Shown here in pieces: positions 1 through 64,000 of a DNA stretch of 64,000 nt. The notes below the pieces were generated by a model that worked only from the letters and a program-made list of their open reading frames with translations, made no database searches and was not told the DNA's origin. Origin of the DNA: Streptacidiphilus sp. ASG 303 (GTDB lineage Bacteria > Actinomycetota > Actinomycetes > Streptomycetales > Streptomycetaceae); the NCBI RefSeq assembly GCF_020991365.1, contig NZ_JAJLRA010000003.1:186001-250000 (forward strand), given 5' to 3'. Position numbers and translations under genes: made by a program. Positions within the stretch are counted from its first letter, which is position 1, and the number at the start of each line of letters is the position of its first letter.

Positions 1-512
1 TAGTGGTGGGCGTGGTGCCGGGTGAGGACGGCGGGGGCGAGGGCCGCCAGCTCGGCGTGGACGGGGGTGGTGCGCACGACGAGCGGCGACAGCAGCTGCT
101 CCAGGACGTAGCCGTTGCGCCGCAGCATGAGCCGGGCGAACTTGGCCAGGTCGTGGGTGACCAGGTCCATCTCGACGCCGTCGCGCAGCCACATCCGGCT
201 GAGGGTCTCGCGGGGCGTCTCCAGCCCGACCAGGTCCTCGACCGGCAGCAGGTGCGCCCCGCGCAGGTCGACGTCCGAGTCGGCGGACGGGAACCCGTAC
301 AGGTGGGCGCCGGAGACGGAGGCGAAGACCAGGGGCTGCCCCACCTCCTGCGCCAGCACCTCGCTCAGCACGCCGCCGAGCTCCGGCACGCCGGCCGCCG
401 CGAGGGCGTCCCGCGCGGCGGCCTGCGCCGGCGCCCGCTCCGCGGCCCGCTCCACGGCCCTCGCCGCCGCCTCTGCCGCGGCCCTCGCCGTGGCCACCCC
501 GGCGCTCCTCAT
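1..512 (-). CDS. Nucleotidyltransferase (DNA polymerase beta superfamily), 3' end cut by window
   Basis: Only the first 170 residues are in the window; the gene runs off the left edge. After an Ala-rich N-terminus, residues 66-84 carry the minimal nucleotidyltransferase signature (SGAHLYG, then SDVDLRG), with Asp80 and Asp82 as likely metal ligands. This is the pattern of the YcgL-like nucleotidyltransferase family, whose substrates are mostly unknown. The ATG at 512 overlaps the stop of the upstream gene as ATGA, so the two are translationally coupled. The downstream gene product is a second copy of the same fold (both contain a variant of SPLVxRTTP), suggesting an old tandem duplication. 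Confidence 0.75.
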   Translation of the reverse strand, partial: MRSAGVATARAAAEAAARAVERAAERAPAQAAARDALAAAGVPELGGVLSEVLAQEVGQPLVFASVSGAHLYGFPSADSDVDLRGAHLLPVEDLVGLETPRETLSRMWLRDGVEMDLVTHDLAKFARLMLRRNGYVLEQLLSPLVVRTTPVHAELAALAPAVLTRHHAHH

Positions 513-1237
513 GATGCACGCACCTTCCCGGCCGTCCCGCCGGCCGCGCTCCCGGCGTCCAGTGTCCGGCGCCGCACCGAGACCAGCCACTCCTCGACCC
601 GGGCGGTGTCCGGCGCGTCGGGGAGCGGGCTGTCCGGCAGGGCCGCGTCGGCGCGCCGGACGAGCTCCGCGCGCCGGGCGAGGACGTCCTCCCAGGACAC
701 CTCCCCGCGGGCGACGGCGAGCAGTCCCTCGCGGTCGGCGCCGACGTCCACCCGGAGTACCCCGGTCTCCAGCAGGCGGGCGCAGGACGCCAGGAGGCGC
801 AGCAGGTGGAGGAGGTGCTTGCCCTTGGGCTCCCCGCCGCGGGCGCGCCGGGCCCCGGCCTTCGCGACCTGGCCGTCGGCGTAGCGGACGAAGGTGCGGT
901 GGACCCGGCGCGAGAGGAAGGCGGGGGCGAGGGCGCGCAGCTCCTCGCCGAGCGGGGTGGTGCGCTCGACGAGCGGGGAGTGCAGCACCTCCAGGACGTT
1001 GGGGTTGCCCGCCAGCGCCAGGGTGCAGAACCGCTCGACCTCCCAGCTGAACTGCTCCGGCAGCGGGCCCTCGACGTGCGCGGGCGGCTTCTCCAGCCGC
1101 CACAGGAGGCCGGGGGGCGTGGCGTAGACGCCCCGGCGGTCGGTGTCGGAGTCCTCGGTGGCCAGGCCGAAGGCGCGCGAGCCGGCGACCACCGAGAGGA
1201 CGGTGTGGTCGGTGACCAGGTGCTCCCAGCGCTGCAT
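509..1237 (-). CDS. Nucleotidyltransferase domain protein, 242 aa
   Basis: Residues 18-36 hold the nucleotidyltransferase active-site motif AGSRAFGLA followed by DSDTDRRG, with Asp31 and Asp33 placed to bind metal and nucleotide. The rest is mostly helical and includes a conserved LEVLHSPLVERTTP segment. It belongs to the family that includes YcgL-like proteins; a nucleotide-transfer activity is likely, but neither substrate nor pathway is known. It is the first gene of a two-gene unit and its stop overlaps the next start by 4 bases. The ATG at 1237 gives the usual N-terminus directly before the motif. Confidence 0.8.
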   Translation of the reverse strand: MQRWEHLVTDHTVLSVVAGSRAFGLATEDSDTDRRGVYATPPGLLWRLEKPPAHVEGPLPEQFSWEVERFCTLALAGNPNVLEVLHSPLVERTTPLGEELRALAPAFLSRRVHRTFVRYADGQVAKAGARRARGGEPKGKHLLHLLRLLASCARLLETGVLRVDVGADREGLLAVARGEVSWEDVLARRAELVRRADAALPDSPLPDAPDTARVEEWLVSVRRRTLDAGSAAGGTAGKVRAS

Positions 1238-1330
1238 GGGGCCATCCTGGCCCGCGCGGTCCGGCCGGCGCGAGGGATTTGCCGGGGCGGGGCCGGACGT
1301 CGGCGGGCCGCCCCGGGCCCGGCGGGCGGC

Positions 1331-1684
1331 TCAGGTCCAGAGGGTGGCGATGAAGATGTTGAGCATCGTGAGGCCGCCGATCGCGCCGACGACGCCGGAG
1401 GACGCCTTCTCCTCGTCCCGGTTGACCCACACCAGCAGCAGGACCGCGACCAGGACGGCCAGCTTGGTCCCGATCTTGACCATGTTCGGGTGGTGGTGGT
1501 CGGCCTCGTTCAGCCCCACCAGCACCATGCCGGTGACCAGCATGGTCAGGGCGCCGTGCACCATCGCGGGCACCACCCGGGCGGTGCCGGCCCGCAGCGC
1601 CTTCATCTGGGTGAGGAACCCGCCGAGCAGGGCGGCGATGCCGATGATGTGCAGGGCCACGAAGAAGTTGATGAGGACGTCCAC
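1331..1684 (-). CDS. Conserved integral membrane protein, 117 aa
   Basis: A small protein made almost wholly of four hydrophobic helices: about residues 5-25, 40-60, 70-88 and 98-115. Short loops between them include a charged NEADHHHPN stretch and a DEEKAS loop. I recognise the type as a conserved actinobacterial membrane protein but not a function. The His-rich loop near residues 62-66 could bind metal, though that is speculation. It stands alone between the nucleotidyltransferase pair and an acyltransferase, all on the minus strand. Confidence 0.7.
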   Translation of the reverse strand: MDVLINFFVALHIIGIAALLGGFLTQMKALRAGTARVVPAMVHGALTMLVTGMVLVGLNEADHHHPNMVKIGTKLAVLVAVLLLVWVNRDEEKASSGVVGAIGGLTMLNIFIATLWT

Positions 1685-1750
1685 GCGGGCGATGCTACCC
1701 GCGCCCCCGCGGCGGCCCCGGGGCGCCCCCGGCCGCCGCGGGCGGCGGGG

Positions 1751-3016
1751 TCAGGCGGCGCTGCGCGCGGCGGCCCGCTCCTCCCGCTCGGCGCCGTCGG
1801 CCTCCCGCAGCGACGCGAACGAGGAGTCGATCCAGCGCCGCAGCAGCCGGGAGGCGGGCCGCTCCACCAGCCGGTGCACCAGCCACGCGGCGGCCAGCAC
1901 GGCCGCGGCCACCACGGCGAGCCGCGCGTACGGGGGCATGGTGTCCCGCAGCTTCATCAGGGCGATCCAGCCCAGCTCCTGGTGCAGCAGGTACAGCGGG
2001 TAGGTCAGCGCGCCCGCCGCGGTGAGCCACTTCCAGCGGACCCTGCTGAAGACGCCGAGCGCGGCGCCGAGCACGGCCAGGAAGGCGAGGGTGAGCAGCG
2101 CCAGCACCACGGGGAACGACAGCGGGTGCTTGGAGCCGCTGACGTAGGGGATGACCAGCGTGTGCATCTGCCACTGGGCGACCAGGTACGAGAAGCCCAC
2201 GATGCCCCACAGCAGCGGGTTGGGCCCCACCCGGTACATCAGGTACATGGCCACGCCGGCGATGAAGAACGGCGCGTACTGGGGCATGACCACCAGGTCC
2301 AGCAGCGGCAGGCCCGCACGGGGGGTGAGCAGCACGGCGAGCATCCACACGCCGCAGAACAGCACGACCCGCCGGTAGGTGACGCCCAGGGCCGCGACGA
2401 CCGCGAAGAGGACGTAGAAGCGCAGCTCCACCCAGAGGGTCCAGTACACCGGGTCGATGTCGCCGGCCCTCAGTCCGGACTGCCCCATCGTCAGGTTGGC
2501 GAGCACCTTGCTGAAGGTGAGCCCGGGGCCGCTCACCCACGGCGGGTGGACGAGGAAGAGCGCCGCGGAGGTGGCGAGCACGCCCACCCAGTAGGCGGGC
2601 AGCAGCCGCACCACCCGGGAGCGGAAGAGGTCCTTGGGGGTGCGCCCCCAGCAGGACATGCAGATGACGAAGCCGCTGATGAGGAAGAAGAGCTCGACGC
2701 CCATCCAGCCGTACTGGCCGACCGCGTGCGCCTCGGGGACGGCGTCCCGGGTCCGGCCGCCCCAGATGGCCTCGTGCTCCTGGATGCCGGTGTAGTGCCA
2801 GGACATCACCCCGAGGGCGGCCAGCAGCCGCAGCCCGTCGAGCACGTACAGGCGCGGCCGGGCGGGCCGCACGCGCTGCGGTCCGCCGGGGGCGCGGTCC
2901 GGCCGCCGCCCCTCGGGCGGGCGGCCGGCCTGCTGCCCCTCCGGCGGGCGGTCGGGCGCGCGTCCGGGGCCGCGGTCGGGGTCCGGGGGTCTCACCAGGG
3001 TGACAGTCGGTGGCAT
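1751..3016 (-). CDS. Membrane acyltransferase (acyltransferase 3 family), 421 aa
   Basis: A Pro/Arg-rich cytoplasmic tail of about 55 residues is followed by the acyltransferase-3 opening, LDGLRLLAA at residues 59-67 with His74 in SWHYTG, and then about ten membrane segments. Members of this family (OafA/YrhL type) O-acylate sugars or other envelope and secondary-metabolite substrates; the substrate here cannot be told. I start at the ATG at 3016 because GGAGAG lies 9 bases upstream; the frame is open to 3157 but has no better ribosome site. The last 30 residues are charged and probably cytoplasmic. Confidence 0.82.
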   Translation of the reverse strand: MPPTVTLVRPPDPDRGPGRAPDRPPEGQQAGRPPEGRRPDRAPGGPQRVRPARPRLYVLDGLRLLAALGVMSWHYTGIQEHEAIWGGRTRDAVPEAHAVGQYGWMGVELFFLISGFVICMSCWGRTPKDLFRSRVVRLLPAYWVGVLATSAALFLVHPPWVSGPGLTFSKVLANLTMGQSGLRAGDIDPVYWTLWVELRFYVLFAVVAALGVTYRRVVLFCGVWMLAVLLTPRAGLPLLDLVVMPQYAPFFIAGVAMYLMYRVGPNPLLWGIVGFSYLVAQWQMHTLVIPYVSGSKHPLSFPVVLALLTLAFLAVLGAALGVFSRVRWKWLTAAGALTYPLYLLHQELGWIALMKLRDTMPPYARLAVVAAAVLAAAWLVHRLVERPASRLLRRWIDSSFASLREADGAEREERAAARSAA

Positions 3017-3188
3017 GGGGCCGGTCTCTCCGGATCGGGGTCTTCTGCCTGCCGCCGCACTCGGCAACGACCCGGCCGACCCTACCCACGCGGCGGGCCG
3101 GACCCCGGGTCCGGACCGCGGGGGTGAAAAGACCCACACGGGACCGGCACGCCGCATCCCCGTCCCGCCGCGGCGGGGCGACCGGCCG

Positions 3189-3896
3189 TCAGACCAGCCG
3201 ACGGGCGGTCGCCCACCGCGTCAGCTCGTGCCGGTTGCTCAGCTGCAGCTTGCGCAGGACCGCCGACACGTGGCTCTCCACCGTCTTGACCGAGATGAAG
3301 AGCTGCTTGGCGATCTCCTTGTACGCGTACCCGCGCGCGATGAGTCGAAGCACCTCGCGTTCCCGCTGGGTGAGCCGGTCGAGGTCCTCGTCCACCGGCG
3401 GGGTGTCCGTCGCCGCGAAGGCGTCCAGCACGAAGCCGGCCAGCCGCGGCGAGAACACCGCGTCGCCGTCCGCCACCCGGAAGACCGCCGCCACCAGGTC
3501 GGCGCCGGTGATGGTCTTCGTCACGTAGCCGCGCGCCCCGCCCCGGATCACCCCGATGACGTCCTCCGCCGCGTCCGACACCGACAGCGCCAGGAAGCGG
3601 ACCGCGGCCGCGCCGTCCGCCCCCTCGGCCATCAGCGGCGCGCAGCGGCGGAGCACCTCGACGCCGCCGCCGCCCGGCAGGTGCACGTCGAGGAGCACCA
3701 CGTCCGGGCGGGTGGCGGTGACCACCTGCACCGCGTGCTCCACGTCGTCGGCCTCGCCGACGACGTCGATGCCGGTCCGCCCGGTGTCGCCGATCTCGGC
3801 GCGCACCCCCGTGCGGAACATCCGGTGGTCGTCGACCAGCACCACCCGCGCCGTGCGGCCCGGTGCCGCCCCGGCCTCTTCCCCTGCCCCGGTCAT
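3189..3896 (-). CDS. LuxR/NarL-family response regulator, 235 aa
   Basis: The receiver domain is at residues 16-140, with acidic pair Asp22/Asp23, phospho-acceptor Asp70 (VVLLDVHLP) and Lys in YVTKT. A LuxR-type helix-turn-helix near residues 165-230 contains LTQREREVLRLIARGYAYKE and SVKTVESHV. It is the cognate regulator of the histidine kinase encoded just upstream; the ATG at 3896 overlaps the kinase stop as ATGA. By analogy with LiaR/VraR-type systems, and because the kinase and the divergent gene both carry PspC domains, it probably controls a cell-envelope stress regulon including the divergent operon. That role is inferred. Confidence 0.9.
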   Translation of the reverse strand: MTGAGEEAGAAPGRTARVVLVDDHRMFRTGVRAEIGDTGRTGIDVVGEADDVEHAVQVVTATRPDVVLLDVHLPGGGGVEVLRRCAPLMAEGADGAAAVRFLALSVSDAAEDVIGVIRGGARGYVTKTITGADLVAAVFRVADGDAVFSPRLAGFVLDAFAATDTPPVDEDLDRLTQREREVLRLIARGYAYKEIAKQLFISVKTVESHVSAVLRKLQLSNRHELTRWATARRLV

Positions 3897-5407
3897 GCGT
3901 CCGCCCTCTCCATCTCCAGCTCGACCTCGGTACCGCCGGCCGGCGCGGGGCGCACCCGCGCGTGGCCGCCGTTGCGGCGCATCCGGCCGATGATCGACTC
4001 CCTGACGCCCATCCGGTCCTCGGGCACCGCCTCGGGGTCGAAGCCGGGGCCGCGGTCGCGCACGAAGACCCACACCGTCGCCCCCTCCACCTCGGCGTAG
4101 ACCTGGACCGGTCCCCCGCCACCGTACTTGGCCGCGTTCACCACGGCCTCGCGTGCGGCCTGCATCTGCGCCACGAGGCGCTCGTCCATCGGGCAGTCGC
4201 CCACGCAGACCACCTCCACCGGCACCCCGTGCAGGTCCTCCACCTCGGCCGCGACCTTGCGGACCCGCTCGGCCAGGGTGTCGGGGGTCTCCGCGGCCGC
4301 CTCCGGCCGGTACAGCCACACCCGCAGCTCGCGCTCCTGCGCGCGGGCCAGGCGGGCGACCTCGCGGGGGTCCTCGGCGTGGCGCTGGATGAGAGTGAGG
4401 GTGTGCAGCACCGAGTCGTGGAGGTGGGCGGCGATCTCCGCCCGCTCCTGCGCCCGGATGCGCTCGCGCCGCTCGGCGCCCAGGTCCTGCCACATCCGCA
4501 GCGCGTACGGGCCCACCAGCACCAGCACGCCCGCCAGCACGGCGAGCGACGCCTCCAGGACCGCGCCGAGCTGGGTCTCCGACCCCTGCAGCACCAGCAG
4601 CCCGACGATGCCCGCGGCCACCAGCACGACGCCCGCGCCGATCCGCGCCACGGCGGTGCGGCGGCGGCTGCCGTCCAGGCCGAACCAGCGCTGCCAGCGC
4701 GAGTCGTCGGCCTGCCGCCACACCAGCGCGACGCCCGCGCCGATGGTCAGCAGCGGCCAGACGTACGGCTTGGCGGCCTGGACGTGCAGGGCGTTGAGCA
4801 GCGTGAGGACGCCCACCACCAGGGCCAGCAGCGCCACCAGCTGGCCCGCGTTCTCCCGGCCGGTGCGGCGCGGCGGGGCCGCGGCGGCCGCGTCCGGGGG
4901 CAGGCCGAAGGTCTCGCCCTGGAAGGTCCGCTGCAGGGCCTCCCGCAGCCGTCCGATCCGGCCGCCGCCGCGCTTGCGCAGCGGCTCCCCGCCGGTGCCC
5001 GGGACGAAGGCGCCGCCGACGTACGCCCACTGGCCGGGGCCGCCCCCGCGCGCGGGCTCGCCGATGCCGAGCGGCACCACGAACCAGAAGGCGGCGTAGA
5101 GCAGCACGCCTATGCCGTCCGCGAAGAAGAGCAGCACGAACGCGGCGCGCACCCACGCCACCGGCAGGCCCAGGTGGACGGCGAGGCCGCCCGCGACCCC
5201 GCCCACCACGCGCCGCTCGGGACTGCGGTAGAGCCGCCGGTACGGGGGCGGCTCCTCCGCCGCGCCCGCCGCGCCCGCCGGTCCGGGAGCCGGGGCGCCC
5301 GGGGAGGACGGCGCGGAGGGCGCCGGCGCGGGGGCCGCGGGAGGCTCGGACGGGGCGGTGTTCACGGGGGGTTCGGTACCGGGTGCTGCCACGCCACCGA
5401 TCGTCAC
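3893..5407 (-). CDS. PspC-domain sensor histidine kinase, 504 aa
   Basis: After a Pro/Ala-rich start, a PspC domain occupies residues 57-113 (RRVVGGVAGGLAVHLGL and a hydrophobic helix). Four more hydrophobic segments follow at about 188-208, 216-230, 257-274 and 286-304. The HisKA_3 dimerisation region has the phosphorylatable His330 in AAHLHDSV. An HATPase domain follows, with Asn424 (N box) and DRGPGF at 451-456. The PspC domain at the sensory end suggests it reads membrane or envelope stress. The gene is divergent from another PspC gene at 5525 and overlaps its response regulator by 4 bases. Confidence 0.9.
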   Translation of the reverse strand: MTIGGVAAPGTEPPVNTAPSEPPAAPAPAPSAPSSPGAPAPGPAGAAGAAEEPPPYRRLYRSPERRVVGGVAGGLAVHLGLPVAWVRAAFVLLFFADGIGVLLYAAFWFVVPLGIGEPARGGGPGQWAYVGGAFVPGTGGEPLRKRGGGRIGRLREALQRTFQGETFGLPPDAAAAAPPRRTGRENAGQLVALLALVVGVLTLLNALHVQAAKPYVWPLLTIGAGVALVWRQADDSRWQRWFGLDGSRRRTAVARIGAGVVLVAAGIVGLLVLQGSETQLGAVLEASLAVLAGVLVLVGPYALRMWQDLGAERRERIRAQERAEIAAHLHDSVLHTLTLIQRHAEDPREVARLARAQERELRVWLYRPEAAAETPDTLAERVRKVAAEVEDLHGVPVEVVCVGDCPMDERLVAQMQAAREAVVNAAKYGGGGPVQVYAEVEGATVWVFVRDRGPGFDPEAVPEDRMGVRESIIGRMRRNGGHARVRPAPAGGTEVELEMERADA

Positions 5408-5524
5408 ACGTCCGCGGGGGCGTGCGCATCAGGGTCGCGCCCCGGACTTCCTCAGGGAGAGATCAGGGTCCGGGCCGGGCCGGAACGGGTTGGCCGGGAC
5501 CCCCCGCACCCGCAGGATGGATCC

Positions 5525-7066
5525 ATGACGGACGACCGCACGCAACCCCCGCCGGCCGACGGGCGCGCCTCGACGGCGGCCCCGGGACCCGATGGCTCCC
5601 CGGCGGCAGGACGGCCCGGCGGCGCCCGCCCCCCGCTGGTGCGCAGCGACCGCCACCGGGTGGTGGCCGGTGTCTGCGGCGGCCTCGGCCGGCACCTCGA
5701 CATCGACCCCGTGGTCTTCCGCGTGGTGATCGCCGTGCTCTGCCTCTCCGGCGGGCTCGGCCTCTTCCTGTACGGGCTGGCGTGGCTGATCGTGCCCGCC
5801 GAGGGGGAGCGCAGGCCGGAGATCCAGCGGCTCCTCACCGGCCACGTCGACGCCCAGTCGATCGGCGCGGTGCTGCTCACCGTCATCGGCACCGGCGTCT
5901 TCTTCTCCTGGATGGACCACGGCAACCACCTCTTCCCGGTGCTGCTGCTCGGGGGGCTCGTCTTCCTCGCGATGCGCTACGACCCCGAGCGGCGCCGCCG
6001 GCAGGAGGAGGGCCGCGGCCCGGGCCGGCCGCACGCCGGTGTCGGCGGCCGGCCCGCCGGCACCGCCGACGGCGGCGGCACCGCCGGCGGTCCGGGAGGG
6101 CCGGACGGCGGGGGCGGGGCCCCGTGGCACCAGGACGCCGCGGAGGCGTGGGCCGAGGCGCGCGCGGCCCTCCGGACGGCCCTGGCGGAGGGGCGCGAGG
6201 AGGTGCGGCGCGCCGCGCCGTCCCCGACCGGGTACCGCTGGGACCCCCGGCACCCCGAGCGCAACCCGTACGCGCCCCACGACGTGCCGGTGCCGCCGAC
6301 CGCCCCCGCCGCCTGGTGGCAGCGCGAGGACCTCCCGCAGGGGGACCCGCTGCGCAAGCCGGGCCCGGCGGGCGCCCCGCACCCCCCGGCGGCCGCGGCG
6401 CCGGACGCGCCGTACCGGCGGCACCCCCACGGGTCCGGGTGCCGGCGCGGCCGCCGCGGGCGGGGCGGGCTCGGCGCGGCCGCCCTGCCGCTCTCCCTCG
6501 CGGCGGGCGCGGCCGTGTGGGCCCTGTCCGGCCGCGGGAGCGGCGGGGCCCGGCTGACCACCGTGCTGGCGGCGGTCCTGCTGGTCCAGGGACTGGCGCT
6601 GCTGCTCGCCACCGTCCGGGGGCGGGCGCGCGGCCTGGTGCTGCCCGCGCTGCTGACCACCGCGGCGCTGGCCGCCTCCGGCACCTCCGCCGTGCCGCTG
6701 CACGCCTCCGCCGGGGACCGCACCTGGGCGCCGTCCGGGGTCGCGCAGGTGCAGCGGACCTACAGCCTGGGCGCGGGCGACGCCGTCCTCGACCTCGGCC
6801 GCATCGACCCGGCCGGGGGCACCGTCGCCACCGGCGTGCGGCTGGGGGCGGGCGACCTGCGGGTGACCGTGCCGTCCGGCGTGCGGCTGGTGGTGACCGC
6901 GCGCAGCGGCGCCGGGGACATCCGGCTCCCCGACGGCACCCGCTCCGGCGGGGTCGGGAACGAGCGGAGGGCCGACCTGCCGCCGCCGCCCGGGACAGAA
7001 TCGAAGGGCACCGTCACGCTCGACCTCCAGGTCGGGCTGGGAACCATAAGGGTGGTCCGCCGATGA
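5525..7066 (+). CDS. PspC-domain membrane protein with LiaF-like C-terminus, 513 aa
   Basis: A PspC domain at residues 37-93 (HRVVAGVCGGLGRHLDIDP, then a hydrophobic helix) is followed by two helices near 118-150. Next comes a Gly/Pro/Arg-rich linker of about 130 residues and two more helices. The C-terminal beta-rich region (about 425-513) repeats patterns such as GAGDLRVTVPSGV and GAGDIRLPDG, as in the DUF4097/LiaF C-terminal fold. LiaF proteins hold LiaS/LiaR-type two-component systems inactive until the envelope is damaged. The divergent PspC kinase and regulator make the same role plausible here. The ATG at 5525 is preceded by GCAGGATGG. Confidence 0.82.
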   Translation: MTDDRTQPPPADGRASTAAPGPDGSPAAGRPGGARPPLVRSDRHRVVAGVCGGLGRHLDIDPVVFRVVIAVLCLSGGLGLFLYGLAWLIVPAEGERRPEIQRLLTGHVDAQSIGAVLLTVIGTGVFFSWMDHGNHLFPVLLLGGLVFLAMRYDPERRRRQEEGRGPGRPHAGVGGRPAGTADGGGTAGGPGGPDGGGGAPWHQDAAEAWAEARAALRTALAEGREEVRRAAPSPTGYRWDPRHPERNPYAPHDVPVPPTAPAAWWQREDLPQGDPLRKPGPAGAPHPPAAAAPDAPYRRHPHGSGCRRGRRGRGGLGAAALPLSLAAGAAVWALSGRGSGGARLTTVLAAVLLVQGLALLLATVRGRARGLVLPALLTTAALAASGTSAVPLHASAGDRTWAPSGVAQVQRTYSLGAGDAVLDLGRIDPAGGTVATGVRLGAGDLRVTVPSGVRLVVTARSGAGDIRLPDGTRSGGVGNERRADLPPPPGTESKGTVTLDLQVGLGTIRVVRR

Positions 7067-7437
7067 AGCGGCACGAGACCGACGTCTTCTCCCTGATCGC
7101 CGGGGCGGCGTTCACCGGCATAGCGGTCCTCTACCTGGTCGCGTCGGTCAACGACCTGACGGTGAACGGGCGCATCGTGATCCCGGTCGCCCTGATCGCG
7201 CTGGGCACGGCGGGCCTGGCCGGGGCCGTGGCCCGGATGGCGCGCCGCGGCGGCCGCGGGCCGGCCGACGCCGTCGGCGCGGGGGACGCGGCGCGCGTGG
7301 GGGACGCGGCGGACGCGGCGCGCGTGGGGGACGCGGCGCGCGGGGCGGGGCCGGCGGTCACCGTCCCCGGCCCGGCCGCGGAGCCCGGTGCACAGGGCCC
7401 GTCCCACGGCGGCGCACCCGGGCCGCCCGCACCGTAG
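7063..7437 (+). CDS. Small membrane protein, 124 aa
   Basis: Two hydrophobic helices near residues 10-27 and 36-56 are followed by a basic stretch (RMARRGGRG) and a low-complexity Ala/Gly/Pro tail. The tail contains tandem copies of a GDAARV unit. The ATG at 7063 overlaps the stop of the PspC/LiaF-like gene as ATGA, so the two are translated together and probably act in the same envelope-stress module. I do not recognise a family beyond this conserved streptomycete partner of the PspC protein. The repeat tail is likely variable between strains. Confidence 0.75.
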   Translation: MKRHETDVFSLIAGAAFTGIAVLYLVASVNDLTVNGRIVIPVALIALGTAGLAGAVARMARRGGRGPADAVGAGDAARVGDAADAARVGDAARGAGPAVTVPGPAAEPGAQGPSHGGAPGPPAP

Positions 7438-7689
7438 CGGCCCCCGGGACGGCCCCGCGCCACCCGTACGGCCCAGCGGCCCGGAGCGGGAGGGAGCAGC
7501 CGGACGGGGCAGCCGAACGGAGCAGCGGGACGGGGCGGCGCCGGGCCGGGCGGCGGGCGACCGGGCCGACGCGGGGGGCGCGATGGCGGCGCCACGCGCC
7601 GGGTGCACCGGCCCGTGCAACCCCCGGCGCCCGTGCGGCGTCCTCCCCGGTGACCGCAGGGACGTACGCAGCACGCCACGGGGGCAGCC

Positions 7690-8802
7690 TTGATCCGTCC
7701 GACAGCCGTCGTCGCCGCGTTCGCGCTCTACCTGGCGGGCGTGTTCGCCGTCGCCACCACCGACTGGTCCGCCCCCGCCCCGCCGGCGGCGGCCGCGCCC
7801 CCGCCGACGGCCGCGGCCCGTCCCGCCCCCGGCGGCACCGCCGCGCCGCCCGCGCCGTCCCGGCGGCCGGCCGCCGACCCGTGGAGCCGCACCGCCCTGC
7901 GCGACCGCCTGGTCGCCGAGCTGGACGCCGCCGACCCGGGCCGCGCCCTGGCCGACCTGGAGCGCGCCACCCGCTCCCACCCCGTCACGGCCCGGTACTG
8001 CCACCCCATCGCCCACGAGCTCGGCCACGCCGCCCTGGTGAGGTACCGGGGCGACTTCGCCGCCGCCGCCCGCTTCCGCGACGACGTCTGCGGCTCCGGC
8101 TACCTGCACGGCATCGTGGAGGAGACCCTCGCCGACAGCCCGCACCCGGCCACCGACGTGACGACCCTCTGCGCGCCCGAGCAGTCCGCCTCCTGCATCC
8201 ACGGCATCGGCCACGGCGCCATGTTCGTCACCCGGCTGGACGTCGCCGGCGCCGAGCGGCTCTGCTCCCGGTTCACCGCCGCCTACGCCGTCACCGCCTG
8301 CGCCGAGGGCGTCTTCATGCAGCTCTTCGAACCGGACGAAAGCGACCCCCGGGCGACGGCGAACCTGCCCGCCCGCGCCCTGGCAGCCGAGCCCCTGTAC
8401 CCGTGCCCGGAGCAGCCCGCCGCCTTCCGCGGCGCCTGCTACTTCTACGCCCCCGTGTACTTCCTCCAGCGGCACGACTACGCGCACCACCCGGAGTCCT
8501 ACGCCGCCGGGCTGGCCTGGTGCCGCGGCGCACCCGTGGGCGACGGCGGCCGGGAGGCCTGCACCCGGGGCATGGGCTCGCGGATCATGAAGTACAACAT
8601 CGACCGGGAGCGGTGGGCGGCCGACCGGTGCGAGGAGGCCCCGGCCGGCCAGCGCGGCCCGTGCGTCGCCGGGATGGTCAGCTACTACCGGGTGCACCAC
8701 CACTCCCGGCAGGCGGCGGACCGGCTCTGCGCGCTGCTGTCCGGGGAGGCCCGCCGCCTGTGCCGGGACGCCGCCGGGACCGGTTCCTCCGCCGCCGACT
8801 GA
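7690..8802 (+). CDS. Secreted or membrane-anchored Cys/His-rich protein with HELGH motif, 370 aa
   Basis: The N-terminus has one hydrophobic segment (about residues 5-23) that is a signal peptide or anchor, then a Pro/Ala linker to about residue 65. The mature part has many cysteines (104, 134, 161, 169 and more) and His-containing motifs: CHPIAHELGHA at 104-114, CGSGYLHGIVEE, CIHGIGHGAM and CAEGVFMQLF. HELGH at 109-113 fits the HExxH zinc signature, but the family is not a protease I know; repeated Cys-plus-His motifs could equally bind a metal or heme. The start is TTG at 7690, the only one that keeps the signal segment intact. Confidence 0.65.
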   Translation: MIRPTAVVAAFALYLAGVFAVATTDWSAPAPPAAAAPPPTAAARPAPGGTAAPPAPSRRPAADPWSRTALRDRLVAELDAADPGRALADLERATRSHPVTARYCHPIAHELGHAALVRYRGDFAAAARFRDDVCGSGYLHGIVEETLADSPHPATDVTTLCAPEQSASCIHGIGHGAMFVTRLDVAGAERLCSRFTAAYAVTACAEGVFMQLFEPDESDPRATANLPARALAAEPLYPCPEQPAAFRGACYFYAPVYFLQRHDYAHHPESYAAGLAWCRGAPVGDGGREACTRGMGSRIMKYNIDRERWAADRCEEAPAGQRGPCVAGMVSYYRVHHHSRQAADRLCALLSGEARRLCRDAAGTGSSAAD

Positions 8803-8860
8803 GCGCCGGTCCGGGGCCGGGACGGGTGCCCGGACCGAGGGCCCGGGCGCCCGTCCGCCG

Positions 8861-9973
8861 TCAGGCCTGCCGCTTCCCCAGCCGGATCCGGTCGCCGCTG
8901 CGGGTGATCCCGTACCGGGCCAGCCCCTGCGTCGCCGGGCCGACCAGCAGCGCCCCGGTCGCCGCGTCGAACTGCGAGCCGTGGCAGGGGCAGACCAGCT
9001 TGCCGTCCTTGGGGGCGTTGACCACGCACTGGGCGTGCGGGCAGACCGCCGACAGCGCCGTGAACCGCCCCTGCTCCGGCTGGAGCACGTAGACGGCGTC
9101 GCCGGTCGCCGGGTCGGCGGTCTTCACCGCCCCGCCCACCGCCACCGCGGACGCCGCCACCGTCGGTCCGCCGCCGTCCCCGGCGGGCGGCGGGGGCGCC
9201 GCGGAGGCCCCGGCGGACGGCGCGCCGCCCGGCGCGGACGCTGCGGGCGCCCCCGGCGTCCCCGGGGACGGGGCGGCCGTGCCCGCCGCGCCCCCGCGGC
9301 GCCCGAGCCGGGCGGCAAGCGAGCCGGCGAGCAGGCCGGTGCCGGCCACGGCGACCGCCGCGACCCCCGCGTCGACCAGCGCCCGCCGCCGGACCGTCCC
9401 CGGCGCGGCGCCCGAGGCGCGCTCCCGGCGGGAGCGGCCGGCCAGCAGCGCGTCCAGCGACAGGGTCGGCGCCCCCGCCAGCAGCAGCGGCACCCAGGCC
9501 GCCAGGAACGGCACGTCGTTGCCCAGGTAGTACGGGTGGACCTGCCAGCTGACGGTCAGCCAGAGGGAGAGGTTGACCAGGGCGCCGCCGAGCGCGGCCA
9601 GCCGGGTCCAGAAGCCGAGGAGCGCGCCGAGCCCCACCGCGAGCTCGCCGAAGGCCATGGCCAGGGCGAAGGGGGTGGGGGTGTGCAGGGCGGCGTCGAG
9701 CAGCGGGCCGATCGGACTGGCGGCCCTCACCGCCCGGGTCTGCGCGGCGAACGACGCCGCGTCGGCGGCGCCCGCCAGGTAGTGCGGGTCGGACAGCTTG
9801 TCCAGGCCCGCGTAGACGAAGGTCGCCCCGAGGAAGAGCCGCAGCGGGACGAGCGCGTGGCGCGCCGCCCTGCCGCGGGCTCCGCCGTCGCCGTCGGGGC
9901 CGAGCCGGGCCCGCGCCCTGCGCCGGCCCGCGCCGGGCGCGACCACCGTCCCGTAGTCCGCCATGTCCGCCAT
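8861..9973 (-). CDS. DoxX-Rieske fusion protein, 370 aa
   Basis: The N-terminal half is a DoxX-type four-helix membrane domain (about residues 40-170: LFLGATFVYAGLDKLSDP, GELAVGLGALLGFWTR). A transmembrane segment at about 200-220 and a Pro/Ala/Gly linker follow. The C-terminal Rieske domain has ligands Cys311/His313 (CPHAQC) and Cys328/His331 (CPCHGSQF), with Cys316 and Cys330 placed for the usual disulfide, as in the bc1-type Rieske fold. The likely role is electron transfer at the outer face of the membrane coupled to a DoxX redox partner; the donor and acceptor are unknown. GGGAGGG lies about 6 bases before the ATG at 9973. Confidence 0.85.
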   Translation of the reverse strand: MADMADYGTVVAPGAGRRRARARLGPDGDGGARGRAARHALVPLRLFLGATFVYAGLDKLSDPHYLAGAADAASFAAQTRAVRAASPIGPLLDAALHTPTPFALAMAFGELAVGLGALLGFWTRLAALGGALVNLSLWLTVSWQVHPYYLGNDVPFLAAWVPLLLAGAPTLSLDALLAGRSRRERASGAAPGTVRRRALVDAGVAAVAVAGTGLLAGSLAARLGRRGGAAGTAAPSPGTPGAPAASAPGGAPSAGASAAPPPPAGDGGGPTVAASAVAVGGAVKTADPATGDAVYVLQPEQGRFTALSAVCPHAQCVVNAPKDGKLVCPCHGSQFDAATGALLVGPATQGLARYGITRSGDRIRLGKRQA

Positions 9974-10138
9974 GCCGCACCCTCCCGTCCTCCTCCGCCG
10001 CCGGGCCCCGGCGGCGCACCTCCGGCCACACGTCACTACGCGGCCCGGCCGTGAGGGGTTCCGTACGGAGGGTGACCCGTGCGGCGGCCGGGGCGTCCGA
10101 GGGGGACGGTCGGGTGCGGGCGCGGTCGTGCGGGCGGG

Positions 10139-10633
10139 TCAGCAGCCGCCGCAGTTGTAGAAGGTCACGTCCCAGTGGCTGCCCTCGTCGGCGTAGATGT
10201 TGCCCGCGCCGGACTTGTACTGGGGGGCGCCGTCGCCCCGCAGGCCGATGTAGGAGAAGGCGCTGTGCACGTAGTTCGTCAGGCAGGTGTAGTGGCTGAA
10301 GTCGAGCTTGTAGCCGTTCCAGTGGCTGTAGGTGCCGCTGGCGTGGCCGGTCTCGGTGCCGCCGGTGATGTTGAGGGCGCAGCCGCTGGCCTGCTTGAGG
10401 GTGACGGCGCCCTGGGCGCTGGTGAGGTTGAGCTGGTCGAACGACGTGCAGGTGGAGACGTTGCGGTTGGTGCAGCCGCCGGAGGAGGACCAGGTGATCC
10501 CGGCGTTGCGGAACATGGACTCGGCCTGGGCCTGGGTGAGCTTGGTGACGGCGGAGGCGTCGGTGGCGGTGACGAGCACGGTGGACAGGGCGGCCGCGGC
10601 GCCGACCAGGACTCTGCGGAGGGTTGTCGTCAT
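10139..10633 (-). CDS. Secreted small protein with M15-like zinc-peptidase residues, 164 aa
   Basis: A signal peptide (residues 1-28, cleaving after DASA) precedes a mature domain with six cysteines (54, 62, 85, 117, 161, 164), enough for three disulfides. The pattern SHWNGYKLDF (His104, Asp111) followed by SHWDV (His153, Asp155) resembles the SxHxxGxAxD...HxD metal site of M15 peptidases such as VanX/VanY and zinc D-Ala-D-Ala carboxypeptidases. A peptidoglycan-peptide hydrolase is therefore a reasonable inference, not a certainty. The ATG at 10633 was preferred to one 13 codons upstream because it begins a typical signal peptide. Confidence 0.65.
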   Translation of the reverse strand: MTTTLRRVLVGAAAALSTVLVTATDASAVTKLTQAQAESMFRNAGITWSSSGGCTNRNVSTCTSFDQLNLTSAQGAVTLKQASGCALNITGGTETGHASGTYSHWNGYKLDFSHYTCLTNYVHSAFSYIGLRGDGAPQYKSGAGNIYADEGSHWDVTFYNCGGC

Positions 10634-10776
10634 GGGCAGCAGTGAAGCCGTGCGGCACGTCCATGACAACAAGTCGGACGCGGGGAACCCCGGCGGATCC
10701 GCGCGGCCCAGCTCAGCGGCCCGCCCTGTTCACTGTCAGGGAACCGGCGCCGGGCCGCGGCCTGGGGCCCGCTCCG

Positions 10777-11385
10777 CTACAGCCGGTCGATCCCCGTCAG
10801 GTCGACGTCGATCCCGAAGGGGACAGTGAGCCGCAGCCGGTCGTGGTGGATGCCGGTGAGCCCGTAGGCGCGGGTGGCCGGGTCCCGCTCGTACACGTAG
10901 ACCACCGGTCGGCCGTCCTCCGGGGAGCGCTCGACCCGCCAGAAGTGCGGGATGCCCGCCGCCGCGTAGAGCTGGGGCTTGCGCTCCCGGTCGCGGGTCT
11001 CGGAGTCCGGGGAGACGACCTCGGCGGCGAGCACGACGTCGGCTGCCGCGTAGTGGGTCTCCTCCGAGCCCCCGACCGCCTCCGCGCGGACGAGGAGAAG
11101 GTCGGGCTCGGGGCACTGGCGCGGCCCGAGCACCACGCTCATCTCCCGCCGGACCCGCAGGTCCTCCGGCGCCGTCCGGCGCAGGCCGTGCTCCAGCAGG
11201 TACATCGCCAGGGAGTGGAAACTCCGCTGCGGGCTCACGAAGACCAGGCTCCCGTCGATCAGTTCCGAGTGCGGCGGGAGTGCGGCCATCCGCAGGAAGT
11301 CCTCGGCGGTGAAGCCGTCCTCCGGCGGGATCAGCCAGTCCGGGACGGCCGACTGCTTCGGCTGGGGCAGCGGCTCTGCGGTCAT
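10777..11385 (-). CDS. Uma2-family (DUF820) putative restriction-endonuclease-fold protein, 202 aa
   Basis: Motifs of the Uma2 family are present: an N-terminal FLRMAALPPHSELIDGSLV, the PEPDLLLV strand, and VVSPDSETRDRERKPQLYAAAGIPHFW, which supplies acidic and Lys residues of a PD-(D/E)xK-like nuclease core. Biological roles are unknown; these genes are very numerous in streptomycetes. GGGAGG 4 bases upstream fixes the ATG at 11385. It sits just downstream of guaA, but the strong terminator between them implies separate transcription. Confidence 0.8.
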   Translation of the reverse strand: MTAEPLPQPKQSAVPDWLIPPEDGFTAEDFLRMAALPPHSELIDGSLVFVSPQRSFHSLAMYLLEHGLRRTAPEDLRVRREMSVVLGPRQCPEPDLLLVRAEAVGGSEETHYAAADVVLAAEVVSPDSETRDRERKPQLYAAAGIPHFWRVERSPEDGRPVVYVYERDPATRAYGLTGIHHDRLRLTVPFGIDVDLTGIDRL

Positions 11386-11437
11386 GGTTCCTCCCATGGC
11401 ACGGGATCCTGGCCGTCCACCAGCGTAGGCGGGCGGA

Positions 11438-11485
11438 AACGGCCGCGCCGCCACCCGTGGGAAGCCGGGTGGCGGCGCGGCCGTT
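11438..11485 (-). terminator. Strong hairpin terminator after guaA
   Basis: Two perfectly complementary 19-base arms (11438-11456 and 11467-11485, starting AACGGCCGCGCC) flank a 10-base loop. It lies 16 bases past the guaA stop and in front of the Uma2 gene, so it ends the guaA transcript. There is no U-tract, as is common in Streptomyces. Confidence 0.85.
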
Positions 11486-11500
11486 GACGGGAGGTGGGGA

Positions 11501-13096
11501 TCACTCCCACTCGATGGTGCCCGGCGGCTTGCTGGTGACGTCCAGCACCACGCGGTTGACGTCGGCGACCTCGTTGGTGATGCGGGTCGAGATCCGCGCC
11601 AGCACGTCGTAGGGGACGCGCGACCAGTCGGCCGTCATGGCGTCCTCGGACGAGACCGGGCGCAGCACGACCGGGTGGCCGTAGGTGCGGCCGTCGCCCT
11701 GGACGCCGACCGAGCGGACGTCGGCGAGGAGCACGACCGGGCACTGCCAGATGTCTCGGTCCAGGCCGGCGGCGGTGAGCTCGGCGCGGGCGATGGCGTC
11801 CGCGTCGCGGAGCAGCTCCAGGCGCTCGCGGGTGACCTCGCCGACGATGCGGATGCCGAGGCCGGGGCCGGGGAAGGGCTGGCGCCAGACGATCTCGCCC
11901 GGCAGGCCCAGCTCCAGGCCGACCATGCGGACCTCGTCCTTGAAGAGGCGCCGCAGCGGCTCCACCAGCTGGAACTGCATGTCGTCGGGGAGCCCGCCGA
12001 CGTTGTGGTGGGACTTGATGTTGGCGGTGCCGGCGCCGCCGCCGGACTCCACCACGTCCGGGTAGAGGGTGCCCTGGACGAGGAACTCGACGGGCTCGCC
12101 GGTGGCGCCCGCCTCCTCGACGACCTCGCGGGCGGCCTGCTCGAAGACCCGGATGAACTCGCGGCCGATGATCTTCCGCTTCTCCTCGGGGTCGGTGACC
12201 CCGGCGAGCGCGGAGAGGAAGCGCTCCTGCGCGTCCACGACCTTGAGCTTCACGCCGGTGGCGGCGACGAAGTCCTTCTCGACCTGCTCGGCCTCGCCCT
12301 TGCGCAGCAGGCCGTGGTCGACGAAGACGCAGGTCAGCTGGTCGCCGACGGCCCGCTGGACCAGGGCGGCGGCGACGGCGGAGTCCACGCCGCCGGAGAG
12401 GCCGCAGACGACCCGCTTGGAGCCGACCTGGGCGCGGACCGCCTCGACCGACTCCTCGACCACGTTGCTGGTGGTCCAGGTCGGGGCGAGCCCGGCGCCG
12501 CGGTAGAGGAAGTGCTCCAGCACCTGCTGGCCGTGCGTGGAGTGCAGCACCTCGGGGTGGTACTGGACGCCGTACAGCCGGCGCTCGTCGCACTCGAAGG
12601 CGGCGACGGGGGCGCCCTCGGTGGCGGCGGTCACGGTGAAGCCCTCGGGAGCCGCGGAGACCGAGTCGCCGTGGGACATCCACACCGACTGGTCGCCGGG
12701 GACGCCCTCGAAGAGGGTCGAGCCGGGCTGCGAGACGCTCATCGGGGTGCGGCCGTACTCGCGCAGGCCGGTCCGGGCGACGTCGCCGCCCAGGGCCAGG
12801 GCCATCGCCTGGAAGCCGTAGCAGATGCCGAAGACCGGGACGCCGGCCTCGAACAGCTCGCGCTGCACCGCCGGGGCGCCCTCCGCGTACACGGACGAGG
12901 GCCCGCCGGAGAGGATGATCGCCTTGGGGTCCTTGGCCAGCATCTCCGCCACCGGCATGGTGTGCGGCACGATCTCGCTGTAGACGCGGGCCTCGCGGAC
13001 CCGCCGTGCGATGAGCTGGGCGTACTGGGCGCCGAAGTCGACGACCAGGACCGTGTCGGGCGCCTGGTCGGAGTGTGCGGGGGTCGCTGATGCCAC
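11501..13096 (-). CDS. guaA: GMP synthase (glutamine-hydrolysing), 531 aa
   Basis: It converts XMP to GMP using ATP and glutamine, the last step of guanine nucleotide synthesis. The glutaminase domain occupies residues 15-205, with nucleophile Cys92 (CYGFQ) and His180/Glu182 completing the triad. The ATP-pyrophosphatase domain has the P-loop LSGGVDS at 233-239. The C-terminal dimerisation domain ends in the family-typical KPPGTIEWE. The length is normal. The GTG start at 13096 has GGAAGG 6 bases upstream. It works with guaB at 29930 in this same window. Confidence 0.98.
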
Positions 13097-13217
13097 GTGC
13101 GGCCTTCCGGCGGGTGTGCGGGGGGTCGGAGCCCAAGTCTACCGGCCGCCGCCCCGCGGCCCGCCGGACGGCCCGGGGAGGGGCGTGCGGGGGCCGCGAG
13201 GGGGCGGCGGAGCGGGT

Positions 13218-13529
13218 TCAGGCGCGGCCGCGGCACAGCTCCAGCAGCAGCCTGGCGACCTCGGCGCCGGGGTCGCCCAGCCCGGCCCGGAAGCGCTCCA
13301 TGACCTGCAGCTCGCGGGTGAGGGCGAGGCGGGGGCCGCCGGCGGCGATCCGGGCCGCCTGGACCTCGGCGGAGGCGGCCCTGCGCTGCCGGACCAGGTC
13401 GATGATGCGGGCGTCGAGGTCGTCGATCCGGGAGCGGGCGGCGGCGATGACGGCCTCGGCCCCGTCCGCGTCCACGGCGGGAGCGGCAGGGGTGGGGGCG
13501 GGGGCGGCGGGGGTTGTGTCGGCGTTCAC
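13218..13529 (-). CDS. Chorismate mutase, AroQ type, 103 aa
   Basis: It rearranges chorismate to prephenate for Phe/Tyr synthesis. A Thr/Pro/Ala-rich start (1-22) precedes the helical AroQ core: ARSRIDDLDARIIDLVRQRRAASAEVQAAR carries the family's Arg-Asp-Asp-Lys-type active-site positions, and ELQVMERFR begins the later helix. Like many actinobacterial free-standing mutases it is short. The start is GTG at 13529 with GAGGA 4 bases upstream. The upstream region is unusual: a 9-bp repeat array, a strong hairpin, and a tiny reading frame behind a good -10 box. Confidence 0.85.
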   Translation of the reverse strand: MNADTTPAAPAPTPAAPAVDADGAEAVIAAARSRIDDLDARIIDLVRQRRAASAEVQAARIAAGGPRLALTRELQVMERFRAGLGDPGAEVARLLLELCRGRA

Positions 13530-13539
13530 GGGGTCCTCG

Positions 13540-13602
13540 TTCCTGCGGTTCCTGGGGTTCCTGGGGTTCCTGGGGTTCCTGGGGTTCCTGGGGTTCCTGG
13601 GG
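13540..13602 (-). repeat. 9-bp tandem repeat array before chorismate mutase
   Basis: Six perfect and one degenerate copies of a 9-base unit (CCCCAGGAA on the minus strand) lie 11 to 73 bases upstream of the chorismate mutase start. Each unit contains AGGA, a Shine-Dalgarno-like core. Because the unit length is a multiple of three, one minus-strand frame reads PQE repeats, but there is no independent sign that it is translated. Copy number probably varies by slippage. Confidence 0.9.
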
Positions 13603-13636
13603 GCGGGGCGCCCGGCCGGCGGACCTCGGGAACGAC

Positions 13637-13667
13637 GGGCGCCCCGGACCTTCCGGCCCGGGGCGCC
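13637..13667 (-). terminator. Hairpin between short upstream frame and chorismate mutase
   Basis: The arms GGCGCCCCGGACC (13638-13650) and GGCCCGGGGCGCC (13655-13667) pair at 12 of 13 positions around a 4-base loop. It lies about 110 bases upstream of the chorismate mutase start and about 25 bases downstream of a 24-codon frame. It may be an attenuator-like or ordinary intrinsic terminator; no clear alternative antiterminator pairing was found by eye. Confidence 0.6.
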
Positions 13668-13690
13668 TGTGCGGAGTCTGCGTCAGTCGT

Positions 13691-13765
13691 TCACGCGGCA
13701 GCAGCACGACGGCATCCGGACCCGCCGGCGCCCTGGGTGAAAACGTGCTGAGCCGCTCTGGACAT
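13691..13765 (-). CDS. Possible 24-codon leader peptide
   Basis: ATG at 13765 opens a 24-codon frame ending TGA at 13691; its product begins MSRAAQHVFTQG. The ATG sits about where transcription would begin from the CATAAT box at 13772-13777, so a leaderless start is possible; GAGGGC next to it is too close for a normal ribosome site. It holds a single Phe and no Tyr or Trp, so it is not an obvious aromatic attenuator. The support is only positional, so this is a weak call. Confidence 0.25.
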   Translation of the reverse strand: MSRAAQHVFTQGAGGSGCRRAAAA

Positions 13766-13771
13766 GCCCTC

Positions 13772-13777
13772 ATTATG
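13772..13777 (-). promoter_or_regulatory. Candidate -10 box (CATAAT)
   Basis: CATAAT on the minus strand differs from consensus TATAAT at one position and stands out in this GC-rich intergenic DNA. Its start point would fall near 13765, driving transcription toward the short frame, the hairpin and chorismate mutase. No convincing -35 is visible 16-18 bases upstream. Confidence 0.45.
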
Positions 13778-14691
13778 GACCGATCGGTAGCGGAACACCG
13801 CAGGGGGGCGGGTACCCGGGGGCGGGCGGGCCCGGGCGACGGGCGGCAGCCCGGTCTTTCACCCGTTCGGCCGCGGCGGCGGGCGTGACCGGCCACCGCC
13901 CGGGCTCGTTGTTCCCGGCGACCGTACGAGCGCCCCCGCACCAGCCAGGGCGGGGCGCCGGCCCCTCGCACGGGGCCGTTGCGTACGGCACGCAGGACCA
14001 CGCGTGGAACCTCCAGTCCGCCGGCGCGTTGAGGCGCGCGGCCCGACCCGCCACCGGCTCGCGCCGGCCGGGACGGACCGTGCGCCGTGGGACACCGCGC
14101 CGGTGCTGTGATCGGAAAGCAGGGGACAGCGGCCCGGTCACGACTGAAAAGGAAGGGCGGCCGGTCCCGGGGACGCCCGGGCCGGCCGTCCCGCCGACGG
14201 CGCCTCCCCGAACGTACGCGGGGCGCGCCACCACTCCCCACGGGCGCGCGCACCTCTCCCGCGCGCCCCGAGAGCATCCTTACACAGAGTGACGATCGCC
14301 AGGCCGCGCCACCCCGGCGCCCGGCGGCCGCCCGCCCCGGCGGAACGGACGTCACCGAGTGTGCCGAACCGGTTGCACGGACCCCTCTCCGTCCCCCACG
14401 ATGCTGATGAGGGGGTTCACCGCCACCGCGGTCGCGGAGCCGGCGGTACCGGTCGCGACCGCGCGCGGTCGGCACGGTCGCACCGTCCGCCACCTCACGC
14501 TCAGTGATCGCTCGACCGTGTCCAGGCCCCATCGCCACCCGCTCCACCCCGGAACACTCCCGACCACGCCACTCCCGTACAGCCCTGCGCACCCCAGCCC
14601 TGCGCACCCCAGGCCACTCCTCCGGACGGCGCTCCTCCCCCGGCGCCGTCCCCCCAGCACCGGCGCTGCCCTGACGCCGCGTGCTGAACGA
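13778..14691 (+). other. Long intergenic stretch with no convincing gene
   Basis: About 0.9 kb without a gene I can support on either strand: frames here lack family motifs and the codon bias is not gene-like. It contains a direct repeat of AGCCCTGCGCACCCC near 14580-14610, several A/T-richer patches (around 14100-14160 and 14275-14290) that may hold promoters, and the terminator at its right edge. A small RNA gene could be hidden here but nothing in the sequence proves it. Confidence 0.5.
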
Positions 14692-14722
14692 CAAAGGGCC
14701 CCGCTCCCCGCGGGGCCCTTTG
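14692..14722 (-). terminator. Perfect hairpin terminator
   Basis: Thirteen-base perfect arms (CAAAGGGCCCCGC and its complement) flank a 5-base loop. It lies 62 bases after the stop of the DUF4231-like gene and ends that transcript. The A-run before the left arm gives U-like character in both directions, so it may work bidirectionally. Confidence 0.85.
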
Positions 14723-14783
14723 CCTTTGCCACTCCTGCTGCCGTCGGCGGGTTCGCCGCCGGGGGCGGGCGCGCCGCCCGCCG

Positions 14784-15407
14784 CTACCCCGCCGGGGAGC
14801 CCCCCGCGCCGGGGCCGGGCAGGGCCGCCCTGCGGCCCTCCGCCCAGAGCCTGGTCTCGTTCAGCGCGACCTCCTCCGCGCGGGCCAGCAGCGCCTCGCG
14901 GGCCGCCGCGTCCCGCTCCGCCTCCGGCAGCAGCCGGTAGCGCACCACGGCCTGCTGGAGCTCCTGCCACGCCACACCGGCGGACGCCCAGCGCTCTCCC
15001 GGGCCGAGCAGCTGGCGCAGTCCGGTGAGGAAGACGCTCCCGGCGGCGACCGCGGCCGTGGCGAACGCCGGGGCGGAGAGCGCGGAGGCCACCACCGTCG
15101 CCGACGTCGTCGTGAGCAGCGCGAGCTCCACGGCCCGGTGGGTGCGCCGGGCGCGGGCGCGCGACCGCCCGTACCAGGCCAGCTGGGCGAGCACGTGGTC
15201 CAGCAGCGGGTCGGGGGCGCCCGCCGGGGGTGCGGACGCGTCCGCGGGCGCCCCCGGCGCGGGGACGCGGGCCCGGGCGCCGGCGGCCCCGGGCGCCCGG
15301 GCCCCCGGGGCCGGGTCGTCGGGTGCCGGGTCCTCGGACACGGGGTCCTCGGGTGCCGGGTCCTCCGGTGCGGGAGCGGGGAGCCTCCGGTCGTCCTGCG
15401 TCGCCAC
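14784..15407 (-). CDS. DUF4231/SLATT-like two-helix membrane protein, 207 aa
   Basis: A Pro/Ala/Asp-rich N-terminal half with APEDP-type repeats precedes a conserved block starting LAWYGRSRARARRTHR. Two hydrophobic helices follow and then an amphipathic helix (WASAGVAWQELQQAVVRYR). This is the layout of the DUF4231 family, related to SLATT domains, some of which are pore-like effectors in defence systems; the function here is unknown. I favour GTG at 15407 because AGGAGG lies 9 bases upstream. An ATG at 15452 would overlap the TMEM175 stop by one base (TGATG) and is the alternative. It follows the TMEM175 gene in one unit. Confidence 0.7.
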   Translation of the reverse strand: MATQDDRRLPAPAPEDPAPEDPVSEDPAPDDPAPGARAPGAAGARARVPAPGAPADASAPPAGAPDPLLDHVLAQLAWYGRSRARARRTHRAVELALLTTTSATVVASALSAPAFATAAVAAGSVFLTGLRQLLGPGERWASAGVAWQELQQAVVRYRLLPEAERDAAAREALLARAEEVALNETRLWAEGRRAALPGPGAGGSPAG

Positions 15408-15451
15408 GGTCTGCCGCCTCCTGTCGGGACCGGCGGGGCGCACCCGCCGCA

Positions 15452-16069
15452 TCAGGCCTCCGCGTCCTTCCCCCGGGTGGGGACGGAGAGCTGGTTGAAG
15501 GCGTAGTACACCGCCATCACCCCGTGCAGGGCCAGGGTCAGCGGCGCGGAGACGAACGAGAGCGCCACCAGGGCCGGGTAGACGGCGTTGCCCGCCGCGA
15601 ACCGGGCGCGCGTCCGGCGCGCCACCGCGACGTCGACCTTCGGGTCGAGCAGGTGGCCGTTCCGGGTCAGCCACCACCACAGTGCGGCGAAGGTGACCGC
15701 GTGCATGACCATGAACCCGCTGTACACCGCCGCGGCCACGTGCGACGCACGGCCGTCGCGCAGGTACTCCGCCAGCAGGGCGGCCGGCCACGGGAGGGCC
15801 GCGACCACCAGGAGCAGCAGCAGGTTGAGGAAGACGAGCGTCCGGTCGACCCTGGCGACGTACCCGAAGACGGTGTGGTGGTTGGCCCACATGATGCCGA
15901 TGACCAGGAAGGTGACCACGTAGGCGGCGTACGAGGGCCACTGCTGGGCGAGCGCGCGCCACAGGTGGTCCCCCGCGTGGGGCGGGACCTTGATCTCCAG
16001 GATGAGCAGCGTGATCGCGATGGCGAAGACGCCGTCGCTGAACGCCTCCACCCGGCCGGACTCGTTCAT
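15452..16069 (-). CDS. TMEM175-family potassium channel, 205 aa
   Basis: It begins with the TMEM175 helix-1 signature VEAFSDGVFAIAITLLILE (FSD at residues 10-12), followed by five more hydrophobic helices, the six-helix unit typical of bacterial members. Bacterial TMEM175 proteins form tetrameric K+ channels in the cell membrane. The ATG at 16069 is preceded closely by GGGGAG. The next gene, a DUF4231-like membrane protein, is adjacent or overlapping, suggesting they are expressed and perhaps act together. Confidence 0.88.
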   Translation of the reverse strand: MNESGRVEAFSDGVFAIAITLLILEIKVPPHAGDHLWRALAQQWPSYAAYVVTFLVIGIMWANHHTVFGYVARVDRTLVFLNLLLLLVVAALPWPAALLAEYLRDGRASHVAAAVYSGFMVMHAVTFAALWWWLTRNGHLLDPKVDVAVARRTRARFAAGNAVYPALVALSFVSAPLTLALHGVMAVYYAFNQLSVPTRGKDAEA

Positions 16070-16196
16070 GGGCTCCCCGCTGGCAGTCGCTGCACGGCAG
16101 CGGCATCGTGCCACGGACGTGCACCGGTGCGCGCGGGGTTGCGGCACGCCGACGGGGCCGCGGGCCGGGGCGGACGCCGCCGCCCCGGCCCGTCCG

Positions 16197-18044
16197 TCAG
16201 GCGCCGGCGGCCCCGGGCTCCCCCGCCGTCCGCCTCGCGGGCACGGACGGGACGGGGAGCAGCGGCAGGCGCAGGGCGCCGAAGGCCGCCTCGGGGACGG
16301 CCGGGGCGGCGGGCGCCACCGGACGGACGCGGCGGTAGGCCTCGCCCTGGGCCGGCCGGGGGTCGGCCTCGCCCTTGTTGGGCCACATCGACATGGCGCG
16401 CTCCGCCTGGGCGGTGATGGTGAGGGAGGGGTTGACACCGAGGTTGGCGGAGATGGCGGAGCCGTCGACGACGCTGACGCCCGGGTGCCCGTACAGGCGG
16501 TGGTAGGGGTCGACGACGCCGGTCTCGGGGCTGTCGCCGATGGCGCAGCCGCCGATGAAGTGGGCGGTGAGCGGGATGTCGAAGATCTCGCCGACGGTGC
16601 TGCCGGGGAAGCCGTTGATCTCGGCGGCGAGGAGGCGGGCGGCCTGCTCGGCGGCCGGGATCCAGCCCGGGTTGGGAGCGCCGTGCCCCTGACGCGACGT
16701 CAGCTTTCCCTTGCCGAGACCCTTGCGCTTCGCGGAGACGGTGAGGGAGTTGTCCAGCGACTGCATCACCAGGCCGATGATGGTCCGCTCGGACCAGCGG
16801 CGCTTGCTCATCGACAGGGCGAAGGCGACGGGGTGGGCGGCGGCGGCGCCCAGGAAGCGCAGCCAGCGCGGTCCGCGGCCGCCGCCGGGCACCTGGAGGA
16901 CCGACAGGAAGCCCATGGAGTTGGAGCCCTTGCCGTAGCGGACGGGCTCGATGTGGGTGTTCTCGTCCGGGTGGACGGAGGAGGTGATGGCGACGCCGCG
17001 GGTGAAGTCGGCGCGCTGCCCGTAGCGGCGGTCGGTGGTCTGGGCGCCCACCAGCGCCTCGGAGTTGGTGCGGGTCAGCTCGCCGAGGCGGGGCGAGATC
17101 CGGGGCAGGTGGCCGCCGTCCCGCAGCCCGTGCAGCAGCGACTGGGTGCCGTACGTGCCGGCGGCGACCACCACGTACCGGGCGGTGAGGGTGCGCGTCC
17201 CGGCCCGGCGGGCGTCGGTGCGGCGGACCTGCACGGCGTAGCCGCCGCCGTGCTCGGTGATCCGGGTGACCGTGGTGAGGGGGTGGACCTCGGCGCCGCC
17301 GCGCTCGGCGAGGTGGAGGTAGTTCTCGGTGAGGGTGTTCTTGGCGCCGTGGCGGCAGCCGGTCATGCACTCGCCGCACTCGGTGCAGGCGCGCCGCCGG
17401 GGGCCGGCGCCGCCGAAGTACGGGTCGTCGGTCTCGGCGCCGGGGGCGGCCTTCGCCGCGCCGTCGCCGTCCTGCCCGTCGCCGAAGAAGACCCCGACGG
17501 GGGCGGTGTGGAAGGTGTCGCCGACGCCCATCTTCTCGGCGGCGGCGCGCAGGTGGACGTCGGAGGGCGTGAGGGTGGGGTTGGGCCGCACCCCGAGCAT
17601 CCGCTGCGCCTGGTCGTAGAAGGGCGCGAGCTCCTCCTGCCAGTCGGTGATGTGGCGCCACTGGCGGTCCTCGAAGAACGCCTTGGGCGGCACGTACAGG
17701 GTGTTGGCGTAGTTGAGGGAGCCGCCGCCGACGCCGGCCCCGGCGAGGATGAGGACGTTGCGCAGCAGGTGGATGCGCTGGATGCCGTACAGGCCGAGGG
17801 CGGGCGCCCAGAGGTAGTTGCGGACGTCCCAGGAGTTCTTCGGCAGGTCGCCGGGGGCGTAGCGGCGGCCGGCCTCCAGGACGGCGACGCGGTAGCCCTT
17901 CTCGGTCAGGCGCAGCGCGGAGACCGAGCCGCCGAAGCCGGAGCCGACCACGATCACGTCGTGGTCGAACTCCCCCGCCTGCCGGGGCCCTGGGGACTGC
18001 GGGGGCTCCGGGGCCTGCCGGGGCTCCTCGGGGGTGCTCGTCAT
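16197..18044 (-). CDS. GMC-type FAD oxidoreductase, cholesterol-oxidase (ChoD)-like, 615 aa
   Basis: The FAD-binding GSGFGG motif is at residues 34-39, with the acidic end of strand two at LEAG. An unusual insertion carries CTECGECMTGC (Cys220, 223, 226 and 230), a ferredoxin-like cysteine spacing. The C-terminal GMC block contains GGCAIGDSPETGVVDPYHRLYG and SLTITAQAERAM. It matches the actinobacterial ChoD-like group, whose place next to guaB3/guaB is conserved in mycobacteria, but true cholesterol oxidation has not been shown for many members. GGAAGGAG precedes the ATG. The aldehyde dehydrogenase gene directly upstream points to a shared oxidation pathway. Confidence 0.85.
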   Translation of the reverse strand: MTSTPEEPRQAPEPPQSPGPRQAGEFDHDVIVVGSGFGGSVSALRLTEKGYRVAVLEAGRRYAPGDLPKNSWDVRNYLWAPALGLYGIQRIHLLRNVLILAGAGVGGGSLNYANTLYVPPKAFFEDRQWRHITDWQEELAPFYDQAQRMLGVRPNPTLTPSDVHLRAAAEKMGVGDTFHTAPVGVFFGDGQDGDGAAKAAPGAETDDPYFGGAGPRRRACTECGECMTGCRHGAKNTLTENYLHLAERGGAEVHPLTTVTRITEHGGGYAVQVRRTDARRAGTRTLTARYVVVAAGTYGTQSLLHGLRDGGHLPRISPRLGELTRTNSEALVGAQTTDRRYGQRADFTRGVAITSSVHPDENTHIEPVRYGKGSNSMGFLSVLQVPGGGRGPRWLRFLGAAAAHPVAFALSMSKRRWSERTIIGLVMQSLDNSLTVSAKRKGLGKGKLTSRQGHGAPNPGWIPAAEQAARLLAAEINGFPGSTVGEIFDIPLTAHFIGGCAIGDSPETGVVDPYHRLYGHPGVSVVDGSAISANLGVNPSLTITAQAERAMSMWPNKGEADPRPAQGEAYRRVRPVAPAAPAVPEAAFGALRLPLLPVPSVPARRTAGEPGAAGA

Positions 18045-18161
18045 CGGGGCTCCTTCCGGGCATGCCGCGGTACCGCGCGGCGCGGGCGGCGGACACAGGG
18101 CGGGTGGGCGAACGGCGGACGGGTGGGCGGGCCGGCGGAGCCGGCGGGGGCGCGGCCGGGG

Positions 18162-19817
18162 CTACCTGAGGCGGAGCGCCTTCATCGCCCTGAGGCTGCG
18201 GGTGAGGAGGGCGGCGAACCGCTCGTCGTCCATCCCCAGGGAGGGCGCGATGGGCAGCAGCCGCTGGGTGGCGACGGTCTGGGCCTCGGTGTACCGGAGG
18301 ATGCCCTCCGCGCCGTGCCGGCGGCCGAGGCCGGAGTCGCCCATGCCGCCCATGGGGGCGCCGCTGGAGCCGTAGGCGGCGGCGTACGCCTCGTTGACGT
18401 TGACGGTGCCGGTGCGCAGGCGGGCGGCGACGGCCCGGCCGCGGCGGGTGTCGCGGGTCCAGACGCTGGAGTTGAGGCCGTAGGGCGTGGCGTTGGCGCG
18501 CTCGACCGCCTCGTCCTCGGTGTCGAAGCGGTACACGGAGACGACCGGGCCGAAGGTCTCCTCGGTGCAGACGGCCATCGACTCCTCGACCCCGTCGAGG
18601 ACGGTGGGCTCGTGGAAGAGCGGCCCGAGGTCGGGGCGGGCGCGGCCGCCCGCCAGGACGGTGGCGCCCTTCTCCACGGCCTCGGCGACGTGCCGGGTGG
18701 TGGTCTCCAGCTGCCGCCCGGAGACCAGGGAGCCCATGTCGGCGCCGTAGGCGAGGCCGCCCCCGAGGCGCATGGCGCGCACCCGGGCGGTGAAGCGCTC
18801 CAGGAAGGCGTCCGCGACGGAGCGGTGCACGAGGAGCCGCTCGATGGAGATGCAGAGCTGCCCGGCGGAGGAGAAGCAGGCCCGCACCGCGCCCTCGGCG
18901 GCCCGGTCGAGGTCGGCGTCGGCGAGGACGAGCATGGCGTTCTTGCCGCCGAGCTCCAGGGAGGCGCCGACCAGGCGGGCGGCGGCCCGCTGCGCGACGT
19001 CGCGGCCGGTGCGGGTGGAGCCGGTGAAGGAGACGTAGTCGGCGCCGTCGACCACGGCGGGGCCGACGACGGGCCCGTCGCCGACCACGATCTGCCACAG
19101 GTCGGCGGGCAGTCCGGCCTCGACGATCAGCTCGCGCGCCCACAGGGCGGTCAGCGCGGTCTGGGTGTCGGGCTTGGTGACGACGGCGTTCCCGGCGGCG
19201 AGGGCGGGCAGGGCGTCGCCGGCGAAGAGCTCCAGCGGGTAGTTCCAGGGCGAGATCTGGCCGACGACGCCCTTGGGGCGGCGGGCCTCCACGGTGTGGG
19301 TGAGCACCGGGATCGCGCCGCCGCGGCGGCGGTCCCTCAGGTACCCGGCGGCGGCGCGGCCGTAGTGGCGGGCGGCGCCGGCGACGGCCAGCACCTCCTC
19401 GAAGGCGTGGATCCTGGCCTTGCCGGTCTCGGCCTGGACCAGGTCGAGGGCCTCGTCCTGGCGGGCGAGGAGCAGGTCGTGGAAGCGCAGCAGGACGGCG
19501 GTGCGGCGGCGGACCGGCAGTGCGGCCCAGGCCGGCTGGGCGGCGCGGGCGCGGCGGTAGGCGTCCTCGACGTCGTCCGGGGTGGAGAGGGGGAGCTCGG
19601 CCAGCACCTCGCCGGTGAGGGGGGCGCGGGTGCGGGCGGTGGCGGCCCCGGGTGCGGCGGTGACGCCGCGGGCGAGGCGGGCGACGAGGTCGGCGGTGAC
19701 CGCCTCGGCGACGGTCCGGCCGCCGCCGGGCGCGGCGGGGTTGCCGTCCCGGGCGGTGTCGTGGTCGGGCCGACGGGGCGCGGCGCCGTTCTCACTGTCC
19801 AGCGTGGTGTCCGTCAT
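18162..19817 (-). CDS. Succinate-semialdehyde dehydrogenase (NADP+) family, 551 aa
   Basis: Aldehyde dehydrogenase superfamily. QISPWNYPLELF starts the cofactor region, GSTRTGRDVAQRAA is the nucleotide-binding turn, ELGGKN supplies the general base Glu, and SSAGQLCIS holds the catalytic Cys. The C-terminal TEETFGPVVSVYRF and the Ala-rich N-terminal extension of about 60 residues fit the GabD2-type succinate-semialdehyde dehydrogenases of actinobacteria. It would oxidise succinate semialdehyde or a related aldehyde in the cytosol. The ATG at 19817 has only a weak ribosome site. The following gene is the GMC oxidoreductase, 117 bases on. Confidence 0.85.
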   Translation of the reverse strand: MTDTTLDSENGAAPRRPDHDTARDGNPAAPGGGRTVAEAVTADLVARLARGVTAAPGAATARTRAPLTGEVLAELPLSTPDDVEDAYRRARAAQPAWAALPVRRRTAVLLRFHDLLLARQDEALDLVQAETGKARIHAFEEVLAVAGAARHYGRAAAGYLRDRRRGGAIPVLTHTVEARRPKGVVGQISPWNYPLELFAGDALPALAAGNAVVTKPDTQTALTALWARELIVEAGLPADLWQIVVGDGPVVGPAVVDGADYVSFTGSTRTGRDVAQRAAARLVGASLELGGKNAMLVLADADLDRAAEGAVRACFSSAGQLCISIERLLVHRSVADAFLERFTARVRAMRLGGGLAYGADMGSLVSGRQLETTTRHVAEAVEKGATVLAGGRARPDLGPLFHEPTVLDGVEESMAVCTEETFGPVVSVYRFDTEDEAVERANATPYGLNSSVWTRDTRRGRAVAARLRTGTVNVNEAYAAAYGSSGAPMGGMGDSGLGRRHGAEGILRYTEAQTVATQRLLPIAPSLGMDDERFAALLTRSLRAMKALRLR

Positions 19818-19926
19818 GCCGGGAAGCGTAGGCGCTGCGGGGCGCCTTGGGTACCCGGCGGTAACCACTTGGTACAGAAAACGCCAGTGATTGCTGGCGC
19901 GGTCGGCGGACGGCCCGGCGGCCGGC

Positions 19927-21366
19927 TCAGGCCAGCTGCCGCAGCGCGTCGCCGATCGCCCGGTGGAACGTCGGGAACGCCCAGACGGTCTGCCGCAGCT
20001 CGGCCACCGGCACCCGGGCCGCCACCGCCACCGAGAGCGCGCCCAGCATCTCCGACGCGTACGGGCCCGCGACCGTGCCGCCGGCCAGGGTCCCGGCGTC
20101 CGCGTCGGCGACGAGCTTGACGAAGCCGTCGGCGCCCGGGCCGTGGGTGAGCCCGCGGTCGGTCGCCGCCGTGTCGGCCCGGCCGATCCGGACCGCGGTA
20201 CCCCGCTCCCGGGCCTGGGCCTCCGTCAGCCCCACCGCGCCGACCTCCGGGTCGGTGAAGGTGACCCGGGGCACCGCGTGGTACTCGGCCCGGGGGCCGC
20301 CCCGCCCGAGGATCGCCCGCACCGCCACGTCGGCCTGGTACACCGCCATGTGCGTGAACGCGCCGTGCCCCGTCACGTCGCCGACCGCCCACACGCCCGG
20401 ACCGGGCCCGCGGGGGCCGGACGCCCCGGGCACGCCGGGGGCGAGCACCCGCATCCGGGCGTCCACCGGCAGCGCGGGCGCCGTGTCGTCCACCCCGAGC
20501 ACCCCGGCGCCGAACCGCGCCAGGTCCACCCGCCGCCCGGCCGACACCAGCAGCCGCTCCGCCGCCAGCCGTTCGCCGCGCACGCAGCAGGCGGTGACCC
20601 GGTCGCCGTCGTACGCCACCGACGTCAGCGCCGTCCCGGTGTGGACCTCCAGCCCGTCCCCGGTCAGCGCCCGCACCAGGAGCTCCCCCGCCTCCGGCTC
20701 CTCCCGGCCGAGCAGCCGGGGCGCCGCCTCGACCACGGTCACCGCCGTGCCGAGGCGCTGCAGGGCCTGGCCCAGCTCCAGGCCGACGGCGCCGCCGCCC
20801 AGCACCAGCAGGGAGGCGGGCGGCCGGTCCGCCTCGACGACGTCGCGGTTGGTCCAGTACGGGACCGCGGACAGGCCCGGCACCGGCGGCACGGCCGGCT
20901 CGGAGCCGACGGCGAGGACGACCGCCCGGCGCGGCCGCAGCACCACCTCGGCGCCGTCCGACGTCTCCACGGTGACCTCGCCCGGCGCGGTCAGCACGCC
21001 CCGGCCGCGCACGAACCGGCCGCCGCGGGTGGTGAAGCGGTCCACGGCGGCCTTGTCGTCCCACTCGTCGGTGACCGCCCGCAGCCGCCGCGCGACGGGA
21101 CGCCAGTCCGGGTGGACCATGGCGGTGCCCACCGTGCCCGGGATGCGGTGGGCCTCGGCGACCAGGCCGGCCGCACGCACCATGATCTTGGAGGGGATGC
21201 AGCCCCAGTACGGGCACTCGCCGCCCACCAGCCGCTCGTCGACGCCGACCACGTCCAGGCCGGCGTCGGCCAGGCGCCCGGCGACCTCCTCGCCCCCCGG
21301 CCCCATCCCCACGACCACCGCGTCGACCTGCAGGGGCTGCTGCGGCAGCCGGTCCGTGACGGCCAT
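19927..21366 (-). CDS. FAD-dependent disulfide oxidoreductase (mercuric reductase/lipoamide dehydrogenase-like), 479 aa
   Basis: FAD-binding VVGMGPGGEEVA near residue 20 and the redox disulfide Cys51/Cys56 in GGECPYWGCIPSK place it in pyridine nucleotide-disulfide reductase class I. A second Rossmann motif, LVLGGGAVGLELGQAL, binds NAD(P)H, and the C-terminal dimerisation domain is present. The end reads PTFHRAIGDAL instead of the HPTxxE of lipoamide dehydrogenase, and no extra N-terminal metal-binding domain exists. A general NAD(P)H-dependent reductase is therefore more likely than a classical Lpd or MerA. Its substrate is unknown. It lies between the dehydrogenase and the kinase cluster. 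Confidence 0.8.
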   Translation of the reverse strand: MAVTDRLPQQPLQVDAVVVGMGPGGEEVAGRLADAGLDVVGVDERLVGGECPYWGCIPSKIMVRAAGLVAEAHRIPGTVGTAMVHPDWRPVARRLRAVTDEWDDKAAVDRFTTRGGRFVRGRGVLTAPGEVTVETSDGAEVVLRPRRAVVLAVGSEPAVPPVPGLSAVPYWTNRDVVEADRPPASLLVLGGGAVGLELGQALQRLGTAVTVVEAAPRLLGREEPEAGELLVRALTGDGLEVHTGTALTSVAYDGDRVTACCVRGERLAAERLLVSAGRRVDLARFGAGVLGVDDTAPALPVDARMRVLAPGVPGASGPRGPGPGVWAVGDVTGHGAFTHMAVYQADVAVRAILGRGGPRAEYHAVPRVTFTDPEVGAVGLTEAQARERGTAVRIGRADTAATDRGLTHGPGADGFVKLVADADAGTLAGGTVAGPYASEMLGALSVAVAARVPVAELRQTVWAFPTFHRAIGDALRQLA

Positions 21367-21467
21367 GGCGGCCTCCTAGGGGGAGCACGGGCACGTGGCG
21401 CGCGGCACCGGAGCGGGCGGACCCGCTCCCGGCCTCCCCTCCACCGTACGCGCGGGGGCCCCGCGGG

Positions 21468-23348
21468 TCAGCCGTCCGCGGCGGAGAAGCTGTTGCGGAC
21501 GGTGGTGAAGCGCTGCTGCCCGGCCGTCCAGTCCTCCTCCGGGTAGGAGAGGTAGATGGCGTACTCGGTGCCCTGCCCGTCGCGGTACAGCTGCTCGACC
21601 ACGTGGCGGGGGCCCGCCGTGGCCTCATAGGTGAACTCCCACACCGCGCCGTCGTGGCCCTTGAAGACGTTGGGCACGAGCTGCACGCGGTGGTAGCCCT
21701 GGGAGAGGCGGACCTGCTGCTGCATGGACTCGGCGTGCTCCAGGGGGGACTGCGTCTGCCCCTGGGTGACCGCGAACCGGATGAAGTGCCGGCGGCTCTG
21801 GGGAGGGTCCGGGCTGTAGTCGATCTGCCCCTGGTTGACGGTGCGGCTCCACGCCTGGTCGCTGGGGAGCAGGAAGCGGAAGCCCTCCGGGTCGTCGGTC
21901 CAGGTGTAGCCGTCGGGGGCCGGGGCGCCCGGGTCGGCGGTCGGGGCGCCCTGGTCCGCGGACGGGCCGGACGGGGAGAACGGGCCGGACGGGGAGGACG
22001 GGTCCGGGGAGGGCGCGGAGGGGGAGGACTGCGGCGGGACGGCCCCGCGCCGGGAGGGCCCACTCGCGGAGGGCCGCCCGGCCGGTCCGGCGGTCTTCCC
22101 GGAGGCGTGCTCCTGGCCCTTGCCGTGCGGGAGCGCCGCGTACACGGCGCCGCCGCCGAGCAGCGCGGCCACCAGCGCCCCGGCGGCCAGCAGGCCGGTG
22201 CGGCGGCCCCGGCCGGCCCGCCGGACCGGGCCGCCGGCGGACGCGGGCCCGGCCGGGAGCGGCGCGGCCGCAGGGACGTGCGCGGGCGCGGGCGCGGGCA
22301 TGGGCGTGTACGCGGGCGTGTGGACGACGGCGGTGGGCGCGGTGGGCGACGGGGCGCCGTCCGGCGCGCCGTCGGGGCGGCCGCTGCGGTCCACCACGGG
22401 GACGGCCTGGGTGGGGGTGCGCAGCGCCGCGGACGGCACCGGGGTGATGCCCATGGTGTGCCCGGCGGCGACGGCCTCCAGCATCCGCATCGCCTCGTCG
22501 GCCGTGGGCCGGGCGTGCGGGTCCTTCTCCAGCAGCGCCCGCAGCACCGGGGCGAGCGCTCCGGCCCGGCGCGGCTCGGGCAGCGGGTCGCCGACGACGG
22601 CGGCCAGCGTGGACAGCGGCGAGGAGCGGTGGAACGGCGAGTCGCCCTCCACCGCCGCGTACAGGGTGGCGCCGAGCGCCCACAGGTCGGACTCCGGTCC
22701 CGGCCGGTGCCCCTGCGCCCGCTCGGGGGCGAGGTAGTCGGGCGAGCCGACCAGGTCACCGGTCCGGGTGAGCGCCGAGGAGCCCTCCAGGACGGCGATG
22801 CCGAAGTCGGTGAGGACGACCCGGCCGGTGCCGCGCTCCAGCAGCACGTTGGCGGGCTTGACGTCGCGGTGCAGCACGCCGACCTCGTGGCCGCGGTGCA
22901 GGGCGGCGAGCACCTGGACGCCGACCCCGGCCGCGTCGCGGGGCAGCAGGGTGCCCTCCTGCGCGATGACGTCGGCCAGCGAGCGGCCGTCGACCAGCTC
23001 CATGACGATCCACGGGCGGCCGTCCTGCTCCAGCACGTCGTGGACGGTGATCACGCCGGGGTGCTTGATCCGCGCGGCGGCGCGGGCCTCCTGCTTCATC
23101 CGCGACTGCAGGACCTGCAGGTCCTCCTCGGGGAGGTGGCGGACGCTGAGCTCCTTGACCGCGACCTCGCGGTCCAGCATCCGGTCCTCGGCCCGCCACA
23201 CGGTGCCCATGCCGCCGCGGCCCAGCCGCTCGCCGAGCAGGTAGCGGCCCGCCAGCAGCCGCCCGCCGTCCCCGGCGGCACCGGCGTCCGGCGCGGCGCG
23301 GTCCCCGGCCGCGGCTGCGCCCGGCGCGGATCCGTCCTGCGTCCCCAT
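21468..23348 (-). CDS. Membrane Ser/Thr protein kinase with extracellular domain, 626 aa
   Basis: A PknB-type kinase domain occupies residues 33-310: glycine loop GRGGMG at 43-48, Lys65, HRDVKPAN with catalytic Asp161, DFG at 180-182 and APE at 206-208, so it should be active. A Pro/Ala linker leads to one membrane helix (about 390-410), a Pro/Ser-rich spacer and an extracellular domain of about 140 residues ending in RFTTVRNSF. The extracellular part resembles that of the kinase at 25156 (both contain an AxWEFTxx core), so the two kinases are paralogues. The ATG is preceded by GAGGGGGA. It follows a pseudokinase gene. Confidence 0.92.
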   Translation of the reverse strand: MGTQDGSAPGAAAAGDRAAPDAGAAGDGGRLLAGRYLLGERLGRGGMGTVWRAEDRMLDREVAVKELSVRHLPEEDLQVLQSRMKQEARAAARIKHPGVITVHDVLEQDGRPWIVMELVDGRSLADVIAQEGTLLPRDAAGVGVQVLAALHRGHEVGVLHRDVKPANVLLERGTGRVVLTDFGIAVLEGSSALTRTGDLVGSPDYLAPERAQGHRPGPESDLWALGATLYAAVEGDSPFHRSSPLSTLAAVVGDPLPEPRRAGALAPVLRALLEKDPHARPTADEAMRMLEAVAAGHTMGITPVPSAALRTPTQAVPVVDRSGRPDGAPDGAPSPTAPTAVVHTPAYTPMPAPAPAHVPAAAPLPAGPASAGGPVRRAGRGRRTGLLAAGALVAALLGGGAVYAALPHGKGQEHASGKTAGPAGRPSASGPSRRGAVPPQSSPSAPSPDPSSPSGPFSPSGPSADQGAPTADPGAPAPDGYTWTDDPEGFRFLLPSDQAWSRTVNQGQIDYSPDPPQSRRHFIRFAVTQGQTQSPLEHAESMQQQVRLSQGYHRVQLVPNVFKGHDGAVWEFTYEATAGPRHVVEQLYRDGQGTEYAIYLSYPEEDWTAGQQRFTTVRNSFSAADG

Positions 23349-23637
23349 GGGTCGTCCCCCTCGTCTGCGCTCCGCCGCACCGGCGGGCGGTGCGGCGCTG
23401 CACGACGACCCCCGTCGCCCGTCGCTCCGGCGCCGGTCGCGGCGCGTGCCGGAGCCGACGGCCCGGCACGTCCTGGGGACAGGTTAGGCGCCCTCTCCGG
23501 CGCGGCACATCCCGCCCCCGCGCGTGTGACCCGGTCGTGACCGTCCCGGCGGCGGGGCGGGACGCCGCACGCCCGTCCGCAGGGCCGCCCCGGGGGCGCG
23601 CCCCGTCCCGGCGGCGGGGCCGCGCGGCGGGCGCCCG

Positions 23638-25044
23638 TCACCCCGACAGCAGGGCCGCCCCGACCAGGACCGCCAGGACGGCCAGCAGGAGGCCGCCGAC
23701 CAGCAGCGGACCCAGCAGTCCGGGGCGCGCCCCGGAGCGCGCGTGCCGGGCGGGGGCGGGCGGGCGGCCGGGGCGGGGCACCGGCGCACCGCCCCGGCGG
23801 CGCCGTTCCAGGGGAGCCGCCGGGCGGACGGCGGGCAGCAGCGCGGCGACGCCCGCCGCGTCCGGGTCGTACGGCTCCGGCGCGCGGGCCAGCAGCTCCC
23901 CCAGCCGCTGCCGCGCCTGCGCGGGTGCGGGACGGGCCGCCGGGTCCGGGTGGAGCAGGGCGTCGACCAGGGGGGCCAGCGGTCCGCAGGACCGGTCGGC
24001 GGCGGGGCGCCCCGCCCGTACGGCGTCGAGGAGGGCGGCGGTGCCGTCCTCGGGGAAGGGCGCGCGCCCGGCCGCCATGCGGAAGAGCAGCACCCCGACC
24101 GCCCAGGCGTCGGCGGGCGGCCCGACCGCCGCGCCGGGCTGCGGCGCGGGCCCCGCGGGCTGCGGGCCGGAGGGGCGCGGGCCGGCCTGCTCCGGGGCCC
24201 AGCGCTCCGCGCGGGGGCCGGTCAGCCCGGCGCGGACGTCGCGGGCCCGGAGGCGGGCGGGCGTCCAGTCGGCGGGGGGCACCGCGGCGCCGGGCAGGTC
24301 GGCGCCGGGGCCGCCGCACAGCGTCTCCTGGGCGGCGCCCGTGCTCAGGCCGCCCAGCATGGCCGTGCCGTCCTCGCAGACGAGCACGGTCTCGGGGGTG
24401 ACGTTGCCGTGCACGATCCCGGCGGCGTGGACGGCGCGCAGCGCGCCCAGCACGTCGGAGGCGATCTCGGCGGCGCGGTGGACCGGCAGCGGGCCCCGCT
24501 CCAGCAGGCGGGCCAGCGGCACCCCGGGCAGGTGCTCGCCGGCGACCCACAGGAAGCCGTCCTGGTCGAACGCCTCGAAGACCTGGAGCAGCCGGGGGTG
24601 CGGCGGCACCGCGTCGGCGACCCGGGCGGCGTGGTCCACCGCGCGGGCGGCCGCGGTGGGGGGCGCGGTGGGGGAGGCGGCCCCGCGGCGGGTGTCCGCG
24701 TAGACCGTGTCGCCCCCGCCGTCGTACCGGTCGTCGTACCGGTCGTCGTACCGGTCGTCGCCGTGACGGTCGCGGGGGTACCGGTCGTCACCGTACGGAT
24801 CGTCCCCGTACCGGTCACGGGGGTACCGGGCACGGGCGCGGTGGCCGGCCGGGTCACCGGGGTGCGCGGCGGGGTCGTCGACCAGCTCGGCGCCGACCAC
24901 CTCGGGGAGCGGGGTCGCCTCCAGGACGACGCGCAGACCGGTCGCGGTGTCGACGGCGCGGCGGCGCCCGGGCACGCCGGAGCCCTCCGGACGGCCCGTC
25001 AGCCGGTAGCGCCCGGCCAGCAGCCGTCCCGACTCCGATGGCAC
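23638..25044 (-). CDS. Predicted membrane pseudokinase (protein kinase fold lacking catalytic residues), 468 aa
   Basis: It begins GRLLAGRYRL like both neighbouring kinases, but the glycine loop is degraded (PEGSGVPGRR) and no Lys is present where VAVKE should be (VVLEATP). HRD is HGN (212-214, no catalytic Asp) and DFG is replaced by LGG (230-232). The C-lobe scaffold stays: WAPEQ, ADAWAVGVLLF and a final Arg in PAARP. Residues 73-108 are an insertion of Arg/Asp/Tyr repeats. The C-terminus is one membrane helix with almost nothing outside. It may act as a scaffold or regulator for the two flanking active kinases, as other bacterial pseudokinases do; this role is inferred. Confidence 0.85.
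   Translation of the reverse strand: MPSESGRLLAGRYRLTGRPEGSGVPGRRRAVDTATGLRVVLEATPLPEVVGAELVDDPAAHPGDPAGHRARARYPRDRYGDDPYGDDRYPRDRHGDDRYDDRYDDRYDGGGDTVYADTRRGAASPTAPPTAAARAVDHAARVADAVPPHPRLLQVFEAFDQDGFLWVAGEHLPGVPLARLLERGPLPVHRAAEIASDVLGALRAVHAAGIVHGNVTPETVLVCEDGTAMLGGLSTGAAQETLCGGPGADLPGAAVPPADWTPARLRARDVRAGLTGPRAERWAPEQAGPRPSGPQPAGPAPQPGAAVGPPADAWAVGVLLFRMAAGRAPFPEDGTAALLDAVRAGRPAADRSCGPLAPLVDALLHPDPAARPAPAQARQRLGELLARAPEPYDPDAAGVAALLPAVRPAAPLERRRRGGAPVPRPGRPPAPARHARSGARPGLLGPLLVGGLLLAVLAVLVGAALLSG
24721..24828 (-). repeat. In-frame repeats coding an Arg/Asp/Tyr-rich insertion in the pseudokinase
   Basis: Tandem 12-base units such as GACGACCGGTAC, plus related GACGATCCGTACGG variants, encode YDDR/YGDD/YPRD repeats in the N-lobe region of the pseudokinase. 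The insertion is strongly charged and rich in Tyr (about ten residues), likely disordered and exposed. Length probably varies between strains. Confidence 0.85.
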
Positions 25045-25155
25045 TGGCCCTCCCTCCGCTGCTCGGCGTACGGCGGCCCAGCGTACGGGGCGGCGCCGAC
25101 GATCACCGACGGCGCCTGCCCCGGCGGCCGGGTGCGGACTCCCGGCCGCGCCGCG

Positions 25156-27642
25156 TCAGTCCTCGGCCCGGAAGCTCGCGTACGAGACGTCGCGGGCCTT
25201 CCTTGCCTCCTTGGTGCCCCACTGGCCGTCGGGCATGATCCACTGGATGAGGTAGCCCTTGTCCGTGTCCCCGCCGACCAGGAACGCCCGGCTGACCACG
25301 CGCTTGAGGGCCGGGGGCCGGTTGAAGGTGAACTCCCAGTCGGCGGCGTCCCAGCCGCGGTAGTCCACACGGTGGACGGAGCCGGCGGCCCGGTAGTCCG
25401 GGTAGCCGACCGCGGCCTGCGCCTCCCGGCTGCGCCAGTCCGCGAGCACGTCCCCGGTGGCGTCGGAGCGGTGGTCGAGGATCAGGACCCAGTCCTTGTA
25501 GTGGAGTTCGACGCCGCCGTCCTTGTCCTTCACGTAGTGCGTCCCCTCGGGGACCAGCACGGACAGGTGCTCCCGGTCGCTGGTGTACCGGGTGAAGCCG
25601 GCGGGGACGGCGTCCCCGGAGCCGTCCGCGCCCGTGCCGTCCGCACCGGCGCTGCCGCCCCCGTCGCCGGACGGGGTGGCGGCGGGGCCGGAGCCCTCCT
25701 GGGCGGCGGGCGAACCGCCGTCGGCGGTGCCCGGGGCGGACGCGGAGGCGCCCGTCGAGGCCGCGCCGCCGGGGGCGGCGGAGGCCGGGGAGGAGCCGGA
25801 GGGCTTCGGGCCGGGGCCGGCGGTGCGGCCGCCGGAGGCCCGGGAGCCGTCCGCGCCGCCCGCGGAGTCGGCCATGGACCGCACGCCCAGGAGGACGGCG
25901 GCCACCAGCACGACGAGCGCCAGGGCGCCGGCCGCCAGGGCCTTCGGGGAGGGGCTGCGCTCGGCGGGCGGGGCGGACCGCCACTCCCGGATGCGGTCCC
26001 CGAGGCCGCCGCCGGGGGCGGCGGGGCCCGCGGCGTCGGTGACGGGCAGGACGGCGGTGGCCGGTGCCTCGGACGCCCCGGCGGCGTCCCGGTCCTTCCC
26101 GGCGGTCGCCGCGGTACCGGCGGCGGCCGCGGCGCCCGCGGGCCGGGCGGCCTGCGCGGACGCGGCCCCCTTCGGTGCCGCCCCCTCGGGTGCGGTCTTC
26201 TTCGCAGTGGTCCTCTTCGCCGCAGCCTTCTTCGCTGCGGTCTTCTTCGCCGCGGCCTTCCTCGCAGCCGCATCGCCGGACACGGTCTTCCCGGCACCGG
26301 CACCGGAGGTCCCGGCCGCCTTCGCCGCGGCGGCCTTCCCCGACAGCCCGGCCCCGCCCCCGGCCGGTGACGCCTGGGCCGGTGACGCCTGGTCCGGTGC
26401 ACCCTCGGCCGGGGTGCTCCCCGGCGCCCGGCGGGCCCCGGGCACCGCGGCCCGGGCGGAGCCCTCAGCCTCGCCGCCCTGTCCGGCGTCCGCGTCCCGT
26501 CCGGCGTCCCCGCCCTGCCCCGCGTCCCCGTCCCCCCCGGAAGCCGCCGTACGGCTGCCGACCCGGACCGTGCCGAGCAGTCCGCCGAGCACGCCCGCCG
26601 CGCGCTTCGCCGCGGGCGCCGCGGAGGCATCCGCCGCCGGGGCGCCGCCCTCCCCGGCCGCCCGCACGGCCTTCTCGGGCGCGCCGGCCTGGCGGGGCAC
26701 CGAGGGCGCCGCGTCGCCGGCGGGCTTCGCGTCCCCGGCGCCGGCGGCCGGGAGCACCGCGGTCGCCGCGACGGCCGCCTCGGCGGCGGCGGCGGCCTCG
26801 GCGAGCCGCCGGGCCTCGGCGACGACGCGCCGCAGCATCGTCCGGGTGGTCGGCTCGTCCAGCCGCTCGTCGGGGTCCTTGCGCAGCAGGCCCTCGATCA
26901 CCGGGCGCAGCGGTCCGGCGTTGCGCGGGGTCCTCAGGTCCTCGGTCATCACGGCCGTCAGGGTCGAGATGGCCGAGCCGCGGTCGTACGGGGGCTTGCC
27001 CTCGACCATGGCGTACAGGGTCGCGCCGAGCGACCACAGGTCGGCGGGCGGGCCGGGCTTCTGGCCGCGGGCGCGCTCGGGCGAGATGTACGAGGGGGCG
27101 CCGACGAGCATGCCGGTGGAGGTGACCGACGGGTCGCCCTCGACGCTGGCGATGCCGAAGTCGGTGAGGACCACCCGGCCGTCGTCGCCGATGAGGACGT
27201 TGGAGGGCTTGACGTCGCGGTGGAGGATGCCGTGGCCGTGGGCGCTGCGCAGGACCCCGAGGAGGTCGAGGCCGATGCGGGCGGCGCGCTCCGGGTCGAG
27301 CGGGCCGTCCTCCTTGATGACGTCCGCGAGGGAGCGCGACTCGACGAGCTCCATGACGATCCAGGGCCGGTCGTCCTCCTCGACCACGTCGAAGACGGTG
27401 ACGGCGGCGTTGTTGCGGATCCGGGCGGCGGCCTTGGCCTCGCGCAGGGTGCGGGTGATGAGGCGGCGCTTCTCCTCCTCGTCCACGCCGCCGTGGAAGC
27501 GCAGCTCCTTGACCGCGACGACGCGGTCCAGCATCTCGTCCTCGGCGCGCCAGACGGTGCCCATGCCGCCGCGCCCGAGCACCGAGTCCAGCCGGTAGCG
27601 GCCGGCGAGGAGTCGGCCGGTGGAGCCCTGCGCCTGGGTCAT
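25156..27642 (-). CDS. Membrane Ser/Thr protein kinase with histone-H1-like linker, 828 aa
   Basis: The kinase domain at residues 13-280 is complete: GRGGMG loop at 23-28, Lys45, HRDVKPSN with Asp143, and DFG at 161-163. A very long intracellular linker (about 285-570) is Ala/Gly/Pro-rich. It contains a Lys/Ala stretch (AAAKKTAAKKAAAKRTTAKK) like histone H1 or streptomycete HU-type tails. A membrane helix at about 580-600 is followed by a Ser/Pro/Gly spacer and an extracellular domain related to that of the kinase at 21468. The substrates and signal are unknown. It is the first of three kinase-like genes in a row; the ATG at 27642 has GGGGAT upstream. Confidence 0.92.
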   Translation of the reverse strand: MTQAQGSTGRLLAGRYRLDSVLGRGGMGTVWRAEDEMLDRVVAVKELRFHGGVDEEEKRRLITRTLREAKAAARIRNNAAVTVFDVVEEDDRPWIVMELVESRSLADVIKEDGPLDPERAARIGLDLLGVLRSAHGHGILHRDVKPSNVLIGDDGRVVLTDFGIASVEGDPSVTSTGMLVGAPSYISPERARGQKPGPPADLWSLGATLYAMVEGKPPYDRGSAISTLTAVMTEDLRTPRNAGPLRPVIEGLLRKDPDERLDEPTTRTMLRRVVAEARRLAEAAAAAEAAVAATAVLPAAGAGDAKPAGDAAPSVPRQAGAPEKAVRAAGEGGAPAADASAAPAAKRAAGVLGGLLGTVRVGSRTAASGGDGDAGQGGDAGRDADAGQGGEAEGSARAAVPGARRAPGSTPAEGAPDQASPAQASPAGGGAGLSGKAAAAKAAGTSGAGAGKTVSGDAAARKAAAKKTAAKKAAAKRTTAKKTAPEGAAPKGAASAQAARPAGAAAAAGTAATAGKDRDAAGASEAPATAVLPVTDAAGPAAPGGGLGDRIREWRSAPPAERSPSPKALAAGALALVVLVAAVLLGVRSMADSAGGADGSRASGGRTAGPGPKPSGSSPASAAPGGAASTGASASAPGTADGGSPAAQEGSGPAATPSGDGGGSAGADGTGADGSGDAVPAGFTRYTSDREHLSVLVPEGTHYVKDKDGGVELHYKDWVLILDHRSDATGDVLADWRSREAQAAVGYPDYRAAGSVHRVDYRGWDAADWEFTFNRPPALKRVVSRAFLVGGDTDKGYLIQWIMPDGQWGTKEARKARDVSYASFRAED

Positions 27643-28085
27643 GGATGCGATCCCCTACTGCTGCCAGTCGACATGACGGTGCGTCGGCCCGCGGCCGCGC
27701 GGGCGGCGCGGCCGGAGGACCGGTGGTCCGGGCGGCTCGGTGTGCGCGTGCGGCGCGGCACCCCGGGCACCCGGGCGACCATCATCCCCTGAACCCCCGT
27801 CGGACCCGAAGTCGGCCCCTCGCCCGACGGTCCGGACCGGCGCACGCGTGTGCCCCCCGGGCGCACACGTGCAAGGACGCGGGAGCCGGCCGAACGGTTC
27901 CCGCGCCCGGCCCGCGCCGGGCCCGCGCCGGGTTCGCCCCGGGGTCCGGAGGCCGAAAGCACTGTCGGACCGTCGGAGGGCACTGCTAGCGTTCCGCCCC
28001 GTTGCCCTCGCGCGGCGCACCGGCCGCCCACGGGCTCTCCGGGGCGCCGCCGCGCCCGCACCTCACCACCTCACCGGGGGACCCC
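27643..28085 (+). other. Divergent promoter region
   Basis: This 443-base gap separates the kinase gene (minus) from a membrane-protein gene (plus) and holds no gene I can support. A -10-like TAGCGT at 27987-27992, with a weak TGTCGG 18 bases upstream, may serve the plus-strand gene. An imperfect inverted repeat (GCACGCGTGTGC, then GCACACGTGC) lies at about 27841-27871 and could be an operator. Confidence 0.4.
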
Positions 28086-28619
28086 ATGGACCAGCCCACG
28101 CCCGCGCCCGCACCCGTCGAGGCCGCCGCCGCACCCGCCCCGGCCGGCCAGGCCGCCGTCCCGCTGCCGCCGCCCTCCCCGTACCTCCAGGCCCCGGCCC
28201 CCGCGGCCGCCCCGGCCAACGTCGCGGTGGCCCTGGCCGCCGGCGCGGGCGCGATGGTGGTGAGCGCGCTGGTCTACGGCTTCGTCATGAAGACGACCGA
28301 CCACGAGATCGGCTGGCTCGCCTTCGGCATCGGCGCCGCGGTCGCGTTCGCCCTGGGCAGGCTCGGCGGCCGCAACCCGGTCCTGCCGGTGGCCGGCACG
28401 GTCCTGGCGCTGCTGGGCGTGCTGCTCGGGCAGCTCTTCGGGGTGGCCCTCTACGCCCACCAGGAGCTGGGCTACGAGGTGACCGACCTCCTCGGCGGCA
28501 AGCTCCACCTGACCTTCGAGGCGTGGAAGGCCTCCCGGGGCGTCATGGACGTGATCTTCTACGGCATCGCCGGCTACGAGGGGTTCGTCCTGACCCGGCG
28601 CATCGGCTCCGCCGCCTGA
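28086..28619 (+). CDS. Integral membrane protein, 177 aa
   Basis: A Pro/Ala-rich N-terminus (about 38 residues) is followed by three or four hydrophobic helices at about residues 41-61, 70-85, 92-115 and a weaker one near 155. A conserved-looking soluble patch, YAHQELGYEVTDLLGGKLHLTFEAWKASRG, lies before the last helix. I recognise no domain; similar proteins are annotated only as hypothetical membrane proteins in streptomycetes. The ATG at 28086 is chosen over an upstream frame start because GGGGGA is 4 bases before it and the upstream residues look non-coding. Confidence 0.7.
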   Translation: MDQPTPAPAPVEAAAAPAPAGQAAVPLPPPSPYLQAPAPAAAPANVAVALAAGAGAMVVSALVYGFVMKTTDHEIGWLAFGIGAAVAFALGRLGGRNPVLPVAGTVLALLGVLLGQLFGVALYAHQELGYEVTDLLGGKLHLTFEAWKASRGVMDVIFYGIAGYEGFVLTRRIGSAA

Positions 28620-28662
28620 GGACCGCCCCGTTCGCGCGGGCCCCCGCGCGTCCTGGGCGGTG

Positions 28663-29793
28663 TCAGTGGTTGTGGACGGTGTGCGGGGCGACGGTGACCT
28701 CGACCCGCTGGAACTCCTTGAGCTCCGAGTAGCCGGTGGTGGCCATGGCCCGGCGGAGCGCGCCGAAGAGGTTCATGGTGCCGTCGGGGGTGTGGGAGGG
28801 GCCGAGCAGGATCTCCTCGGTGGTGCCCACGGTGCCGAGGTCGACGCGCTTGCCGCGCGGCAGCTCCTCGTGGACGGCCTCCATGCCCCAGTGGAAGCCC
28901 CGGCCGGGCGCGTCGGTGGCGCGGGCCAGCGCCGCACCGATCATGACGGCGTCGGCGCCGCAGGCCACGGCCTTGGCCAGGTCGCCGCTGTAGCCCACGC
29001 CGCCGTCGGCGATGACGTGGACGTACCGGCCGCCGGACTCGTCCATGTAGTCGCGGCGGGCCGCGGCCACGTCGGCGACGGCGGTGGCCATCGGGACCTG
29101 GATGCCCAGCACGTTGCGGGTGGTGTGGGCGGCGCCGCCGCCGAAGCCGACGAGGACGCCGGCCGCTCCGGTCCGCATGAGGTGCAGGGCGGCGGTGTAG
29201 GTGGCGCAGCCGCCGACGATCACCGGCACGTCGAGCTCGTAGATGAACTGCTTGAGGTTGAGCGGCTCGGCGGCGCCGGAGACGTGCTCGGCGGAGACGG
29301 TGGTGCCGCGGATGACGAAGACGTCGACGCCCGCGTCGACGACGGCCTTGGAGAACTCGGCGGTGCGCTGCGGGGAGAGCGCGGCGGCGGTGACCACGCC
29401 GGAGTCGCGCACCTCGCGGATCCGCTGCCCGATCAGCTCCGGCTTGATGGGCTCGGCGTAGATCTCCTGGAGGCGTCGGGTGGCGGCGCGCTCGTCGGCG
29501 AGCGCGGCGACCTCGGCGAGCAGCGGCTCGGGGTCCTCGTACCGGGTCCACAGGCCCTCGAGGTTGAGCACGCCCAGGCCGCCGAGGCGGCCGATGGCGA
29601 CGGCCTGCGCGGGCGAGACCACGCTGTCCATGGGGGCGGCGAGGAACGGCAGCTCGAAGCGGTAGGCGTCGATCTGCCAGGCGATCGAGACCTCCTTGGG
29701 GTCCCGGGTGCGCCGGCTCGGGACGACGGCGATGTCGTCGAAGGCGTATGCACGCCGGCCCCGCTTGCCCCGCCCGATCTCGATCTCGGTCAC
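28663..29793 (-). CDS. guaB3: GuaB3 family IMP dehydrogenase-related protein, 376 aa
   Basis: A TIM-barrel protein of the IMPDH/GMP reductase superfamily without CBS domains: [12 protein letters not shown] near the start, and [27 protein letters not shown] for phosphate binding. Where IMPDH has the catalytic Cys loop (GSICTTR), this sequence has GGAAHTTR: a His stands at the Cys position. This is the actinobacterial GuaB3 subfamily; its reaction is less certain than that of GuaB. The GTG start at 29793 has GGAAGGG 6 bases before it. It follows guaB, with a strong terminator between them. Confidence 0.9.
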
Positions 29794-29872
29794 TTCGAGC
29801 CCTTCCGCTGTCTGCTGTTCGTCCCGGCGGGGCGCGTCGGCGCCCCGGCCGTACTCCAGTATCCCGGAACGG

Positions 29873-29907
29873 CGCCCGCCCGCCGCAGGAGGTGCGGCGG
29901 GCGGGCG
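29873..29907 (-). terminator. Hairpin terminator after guaB
   Basis: Fifteen-base perfect arms (CGCCCGCCCGCCGCA and complement) flank the loop GGAGG. It starts 22 bases after the guaB stop and before the guaB3 start, so guaB3 may need its own promoter in the 80 bases between, or depend on readthrough. Confidence 0.85.
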
Positions 29908-29929
29908 TCGGCGCGGGGCGGGACCGGGG

Positions 29930-32648
<2,719 letters not shown>

Positions 32649-32923
32649 CGGTCCATGGTGCCTGTTCGACCGGGAGAACGCGGCACCGGCTCCGGACTTG
32701 TGCACCGGAACGTTATGCGCCGCACCGCCCTCCGCGGCCGCTGCCTGCGGTGCCCTGTCCGGCGGCTGGTCCCCGAGGTGCTCCATACCCCTATGGTGCG
32801 TCCTCGGGCGGCCGCTGACACCATCCCGTCGCGCCGGGGCCGCCGGAGCGCCGTGCGCGGACCCGCCGTCGTGCGGCGGTGGGGGGGCCGCGGGCCGGTC
32901 GGCGACCCCCGTCCTGCGGATGC

Positions 32924-33535
32924 TCAGCGGACCAGGCCCCAGCGGAAGCCCAGGGCGACCGCGTGGGCGCGGTCGGAGGCCCCGAGCTTCTTGAACAGCC
33001 GGCGGGCGTGGGTCTTGACGGTGTCCTCGGAGAGGAACAGCTCGCGGCCGATCTCGGCGTTGCTGCGGCCGTGGCTCATGCCCTCCAGGACCTGGATCTC
33101 GCGGGCGGTGAGCGTCGGGGCGGCACCCATGTCGGGGGAGCGCAGCCGGCGCGGGGCGAGCCGCCAGGTGGGGTCGGCGAGCGCCTGGGTGACCGTCGCC
33201 CGGAGCTCGGCGCGGGAGGCGTCCTTGTGCAGGTAGCCGCGGGCGCCGGCGGCGACGGCGAGGGCGACCCCGTCGAGGTCCTCGGCCACCGTGAGCATGA
33301 TGATGCGGGCGCCGGGGTCGGCCGACAGGAGCCGCCGGACGGTCTCGACACCGCCGAGGCCGGGCATCCGGACGTCCATCAGGACGAGGTCGGAGCGGTC
33401 GGCCACCCAGCGGCGGAGGACCTCCTCGCCGTTGGTGGCAGTGGTCACCCGGTCGACGCCGGGCACGGTCGCCACCGCGCGGCGGAGCGCCTCCCTGGCG
33501 AGCGGGGAATCGTCGCACACGAGAACGGATGTCAT
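32924..33535 (-). CDS. bldM: Developmental response regulator BldM, 203 aa
   Basis: The receiver domain has Asp8/Asp9 and phospho-acceptor-position Asp54 ([10 protein letters not shown]); the C-terminal LuxR-type HTH includes [21 protein letters not shown] and [12 protein letters not shown]. The length, 203 aa, and the sequence fit BldM of Streptomyces, a regulator required for aerial hyphae. From established work it acts as a homodimer at some promoters and as a heterodimer with WhiI at others, without needing classical phosphorylation. GGAGGG lies 5 bases before the ATG at 33535. A close match to the sigma-BldN promoter consensus lies upstream, and whiD is divergent. Confidence 0.95.
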
Positions 33536-34051
33536 GACCGCCCTCCGCTGCAGAACCGCGTCACGTTGAGCCTCCTGGCTGGTACGAATCGTCACCGACA
33601 CGGCCAATGACGACGGGCTGCGTTCCCGACCGCTCGCATCCGTCGCGATCGTTCCCGGCGCCCGGCGCCCGCTAACCGCCTCCGCACTCCCAACGACCGT
33701 CACTCGAATGAGTTACGGGGTGACGGCAGCCACCTCCACCACTGTACGTGGTCGGGTCGTCACGGAGGGCCGCCCGCCACCGCCCGCGCGCCGCACCCGG
33801 CGGGCGGCGGGCCCGGCGTACTCCCAACGAGTGCACCCGACACCAGGACACGCCGCGACCTGTCGAGCCCCATTGGTCCGTTTTCGCGTGATTTGGGAGG
33901 GGCAAGCCTGTTGTGCAACTCTGTGGGCATCTTGTCCTATAGATCTCTGTAGGTCATATTTCCAGGTGTTCGCACTGACGCCCCGGAGCCTCGCCGCGAC
34001 GGCCGACGACGCACCGGCACCGGAGCCCCAAAATCCTTGAGGGGATGAGCC
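33536..34051 (+). other. bldM-whiD divergent regulatory region
   Basis: This 516-base region between two developmental genes has no gene of its own. On the bldM side lies the BldN-type promoter listed separately. On the whiD side, A/T-richer DNA at about 33890-33985 (including GTCCTATAGATCTCTGTAGG and TTGTGCAACTC) probably holds whiD promoters, but I cannot assign hexamers with confidence. No clear WhiG-type sequence was seen. Confidence 0.55.
33690..33717 (-). promoter_or_regulatory. Sigma-BldN-type promoter of bldM (CGTAAC-N16-CGTTGG)
   Basis: On the minus strand CGTAAC (33712-33717) and CGTTGG (33690-33695) are separated by exactly 16 bases. From memory, the published sigma-BldN consensus is CGTAAC-N16-CGTTGA, and bldM is a known BldN target, so this is very probably bldMp1. 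The start point would be near 33684, giving a leader of about 150 bases. Confidence 0.85.
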
Positions 34052-34378
34052 ATGGCCGACTTCTCTCGCCTTCCCGGCCCCAACGCCGACCTGTGGGACT
34101 GGCAGCTCTCGGCGGCCTGCCGCGGTGTGGACAGCTCCCTGTTCTTCCACCCCGAGGGGGAGCGCGGTGCCGCCCGCAGCTCCCGGGAGCAGGCGGCGAA
34201 GGAGGTGTGCATGCGCTGCCCGGTCAGGGCGCAGTGCGCGGCCCACGCCCTGACCGTCCGGGAGCCGTACGGGGTGTGGGGCGGGCTGACGGAGGACGAG
34301 CGCGAGGAGCTGCAGGGGCGGGCCCGGCACCGGCTGGTGGAGGTCCAGGTGGGGACGCCGGCCGCCGGCGCGCGCTGA
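34052..34378 (+). CDS. whiD: WhiB-family iron-sulfur sporulation protein WhiD, 108 aa
   Basis: Cysteines 23, 53, 56 and 62 form the C...CxxCxxxxxC cluster site that binds a [4Fe-4S] cluster, followed by the GVWGG turn at residues 74-78 and a basic tail. Length and sequence agree with WhiD, needed late in sporulation for spore wall and septum maturation; its mycobacterial counterpart is WhiB3. WhiB proteins act with the main sigma factor. GAGGGGATG precedes the ATG at 34052. It is divergent from bldM, matching the conserved developmental locus. Confidence 0.95.
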   Translation: MADFSRLPGPNADLWDWQLSAACRGVDSSLFFHPEGERGAARSSREQAAKEVCMRCPVRAQCAAHALTVREPYGVWGGLTEDEREELQGRARHRLVEVQVGTPAAGAR

Positions 34379-34402
34379 GCAGCGTGGGTCACCGGTACTG
34401 CA

Positions 34403-34447
34403 GGATCGTTTCTGCAGAGGGTTCGCACCCTGCTGGATCGTTTCTGC
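34403..34447 (+). repeat. Pair of 13-bp direct repeats after whiD
   Basis: GGATCGTTTCTGC occurs at 34403-34415 and again at 34435-34447, 32 bases apart, with an imperfect hairpin (GCAGAGGG, then CCCTGC) between them. They start 25 bases after the whiD stop. They may be part of an RNA 3' structure or a protein-binding pair; nothing else marks a function. Confidence 0.7.
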
Positions 34448-34607
34448 TTCCCGGTGGCGACGGGCGCGCCGGGCGCAGGGAGGCGCCCGGGAGGCGGGCC
34501 TGAGGGCGGCGGGGGCACACAGGCAACGAGGCACAGGGCACGGGGCGGACAGCGGCGCGGGAGACGGGCAGGCGGCCGCGGGGGGCGGGTACGGGGGCGC
34601 GGGCCGG

Positions 34608-35666
34608 TCAGCCGGCGGACCGCCCGGCGCGCCCCGCGGCCGCGTCGGCCAGTCGGTCCAGCATCAGCCCCACCGCGGGCACCGCCGCGAGGTCGGGCAG
34701 GGTGAGCGCCACGACCTGCCGGGCCGCGGGCGGGTCCAGGGGCACCGCCGCCACCCCGGCGTGCCGCACCGACTCCAGCGCCAGGCCGGGGAGCACGGCC
34801 ACCCCGAGCCCGGCCGCGACGAGGCCGACCACCGCCGGGTAGTCGTCGGTGGCGAAGTCGATCCGCGGCTCGAAGCCGGACCGGGCGCACAGCTCCACCA
34901 GGTGCCCGCGGCACTGCGGGCAGCCGGCGATCCACTGCTCCCCCGCCAGCTCGGCCAGGTCCGCCGGGCGGTCCGCGCCGCGCGCGGCCAGCGGGTGGCC
35001 GGCCGGGACCAGGGCCGTCATCGGGTCGTCCAGGAGCGGGCGCACCACCAGGTCCGACCAGTCGGTGGCGGCGGCCGAGGCGGCCGCCTCCAGCACCGCC
35101 TCGGCCCGCGCGGCGCGGGAGCCGTGGCCGGCGGACGGTGCGGACACCGCGGACACGGAGGGTGCGGCGGACGCGGCGGGCACGGCGGGGGGAAGGGGTG
35201 CGGCGGGTGCGTCCGGGTAGCGGAAGGCGAGCGCGACCTCGCACTCCCCGCCGCGCAGCATCGCCAGCGACTCCGGCGGCTCGGCCTCGACGAGGGAGAC
35301 CCGGATCCCGGGGTTCCCGGCGCGCAGTTCGGCGACCGCCCGCGGCACCAGGGTGGAGCTCGCGGTGGGGAAGGAGACCAGCCGGACCCGGCCGGCGTGC
35401 AGCCCGGCGATGGCGGCCACCTCCTCCTCGGCGGCGGCGAGCCCGGCGAGGATGCCGTTGGCGTGCCGCAGCAGCGCCCCGCCGGCCTCGGTGAGCTGCA
35501 TCCCCCGGCCGGAGCGGACGACCAGCGGCGTGCGGACGGACTTCTCCAGCGCCTTCATCTGCTGGCTCACCGCGGGCTGCGTGCAGCCGAGCTCGCGGGC
35601 TGCGGCGGAGTACGAGCCGGTGCGGGACACGGCGCGCAGGACCCTGAGATGGCGTGCCTCGATCAC
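34608..35666 (-). CDS. LysR-family transcriptional regulator, 352 aa
   Basis: N-terminal winged HTH at residues 1-60 (HLRVLRAVSRTGSYSAAARELG, TQPAVSQQMKALE), then the two-lobed effector-binding domain (VRLVSFPTASSTLVPRAV through GLGVAVLPGLAL). A low-complexity Ala/Ser insertion of about 45 residues interrupts the effector domain near 157-205. ACPQCRG-like CPQCR also occurs in the second lobe. The target and inducer are unknown, and no neighbour is divergent, so autoregulation of a partner gene cannot be read from the context. The GTG at 35666 is the start that gives the standard MIEARHL opening. Confidence 0.85.
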   Translation of the reverse strand: MIEARHLRVLRAVSRTGSYSAAARELGCTQPAVSQQMKALEKSVRTPLVVRSGRGMQLTEAGGALLRHANGILAGLAAAEEEVAAIAGLHAGRVRLVSFPTASSTLVPRAVAELRAGNPGIRVSLVEAEPPESLAMLRGGECEVALAFRYPDAPAAPLPPAVPAASAAPSVSAVSAPSAGHGSRAARAEAVLEAAASAAATDWSDLVVRPLLDDPMTALVPAGHPLAARGADRPADLAELAGEQWIAGCPQCRGHLVELCARSGFEPRIDFATDDYPAVVGLVAAGLGVAVLPGLALESVRHAGVAAVPLDPPAARQVVALTLPDLAAVPAVGLMLDRLADAAAGRAGRSAG

Positions 35667-35700
35667 GCCCCCAGCATAAGCAGGTCTTGGGGGAAGGACC

Positions 35701-35742
35701 GGGGCCCGGCCGCGCCGCTTGGAAGCGGCGGGACCGGGCCCC
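35701..35742 (-). terminator. Hairpin terminator after groEL
   Basis: Outer arms GGGGCCCGG (35701-35709) and CCGGGCCCC (35734-35742), plus inner arms GCCGCTT and AAGCGGC, form a long two-part stem 26 bases after the groEL stop. It ends the groESL transcript. Confidence 0.8.
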
Positions 35743-35767
35743 GACGGTGTGCCCCGGGGGGCGTGCC

Positions 35768-37483
<1,716 letters not shown>

Positions 37484-37495
37484 TCAGCGTCGGAA

Positions 37496-37804
37496 CTACT
37501 TCTCGATGATCGCGAGGACGTCGCGAGCCGAGAGGACGAGGTACTCCTCGCCGTTGTACTTGACCTCGGTGCCGCCGTACTTGCTGTAGAGCACGACATC
37601 GCCGACGGCGACGTCCAGCGGGAGACGCTGGCCGTCCTCGAAGCGGCCCGGGCCCACAGCCAGGACGACGCCCTCCTGGGGCTTCTCCTTGGCGGTGTCC
37701 GGGATGACCAGGCCGGAGGCCGTGGTGGTCTCGGCGTCGAGCGGCTGGACCACGATGCGGTCCTCGAGCGGCATGATGGCAACCTTGGTGCTGGCGGTCG
37801 TCAC
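37496..37804 (-). CDS. groES: 10-kDa co-chaperonin GroES, 102 aa
   Basis: Complete Gro[20 protein letters not shown] core, mobile loop [20 protein letters not shown] at residues 26-45, and [19 protein letters not shown]. It caps GroEL in protein folding. The start is GTG at 37804, with GGGGGAGG 6 bases upstream. It is first in the operon; groEL1 begins 97 bases after its stop. Two CIRCE elements lie about 100-170 bases upstream. Confidence 0.97.
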
Positions 37805-37901
37805 GTCCGACCTCCCCCTTCGGAGATCTCACGGGGTTGTCTATAGGTAGGTGGCGACCTGGCCGGTCCGTCGTCGCGGGTGCCGGACCTGCCTCGTCGC
37901 G

Positions 37902-37928
37902 TTAGCACCCTCCTGGGGAGAGTGCCAA
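37902..37928 (-). promoter_or_regulatory. CIRCE operator 1 (HrcA site)
   Basis: TTAGCACCC, 9-base spacer, GAGTGCCAA: two or three mismatches from the CIRCE consensus TTAGCACTC-N9-GAGTGCTAA. It lies just downstream of the -10 box, in the early transcribed region of groES, the usual position for HrcA repression. Confidence 0.9.
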
Positions 37929-37933
37929 GGACG

Positions 37934-37962
37934 ACCATAGGGGGCGGTTAGCACTCAGTCAA
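37934..37962 (-). promoter_or_regulatory. groES-groEL1 promoter (TTGACT-N17-TATGGT)
   Basis: TTGACT (37957-37962) and TATGGT (37934-37939) are 17 bases apart on the minus strand, a vegetative-type promoter close to consensus. The -35 box lies inside CIRCE 2 and the start point would fall at about 37927, inside CIRCE 1, so HrcA bound at either site would block RNA polymerase. Confidence 0.88.
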
Positions 37963-37974
37963 CCAGAGTGCCAA
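37948..37974 (-). promoter_or_regulatory. CIRCE operator 2 (HrcA site)
   Basis: TTAGCACTC, spacer AGTCAACCA, GAGTGCCAA: one mismatch from the full consensus. It overlaps the -35 box of the groES promoter and is the better of the two CIRCE copies. Confidence 0.95.
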
Positions 37975-38260
37975 CCAGTGGCGGCTGCGGGTGCGTGGCC
38001 GGGGAGGGCGGCGGGGGCGGGCGGGGGGCTGCCCCCGCTTCTGCGGGTGGGGAGTTGGGGGCGCGCGGCGGGGCCTCCGGTCCGGTGCGGGGGCCGGGAA
38101 AGCGGTTTTCCCGCCGGGCGTGTCGTCCGGGAGGGGACCGGCCGGGCACAGCGGGATGCCGGGGGCGGGAGGCCGGGTCCCCGGGAGCCGGGGCGGGCCG
38201 GGCGGCGCACGGCCGGGCGGGCGGTGCGGGGCGGGCCGGGCGGGGCGGGAGAATGGGCGG

Positions 38261-39418
38261 GTGGAGATCGCGACGCTGCTGACCGACGAGGGCCAGGACC
38301 TGCTGGAACTGCTGCGGGACCACGACCCCGGGCAGGAGCTGGCCCTGGCGACCCGGCTGCGCCGGGAGCACCCCGCGGAGCTGGTGTCGGCCGCGCTCGG
38401 CCAGGCGCGGCTGCGGCAGCGGGCCCGGGCGAAGTTCGGCACGGACGCGGACCGGATGTACTTCACCGCCGACGGCGTGGAGCAGGCCACCCGCACCTCC
38501 GTCGCCGAGTGGCGGGCCCGGCGCTTCGCGGAGCTGGGGGTGCGGCGGCTGGCCGACCTGTGCTGCGGGGTGGGGGGCGACGCGGTGGCGCTGGCCCGCG
38601 CCGGCATCTCCGTCCTCGCCGTGGACCGCTCGCCGGAGGCCTGCGCCGCCGCGGAGGCCAACGCCCGCGCGCTGGGACTGGCCGATCTGGTCGAGGTGCG
38701 GTGCGCGGACGTCGCCGACGTGGACCTCGCGGGCTTCGACGCGGTCTTCACCGACCCGGCGCGCCGGGGGGCCCGGGGCCGGATCTTCGACCCGGAGGCG
38801 TACTCGCCGCCGCTGTCCTGGGCGGTGGCCGCGGGCCGGCGCACCCGGTACGCGGCGCTGAAGGTCGCCCCCGGGATCCCGCACGAGGCGGTGCCGGAGG
38901 ACGCCGAGGCGGAGTGGGTCTCCGACGGCGGGGACGTCAAGGAGGCGGTGCTCTGGTTCGGCACGGGGGCGGCGCAGCCGCACCGCGCCACGCTGCTGCC
39001 CGGCGGCGCCACGCTGACCGGCGGCCGGCTGCCCGACGTGGCGGCGGGCCCGGTGCGGCGGTACCTGTACGAGCCGGACGGCGCGGTGATCCGGGCGCAC
39101 CTGGTGGCCGAGGTCGCGGAGCAGGTGGGGGGCGCCCTGGTCGACCCGGCGATCGCCTACCTGACCTCCGACGCGCTGGTCCGCACCCCCTTCGCGACCG
39201 CCTACGAGGTCACCGACGCGCTGCCCTTCAACCTCAAGCGGCTGAGGGCGCTGCTGCGGGAGCGGCGGGTCGGGACGGTCGTGGTCAAGAAGCGGGGGTC
39301 GGCGGTGGAGCCCGAGGAGCTGCGGCGCAGGCTGCGGCCCGAGGGGCCGGAGTCCTGCACGGTCTTCCTCACCCGGGTGGCGGGGGCGCCGGCGATGCTG
39401 CTGGGGCACCCGGTCTGA
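38261..39418 (+). CDS. Class I SAM-dependent methyltransferase with THUMP-like domain, 385 aa
   Basis: An N-terminal helical part (about 1-95) precedes a Rossmann methyltransferase core. LADLCCGVGGDAVALA is the SAM-binding motif I, AVDRSPEACAAAEANA follows, and FTDPARRGARG takes the place of the catalytic DPPY/NPPY-type motif. The C-terminal third (about 280-385) includes VVVKKRGSAVEPEELRRRL, the THUMP-like region. Members are predicted RNA methyltransferases; the target is unknown. I start at GTG 38261 (VEIATLLTDEG) because GGGAGAATGG precedes it and residues further upstream read as non-coding. Confidence 0.85.
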   Translation: MEIATLLTDEGQDLLELLRDHDPGQELALATRLRREHPAELVSAALGQARLRQRARAKFGTDADRMYFTADGVEQATRTSVAEWRARRFAELGVRRLADLCCGVGGDAVALARAGISVLAVDRSPEACAAAEANARALGLADLVEVRCADVADVDLAGFDAVFTDPARRGARGRIFDPEAYSPPLSWAVAAGRRTRYAALKVAPGIPHEAVPEDAEAEWVSDGGDVKEAVLWFGTGAAQPHRATLLPGGATLTGGRLPDVAAGPVRRYLYEPDGAVIRAHLVAEVAEQVGGALVDPAIAYLTSDALVRTPFATAYEVTDALPFNLKRLRALLRERRVGTVVVKKRGSAVEPEELRRRLRPEGPESCTVFLTRVAGAPAMLLGHPV

Positions 39419-39462
39419 GGCCCCGCCGGGGCCGGGGGGCCGGGGGGCCGGGCGCGGACGCA

Positions 39463-39503
39463 CCGCGGCCCGGACCGGCGGGGTCCGCCGGTCCGGGCCG
39501 CGG
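39463..39503. terminator. Bidirectional hairpin terminator
   Basis: Nineteen-base perfect arms around a 3-base loop (CCGCGGCCCGGACCGGCGG and complement) sit between two convergent genes, 44 bases after the methyltransferase stop and 5 bases before the end of the exported cell-wall protein gene. Confidence 0.88.
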
Positions 39504-39507
39504 GGGC

Positions 39508-41514
39508 TCAGCGCCGGGTCAGGCGCTGCGCGCCGGAGAGGTCCGGGGCGGTCAGGCCCCGGTCCCCGGCGCCGGCCGGGGCGGTCCCCACGGCGGCGGA
39601 CCGGCTGACGGCCGCGCTCATCGGGACGGCGCCGGCCGGGTAGTACGCGGACTTGTACCAGGAGCCGTCGGCGCTGACCGCGGTGCCGATCGAGGCGATC
39701 ACCCCGGAGGGCACCTCGTTGAACGGGCTGATGACCACCGGCTGGTTGATGCCCGCGGCGCGGTTCACCAGGTAGTTCCACGTCGGGCCGGGGAGCGCGG
39801 AGGTGCCGCTCCACAGGAGCGGGCCGAAGCGGTTCATCGCGGCGCCGGCACTCATCCCGGCCTGCCAGTCGTTGCTGGGGGCCAGGACCACGTTGGTGGA
39901 CCAGGACCACCAGAAGGAGGCCAGGTTGGCGGCGATCGCCTCGTGGGTGGTGCCGCCGATGTACCAGTAGTCCAGGCTGCCGGGCCAGCGCGGCATCATG
40001 TTGCGGTCGTAGGCGCTGAACAGGGCCTGCTTGGCGTCGTAGCCGACCGGCGTGATGTGGCTGGTGCCCGGGTTGAGCCCGTTGAGGTACGAGGCGACCG
40101 AGGAGGTGAGGCTGCGGCCGTTGGTGAGGACCACCACGGCGCGGTTGCCCGCGGAGGCGCCGGCCGCGGCGGCGGCCGCCAGCGCCTCGTGGTAGTCGGT
40201 GCCGGAGGCCAGGAAGACCCACGTCGGCGCGCTGGTGGACGCCTTGGCGACCGCCACCGAGGTGGACCAGCGGTCGGCGCCGGCCAGCCGGACCGGCCGG
40301 TAGCCGAGGGCCTGGACCTGGCTCGCGACCTTGCTGCCGAGGATCTGGGTGCCGCCGACCAGGTAGACCGTCGCGCCCTTGGGGAGGACGCGGCGCAGCT
40401 CGGCGGAGGCGCCGGCGGCGAGCGAGCCGCCGCCGGTGCTGAGCACCGGGCCCTGCTTGTACCCCGCCAGGGCGGGGGCGGTCAGTCCGTAGGGGGCCGA
40501 GCCGCTGTTGACGAGGACGGCGCTCTTCGCGGCCAGGAGGCCGGGCACGTGGATGCCGCCGGCGGTGTCCCACGTCCAGCGGGAGGCGGCGACGTTGGTG
40601 GTGGTGCTGCCCGAGCCGTAGACGCGCTGGACGTAGTTGTAGCGCAGGGGCTGCCAGGCGACGTCGGTGAGCCCGGCGCTGTTCGGCACGGCGGCGGTGC
40701 CGCCGGTGCCGGGGGTGAGCACGGCCAGGCCCGCACCGCCCGCGTAGGCGATCCGGTCGCCCTTGGGCGACCAGGCGGGGTGCGTGTGCTGGACGCCGTC
40801 CGAGGTGAGCTGCTTCAGCCCGGTGCCGTCGGCGGAGACCGAGAACAGCTGGCGGACGCCGGCGACGGTGCGCACGAAGGCGACCTTGGTGCCGTCCGCG
40901 GAGAGCGAGGGCTGGTAGGCGTCGGAGGCCAGCTTGCGGAAGGCGTGGCTGGTGCCGTCGTACAGCCAGACCGCGGGCGCGCCGGTGTGGGAGCAGTCCG
41001 GGCCGGTGCGCACGAAGGCGAGCAGGCGGCCGGAGCCGCTGGGCTGCGAGTCGCAGCCGTCCTTGTCGGCGGCGAGGAGCGGCTGCGGCCAGGTGGAGCC
41101 GTCGGACGCGCCGACGTACAGGCGGCCGCCGGTCTGGAAGACGACGGAGTCGCCGTTGTACCAGAAGGTCGGGTCGGCGACCCGGCCGCCGCCGCCCTTC
41201 TGCGCGATGAACTGCTCGTACTTGCCGTCCTGGCGGATCGTCACCAGGCGGTTGTCCTGGTACGCGTCGACGAGGACCGCCCGGCTGCCGTCGGGCGACC
41301 AGGCCGGGGCGCTGCCCGGGCGCAGGTAGCCGTAGCCGGAGCCGCCGGGCCAGGTGCGGAAGAGGTTGGAGCCGTCCGAGCCGAGCAGGCGGCCGTCGGA
41401 GGCCGGCCACGAGCCGGCGGCCGCCGCGGGGGCGGCGGACAGGGTGAGCGCACCGGCGGAGACCGCCAGGACGGAGGCGAGCGCCGCGGACGCGCGGCGC
41501 AGGCGGTGGTTCAA
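39508..41514 (-). CDS. Exported protein: PD40-type beta-propeller plus cell wall-binding repeat 2, 668 aa
   Basis: A signal peptide (residues 1-33, ending SAAPAAAA) precedes a beta-propeller of PD40/TolB-like blades with the patterns APAWSPDGSRA, QPSLSADGTKVAFV and HPAWSPKGDRIAY. The C-terminal half carries CW_binding_2-type repeats: VYLVGGTQILGSKVASQVQALG, then VRLAGADRWSTSVAVAKA. It is probably secreted and held on the cell wall; the ligand is unknown. The start is TTG at 41514, the only codon that gives a clean signal peptide with a ribosome site (GGGGGT). A GTG 13 codons upstream is possible. The polysaccharide deacetylase gene lies just upstream. Confidence 0.8.
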   Translation of the reverse strand: MNHRLRRASAALASVLAVSAGALTLSAAPAAAAGSWPASDGRLLGSDGSNLFRTWPGGSGYGYLRPGSAPAWSPDGSRAVLVDAYQDNRLVTIRQDGKYEQFIAQKGGGGRVADPTFWYNGDSVVFQTGGRLYVGASDGSTWPQPLLAADKDGCDSQPSGSGRLLAFVRTGPDCSHTGAPAVWLYDGTSHAFRKLASDAYQPSLSADGTKVAFVRTVAGVRQLFSVSADGTGLKQLTSDGVQHTHPAWSPKGDRIAYAGGAGLAVLTPGTGGTAAVPNSAGLTDVAWQPLRYNYVQRVYGSGSTTTNVAASRWTWDTAGGIHVPGLLAAKSAVLVNSGSAPYGLTAPALAGYKQGPVLSTGGGSLAAGASAELRRVLPKGATVYLVGGTQILGSKVASQVQALGYRPVRLAGADRWSTSVAVAKASTSAPTWVFLASGTDYHEALAAAAAAGASAGNRAVVVLTNGRSLTSSVASYLNGLNPGTSHITPVGYDAKQALFSAYDRNMMPRWPGSLDYWYIGGTTHEAIAANLASFWWSWSTNVVLAPSNDWQAGMSAGAAMNRFGPLLWSGTSALPGPTWNYLVNRAAGINQPVVISPFNEVPSGVIASIGTAVSADGSWYKSAYYPAGAVPMSAAVSRSAAVGTAPAGAGDRGLTAPDLSGAQRLTRR

Positions 41515-41678
41515 AAAGGACCCCCAGGGGATGGTGCGTGCGCGGGGCACGCGGGCACTGGGCCGCCGGACCGCCCGCGTCGCGCGGGCTCGCGCGGAGG
41601 GAGTCCTCCGCGACGGCGGCGTCAGGAGCCTAGTGGTACAGACCTGTTCCGGGGAACAGGTATTCGGGTTTTCCGGGG

Positions 41679-42590
41679 TCAGCCGGTGGCGCCCGCGTGC
41701 CCGTCCGGTGCGGGGAGGTAGTCGTCGAGGCGGCCGACGGCGAAGCCCTGGCCGCCGATCCGGCGCAGCAGGGCCGCGAACATCTCCGTCATGGTGCGGT
41801 GCTTGAGCTCGGCCGGGCCGCGGAAGTGGACGAGGACGATGTCGCCGGGGTGCAGCCTGCGGCCGGGGTCCTGGTACTGCATGTCCCTGATCTGCATGGA
41901 CTCCCTCCAGAGCACCAGGGCCCGCAGCCCGCACGCCCGGACCGCCTCCAGGGTCGCCGCGTCGTAGGCGCCGTACGGGGGCCGGAAGAGCGTGGGCGCG
42001 GCGCCGTACTCGCGGGTGAGGCGGCGCTGCTGGCCGCAGATCTCGGCCCGCTGGGCGGCGGCGCCGAGGCCGGGCAGGTACGGGTGGGTGAGGGTGTGGT
42101 TCTGGACGGTGTCGCCGAGCGCCTGGATGCGGCGGAAGTAGCCGTAGTCGGGGCGGATGGCCGCGTCCGTGAGGAACATCGTCACCGGCACCCGCAGCTC
42201 GCGGAGCATCCGGACGAACTCCGGGTCCTTCTCCGTGCCGTCGTCGATCGTGAGGAAGACGACCCGGTCGCGGGTGGGGATGCGGCTGACGACCGGGACC
42301 GGCCCGGCGCCGGTGCGCCTCGGCGGCACGGGCGCGGCGGGCGGCGGGGGCGCCGGGGGGAGCGGCGCCAGGCCCCAGGCGCGCCAGAGCGCGGCGCGGC
42401 GCCGGGCCTCGGCGGCGGGAGCCGGGAGTCCGGCGCGGGCCGTGGTGGCGGGTGCGGAGGCGGACGGGACGGGGGCGGACGGGGCCGGGCTGCGGCCCGC
42501 TCCCCCGCCGCACGCCGCCAGGGAGGCGGCCAGGGCTGCGGCGGCGGCCGCGGCGGCGGCGCGGGTGCTCCTGCGGGCGGTGCCGGGCAC
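41679..42590 (-). CDS. Polysaccharide deacetylase (NodB) lipoprotein, 303 aa
   Basis: A lipoprotein signal (lipobox LAAC, Cys27) anchors it to the outer face of the membrane. The NodB domain at residues 109-290 shows TIDDGTEKD (Asp116/Asp117), the zinc His pair in NHTLTHP (165, 169), RPPYGAYD and IVLVHF. These are the five motifs of family-4 carbohydrate esterases that deacetylate peptidoglycan or related glycans. The GTG at 42590 is chosen because GGAGGAG lies about 6 bases upstream and the lipobox is then at the right depth; ATG codons further upstream lack this. It neighbours a cell wall-binding protein. Confidence 0.87.
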   Translation of the reverse strand: MPGTARRSTRAAAAAAAAALAASLAACGGGAGRSPAPSAPVPSASAPATTARAGLPAPAAEARRRAALWRAWGLAPLPPAPPPPAAPVPPRRTGAGPVPVVSRIPTRDRVVFLTIDDGTEKDPEFVRMLRELRVPVTMFLTDAAIRPDYGYFRRIQALGDTVQNHTLTHPYLPGLGAAAQRAEICGQQRRLTREYGAAPTLFRPPYGAYDAATLEAVRACGLRALVLWRESMQIRDMQYQDPGRRLHPGDIVLVHFRGPAELKHRTMTEMFAALLRRIGGQGFAVGRLDDYLPAPDGHAGATG

Positions 42591-42810
42591 GGCTGCTCCT
42601 CCTCGTGGTCGGCGGTACCTGGAGGGACGTCCGCGGGAGGCGAACGGTTGTCCGACCGGAGGGATCCGGGCGTGCGGATGCCCGGCCGCGGCGGCGGCCG
42701 GGCAGGGCGGAGGCACGGGACACGGGCCGGCGGCCCCCGGGGAGCCGGCCGTCGGGGGGACCGAGGTCGGGCGGCCGGCGGTCACGGGGCCGGGAGCAGG
42801 GGGCCGGGGA

Positions 42811-43110
42811 TCAGGGGTAGCTCTCGACCCGGCGGAAGCGCCAGCGGTGCGGCTCCCGCCGCAGCAGCCCGGCGGGCGGGTCCGGCAGTTCCGGCAGGGC
42901 GCGCTGCTCCGGCTCCTGCGCGGCGCCCGGCGCGGCCGACCACCAGGTGACCACCAGGACCCGGTCGTCGTCCGCCGTGAAGACCTCGGCCCGCTCCAGG
43001 CCGGCGACGGAGTCGGTGAGGTCGGGCAGGGCGTGCTGGAGCACCCAGTCGAGCAGGACGGCGCCGCGGCCCTCGGCCGCCCGCGCCTCCCACATGAGGG
43101 TGGTGGTCAT
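42811..43110 (-). CDS. Small conserved protein, possibly ferredoxin-like alpha-beta barrel, 99 aa
   Basis: The sequence [25 protein letters not shown], with later [15 protein letters not shown], looks like the ferredoxin-like fold of the antibiotic-biosynthesis-monooxygenase superfamily (dimeric alpha-beta barrel). The C-terminus is Pro/Arg/Glu-rich ([13 protein letters not shown]). No active site can be read. Its ATG overlaps the tsaD stop as ATGA, so it is translated with the t6A genes, although a link to tRNA modification is unproven. Confidence 0.75.
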
Positions 43111-44201
43111 GCCCCGCCTCCCAGGGAGTGGTGGGCGTGCGCGTGCACGGCGCCGTGCGGGTCGGGCACCGAGACCTCGGTGACCGGGAGGGACGAGTCG
43201 GCGGAGAGGTCCAGGGCGGAGGCGTCGCGCCCGCGCCGCACCATCTCGGCGCCGAGCGCGGCCACCATGGCGCCGTTGTCGGTGCACAGGCCCGGCCGGG
43301 GCACCCGCAGCCGGATGCCGGCCCGCTCGCAGCGCTCCTCGGCCATGGCCCGCAGCCGGGAGTTGGCCGCCACGCCGCCGCCGATCATCAGGTGGTCGAC
43401 GCCGTTGGCGCGGCACGCCTTCACGGCCTTGCGGGTGAGGACGTCGGTGACGGCCTCCTGGAAGGAGGCGGCGACGTCCGCGACCGGCACGTCCTCGCCG
43501 GCCCGCCGCTTCTGCTCGACCCAGCGGGCGACGGCGGTCTTCAGGCCCGAGAAGGAGAAGTCGTACTCGGGGTCGCGGGGGCCGGTGAGGCCGCGGGGGA
43601 AGCGGATCGCCTCCGGGTCGCCCTCCCGCGCCATCCGGTCGACCACCGGGCCGCCGGGGAAGCCGAGGCCGAGCACGCGCGCCACCTTGTCGAAGGCCTC
43701 GCCGGCCGCGTCGTCGATGGTGGCGCCCAGCGGCCGCACGTCGGAGGTGATGTCCTCCGTCAGCAGCAGCGAGGAGTGGCCGCCGGAGACCAGCAGCGCC
43801 ATGGTGGGCTCGGGCAGGCGGCCGTGCTCCAGCTGGGAGACGCAGATGTGCGAGGCCAGGTGGTTGACGCCGTACAGGGGCTTGCCGAGCGCGTACGCGT
43901 ACGCCTTGGCCGCGGAGACGCCGACCAGGAGCGCGCCGGCCAGTCCGGGACCGGCGGTGACGGCGATGCCGTCGAGGTCGGCGGCGGTGACGCCGGCTTG
44001 GTCCAGGGCGCGCTGCACGGTGGGGACCATGGCCTCCAGGTGGGCGCGGCTGGCCACCTCGGGGACGACGCCGCCGAAGCGGGCGTGCTCGTCGACGCTG
44101 GAGGCGACCGCGTCGGCGAGCAGGGTGGTGCCGCGGACGACGCCGACGCCGGTCTCGTCGCAGGAGGTCTCGATGCCCAGGACAAGGGGCTCGTCAGCCA
44201 T
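43107..44201 (-). CDS. tsaD: tRNA N6-adenosine threonylcarbamoyltransferase TsaD, 364 aa
   Basis: It transfers threonylcarbamoyl to A37 of ANN-decoding tRNAs (t6A), working with TsaB and Tsa[14 protein letters not shown] opens the ASKHA fold. His114 and His118 in NHLASH bind the metal, SGGHSSLL binds nucleotide, and the GGGVAANS motif is near residue 285. The C-terminus is about 20 residues longer than the E. coli protein and His-rich ([11 protein letters not shown]). The ATG at 44201 overlaps rimI by 8 bases; the downstream small gene overlaps by 4. tsaB, rimI and tsaD form one operon. Confidence 0.97.
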
Positions 44202-44772
44202 GAGTGGTGCTTCCTCGGTCGGCGGGTTCGGCGGGTCCGGCGGCTGCCGGGGGTCCGGCGGGGCGGGGGTGTGCGGGGTCGGGCAGCGGGGCGTGCGCGG
44301 GGTCCTCCAGGCGCATCACCAGGGCGTCCACGCCCGCGGGCTGGTAGTAGTTGCGGCGCACGCCCACCGGCTCGAAGCCGAACCGCTCGTACAGGCGCTG
44401 GGCCCGCAGGTTGTCGACGCGGACCTCCAGCAGCAGGTCGGCGCAGCCGCGCCGTCCCGCCTCGCGGACGAGGTCGGCCAGCAGCAGCGAGCCGAGGCCG
44501 CTCCCCCAGTGCCCGCGGGCCACCGCGATGGTCTGCACGTCGCCCTCCGCGCCGACCGCCATCAGCCCGGCGTAGCCGGCGACGCGGCCGGCGGTGTCCT
44601 CGGCCACCGTGTAGTGGCGGGTCGCACCGGGGTGGCGGGTGTCGGCGAGCTCGGACCAGAACATGCCCGCCGACCAGGCGTCCTCGGGGAAGAGCTCCCG
44701 CTCCAGCTCCAGCACCGGCGCGATGTCCCACCAGCGCATGGGCCGCAGCAGCACTCCGGCCGGACCGCTCAC
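44194..44772 (-). CDS. rimI: GNAT acetyltransferase RimI-like, 192 aa
   Basis: GNAT domain at residues 5-150: [23 protein letters not shown] is the RimI-type opening, [22 protein letters not shown] is the acetyl-CoA-binding motif A, and [29 protein letters not shown] is the conserved C-terminal RimI block. It should acetylate N-terminal Ala of ribosomal protein S18 or other proteins. A Pro-rich tail of about 40 residues is extra. The GTG at 44772 overlaps the tsaB stop (GTGA). The tsaB-rimI-tsaD order is widely conserved in bacteria. Confidence 0.93.
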
Positions 44773-45431
44773 GCCGGCAGCACCGCCTTGTACCCGGCGG
44801 GCACCTGCGCGTCCGGGCGGCGCAGGTAGAGCGGGACCGGCGGCAGCAGGTCCCCGCCGGCGGCGAGGCGCTCGGCGGCGTGGGCGGCGAGGTGCCCGGC
44901 GGAGACGTGCTCGGGGCCGCGCGCGCCGGTGAGGACGCCGGCGTGGAGCAGCGCCCCGGCGCCGACGGCGGGCGCCCCGGCCAGCCGGTCGGCGATGTCG
45001 GCGGGCCGGTCGACGTCGGGACCGGAGACCCGGGCGCCGTGCTCGTCGTAGGCGGCCCAGTAGACCTCCTTGCGGCGGGCGTCGGTGACGGCCGCGAAGG
45101 GGCCGGTGACGCCCTCCGCGCGGGCGGCGCGCGCCAGCCCGTCGAGGGTGCAGACGCCGTGGACCGGGATGCCGAGGGCGTGGCCGAGGGCGGCGGCGGT
45201 GACCAGGCCGACCCGCAGCCCGGTGTACGGGCCGGGGCCGACGCCGACCGCCAGGGCGGTCAGGTCCCCCTTGGCCGCGCCGGCGTCGCGCAGCACCCGG
45301 TCGATCGCGGGCAGCAGCAGCTCGCCGTGGCGCCGGGCGTCGATCCGGGTGGACTCGGCGACCACGGTCGTCCCGTCGTGCAGGGCGGCGGTGACGGCGG
45401 GGGTGGCGGTGTCGAAGGCGAGGAGGAGCAC
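44769..45431 (-). CDS. tsaB: tRNA threonylcarbamoyladenosine modification protein TsaB, 220 aa
   Basis: MLLLAFDTATPAVTAAL begins the ASKHA-type fold shared with TsaD but lacking its metal site; VGVGPGPYTGLRVGLVTAAALG and GVCTLDGLA are the family signature. TsaB is a non-catalytic partner that dimerises with TsaD and recruits TsaE for t6A synthesis. The length is normal. It is the first gene of the operon with rimI and tsaD, and divergent from a secreted-protein gene at 45695 with 263 bases between them. Confidence 0.95.
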   Translation of the reverse strand: MLLLAFDTATPAVTAALHDGTTVVAESTRIDARRHGELLLPAIDRVLRDAGAAKGDLTALAVGVGPGPYTGLRVGLVTAAALGHALGIPVHGVCTLDGLARAARAEGVTGPFAAVTDARRKEVYWAAYDEHGARVSGPDVDRPADIADRLAGAPAVGAGALLHAGVLTGARGPEHVSAGHLAAHAAERLAAGGDLLPPVPLYLRRPDAQVPAGYKAVLPA

Positions 45432-45694
45432 GGATCCAGGTTAGAGCGTCCCGGGCGGACCCTGTCCGGGCGTCCGGTCCGGACGTGCGGCCCGGACGTC
45501 CCGGACGCGGCTCCGGCCGGGCGGCCGGTCCGCCCGGCAGGTCCGCGCGGCCGGTCCGCGCGGCAGGTCCGGCGGCACGTCCGCGCGGCCCGCCGGGACG
45601 ACTCGTACGGCCGTGCGGCGCCGGGTCGCGGCGGAGCGCCCGGAGGGTGCTGGCACGATGGGACACGACAGGCGGCAGAGGACGAGGAGCGCTC

Positions 45695-46261
45695 GTGGCG
45701 AAGATCGGTTCGGGGACGGTCGTCACCGGACTCACCCTGGGGGCGATGGCGGCGGTCGCGGCCCTCGCGGTGCAGGCGCAGGGGACCGGGCGGAAGGCCG
45801 CCCCGGCCTCTCCCCCGCCGCCCTCCGGAGCCTCGGCGTCCCCCCGCCCGGGGGCGGCGCAGGCCCCGCCCGTCCCGGCGCTGCCCGCCGCCTCGGGCAC
45901 CGGCCGCCGGGTGGTCTACTCCCTCGGCGCCGACCGGGTGTGGCTGGTGGACCCGGCGCGCACGCCGCAGGTGGTGCGGAGCTTCCGGGTGCGGCCCAGC
46001 GCCGTCGACCCGGCGCCCGGCACCTACGGCGTCTTCTCGCGCCGCCCGGCCGTCACCGGCTCGGACGGGCGGCCGATCGAGCACGTGCTGCTGTTCGCCC
46101 GGTCGTCCGGGGTCCCGGTGGGGTTCAGCGCGGCGGTGGACGGCAGTCTGCCGACGCCCGTCCCGGGGAGCCGCACGGGCGGGATCCGGGAGACACGGGC
46201 GGACGGCGCCGCGCTGTGGCGGTTCGCCCCGCTGCAGAGCCGGGTCGTGGTGGTGCCCTGA
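45695..46261 (+). CDS. Membrane-anchored or secreted protein of unknown function, 188 aa
   Basis: One hydrophobic segment (about residues 8-28, GLTLGAMAAVAALAVQA) acts as signal anchor, followed by a Pro/Ala/Ser linker to about residue 65. An outer domain of about 120 residues follows, with RRVVYSLGADRVWLVDP and HVLLFARSSGVPVGFSAAVDG, which looks like beta-structure. I do not recognise the family; in streptomycetes it appears between tsaB and tsaE genes. GTG at 45695 has GAGGAG 6 bases upstream. The stop codon lies within the first unit of a tandem repeat array. Confidence 0.75.
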   Translation: MAKIGSGTVVTGLTLGAMAAVAALAVQAQGTGRKAAPASPPPPSGASASPRPGAAQAPPVPALPAASGTGRRVVYSLGADRVWLVDPARTPQVVRSFRVRPSAVDPAPGTYGVFSRRPAVTGSDGRPIEHVLLFARSSGVPVGFSAAVDGSLPTPVPGSRTGGIRETRADGAALWRFAPLQSRVVVVP

Positions 46262-46362
46262 CGCCGATGCCGCCCTGACGCGGTGGTGCCCTGACGCGGT
46301 GGTGCCCTGACGCGGTGGTGCCCTGGCGCGGTGCCGCCCTGGCGCGACGGTGTCCTGACGCG
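46254..46362 (+). repeat. 16-bp tandem repeat array after the secreted-protein gene
   Basis: Units close to TGCCCTGACGCGGTGG recur about six times, three nearly perfect in the middle and degenerate at both ends. The first unit includes the stop codon of the preceding gene, and each unit contains TGA in that same context (CCCTGACG), as if the gene end had been duplicated repeatedly. Confidence 0.88.
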
Positions 46363-46451
46363 AGGGTGGACCGGCGCGCGCGGACCGGCGCGGCGGCCGG
46401 TCACCGGCGGTGATCGGCGGTGACCGGCGGTCCCGCCGGTGCGCGGGCGCG

Positions 46452-46685
46452 TCAGGCGGCGCTGCCGACCGGGTCCGGGTCGAGCGGGCCGGGGTCGAGC
46501 GGGTCCGGGTCGGTGCCGGGGGCGGGTGCGGCGGCGGGGGGCGTGGAGACGGCGGCCGCGGCGGCGCAGGAGGCCAGGAGCTCCCGCGTGCAGACGGCGG
46601 GCGCCTCGGGCGTCCCGGCGGCGGCGCGCGCGGGCGGGGCGGGCCGGGGCTCGTCCGCACGGTCCGGCGGGGTGCTGCTCGACAT
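46452..46685 (-). CDS. Small protein of unknown function, 77 aa
   Basis: A 77-residue protein starting MSSSTPPDRADEPRP, Pro/Ala-rich with two cysteines (VCTRELLASC) and an acidic end of repeated DPDPLDPGP units. No domain is recognised and most of it looks disordered. Support for it being real: GGGAGG lies 5 bases before the ATG at 46685, and a perfect 16-bp palindrome sits immediately upstream, as for a regulated promoter. It is separate from tsaE, which ends 197 bases upstream. Confidence 0.6.
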   Translation of the reverse strand: MSSSTPPDRADEPRPAPPARAAAGTPEAPAVCTRELLASCAAAAAVSTPPAAAPAPGTDPDPLDPGPLDPDPVGSAA

Positions 46686-46698
46686 GGCGCCTCCCGGA

Positions 46699-46714
46699 GT
46701 TAGGTGCACCTAAC
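46699..46714 (-). promoter_or_regulatory. Perfect 16-bp palindrome (GTTAGGTGCACCTAAC), candidate repressor operator
   Basis: The arms TTAGGT...ACCTAA match the ends of the DtxR/DmdR iron box (about TTAGGTTAGGCTCACCTAA), but the centre is 5 bases shorter. It lies directly upstream of the ribosome site of the 77-aa gene, where the start point or -10 should be, an ideal place for repression. Which repressor binds is unknown. Confidence 0.6.
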
Positions 46715-46882
46715 CGCTTGCTCCATGTGACCATGCCTTCCCCGGAGGGCGCAACAGCATGCGGACGACGTGTCGGCGCGGCCGCCCCGGCCCGCGACGG
46801 GGGTGTCCCCGGGCACGGGCCGCCGGGCCCGATCCGGCCCCGCAGGGCCCGGCCAGGCCCGGCCCGGCCCGGCCCGGCCCGG

Positions 46883-47431
46883 TCAGTGCAGGCGGTCGGC
46901 GAGCGCGGAGAGGTCGGCGCCATCCCAGCGGCGGCCCACGCCGCAGAGCACGACCCGGCGCACGTCCCCGGCGCCGTCGTCGTCCCCGTCCGCCGCGCCG
47001 TCCGCCGCGTCCCCCTCCGGGCCGTCGCCGCCGAGCTGCCGCTCGATGCGGACCTCCAGCCGGTCCTCGGAGAGCTCCTCGACCCTGCCCTCGCCCCACT
47101 CGACGACCACCACCGACTCCGGCAGCGAGACGTCCAGGTCGAGGTCCTCCATCTCCTCCAGGCCGCCGCCGAGGCGGTACGCGTCGACGTGCACCAGGGC
47201 CGGGCCGCCGCCCAGCGGGGGGTGCACCCGGGCGATGACGAAGGTCGGGGAGGTCACGGCGCCGCGCACGCCCAGGCCCTCCCCCAGGCCGCGGGTGAGG
47301 GTGGTCTTGCCCGCGCCCAGCTCTCCGGAGAGCAGCACCAGGTCGCCGGGCCGCAGCAGCGCGGCCAGCTCGCGGCCGAGCCGCTGCATGCGGTCGGGCG
47401 TGGGCACGGTGAGGGTGGCGTACGAGCCCAT
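46883..47431 (-). CDS. tsaE: tRNA threonylcarbamoyladenosine biosynthesis ATPase TsaE, 182 aa
   Basis: Walker A GELGAGKT at residues 36-43, preceded by LRPGDLVLLS, then SPTFVIARVH, HVDAYRLGG and VVVVEWGEG: the standard TsaE motifs. It is the ATPase that resets TsaB-TsaD during t6A formation. An acidic Asp/Gly-rich insertion (about 140-160) precedes the C-terminus. It lies downstream of alr and the alpha/beta hydrolase gene on the minus strand, apart from the tsaB-rimI-tsaD operon. The ATG at 47431 has a distant GGAAGGA. Confidence 0.93.
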   Translation of the reverse strand: MGSYATLTVPTPDRMQRLGRELAALLRPGDLVLLSGELGAGKTTLTRGLGEGLGVRGAVTSPTFVIARVHPPLGGGPALVHVDAYRLGGGLEEMEDLDLDVSLPESVVVVEWGEGRVEELSEDRLEVRIERQLGGDGPEGDAADGAADGDDDGAGDVRRVVLCGVGRRWDGADLSALADRLH

Positions 47432-47508
47432 GGGTGTGTCGCGGTCCTTCCGGGGGTGCGTGCCGGGTCCGGCCCCCGGGCGTTCGGGGTCCGGGGGCCT
47501 CCAGGGTC

Positions 47509-48981
47509 TCAGGGTCGCACGCCGGAGCCGTCCGGGTCGCCCGCGCCGTCGAGTCCGCCCAGGTCGCCGAGCGGGACGCCGCTGCGGCGGGCGGCCCGCT
47601 CCAGCAGGGCGGCGAGGTGGGCGTTGACCACCTCGGGGTGCTCCAGCATCACCAGGTGGCCCGCGTCGGGGACGAGCACCAGCTCGGCGCCGGGCAGCGC
47701 GTCGGCTATCGCCTCGCTGTGCGCGGGCGGCGTGAGCAGGTCGCGGGTGCCGCCCAGGACGAGGGAGGGGATGCCGTCCATGCCCGCCAGGGCGGCGGCC
47801 TTGTCGTGCAGGCCGAAGGCCGGGTAGAACTCGGCGACCACGTCGATGGGCGTGGCCTCCAGCATCTGCTCGGCGAAGCGGGCGACCGCCGGGTCCACGC
47901 CGCCGCTGCCGAAGGAGAACTTCCGGTACAGCACCGCCGTCAGCTCGCTGCCGGCCCGCCGGGTGGCCTCGACGAGTTCCACCTGGCGGCCGAGCGCCCG
48001 CAGCACACCCGGCGCGACGCGGTGCAGCACCCGGGCGCCGTAGGCGGGCAGGCCGAGGGTGACCTCGTTCCACCGGCCGGCGGTGGTGCCTATGAGGGCG
48101 ACGCCCGCGACCCGCTCCCGGAACAGCTCGGGGTGCTGGTCGGCGAGGGCCATGACGGTCATGCCGCCCATGGAGTGGCCGACCAGGACGAGCGGGCCCT
48201 CGGGGGCGGCCGCGTCGATCACGGCCCGCAGGTCGGCGCCGAGCTGGTCGATGGTGGCGGGCTCGCCCGCCTGGTAGGAGCGGCCCCGCTCGGAGCGGCC
48301 GTGGCTGCGCTGGTCCCAGAACACCATCCGCACGCCGTCGCGCAGCGCCGCCCGCTGGAAGTGCCAGCTGTCCTGGTTGAGGCAGTAGCCGTGGCAGAAG
48401 ACGACGGTCAGGGGCGGCGCGCCGGAGGGGCCGGGCGGCGCGGCGTCGGGGCCGGCGGGGGCGGTGGCGAGGACCGGCGTGCGCTGGACGCGCCGGCGGC
48501 CGAACCAGCCGCGGCGCACCGCGGCGCCGGCGGCCTCCCCGGGACCGGCCTGCGGCCCGGCGTCCGGCACGGCCCCGGGGCCGGCGGCGGCCCCGGCCGG
48601 GCCGGCGGCGGTGTCCTGTCCGGCGGGGAGGGCGGGCCGGGCGGTGCCGTCGAGCTCCACGTACAGGCGGGTGCCGTCGTCGGCGGTGACCTGGCGGGAG
48701 ACGCCGCGCAGCGAGCCGAAGGGGGCGGCGGCGTCCAGTTCGGCGCGGGCCCGCAGGCGCATGGCGCGGCCGACGGTGAGGCGCTCCAGCGCCACGCCGG
48801 CCGCGGCGCCGGCGGCGACCACGCCGACGGACAGGCCGAGCAGGCCCGCCCGGCGCCCTGCCCGGACCAGCATCCCGTCGGCCACGGCCCCGGCGGCGTC
48901 GCCGACCGCCTGGACCGCCCGTACCGCGGACTCCGCGGCCCCGGAGGCCGCGTCCACCGCCCTGCCCGCGTCACTGCCCAT
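47509..48981 (-). CDS. Alpha/beta hydrolase with N-terminal membrane segment, 490 aa
   Basis: After an Ala-rich start and one hydrophobic helix (about 45-68), the hydrolase fold begins near residue 170. VVFCHGYCLNQDSWHFQ gives the oxyanion-hole HG, VGHSMGGM is the nucleophile elbow, GTRDLLTPP carries the acid, and PDAGHLVMLEHPE supplies the catalytic His. The substrate is unknown. The gene is coupled to alr: its ATG at 48981 precedes the alr stop by 11 bases. The alr-hydrolase-tsaE order is conserved in streptomycetes, to my memory. Confidence 0.87.
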   Translation of the reverse strand: MGSDAGRAVDAASGAAESAVRAVQAVGDAAGAVADGMLVRAGRRAGLLGLSVGVVAAGAAAGVALERLTVGRAMRLRARAELDAAAPFGSLRGVSRQVTADDGTRLYVELDGTARPALPAGQDTAAGPAGAAAGPGAVPDAGPQAGPGEAAGAAVRRGWFGRRRVQRTPVLATAPAGPDAAPPGPSGAPPLTVVFCHGYCLNQDSWHFQRAALRDGVRMVFWDQRSHGRSERGRSYQAGEPATIDQLGADLRAVIDAAAPEGPLVLVGHSMGGMTVMALADQHPELFRERVAGVALIGTTAGRWNEVTLGLPAYGARVLHRVAPGVLRALGRQVELVEATRRAGSELTAVLYRKFSFGSGGVDPAVARFAEQMLEATPIDVVAEFYPAFGLHDKAAALAGMDGIPSLVLGGTRDLLTPPAHSEAIADALPGAELVLVPDAGHLVMLEHPEVVNAHLAALLERAARRSGVPLGDLGGLDGAGDPDGSGVRP

Positions 48982-50164
48982 GTCGGGTGATGCCCTCCTG
49001 CCCGCCGGCTCCGGTGCCGGCCGTCCCGTTCACATGCCTGCGCGGGACTCTTACCCCGATCCGGGTCACGATCTCGTAGGCGATGGTCCCGCAGGCCCGC
49101 GCCCAGTCCTCGGCGGTCGGCTCGCCCCGGTCGCCGGGGCCGAAGAGCACCGCCGTGTCGCCGGGCTCGGCGCTGTCGCCGCCCAGGTCGACGACGAACT
49201 GGTCCATGGCGACCCGCCCGGCGGCCGTGCGCCACTTCCCGGCGACCTGGACGGGCCCGGTGCCGCTGGCGTGCCGGGGGATGCCGTCGGCGTAGCCGAC
49301 CGGCACCAGGCCGAGCGTGGTCTCGCCCGGGGTCGTGTAGTGGTGGCCGTAGCTCACGCCGTGGCCGCCGGGAACCCGCTTGACCGAGGCCAGCCGGGCC
49401 TCCAGCGTCATCACCGGCCGCAGCCCGAAGTCGGCCGGAGAGCCGACCTCCGGCACCGGTGAGAGCCCGTACAGGGCGAGCCCGGTGCGGACGAGGTCGT
49501 GGTGGGTCTCGGGCAGCAGCAGGGTGGCGGGCGAGTTGGCGAGGTGGCGGACCTCCAGGCGGGCCCCCTGGGCCTCCGCGTGGGCCACGGCCTCGTCGAA
49601 CGCGGTGAGCTGGGCCCGGATCGAGGGGTGGCCGGGCTCGTCGGCGGCGGCGAGGTGCGACCAGACGCCGGCGATGCGCAGCAGGCCGCCGGCCTCGGCG
49701 CGGCGGGCGGCGGCGACCAGGTCGGGCCAGTCGTGGGGCTGGCAGCCGTTGCGCCCGAGGCCGGTGTCGGCCTTGAGGTGGACACGGGCCGGTACGCCGG
49801 TCTCCCCGACGGCGGCGAGCAGCTCGTCCAGGGCCCAGCGGGCGCTGACGGAGACGTCGACGGAGGCGCGCAGCGCCTCGGCCCAGGGGCCGCCGGGCGT
49901 CCACAGCCAGCACAGCACCCGGGCCTGATCCGGGCCGATGCCGGCGGCGCGCAGCGCGAGCGCCTCCTCGGGGGTGGCGGTGCCGAGCCAGGTCGCACCG
50001 GCCAGCAGGGCCTCGCGGGCGCAGGGCAGGGCGCCGTGCCCGTAGGCGTCGGCCTTGACCACGGCCATCAGCGCGGCGCCGGACGCGCGGGCCCGCAGGG
50101 TCTCGACGTTGGACCGCAGCGCCGCCAGGTCCACCGTCGCTTCGGCTCGCATCGCTGTTCTCAT
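48971..50164 (-). CDS. alr: Alanine racemase, 397 aa
   Basis: It makes D-alanine for peptidoglycan. PLP Lys37 is in VVKADAYGHG. The barrel holds HLKADTGLGRNG and YGLSP, and the C-terminal domain carries the catalytic Tyr in VSYGHHYTT plus RVAMDQFVVDLG. The length is normal. Three ATGs are near (50182, 50164, 50152); I choose 50164 with GGGAGA 10 bases upstream. The stop overlaps the hydrolase start by 11 bases. A cluster of CACGTG-containing repeats lies 50-110 bases upstream. Confidence 0.95.
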   Translation of the reverse strand: MRTAMRAEATVDLAALRSNVETLRARASGAALMAVVKADAYGHGALPCAREALLAGATWLGTATPEEALALRAAGIGPDQARVLCWLWTPGGPWAEALRASVDVSVSARWALDELLAAVGETGVPARVHLKADTGLGRNGCQPHDWPDLVAAARRAEAGGLLRIAGVWSHLAAADEPGHPSIRAQLTAFDEAVAHAEAQGARLEVRHLANSPATLLLPETHHDLVRTGLALYGLSPVPEVGSPADFGLRPVMTLEARLASVKRVPGGHGVSYGHHYTTPGETTLGLVPVGYADGIPRHASGTGPVQVAGKWRTAAGRVAMDQFVVDLGGDSAEPGDTAVLFGPGDRGEPTAEDWARACGTIAYEIVTRIGVRVPRRHVNGTAGTGAGGQEGITRHGQ

Positions 50165-50213
50165 CGCCTGCCAGTCTCCCATCCCGGCGCCCCGGTTCCC
50201 GCGCGAGGTGGCC

Positions 50214-50273
50214 CGGGACACGTGATCGGGGACACGTGGTCGGGACACGTGGTCGGGCGAAGCAGCCGGGACA
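50214..50273 (-). repeat. GGGACACGTG repeats upstream of alr
   Basis: Three copies of GGGACACGTG(G/A)TC (near 50214, 50229 and 50242) and a fourth, altered copy (GGGACACGCGGCC near 50267) follow each other with 13-15-base spacing for the first three, 50-110 bases before the alr start. The core CACGTG is itself palindromic. This could be an array of protein-binding sites or neutral repeat DNA. Confidence 0.75.
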
Positions 50274-50286
50274 CGCGGCCGGGAGA

Positions 50287-50331
50287 CGCGCGGCGCCCGT
50301 CCCGGGTCCGGCCCGGGGCGGGCGCCGCGCG
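50287..50331 (-). terminator. Hairpin terminator after the L,D-transpeptidase gene
   Basis: Thirteen-base perfect arms (CGCGCGGCGCCCG and complement) around a 19-base inner segment that can itself pair (CCCGGGTCCGGCCCGGG). It begins 16 bases after the L,D-transpeptidase stop. Confidence 0.8.
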
Positions 50332-50346
50332 GCGGGGCGTGCCGGG

Positions 50347-51066
50347 TCAGGTGCCCGGGCGCTTGCCCCAGACGTAGACGTAGTCGTGGAGCTTGAGCAC
50401 GCCCCACAGGCGCCTGGCGTCGCCGTTGGTCATGTTGACGCAGCCGTGCGAGCCGGGCGGCTGGGAGATCGGGATGGAGACGCCGTGGAAGGCCTGGCCG
50501 CCGTCGAAGAACTGGCTGTACGGCATGGCCACGTGGTAGAGCGTCGAGTAGTGGTCGATGTGCCGCCAGTAGACGCGCTTGAGGCCGGTGCGGGTCTCGT
50601 AGCCGTCGCGCCCGGAGCGGATCCTCACCGGGTTGAAGATCACCTTCTTGCCGTACTGGACCCACACGAGCTGCCGCTTGAGGTCGACGCAGGCGATGCG
50701 CCCCTTGTTGACCGGGCAGGCGCCGGAGGCGTTGGGGTTGGCGCGGGCCTGGAGCTCCTGCATCTTCCCCCAGGTGATCGGGCCGGCGTAGCCGATGTGC
50801 GGGGTGATGCCGTACCTGACCTGGAAGCTCTGGATGGCGCGGCAGTCGGTGGGCGACTGCCTCCCGTCGACCTTCAGCTTCAGGTAGGACTCCACCTGCC
50901 GCTGGTACGGGCCGGTCTGCGTGGTGCAGGACGTCGCCGCCTGCGCCTGGCCGCCGGCGAGGAGGGTCACCGGGGCCGCCAGGCCCGCGACGGCCAGTGC
51001 CGCGCCGGCCCGCCGGCCGAGGGCGGCCGCGCGTGGCCGCCGCGCGGCCCTCTGCTCGTTCTGCAT
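50347..51066 (-). CDS. L,D-transpeptidase (YkuD) with peptidoglycan-binding domain, secreted, 239 aa
   Basis: Signal peptide (1-44, ending AQA), a short peptidoglycan-binding-like domain (about 45-108, CRAIQSFQVRYGI), and a YkuD domain (about 122-235). The catalytic signature is HGVSIPI then SHGCVNM, with nucleophile Cys209 and His207. It would form 3-3 cross-links in the cell wall or attach proteins to it. The ATG at 51066 begins the signal peptide, with GAGGCGAGAG before it. Its position next to alr fits a cell-wall theme, but the terminator separates their transcripts. Confidence 0.9.
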   Translation of the reverse strand: MQNEQRAARRPRAAALGRRAGAALAVAGLAAPVTLLAGGQAQAATSCTTQTGPYQRQVESYLKLKVDGRQSPTDCRAIQSFQVRYGITPHIGYAGPITWGKMQELQARANPNASGACPVNKGRIACVDLKRQLVWVQYGKKVIFNPVRIRSGRDGYETRTGLKRVYWRHIDHYSTLYHVAMPYSQFFDGGQAFHGVSIPISQPPGSHGCVNMTNGDARRLWGVLKLHDYVYVWGKRPGT

Positions 51067-51295
51067 GCTCTCGCCTCGCCTCTCCCCCTGAGGGTCGTGC
51101 GGGCGGCCGCCGCTCGGACGAGGGCGTGCTCCCCACCCGCACACCTCTGAAGACCACCCGGACGGAGCAGTGGTTGCAGGGGTGCGCGGGTGTTACGCAG
51201 CCGTGACCGGTCCGGTTCGGAGGGCGGGCCGGACGGGCCGGACGGGCCGGGCGAACCGGGCGGGCCGGGCGGGCCGTTGCCGGAGGCCGCCCGGC

Positions 51296-52900
51296 TCAGG
51301 GGGCGGACCGCACGCTCCGCCAGGCCGCGCGCAGCGCCGCGGCGACGTCCAGCGCCGAGACCGGGGCGCCCGCGGCGTCCCTGCCGCCGGGAGCGTGCCC
51401 GGCGGCGGCGGTGCGGGCGGCCAGGCCGTGCAGGTAGGCGGCGCAGGAGGCGGCGTCCACCGGGTCCAGCCCGGAGGCGAGGAGCGACCCGGCGAGTCCG
51501 GAGAGCACGTCGCCGCTGCCCGCGGTGGCCAGCCAGGGGGTGCCGGTCGGGTTCACCCGGACCGGGGTGCGGGCGGCGACCGGGAAGACCGGCCACTCGC
51601 GGTACTCCGCGGAGTGCACCCGCGCCGACTCCGCCGGGGCGGGCACGACGACCGTGGTGGAGCCCTTGAGCAGCACCGCCGCCCCGTACGCCTCCGCGAT
51701 CCGCACCGCGTGCCGCAGCCGGGCCGCGGCGACCTCGGCGGCCGGGTCGGGCCGGTGCGCGGCCGCGAGCAGCCGCACCGCCTCCCCGGCGTGCGGGGTG
51801 AGCAGCACCGGGGCGCGGCGGCCCTCCAGGGCGGCCGGGCCGCGCCGCGCCAGCAGGGTGAGGCCGTCGGCGTCGACGAGGACCGGCACGTCCGAGGCCA
51901 GCGCCTCGTCCAGCGCCCGGTGCGCCTCGGGCCCGTCGCCGAGCCCGGGGCCGACCACCCACGCCTGGACGCGGCCCGCCTCCGCGGGCCCGCCCGCGGA
52001 GACCAGGGCCTCGGGGAAGCGCCGCACGACCTCCTCGGCGGCGCTGCCCGCGTACCGGACGGCGCCCGCGCCGCCGTGCAGCGCGCCCGCCGTGGCGAGC
52101 ACGGCCGCGCCGGGGTAGCGGGCGGACCCGGCGGCGATGCCGACCACGCCGCGCCGGTACTTGTCGCTCTCGCCGGTGGGGCGGGGCAGCAGGGCGGCGG
52201 CGTCGGCGTGCTGGAGCGCCTCGCAGGCGGCGCGGCCGCCGGGGCGGCCCTCCCCCAGTTCGGGGCCGAGCCCGATGTCGACGAGGCGCACGACGCCCGC
52301 GTACCCGGCGCCGGGGTCGACCAGCAGCCCCGGCTTGTGGGTGCCGAGGCAGACGGTGACGTCGGCCCGCACGGCGGCGCCGTGCACCTCCCCGGTGTCC
52401 GCGTCGACGCCGCTGGGCAGGTCGACGGCGACCACCAGCGCGCCGCGGCGCTCGCGGGCCCGCTGCGCCGCCGCCGCGTACGGGAGCGCCTCCGGGCGGA
52501 GCCCGCCGCGGCCGCCGATGCCGGTGATGCCGTCGAGGACCAGGTCCGCGGCCTCGACGAGGCCCTCGCCGCCGCGGTCGACGGCGGTGCCGCCGGCCGC
52601 GCGCAGCGCCGCCAGGCCGCCGGGGTGGGCCCTCCCCGGGGCCAGCAGCACGGCGGTGACGCCCGCGCCGCGGCGGGCGAGGCGGGCGGCGGCGTACAGG
52701 GCGTCGCCGCCGTTGTCCCCGCCGCCGGCCAGGACGGCGACGCGGCTGCCGTACACGCCGCCGCGCCGGTCCGACAGGGCCGCCGCGCAGGTGGCGGCGA
52801 TCCCCGCGGCGGCGCGCTGCATCAGCGTGCCCTCCGGCAGCCGCGCCATCAGCGCCGCCTCCGCCGCCCGTACCCGCTCCACCGTGTGCGCGTACCGCAT
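51296..52900 (-). CDS. nnr: Bifunctional NAD(P)H-hydrate epimerase / ADP-dependent NAD(P)H-hydrate dehydratase, 534 aa
   Basis: It repairs hydrated NAD(P)H. The N-terminal YjeF_N epimerase domain (1-215) has GGGDNGGDALYAAARLA and VDLPSGVDADTG. The C-terminal ribokinase-like dehydratase (about 235-530) has LTPHAGEAVRLL, LLKGSTTVV and ATAGSGDVLSGLAGSLLASG, the nucleotide and catalytic Asp motif. The length is normal for the fused enzyme. It begins at ATG 52900 (MRYAHTVERVRAAEAALMA) and follows acpS, as in mycobacteria where nnr is also near glmS. Confidence 0.95.
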   Translation of the reverse strand: MRYAHTVERVRAAEAALMARLPEGTLMQRAAAGIAATCAAALSDRRGGVYGSRVAVLAGGGDNGGDALYAAARLARRGAGVTAVLLAPGRAHPGGLAALRAAGGTAVDRGGEGLVEAADLVLDGITGIGGRGGLRPEALPYAAAAQRARERRGALVVAVDLPSGVDADTGEVHGAAVRADVTVCLGTHKPGLLVDPGAGYAGVVRLVDIGLGPELGEGRPGGRAACEALQHADAAALLPRPTGESDKYRRGVVGIAAGSARYPGAAVLATAGALHGGAGAVRYAGSAAEEVVRRFPEALVSAGGPAEAGRVQAWVVGPGLGDGPEAHRALDEALASDVPVLVDADGLTLLARRGPAALEGRRAPVLLTPHAGEAVRLLAAAHRPDPAAEVAAARLRHAVRIAEAYGAAVLLKGSTTVVVPAPAESARVHSAEYREWPVFPVAARTPVRVNPTGTPWLATAGSGDVLSGLAGSLLASGLDPVDAASCAAYLHGLAARTAAAGHAPGGRDAAGAPVSALDVAAALRAAWRSVRSAP

Positions 52901-53003
52901 CCGAGCCTCCCTCAGCGATGGTCCGCCCTGCGCCGGACGGATGACCCCTCGAACGGGTACCCCCTCCGGCGGGGTTCCCCCGGACGGGCCGCCCCGGGCC
53001 GGT

Positions 53004-53372
53004 TCACCCCTCGGCGACCACCACCGCCGACGCCACGCCCCCGTCGTGGCTGAGCGACACGTGCCAGGCCGTCACGCCGAGCTCGGCGGCGCGGGCGGCG
53101 ACGGTGCCCGCCACCTTCAGCACCGGCCGCCCGGACGGCTCGCTGTGCACCTCGGCGTCGAGCCAGTTGAGCCCGGCGGGCGCACCGAGCGCCTTGGCCA
53201 GGGCCTCCTTGGCGGCGAACCGGGCGGCCAGGGAGGCGGTGCCGCGCCGCTCGCCGGACGGCAGGTGCAGCTCGGCCTCGGTGAAGAGCCGCTCGGCCAT
53301 CCGGGGCGTGCGCTCCAGCGACTCCCCGAACCGGTCGATGGCCGCGACGTCGATGCCCACGCCTATGATCAT
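53004..53372 (-). CDS. acpS: Holo-[acyl-carrier-protein] synthase, 122 aa
   Basis: It transfers phosphopantetheine from CoA to acyl carrier proteins. [15 protein letters not shown] contains the metal-binding Asp8, and [12 protein letters not shown] supplies Glu56 and Lys. The C-terminal [19 protein letters not shown] is typical. The length is normal for the short AcpS type. It lies between glmS and nnr; the ATG at 53372 has GGAGGAGCAG upstream. Confidence 0.96.
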
Positions 53373-53447
53373 CCGCCTGCTCCTCCCGGACCGGCGCGCC
53401 GTGCGCCCGCCTTGCGAACAGCATTCCGCACCCGCGGGGAAAGGGCA

Positions 53448-53480
53448 GGCCGGGCCGTCCCCCGAGGGGACGGCCCGGCC
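53448..53480 (-). terminator. Hairpin terminator after glmS
   Basis: Fifteen-base perfect arms (GGCCGGGCCGTCCCC and complement) flank CGA. It starts 19 bases past the glmS stop and separates it from acpS. Confidence 0.85.
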
Positions 53481-53498
53481 CGGTGCGGCGGGCGGCGG

Positions 53499-55346
<1,848 letters not shown>

Positions 55347-55466
55347 GGCCGCCAGCATAAGCGGCCCCGGGCCCACCGGTACGACTCGTCACACCGCAGG
55401 AGGGACCGCGGGGGCCCCGCGCCGTGACGGAACCCACACGGTCCCGGTCGCCGGGCACGGACGACA

Positions 55467-56501
55467 ATGGAGCACGTGCTGACGACCGAAGCCCTCCCCC
55501 AGGGCGCCCCCGCCCCGGCCGCGCAGACCCCGGCGCCGCCCTCGCCGACCCCCTACGTCGACCTCGACCGGGCCGGCTGGAGCGCCCTGCGCGACCGCAC
55601 CCCGCTGCCGCTCACCGCGGACGAGGTGGAGCGCCTGCGCGGCCTCGGCGACGCCATGGACCTCGACGAGGTCGTCGACGTCTACCTGCCGCTCTCCCGG
55701 CTGCTCAACCTGTACGTCCACGCCACCCGGGAGCTGCGCGGCGCGGTCGGGACCTTCCTCGACCGCCCCCACCTGGTGGACGGCCCCGGCGCGGAGGCCG
55801 CCCGCACCCCGTTCGTCATCGGCGTCGCCGGGTCGGTCGCGGTCGGCAAGTCCACCACCGCCCGCGTGCTGCGCGCCCTGCTGGCCCGCTGGCCGGAGCA
55901 CCCCCGGGTGGAGCTCGTCACCACCGACGGCTTCCTGCTGCCCAACGCGGAGCTGCGGCGGCGCGGCCTGATGGCCCGCAAGGGCTTCCCCGAGTCGTAC
56001 GACCGCCGGGCGCTCACCCGTTTCGTGGCCGACGTCAAGGCGGGCCGCGACGAGGTGACGGCGCCGGTCTACTCGCACCTGGTCTACGACATCGTGCCGG
56101 GCGAGCGGCTGACGGTGCGCCGGCCCGACATCCTCATCGTCGAGGGGCTGAACGTGCTGCAGCCCGCGCTGCCGGGCAAGGACGGCCGGACCCGGCTCGC
56201 GGTCTCCGACTACTTCGACTTCTCCATCTACGTCGACGCCCGCACCGACGACATCGAGGAGTGGTACCTCTCCCGCTTCCGCAAGCTGCGGCAGACCGCC
56301 TTCCAGGACCCGTCGTCGTACTTCCGCCGGTTCACCGACGTGCCGGAGGAGGAGGCCCTGGAGTACGGGCGCACCGTCTGGCGGACCATCAACCGGCCCA
56401 ACCTGGTGGAGAACGTGCTGCCCACCCGCGGCCGGGCCACCCTCGTGCTGCAGAAGGGGTCCGACCACAAGGTGCGGCGGGCGCGCCTGCGCAAGCTCTG
56501 A
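55467..56501 (+). CDS. coaA: Pantothenate kinase type I, 344 aa
   Basis: It phosphorylates pantothenate, the first step to CoA. The Walker [10 protein letters not shown] lies at residues 122-130, and [36 protein letters not shown] and FSIYVDA are CoaA motifs. It is about 25 residues longer at the N-terminus than the E. coli enzyme, in a Pro/Ala-rich stretch. The gene is divergent from glmS. The ATG at 55467 and the GTG three codons later are both possible starts; ribosome signals do not decide. Confidence 0.95.
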
Positions 56502-56544
56502 GGACCCGGCGCGGGTCCTGACGGCCCGGCGGGGCACGCCGGGA

Positions 56545-56585
56545 ACGGTGCGGGGCGCCCCTCCGGGAGGGGCGCCCCGCACCGT
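56545..56585. terminator. Bidirectional hairpin terminator between coaA and glmM
   Basis: Eighteen-base perfect arms (ACGGTGCGGGGCGCCCCT and complement) around a 5-base loop lie between the convergent ends of coaA and glmM, 44 and 12 bases from their stops. Confidence 0.9.
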
Positions 56586-56596
56586 CCGTACGGCGG

Positions 56597-57958
56597 TCAG
56601 CCCAGGTGGGTGCGGACGGCCTCGGCCAGCCGCTCGGCGACGGCCCGCGCCTGCCCCGCCTCCGCGGCCTCCACCATGACGCGCACCAGCGGCTCGGTGC
56701 CCGAGGGGCGCAGCAGCACCCGCCCGGTGGAGCCCAGTTCGGCCTCGGCGGCCGCGACGGCCTCGGCCAGGCCCTCGGAGGTGTGCGCCCGCGCCTTGTC
56801 GACGCCCTTGACGTTGACGAGGACCTGCGGCAGGCGGGTCATCACGGCGGCGAGGTCCGCGAGCGGCTGCTTGGTGGCGGCGACCCGGGCGGCCAGCATG
56901 AGTCCGGTGAGGGTGCCGTCGCCGGTCGTGGCGTGGTCCAGCAGGATGACGTGGCCGGACTGCTCGCCGCCCAGCGAGTAGCCGTGCTCCTTCATCGCCT
57001 CCAGGACGTAGCGGTCGCCGACGGCCGTCTGCACCAGGTCGATGCCCTCGCGCTCCATCGCCAGCTTGAAGCCGAGGTTCGACATGACGGTGGCGACCAC
57101 GGTGTTCTTGCGCAGCGTGCCGGCCTCGCGCATGCCGACGGCCAGGATCGCGAGGATCTGGTCGCCGTCCACCTCGTTGCCCTCGGCGTCCACGGCCAGG
57201 CAGCGGTCGGCGTCGCCGTCGTGGGCGAGGCCCAGGTCGGCGCGGTGCTCGACGACGGCGGCGCGCAGCCGGTCGAGGTGGGTGGAGCCGACGCCGTCGT
57301 TGATGTTGAGGCCGTCGGGGTCCGCGCCCAGGGTGTGGACGACCTCGGCGCCGGCGCGTGCGAAGGCGTCGGGCGAGATGCGGGCGGCGGCGCCGTGGGC
57401 GCCGTCGATGACGACCCTCAGCCCGTCCAGGCGGTTCGGCAGCACGGCGACCAGGTGGGCGATGTAGCGGTCGACGCCCTCGTCGTAGTCGCGGACCCGG
57501 CCGACGGCCGCGCCGGTGGGGCGGGTCCAGGACGCGTCGGCGGCGTGCTGCCGGTACTGCTCCTCGATGGCGTCCTCGATCTCGTCGGCGAGCTTGTGGC
57601 CGCCGCGGGCGAGGAACTTGATGCCGTTGTCGGGCATCGGGTTGTGGCTGGCGGACAGCATCACGCCGAGGTCCGCGCCGAGCGCGCCGGTGAGGTACGC
57701 GACGGCGGGCGTCGGCAGCACGCCGACCCGCAGCACGTCCACGCCGGAGCTGGCGAGGCCGGCGATGACGGCGGCCTCCAGGAACTCGCCCGAGGCCCGC
57801 GGGTCGCGGCCGACCACCGCGACCGGCCGGTGGCCCTCGAAGGCCCCGGCGTCGCCGAGCACGTGCGCGGCGGCCACCGACAGCCCCAGCGCCAGCTCGG
57901 CGGTCAGGTCCGCGTTGGCGACGCCCCGAACGCCGTCCGTGCCGAAGAGTCGTCCCAC
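56597..57958 (-). CDS. glmM: Phosphoglucosamine mutase, 453 aa
   Basis: It converts glucosamine-6-phosphate to glucosamine-1-phosphate, the step after GlmS. The active phosphoserine loop SASHNP puts Ser104 as phosphate carrier, DGDADR is the metal-binding loop, and EQSGHVI plus [12 protein letters not shown] form the sugar and phosphate sites. The N-terminus [15 protein letters not shown] is invariant. The GTG at 57958 has GGAGGA at good distance. Conserved next to rpsI-rplM in actinobacteria. Confidence 0.97.
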
Positions 57959-58110
57959 TTGTTCATCCTCCGTGGCTCGTCGCCGCGCGGGAGCGCCCTC
58001 CGGGGGCAGGCGGCACAGTGCTCGTGCACCTGCCCGCGCCCGGGTTCCGCATTCCGTACGACTACTCCATCGGGCGTACCTGCCACGCCCGGCGATGCTG
58101 CTCAGGATGC

Positions 58111-58146
58111 ACGACGCCCCGGGGGCGGGAGCCCCCGGGGCGTCGT
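58111..58146 (-). terminator. Perfect 16-bp hairpin terminator after rpsI
   Basis: The arms ACGACGCCCCGGGGGC and its complement flank GGGA, 14 bases after the rpsI stop. It ends the rplM-rpsI transcript. Confidence 0.92.
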
Positions 58147-58159
58147 ACGACGGCTGTGC

Positions 58160-58642
58160 TTAGCGCTTGCTGTACTGCGGCGCCTTGCGGGCCTTCTTCA
58201 GACCGGCCTTCTTGCGCTCGGTGGCGCGGGCGTCGCGGGTCAGGAACCCGGCCTTCTTGAGCGGGCCGCGGTTGTTGTCCACGTCCGCCTCGTTGAGGGC
58301 GCGGGCCACGCCGAGGCGCAGGGCGCCGGCCTGGCCGGAGACGCCGCCGCCGCTGATGCGGGCGATGACGTCGTAGCGGCCGTCGATCTCGAGCACCTTG
58401 AAGGGCTCGTTGACGATCTGCTGGTGCACCTTGTTGGGGAAGTACTCCTCCAGGGTGCGGCCGTTGATCTTCCACACACCGGTGCCGGGGACGATGCGCA
58501 CGCGGGCGATCGCCTCCTTGCGGCGGCCGAGGCCGGCGCCCGGGATGGCCTCGCCGAAGCGGGAGGCCAGCGACTCGGTGGTGTAGTTCTCCTCGACGGT
58601 CTCGTCGACCTCGAGGGGGGTCTCGATGGCAGTCTCGGCCAC
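58160..58642 (-). CDS. rpsI: 30S ribosomal protein S9, 160 aa
   Basis: Core S9 from about residue 38: [42 protein letters not shown], and the RNA-binding tail ending in RKAPQYSKR. The first 35 residues are an acidic actinobacterial extension ([19 protein letters not shown]). The GTG at 58642 has GGAGCTGAGGA upstream. The gene follows rplM by 47 bases in the universal L13-S9 operon. Confidence 0.98.
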
Positions 58643-58689
58643 GGTGATCCTCAGCTCCTGCTACTCAGTTGGGGGTTTGGTGGCCGGAA

Positions 58690-59133
58690 TTACTGCGCGA
58701 CCTGGGTGATCTCGAACGGCACCGGCTGCTGGGCAGCGTGGGGGTGCTGGTCGCCCGAGTACACCTTGAGCTTGGAGAGCATCTGGCGGCCGAGGGAGTT
58801 CTTCGGCAGCATGCCCTTGATCGCCTTCTCCACGGCCTTCTCGGGGTTGTTCGCGAGGAGGTCGTCGTAGCGGACCGAGCGGAGACCGCCCGGGTAGCCG
58901 GAGTGACGGTAGGCCAGCTTCTGGGTCCGCTTGTTGCCGGAGAGGTGCACCTTGTCGGCGTTGACGATGATGACGAAGTCACCGGTGTCGACGTGAGGCG
59001 CGTACACCGGCTTGTGCTTGCCCCGGAGGAGAGAGGCTGCCTGGGAGGCCAGGCGGCCCAGCACGACGTCGGTCGCGTCGATGACGTGCCACTGACGCTG
59101 GACGTCGCCGGGCTTAGGGCTGTACGTACGCAC
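58690..59133 (-). CDS. rplM: 50S ribosomal protein L13, 147 aa
   Basis: Normal-length L13: [46 protein letters not shown], and the SGYPGGLRS and [12 protein letters not shown] signatures. The start is GTG at 59133 ([14 protein letters not shown]) with GAAGGC upstream. It is the first gene of the rplM-rpsI operon. The roughly 320-base region before it carries a nested stem structure that may be an autoregulatory leader. Confidence 0.98.
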
Positions 59134-59457
59134 GGTCGTAGCCTTCGCTTTTCAGTGAGTGTGTCCTGACAGGGCCACCCGGACGATCACGATCAGCCTG
59201 GACGTGCCGCCCTGGACGCAACAGGACGGGTCCGCTGGTCATCGGCCCGGTGAACCGGCGTACCGACCTCTCACGTGAGATGGAGCGAGCCAATACGCAC
59301 AACAAGCTCGCAGAATACCGGCCGGACGGCGGACGGGTCAAAACGACCCGTACGGCGTACGGGTCATCTCTGCCGGTCGTCCCCGCCGACCGTCCCCGCC
59401 GGGCGTCCCTCCGTCCGCCCCGGCCGCCGCCCCCGCACGGCGGCCGGGGCACGGCGG
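59134..59457 (-). promoter_or_regulatory. rplM leader and promoter region with nested stem
   Basis: No gene lies in these 324 bases. On the rplM-proximal side, GTCCTG (59163-59168) can pair with CAGGAC (59222-59227), and CAGGGC (59170-59175) with GCCCTG (59209-59214), forming a nested stem about 30 bases before the rplM start codon. Further upstream, A/T-richer DNA at 59280-59325 (TTGTTGTGCGTATTGG on the minus strand) probably holds the promoter. L13 leaders that bind the protein are known in other bacteria; this one is only inferred. Confidence 0.4.
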
Positions 59458-61107
59458 TCACCGCTCGCGGGCCACCCGGGCCTCGTCCCAGACCGGCTCC
59501 GGCGCCTCCCGCACCCGTCCGTCCTGCCCGAAGACCAGGAAGCGGTCGAAGGACCGGGCGAACCACCGGTCGTGGGTGACGCAGAGCACCGTCCCGTCGA
59601 AGGACTCCAGCCCCTCCTGCAGCGCCTCGGCGCTCTCCAGGTCCAGGTTGTCGGTGGGCTCGTCCAGCAGCAGCGCGGTGACCCCCGACAGCTCCAGCCG
59701 CAGGATCATCAGCCGCGCCTGCTGACCGCCCGACAGCGACTCGAAGCGCAGGTCGGCCTGGCCGTGCAGCTCGTACCGGCGCAGCGCGGACATCGCCTGG
59801 CCCCGGTCCTTCGCGTGCTCGGTCTCCAGGATCTCCCGGGGCGTGCGGCCCCTCAGCTCCGGATGGGCGTGCGTCTGCCGGAAGTGGCCCGGGACGACCC
59901 GGGCGCCCAGCCGCCACTCCCCCGTGTGCCGCACCGAGGCGTCGCCGGCCAGCAGCCGCAGGAAGTGCGACTTCCCGGAGCCGTTGGAGCCCAGCACCGC
60001 GACCCGCTCGCCGTAGAAGACCTCCAGGTCGAACGGCTTCATCAGCCCGGTGAGCTCCAGGCCCTCACAGGTCACGGCCCGCACGCCGGTACGGCCGCCC
60101 TTCAGCCGCATGGAGATCTGCTGCTCGCGCGGCGGCACCTCCGGCGGCCCGGCCTCCTCGAACTTCCGCAGCCGGGTCTGCGCCGCCTGGTAGCGGGAGG
60201 CGAGCCCGTCGTTGAAGGCGGCCTTGGTCTTGAGGGTGTTCACCAGCTGCCTCAGCTTGGCGTGCTCCTCGTCCCAGCGGCGGCGCAGCTCCTCCAGCCG
60301 CTCGAAGCGCTCCCTGCGCGCCTCGTGGTACGAGGCGAAGCCGCCGCCGTGCACCCACACCCGGCTGCCCGCCGGGCCGGGCTCCACGCTGACGACCTTG
60401 TCCGCGGTGCGGGCCAGCAGCTCCCGGTCGTGCGAGACGAAGAGGACCGTCTTGGGCGTGGCCCGGATCTGCTCCTCCAGCCAGCGCTTGCCCGGGACGT
60501 CCAGGTAGTTGTCCGGCTCGTCCAGCAGCAGCACCTCGTCCGGGCCGCGCAGCAGCGCCTCCAGGACGAGCCGCTTCTGCTCGCCGCCGGAGAGGGTGGT
60601 GAGCCCGCGCCACTGGGCGCGCTCGAAGGGGACGCCGAGGGCGGCGGTGGTGCACACGTCCCAGACGGTCTCGTACTCGTAGCCGCCGGCGTCGGCCCAG
60701 TCGGCCAGCGCCTGCGCGTAGTCCAGCTGGGCGGGCTCGTCGTCCTGCGCCATCATCGCCAGCTCGGCGGCGTCCACCGCCCGCGCGGCGGTCCTGATCC
60801 GCGGCGGGGCGACGGAGACCAGCAGGTCGCGGACGGAGGCGTCGGACGGCAGCGCGCCGCCGTCCGGGCCGCGGCCGGTGGTGCCGACGAACTGGCGCAT
60901 CACCCCCAGGCCGCCGCCGACCGTGACGGTCCCGCCGTGCGGCTGGACGTCGCCGGCGAGCAGCCGCAGCAGGGTGGTCTTGCCGGCGCCGTTGGCTCCG
61001 ACCAGCGCCACCGCGGCGCCCTCGCCGACACGGAAGGACGCGTCGTCGAACAGCACCCGCCCGTCCGGCAGGTAGTACTCCAGGTGCGAGATCTCGACGT
61101 GTCCCAT
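59458..61107 (-). CDS. ABC-F family ATPase, 549 aa
   Basis: Two ABC domains in one chain and no membrane segments. The first has Walker A VGANGAGKTTLL and the signature LSGGEQKRLVLEALL with Walker B EVLLLDEPDNYLD. A charged linker (RRERFERLEELRRRWDEEHAKLRQL) follows. The second has GSNGSGKSHFL, LSGGQQARLMILRLELSG and LLLDEPTDNLD. ABC-F proteins act on the ribosome, as translation factors or antibiotic-resistance proteins; which applies here cannot be read. The ATG at 61107 gives MGHVEISHLEYYLPDGR. The gene lies between rplM and truA. Confidence 0.93.
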   Translation of the reverse strand: MGHVEISHLEYYLPDGRVLFDDASFRVGEGAAVALVGANGAGKTTLLRLLAGDVQPHGGTVTVGGGLGVMRQFVGTTGRGPDGGALPSDASVRDLLVSVAPPRIRTAARAVDAAELAMMAQDDEPAQLDYAQALADWADAGGYEYETVWDVCTTAALGVPFERAQWRGLTTLSGGEQKRLVLEALLRGPDEVLLLDEPDNYLDVPGKRWLEEQIRATPKTVLFVSHDRELLARTADKVVSVEPGPAGSRVWVHGGGFASYHEARRERFERLEELRRRWDEEHAKLRQLVNTLKTKAAFNDGLASRYQAAQTRLRKFEEAGPPEVPPREQQISMRLKGGRTGVRAVTCEGLELTGLMKPFDLEVFYGERVAVLGSNGSGKSHFLRLLAGDASVRHTGEWRLGARVVPGHFRQTHAHPELRGRTPREILETEHAKDRGQAMSALRRYELHGQADLRFESLSGGQQARLMILRLELSGVTALLLDEPTDNLDLESAEALQEGLESFDGTVLCVTHDRWFARSFDRFLVFGQDGRVREAPEPVWDEARVARER

Positions 61108-61235
61108 GGCAGGGATTGTGCGCGCAGGGCGGGGCCGCGCCCAAACGCTTTTCCCCCCGGGCGGCGGGGGCCGCGCCGTCGCCGCGCGGACCGGCGGACG
61201 CCGACCTGGCCGGGGATGCGTCCGCCCGGATGCCC

Positions 61236-61241
61236 TAGGAT
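61236..61241 (+). promoter_or_regulatory. TAGGAT -10 box giving a probable leaderless mRNA
   Basis: TAGGAT ends 8 bases before the ATG at 61250, so transcription would begin at or within a base or two of the A of the start codon. No ribosome-binding sequence lies between. No strong -35 is visible 16-18 bases upstream. Confidence 0.6.
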
Positions 61242-61249
61242 TCGGGCCC

Positions 61250-62416
61250 ATGAACGATGGGTGGGGATCTGCTCCGGGGACGGGCGGCGGGCAGCCGCAG
61301 GAGGGGCCCGCGGCCGGGCACCCGCAGGGCGGCGCGCCGTGGCCGGGGGCTCAGCAGGGCGGTCCGCAGGCGTCGGCCCCCGCCGGGACGACACCGCAGG
61401 GCCTGCCGCAGCGCGCGGTGGGCGGCCAGCAGGGCCACCCCCAGCAGCCCGGACCGCAGCAGCCCGGGCCGCAGCAGGGCTCCGCGTTCCCGGCGCACGC
61501 CACCGGCCAGCCGGGCGGCTACGGCTACCCGCAGCAGGGGGGCTACGGCTACCCCGGCGGGCAGGGCGCGCCGCAGCAGGGCCTGCCGCAGCCCGGCCCC
61601 TACACCGCGCCGGACCCGCTGCCCCGCAACTCCTCCGAGCCGGACTGGGCGGCGCTCGCGGACCGCAACGACGCCGCGGCCCGCAGGCGCCGGCGCCTGT
61701 TCCTGGCGGGCGGCGGCGTGCTGGCCGCCGCCGCGGTCGCCGGGATCGTGGCGGTCGCCCTGAACGTCGGCGGCGGCAAGGACGTGGCGTCGGGCCCCTC
61801 GGCGAGCCCGTCGCCGTCGGTCTCCTCGGTGAAGCCGAGCCCCACGCCGCCCCCGCCGCCGGTGGACCCGCTGGAGATCATCGGCGACAAGAACAAGGAC
61901 ACCGCCCCGCTCAGCCCCCGCACGCTCTTCCCGGACGCCCGCGTGTCGGTCAACGGCCGCACCTACGACCGGGACGGCCGTCCGCACGGGACCGGCGAGT
62001 GCATCAAGGCGGGTTCGAGCGGCCTCGGCGAGATCCTGGTCCGCAACAAGTGCCGGGCCGTGTACCGGGCGACGTACATCACCAGGGACATCGCGGTGAC
62101 CGTCGGCATCGTCGAGTTCGACACCCCCGAGCAGGCCCAGGCCGTCGCGAAGAAGCAGACCGGCAACATCTACTCGCTGTACCGGACCATCCGCCCGTTC
62201 TGCCGCGACGTGAAGTGCGTGCTCACCTACGGGTCGGCGGGCCGGTACGCCTACCTCACCACGGGCGGCTACCGGAGCGGGAAGCCGGCGACCCAGAAGG
62301 ACAAGGCCGTCGGGCGCGCCTCGGCGGACATCGCCCAGCTGGCCCGCTTCACGCTGCTCCAGCGCGGCCGGCTGACCGCCGCGCAGCGCACGGTCACCGT
62401 CGCCCCGACGGGCTGA
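61250..62416 (+). CDS. Membrane protein with Gly/Gln/Pro-rich N-terminus and extracytoplasmic domain, 388 aa
   Basis: Residues 1-125 are Gly/Gln/Pro-rich with GYGYPQQGG-type repeats. A basic RRRRR run and one membrane helix (about 150-168) follow, then a Ser/Pro spacer and an outer domain of about 190 residues with four cysteines (GECIKAG, NKCRAVYRATYI, FCRDVKCVLTY). That domain probably has disulfide bonds. It resembles the conserved hypothetical protein found beside truA in streptomycetes; function unknown. A TAGGAT box 8 bases before the ATG suggests a leaderless message. Confidence 0.8.
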   Translation: MNDGWGSAPGTGGGQPQEGPAAGHPQGGAPWPGAQQGGPQASAPAGTTPQGLPQRAVGGQQGHPQQPGPQQPGPQQGSAFPAHATGQPGGYGYPQQGGYGYPGGQGAPQQGLPQPGPYTAPDPLPRNSSEPDWAALADRNDAAARRRRRLFLAGGGVLAAAAVAGIVAVALNVGGGKDVASGPSASPSPSVSSVKPSPTPPPPPVDPLEIIGDKNKDTAPLSPRTLFPDARVSVNGRTYDRDGRPHGTGECIKAGSSGLGEILVRNKCRAVYRATYITRDIAVTVGIVEFDTPEQAQAVAKKQTGNIYSLYRTIRPFCRDVKCVLTYGSAGRYAYLTTGGYRSGKPATQKDKAVGRASADIAQLARFTLLQRGRLTAAQRTVTVAPTG

Positions 62417-62464
62417 CCGCCGCCGGCCCGCCGCGGCGGGCCGGCCGGCACCCCCGCGGGGGGC

Positions 62465-63412
62465 TCAGAGCCGCGGGGCGGGCCCGGCGGGGGCCGCGCC
62501 CGGCAGGGTGCGCATCCGGCGGGCGGTGCGGTTGCGCTCCATCAGCAGGCCGTCGGCCGGGTAGCCGACCTCCTCCAGGGTCAGGCCGTGCGGCCGGACC
62601 ACGTTGACCGCGGAGTTGCGCACCCGCCCGGCCAGCACCTCGCCGGGGAAGCCGACCGGCCGCCGCCCGTCGCCGACCAGCAGCATCGCGCCGACCAGGG
62701 CGCGGACCATGTTGTGGCAGAAGGCGTCCGCGCGGACGGTGGCGACCACGAGGCCGGTGGCCGCGGGCCCCGCCGGGCCGGTGGCCGGCGAGGCGTGGGG
62801 GTCGGCGGGCGTGCGCTCCCAGCCCAGCTCCAGCAGGGTGCGCACCGTGGTGGCGCCCTCCCGCTTCTTGCAGTACGCGGCGAAGTCGTGCTCGCCCAGC
62901 AGCAGGGCGGCGGCCTCGTTCATGGCGTCGACGTCCAGCGGGCGGTCGTGCCACAGGACGTGCCCGCGCCGCAGCGGGTCGACCCCGCCCGGGTGGTCGG
63001 CGACCCGGTAGGCGTACCGGCGCCAGACCGCGGCGAAGCGGGCGTCGAAGCCGTGCGGCGCCTCGGTGAGGGACCAGACCCGGACGTCCGCGGGCAGCCG
63101 CCCGGCGAGCCGGCGGCGCAGCTTCTCCCGGTGCGCCTCCCACAGCTCCGCCGGGAGGTCGACGTGGGCCACCTGCCCGCGTGCGTGCACCCCGGCGTCG
63201 GTGCGGCCGGCGACCGTGAGCTCCACCGGCAGGCCGGTGCGGAGCACCGTGCGCAGGGCGTCCTCGACCTCGCCCTGCACGGTCCGCCGGCCGGGCTGCC
63301 GGGCCCAGCCGGAGAAGTCCGTCCCGTCGTACGCGAGGTCCAGCCGGACCCGGACGGCGCCGTCGGCCGGCCCGTCCGGCACGGCGGGCGTCTCGGCGCA
63401 CTCGTTCACCAC
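62465..63412 (-). CDS. truA: tRNA pseudouridine synthase A, 315 aa
   Basis: It forms pseudouridine at positions 38-40 of the tRNA anticodon arm. [28 protein letters not shown] is the family opening, and catalytic Asp72 lies in the motif GRTDAGVHA. The C-terminal [21 protein letters not shown] follows. An N-terminal stretch of about 20 residues and a Pro-rich tail are extra. The start is one of two adjacent GTG codons at 63412 and 63409. It lies after rplQ, as in most actinobacteria. Confidence 0.95.
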
Positions 63413-63473
63413 TGCTCGACTCTCCCTGTACGGCGGTGTACGGCGGTCGGGGCACCGGGCCCCGATACGGCGG

Positions 63474-63512
63474 GACGGGCCCGCTCCCCCGGGTGGGGGG
63501 AACGGGCCCGTC
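63474..63512 (-). terminator. Hairpin terminator after rplQ
   Basis: Ten-base arms GACGGGCCCG (63474-63483) and CGGGCCCGTC (63503-63512), with a C-run/G-run pair inside, sit 22 bases after the rplQ stop and before truA. Confidence 0.85.
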
Positions 63513-63534
63513 CGCTGCGAACCCTGCGAGGGGC

Positions 63535-64000
63535 TCAGGCGTCCTTGGCGTCGCCCTCGGCCTGCTCCTTGGCCGAAGCCTCGGTGGCCTGCTCGGAGGT
63601 GGCGTCCTCGGAGCCCTCGGCCTTGGCGGCCTTGGCCTCGTCGGCCTCCTTGACGGCGCGCTTGGTGGCGGCCTCGGCCTCGCCCACCGCGTTCTGCGCG
63701 ACGGTCAGCGCCTCGACCAGCTCGATCACGGCCATCGGGGCGTTGTCGCCGCGACGGGGGCCGATCTTGGTGATGCGGGTGTAACCGCCGGGGCGGTTCT
63801 CGTAGCGCGGCGCGATCTCGGTGAAGAGGGTGTGCAGCACCGACACGTCGGTGATGGTCTGGCGCACCAGGCGACGGTTGTGCAGGTCGCCCTTCTTCGC
63901 CTTGGTGATCAGCTTCTCCGCCACCGGGCGCAGGCGGCGGGCCTTGGCCTCGGTGGTGGTGATGCGGCCGTACTGGAACAGCTCGCGGGCCAGACCGGCC
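63535..64000 (-). CDS. rplQ: 50S ribosomal protein L17, 5' end cut by window
   Basis: The frame is open to the right edge, so the start is outside. Visible residues begin [20 protein letters not shown] and run through [22 protein letters not shown] and [28 protein letters not shown], all standard L17. The C-terminus is a long acidic Ala/Glu/Lys extension of about 50 residues ([20 protein letters not shown]), common in actinobacterial L17. The internal GTG at 63924 is not the true start because L17 sequence continues upstream of it. It is followed by a terminator and truA. Confidence 0.97.

What the first reader, a model, noticed from the sequence alone, without database searches (positions are those of the whole stretch)
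13540..13777. Odd upstream region of chorismate mutase: -10 box, 24-codon frame, hairpin and SD-like repeats
In the direction of transcription come CATAAT, an ATG at about the predicted start point opening a 24-codon frame, a 13-bp-stem hairpin, seven 9-bp units each containing AGGA, then the real ribosome site. The layout resembles attenuation or translational control of an aromatic amino acid branch point. The repeats could sequester ribosomes or be a length-variable tuner of expression. The leader has only one Phe codon, so a classical aromatic attenuator is not supported.
Basis: partly seen in the sequence, partly recalled or inferred. Interest (0 to 1): 0.5.

Follow-up and report, generated by a model that had tools for sequence, protein, structure and literature searches.

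The report
Worn copy of aromatic attenuator
The stretch before the chorismate mutase gene is a worn copy of a genetic switch, widespread before this gene in the Streptomyces family, in which a tiny leader peptide with phenylalanine and tyrosine codons probably decides whether the gene is transcribed.

Summary
All the features are real: on the minus strand a -10 box, a leaderless 24-codon frame, a 13-bp hairpin, seven 9-bp repeats and the ribosome site of chorismate mutase (CM).

Relatives show what they are. Of 110 CM upstream regions, 106 carry TTTACCTATGG with at most one mismatch (0 of 330 shuffles do). It reads Phe-Thr-Tyr-Gly in frame with a start codon 6-7 nt after a -10 box. Then come a hairpin over the Tyr codon, a covarying hairpin around the leader stop, and a terminator-like hairpin. 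An alternative antiterminator pairing is possible in all 109 loci tested, but only modestly better than controls. This is the layout of a Phe/Tyr ribosome-mediated attenuator. No Rfam family matches, and a 2005 survey reported none for Phe/Tyr genes in Actinobacteria.

The window copy is worn: UUC for UUU, CAG for UAU, and the weakest first hairpin of 109. Both genus relatives keep the consensus. The 9-bp array is unique in the genome and absent from both.

Open puzzle: the control codons are almost always the rare synonyms UUU and UAU, although the genome shows one tRNA-Phe and one tRNA-Tyr. No experiment was run.

The parts
13772..13777 (-). -10 element CATAAT of the leader promoter
   Evidence: a [TC]AnnnT 6-7 nt before an in-frame leader start in 107 of 109 loci
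13691..13765 (-). leaderless leader-peptide ORF, MSRAAQHVFTQGAGGSGCRRAAAA*
   Evidence: 17 of 24 aligned positions identical to the leader of genus relative G001, MSSAAQHFSFTYGTGGSGCHGAAA*
13733..13741 (-). degraded control codons UUC-ACC-CAG (consensus UUU-ACC-UAU)
13711..13732 (-). P1 (1:2) hairpin, weakened: -12.2 kcal/mol against a median of -19.4 in 109 loci
13680..13696 (-). P2 hairpin around the leader stop, weak here (GCGU/ACGC)
   Evidence: sequence and structure; P2 across loci
13704..13722 (-). region 2 of the proposed antiterminator (pairs with 13673-13655)
   Evidence: duplex -23.0 kcal/mol; control
13655..13673 (-). region 3: 5' arm of the terminator-like hairpin and 3' arm of the proposed antiterminator
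13628..13667 (-). P3 (3:4) terminator-like hairpin, 13 bp with GGAA loop, and short T-containing tail
   Evidence: T fraction 0.385 just after P3 against 0.079 further on, over 109 loci
13539..13602 (-). seven 9-bp units CCCAGGAAC, each with an AGGA; lineage-specific expansion at the SD position
13534..13538 (-). SD-like GAGGA of chorismate mutase
   Evidence: duplex with anti-SD -5.9 against -4.3 kcal/mol for a repeat unit
13218..13529 (-). chorismate mutase gene (type II, GTG start)

Best explanation
The region is a derived, probably weakened copy of a ribosome-mediated Phe/Tyr transcription attenuator that precedes chorismate mutase in most Streptomycetaceae sampled. Inferred working of the intact version: the transcript starts at the leader AUG. 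When Phe-tRNA and Tyr-tRNA are plentiful the ribosome runs through UUU-ACC-UAU to the stop and covers region 2, so the terminator 3:4 forms and CM is not transcribed. When they are scarce it stalls on UUU or UAU and covers arm 1, so region 2 pairs with region 3 around P2, the terminator cannot form, and CM is made. In the window organism, regions 2, 3 and 4 and the in-frame leader are kept, but the Tyr codon is gone, Phe is UUC, and hairpin 1:2 is the weakest found. I expect weaker Phe-only sensing and more read-through there. The SD-like 9-bp array is a later local addition. Shown: conservation of sequence, frame and hairpins, and covariation in P1-P3. Only suggested: the 2:3 antiterminator. 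Inferred: transcription start, translation, stalling, termination and all regulation.
For: TTTACCTATGG with 0 or 1 mismatch in 106 of 110 CM upstream regions (89 and 17; 2 more with 2, and 2 with 3, the window among these), against 0 of 330 shuffles and 0 of 110 reverse complements. Leader start with -10 box found in 107 of 109; all 110 combinations of -10 box plus start codon lie in frame with UUU, 0 in the other two frames, although the distance is 4, 7, 8, 9 or 11 codons. P1, P2, P3 over 99 distinct sequences: 16 pairs with changes on both sides against 9.2 (sd 1.5) in shuffles and 101 such cells against 28.6; slid structures pair 32-47% of cells against 91.8% (alignment fitted to the structure). 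Region 2 can pair with region 3 in 109 of 109 loci when arm 1 is masked. T enrichment after P3. The element goes with CM: 74.5-114.8 bits in 12 of 12 genomes with CM (9 of the 12 gave model seeds), at most 40.5 bits in 20 of 20 genomes without a CM match (20 of the 65 such genomes). Window against G001 and G002: long identical stretches around the stop and P3, with the sensor segment strongly changed.
Against: No transcript, ribosome or expression data. The 2:3 antiterminator is only modestly better than a control: with region 2 shuffled, 4 or more such pairs still form in 89.6% of trials (8 or more: 67.2% against 104 of 109), energy -21.9 against -24.2, and 24% of shuffles fold as well; its covariation is weak (own duplex -18.5, foreign -17.6, 33.5% of foreign partners as strong). 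The whole region does not fold better than shuffles. No -35 was found. The U-tract after P3 is short (window tail CGTCGTTCCC). P2 is significant as a group but in only 15 of 79 segments alone. The window's 3-mismatch match is by itself within chance (74 of 330 shuffles reach 3 or fewer); its homology rests. One genome with an intact-looking leader (G387) scores low with the model.
Confidence: 0.74

Rival explanations
1. The window copy is still a fully working, Phe-only attenuator: the single UUC with the kept 2:3 and 3:4 pairing is enough.
For: Frame kept through a 3-nt gap in the sensor; Phe kept; 2:3 duplex -23.0 kcal/mol, stronger than 97% of foreign partners.
Against: Weakest P1 of 109; only one Phe/Tyr codon, where the other 106 leaders counted have 2-5; UAU lost.
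Confidence: 0.3
2. The sensor is not codon-specific stalling but the nascent peptide or an RNA-bound ligand or protein, since nucleotide conservation exceeds what the peptide needs.
For: UUU-ACC-UAU-GGC nearly invariant in 109 loci; rare synonyms chosen although UUU is mostly unpaired; the 2:3 antiterminator is not strongly supported.
Against: Peptide after FTYG changes frame in several loci (GTGxSGCHG against GNRPGRLPW and the like); Thr replaced by Ser, Ile or Phe; Catenulispora locus L018 has UUUUUUUAUGGCUAUGG, more Phe/Tyr codons and no Thr; UUC and UAC occur in a few.
Confidence: 0.14
3. The hairpin is only a terminator or insulator for readthrough from upstream, and the short ORF is incidental.
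For: Strong GC hairpin with T-enriched tail; similar hairpins lie at or near gene ends in these genomes.
Against: Frame conservation 110:0:0, control codons, P1 and P2 covariation, co-occurrence with CM.
Confidence: 0.06
4. The 9-bp SD-like array now sets CM translation (ribosome decoys or standby sites), having replaced the attenuator as the control.
For: Seven AGGA units just upstream of the SD, unique in the genome, absent from G001 and G002.
Against: Units pair more weakly with the anti-SD than the real SD; no strain comparison was possible; slippage expansion without function is enough.
Confidence: 0.15

Closest known systems
E. coli pheL-pheA attenuator (as described in PMC11802643, passages read)
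   Same: Leader peptide controls a gene with chorismate mutase activity through Phe-tRNA supply.
   Different: Here a monofunctional CM, a leaderless ORF, Phe plus Tyr codons; sequence homology not tested.
C. glutamicum aroR-aroF attenuator (Neshat 2014, seen only through PMC11802643 passages)
   Same: Actinobacterial leader with Phe-Tyr-Phe and ribosome stalling.
   Different: Controls DAHP synthase, not CM; Tyr reported to have no effect; sequence not compared here.
Leader peptides of Streptomyces lividans, e.g. trpL1, leuL2 (PMC8079986, passages read)
   Same: Mostly leaderless leader ORF, then hairpins, before an amino-acid gene.
   Different: The eight listed there are for Ala, Ile, Thr, Trp, Leu and Met; none for Phe/Tyr and none before CM.
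trp and leuS attenuators of Streptomyces (Seliverstov 2005, PMC1262725, passages read)
   Same: Alternative antiterminator and terminator hairpins plus control codons.
   Different: That paper states that no conserved structures were seen upstream of Phe or Tyr operons.

Membership tests
ribosome-mediated (leader-peptide) transcription attenuator | short translated ORF with codons for the end product | tested here: met
   Relatives: UUU in 106 and UAU in 105 of 109 loci, frame conserved 110:0:0; translation itself inferred. Window copy: met only in part, one UUC and no Tyr codon.
ribosome-mediated (leader-peptide) transcription attenuator | conserved 1:2 and 3:4 hairpins | tested here: met
   in the window 1:2 is weak.
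ribosome-mediated (leader-peptide) transcription attenuator | competing 2:3 antiterminator pairing | tested here: inconclusive
   Possible in 109 of 109, 10.3 pairs on average against 7.9 with region 2 shuffled; covariation weak.
ribosome-mediated (leader-peptide) transcription attenuator | intrinsic terminator (hairpin plus U-tract) before the gene | tested here: inconclusive
   Hairpin conserved; T enriched but the tract is short; the automatic scan of 13000-15000 did not report it.
ribosome-mediated (leader-peptide) transcription attenuator | starvation for the amino acid raises read-through | not testable with these tools
   Needs transcripts or reporters.
Rfam RNA family (any) | match to a catalogued family | tested here: not met
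   Window at gathering score: none. 13500-14700 at E<=5: three hits, all far below their gathering scores. Nine relatives at E<=1: 8 hits, none at the leader. Seven loci at E<=0.5: none.
pheL or aroR leader | sequence homology to those leaders | not tested
   Their sequences were not fetched.

The most novel reading that the evidence does not exclude
A Phe/Tyr attenuator of CM, nearly universal in the Streptomycetaceae sampled, uses the rarest synonyms UUU and UAU as fixed control codons. One tRNA serves both synonyms, so selective charging of isoacceptors cannot explain the choice; slow wobble decoding may act as a built-in timer. In the window lineage the timer and sensor have been lost and a slippage-prone Shine-Dalgarno array has arisen between the old switch and the gene.
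Probability: 0.35. Interest if true: 0.65.

Novelty: new member of a known kind. Interest (0 to 1): 0.5.

Why it matters
It gives Streptomyces a likely end-product control for the step that commits chorismate to Phe and Tyr, where a published survey found none. That branch also feeds secondary metabolites (general knowledge), so the switch is a handle for strain engineering. The nearly invariant rare codons in a single-tRNA setting are a clean natural test of why attenuators choose particular codons.

Tried and rejected
Repeats as an N-terminal extension of CM: the CM frame is open for 51 codons upstream through the array but holds no ATG, GTG or TTG; rejected.

Same leader on other genes: 12 genomes gave secondary hits of up to 42 bits, many of them the terminator part alone; I read four (L179-L182), hairpins at or near gene ends without a leader frame by my rule nearby. 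The others were not read, so this is unlikely rather than excluded.

UUU conserved for pairing: mean pairing probability 0.10-0.17; the middle U is paired (>0.5) in 11 of 109 loci, 7 of them with a similar partner distance; rejected for most loci. UAU does lie in P1.

The first P2 segmentation failed because P3 absorbed the P2 arm; a fixed cut gave a weak cross-locus test (own -7.41, foreign -5.93; 13 of 109 loci stronger than 90% of foreign partners). RNAalifold on the MAFFT alignment found little. Alignments A2 and A3 held reverse-strand matches and were dropped; A4 was used. Of 34 seeds picked for the model, 30 were aligned. L018 gave no match at E<=1e-9.

Dropped rows: L028 was lost to my terminator pattern, so most counts are on 109. 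L076 and L078 have an in-frame start but no -10 by my rule. P2 in A4 is partly misaligned (65% of cells paired). Of the family genomes with no or weak model match, all six were checked for CM: G219's CM lies at a contig end, G387 has CM and keeps TTTACCTATGG, and G115, G173, G008 and G015 have no CM match. In two others with weaker CM matches, L244 has UUC-GGC-UAC and L245 has UUC-GGC-CAC.

Codon usage was taken from ORFs chosen by high GC3, which biases against UUU and UAU.

I also corrected the tandem-repeat ranking and confirmed guaA.

Full report
Setting. The window is part of a genome (G000) of family f1, in a genus with three held genomes. I take the family to be Streptomycetaceae because several f1 contigs have the same lengths as named Streptacidiphilus, Actinacidiphila and Streptomyces records. 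The gene at 13529-13218 on the minus strand is a monofunctional chorismate mutase, followed on the same strand by guaA at 13096-11501.

All listed features are at the stated places. By score the array is behind only two other tandem-repeat places in the window, 46249-46378 and 7256-7365, and its exact two-unit match occurs nowhere else in the genome.

Relatives explain it. I took the upstream regions of 110 CM genes: the window, 29 relatives and 80 more. They are the top of the ranked list of 232 family genomes (of 297) with a CM match, so close relatives of this CM are over-represented. The best match to TTTACCTATGG has 0, 1, 2 and 3 mismatches in 89, 17, 2 and 2 loci. No shuffle of 330 and no reverse complement of 110 reaches 0 or 1; 3 or fewer is reached by 74 of 330 shuffles, so the window and L042 (3 each) need other support: both score at least 70 bits with the model (L042 was one of its seeds). 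In 107 of 109 a start codon (106 ATG, 1 GTG) lies 6 or 7 nt after a [TC]AnnnT box, so the leader is probably leaderless, as most S. lividans leader peptides are (PMC8079986, passages). All 110 combinations of -10 box and start codon fall in the frame of UUU, none in the other two frames, with 4-11 codons between. That is strong evidence for translation.

Structure. P1 pairs CC(U)AUGGCA-CCGG with CCGG-UGCCAUGG, over the Tyr codon. P2 surrounds the leader stop and covaries: GCUUG/CAAGC, GCCUG/CAGGC, GUCUG/CAGAC, GUCGC/GCGAC, GCAUG/CAUGC. P3 is a GC-rich hairpin with T-enriched tail. On 99 distinct sequences 16 pairs change on both sides (shuffles 9.2, sd 1.5) and 101 cells do (28.6); sliding the partners destroys pairing (the alignment was fitted to the structure, which favours it). 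When the first arm is masked as by a stalled ribosome, region 2 pairs with region 3 around P2 in 109 of 109 loci, mean -24.2 kcal/mol. A control added late tempers this: with region 2 shuffled, 89.6% of trials still form 4 or more such pairs, though fewer on average (7.9 against 10.3) and less stably (-21.9; 24% of shuffles as stable). Covariation between the arms is weak. The 2:3 state is thus plausible, not proven.

Distribution. A covariance model from 30 loci matches 290 of 293 genomes of the order at E<=0.01; by my reading of the table 272 of them at 2e-15 or better, all in the family. Weaker hits are often the terminator part alone. In 12 genomes with CM the full element scores 74.5-114.8 bits (9 of the 12 supplied seeds). 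In 20 of the 65 genomes without a CM match nothing exceeds 40.5 bits. Outside the family, Catenulispora loci carry leaders rich in Phe and Tyr codons (L017, L018); L017 scores 42.8 bits, L018 is not found at E<=1e-9. No Rfam family matches at the leader.

The window copy is the odd one out. Against its two genus relatives, long stretches around the leader stop and P3 are identical, but where G001 reads CTTCTCGTTTACCTATGGCA the window reads CGTT---TTCACCCAGGGCG, keeping the frame. UUU is UUC, UAU is CAG, and P1 is the weakest of 109 (-12.2 against a median of -19.4 kcal/mol). The relatives are not perfect either: G002 has a changed P1 3' arm (GCCGAGG). Regions 2, 3 and 4 remain. I infer a weakened switch with more read-through. 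Other losses occur: L065 has CAU for UAU, and L244 and L245, beside weaker CM matches, have UUC-GGC-UAC and UUC-GGC-CAC. In L244 the P1 pairing appears kept by compensating changes, by my reading of the sequence.

Rare control codons. UUU is 2 of 246 Phe codons and UAU 2 of 232 Tyr codons in 26 window ORFs; 2 of 333 and 7 of 254 in 29 ORFs of eight relatives' loci. Yet UUU stands in 106 and UAU in 105 of 109 leaders, while the Phe and Tyr codons just upstream in the same leaders are 82 UUC, 26 UAC, 1 UUU and 0 UAU. The genome (99.5% complete) shows one tRNA-Phe (GAA) and one tRNA-Tyr (GUA) among 66 distinct tRNA genes that ARAGORN found in the regions of all 70 Rfam tRNA hits. Selective charging of isoacceptors, the published explanation for codon choice in E. 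coli leaders (PMC1183508, passages), therefore cannot apply here. UAU is partly explained by P1 pairing. UUU is mostly unpaired (0.10-0.17) and remains unexplained; slow wobble decoding is a guess.

The 9-bp array. It sits where the relatives have their SD segment. Each unit pairs with the anti-SD more weakly than the true SD does. Of 109 loci, three have any exact array of three or more copies between P3 and about the CM match, the other two with different 6-bp units. It is best seen as a local slippage expansion; a tuning role is possible and untested.

Prior knowledge. Seliverstov 2005 (PMC1262725, passages) reports no conserved RNA structures upstream of Phe and Tyr operons in the Actinobacteria then sequenced. 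Droste 2021 (PMC8079986, passages and outline) lists eight leader peptides in S. lividans, none for Phe/Tyr or CM. In ten searches of open full text no listed title or abstract start points to this element; I opened four of the papers and saw passages. Subscription journals are mostly not covered. The gene label used was recalled and may be wrong.

Noticed in passing
window 13850-14175, minus strand: Conserved structured noncoding block of about 300 nt upstream of the leader, found by nhmmer (E<0.01) in 38 of the 44 loci L009-L052 (a few loci are duplicates). RNAalifold on 17 sequences gives 29 pairs, 10 with changes on both sides, covariation term only -0.86. No Rfam match near a gathering score. 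Possibly an uncatalogued ncRNA or riboswitch.
   Followed up: partly
window 13218-14175 and loci L012, L013, L015, L026-L052: In the window genus and Streptacidiphilus-like loci the block and leader-CM lie on one strand. In Actinacidiphila (L012, L015), a Streptomyces (L013) and several similar loci the block lies 3' of CM on the other strand, so the leader-CM cassette seems inverted between clades.
   Followed up: partly
L245 (G260), upstream of CM: Extra sequence with an inverted repeat lies between the terminator hairpin and CM, CM matches in two pieces, and the leader has lost its Tyr codon.
   Followed up: no
window 46249-46378 and 7256-7365: GC-rich tandem arrays with the highest tandem-repeat scores in the window (149 and 134).
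   Followed up: no
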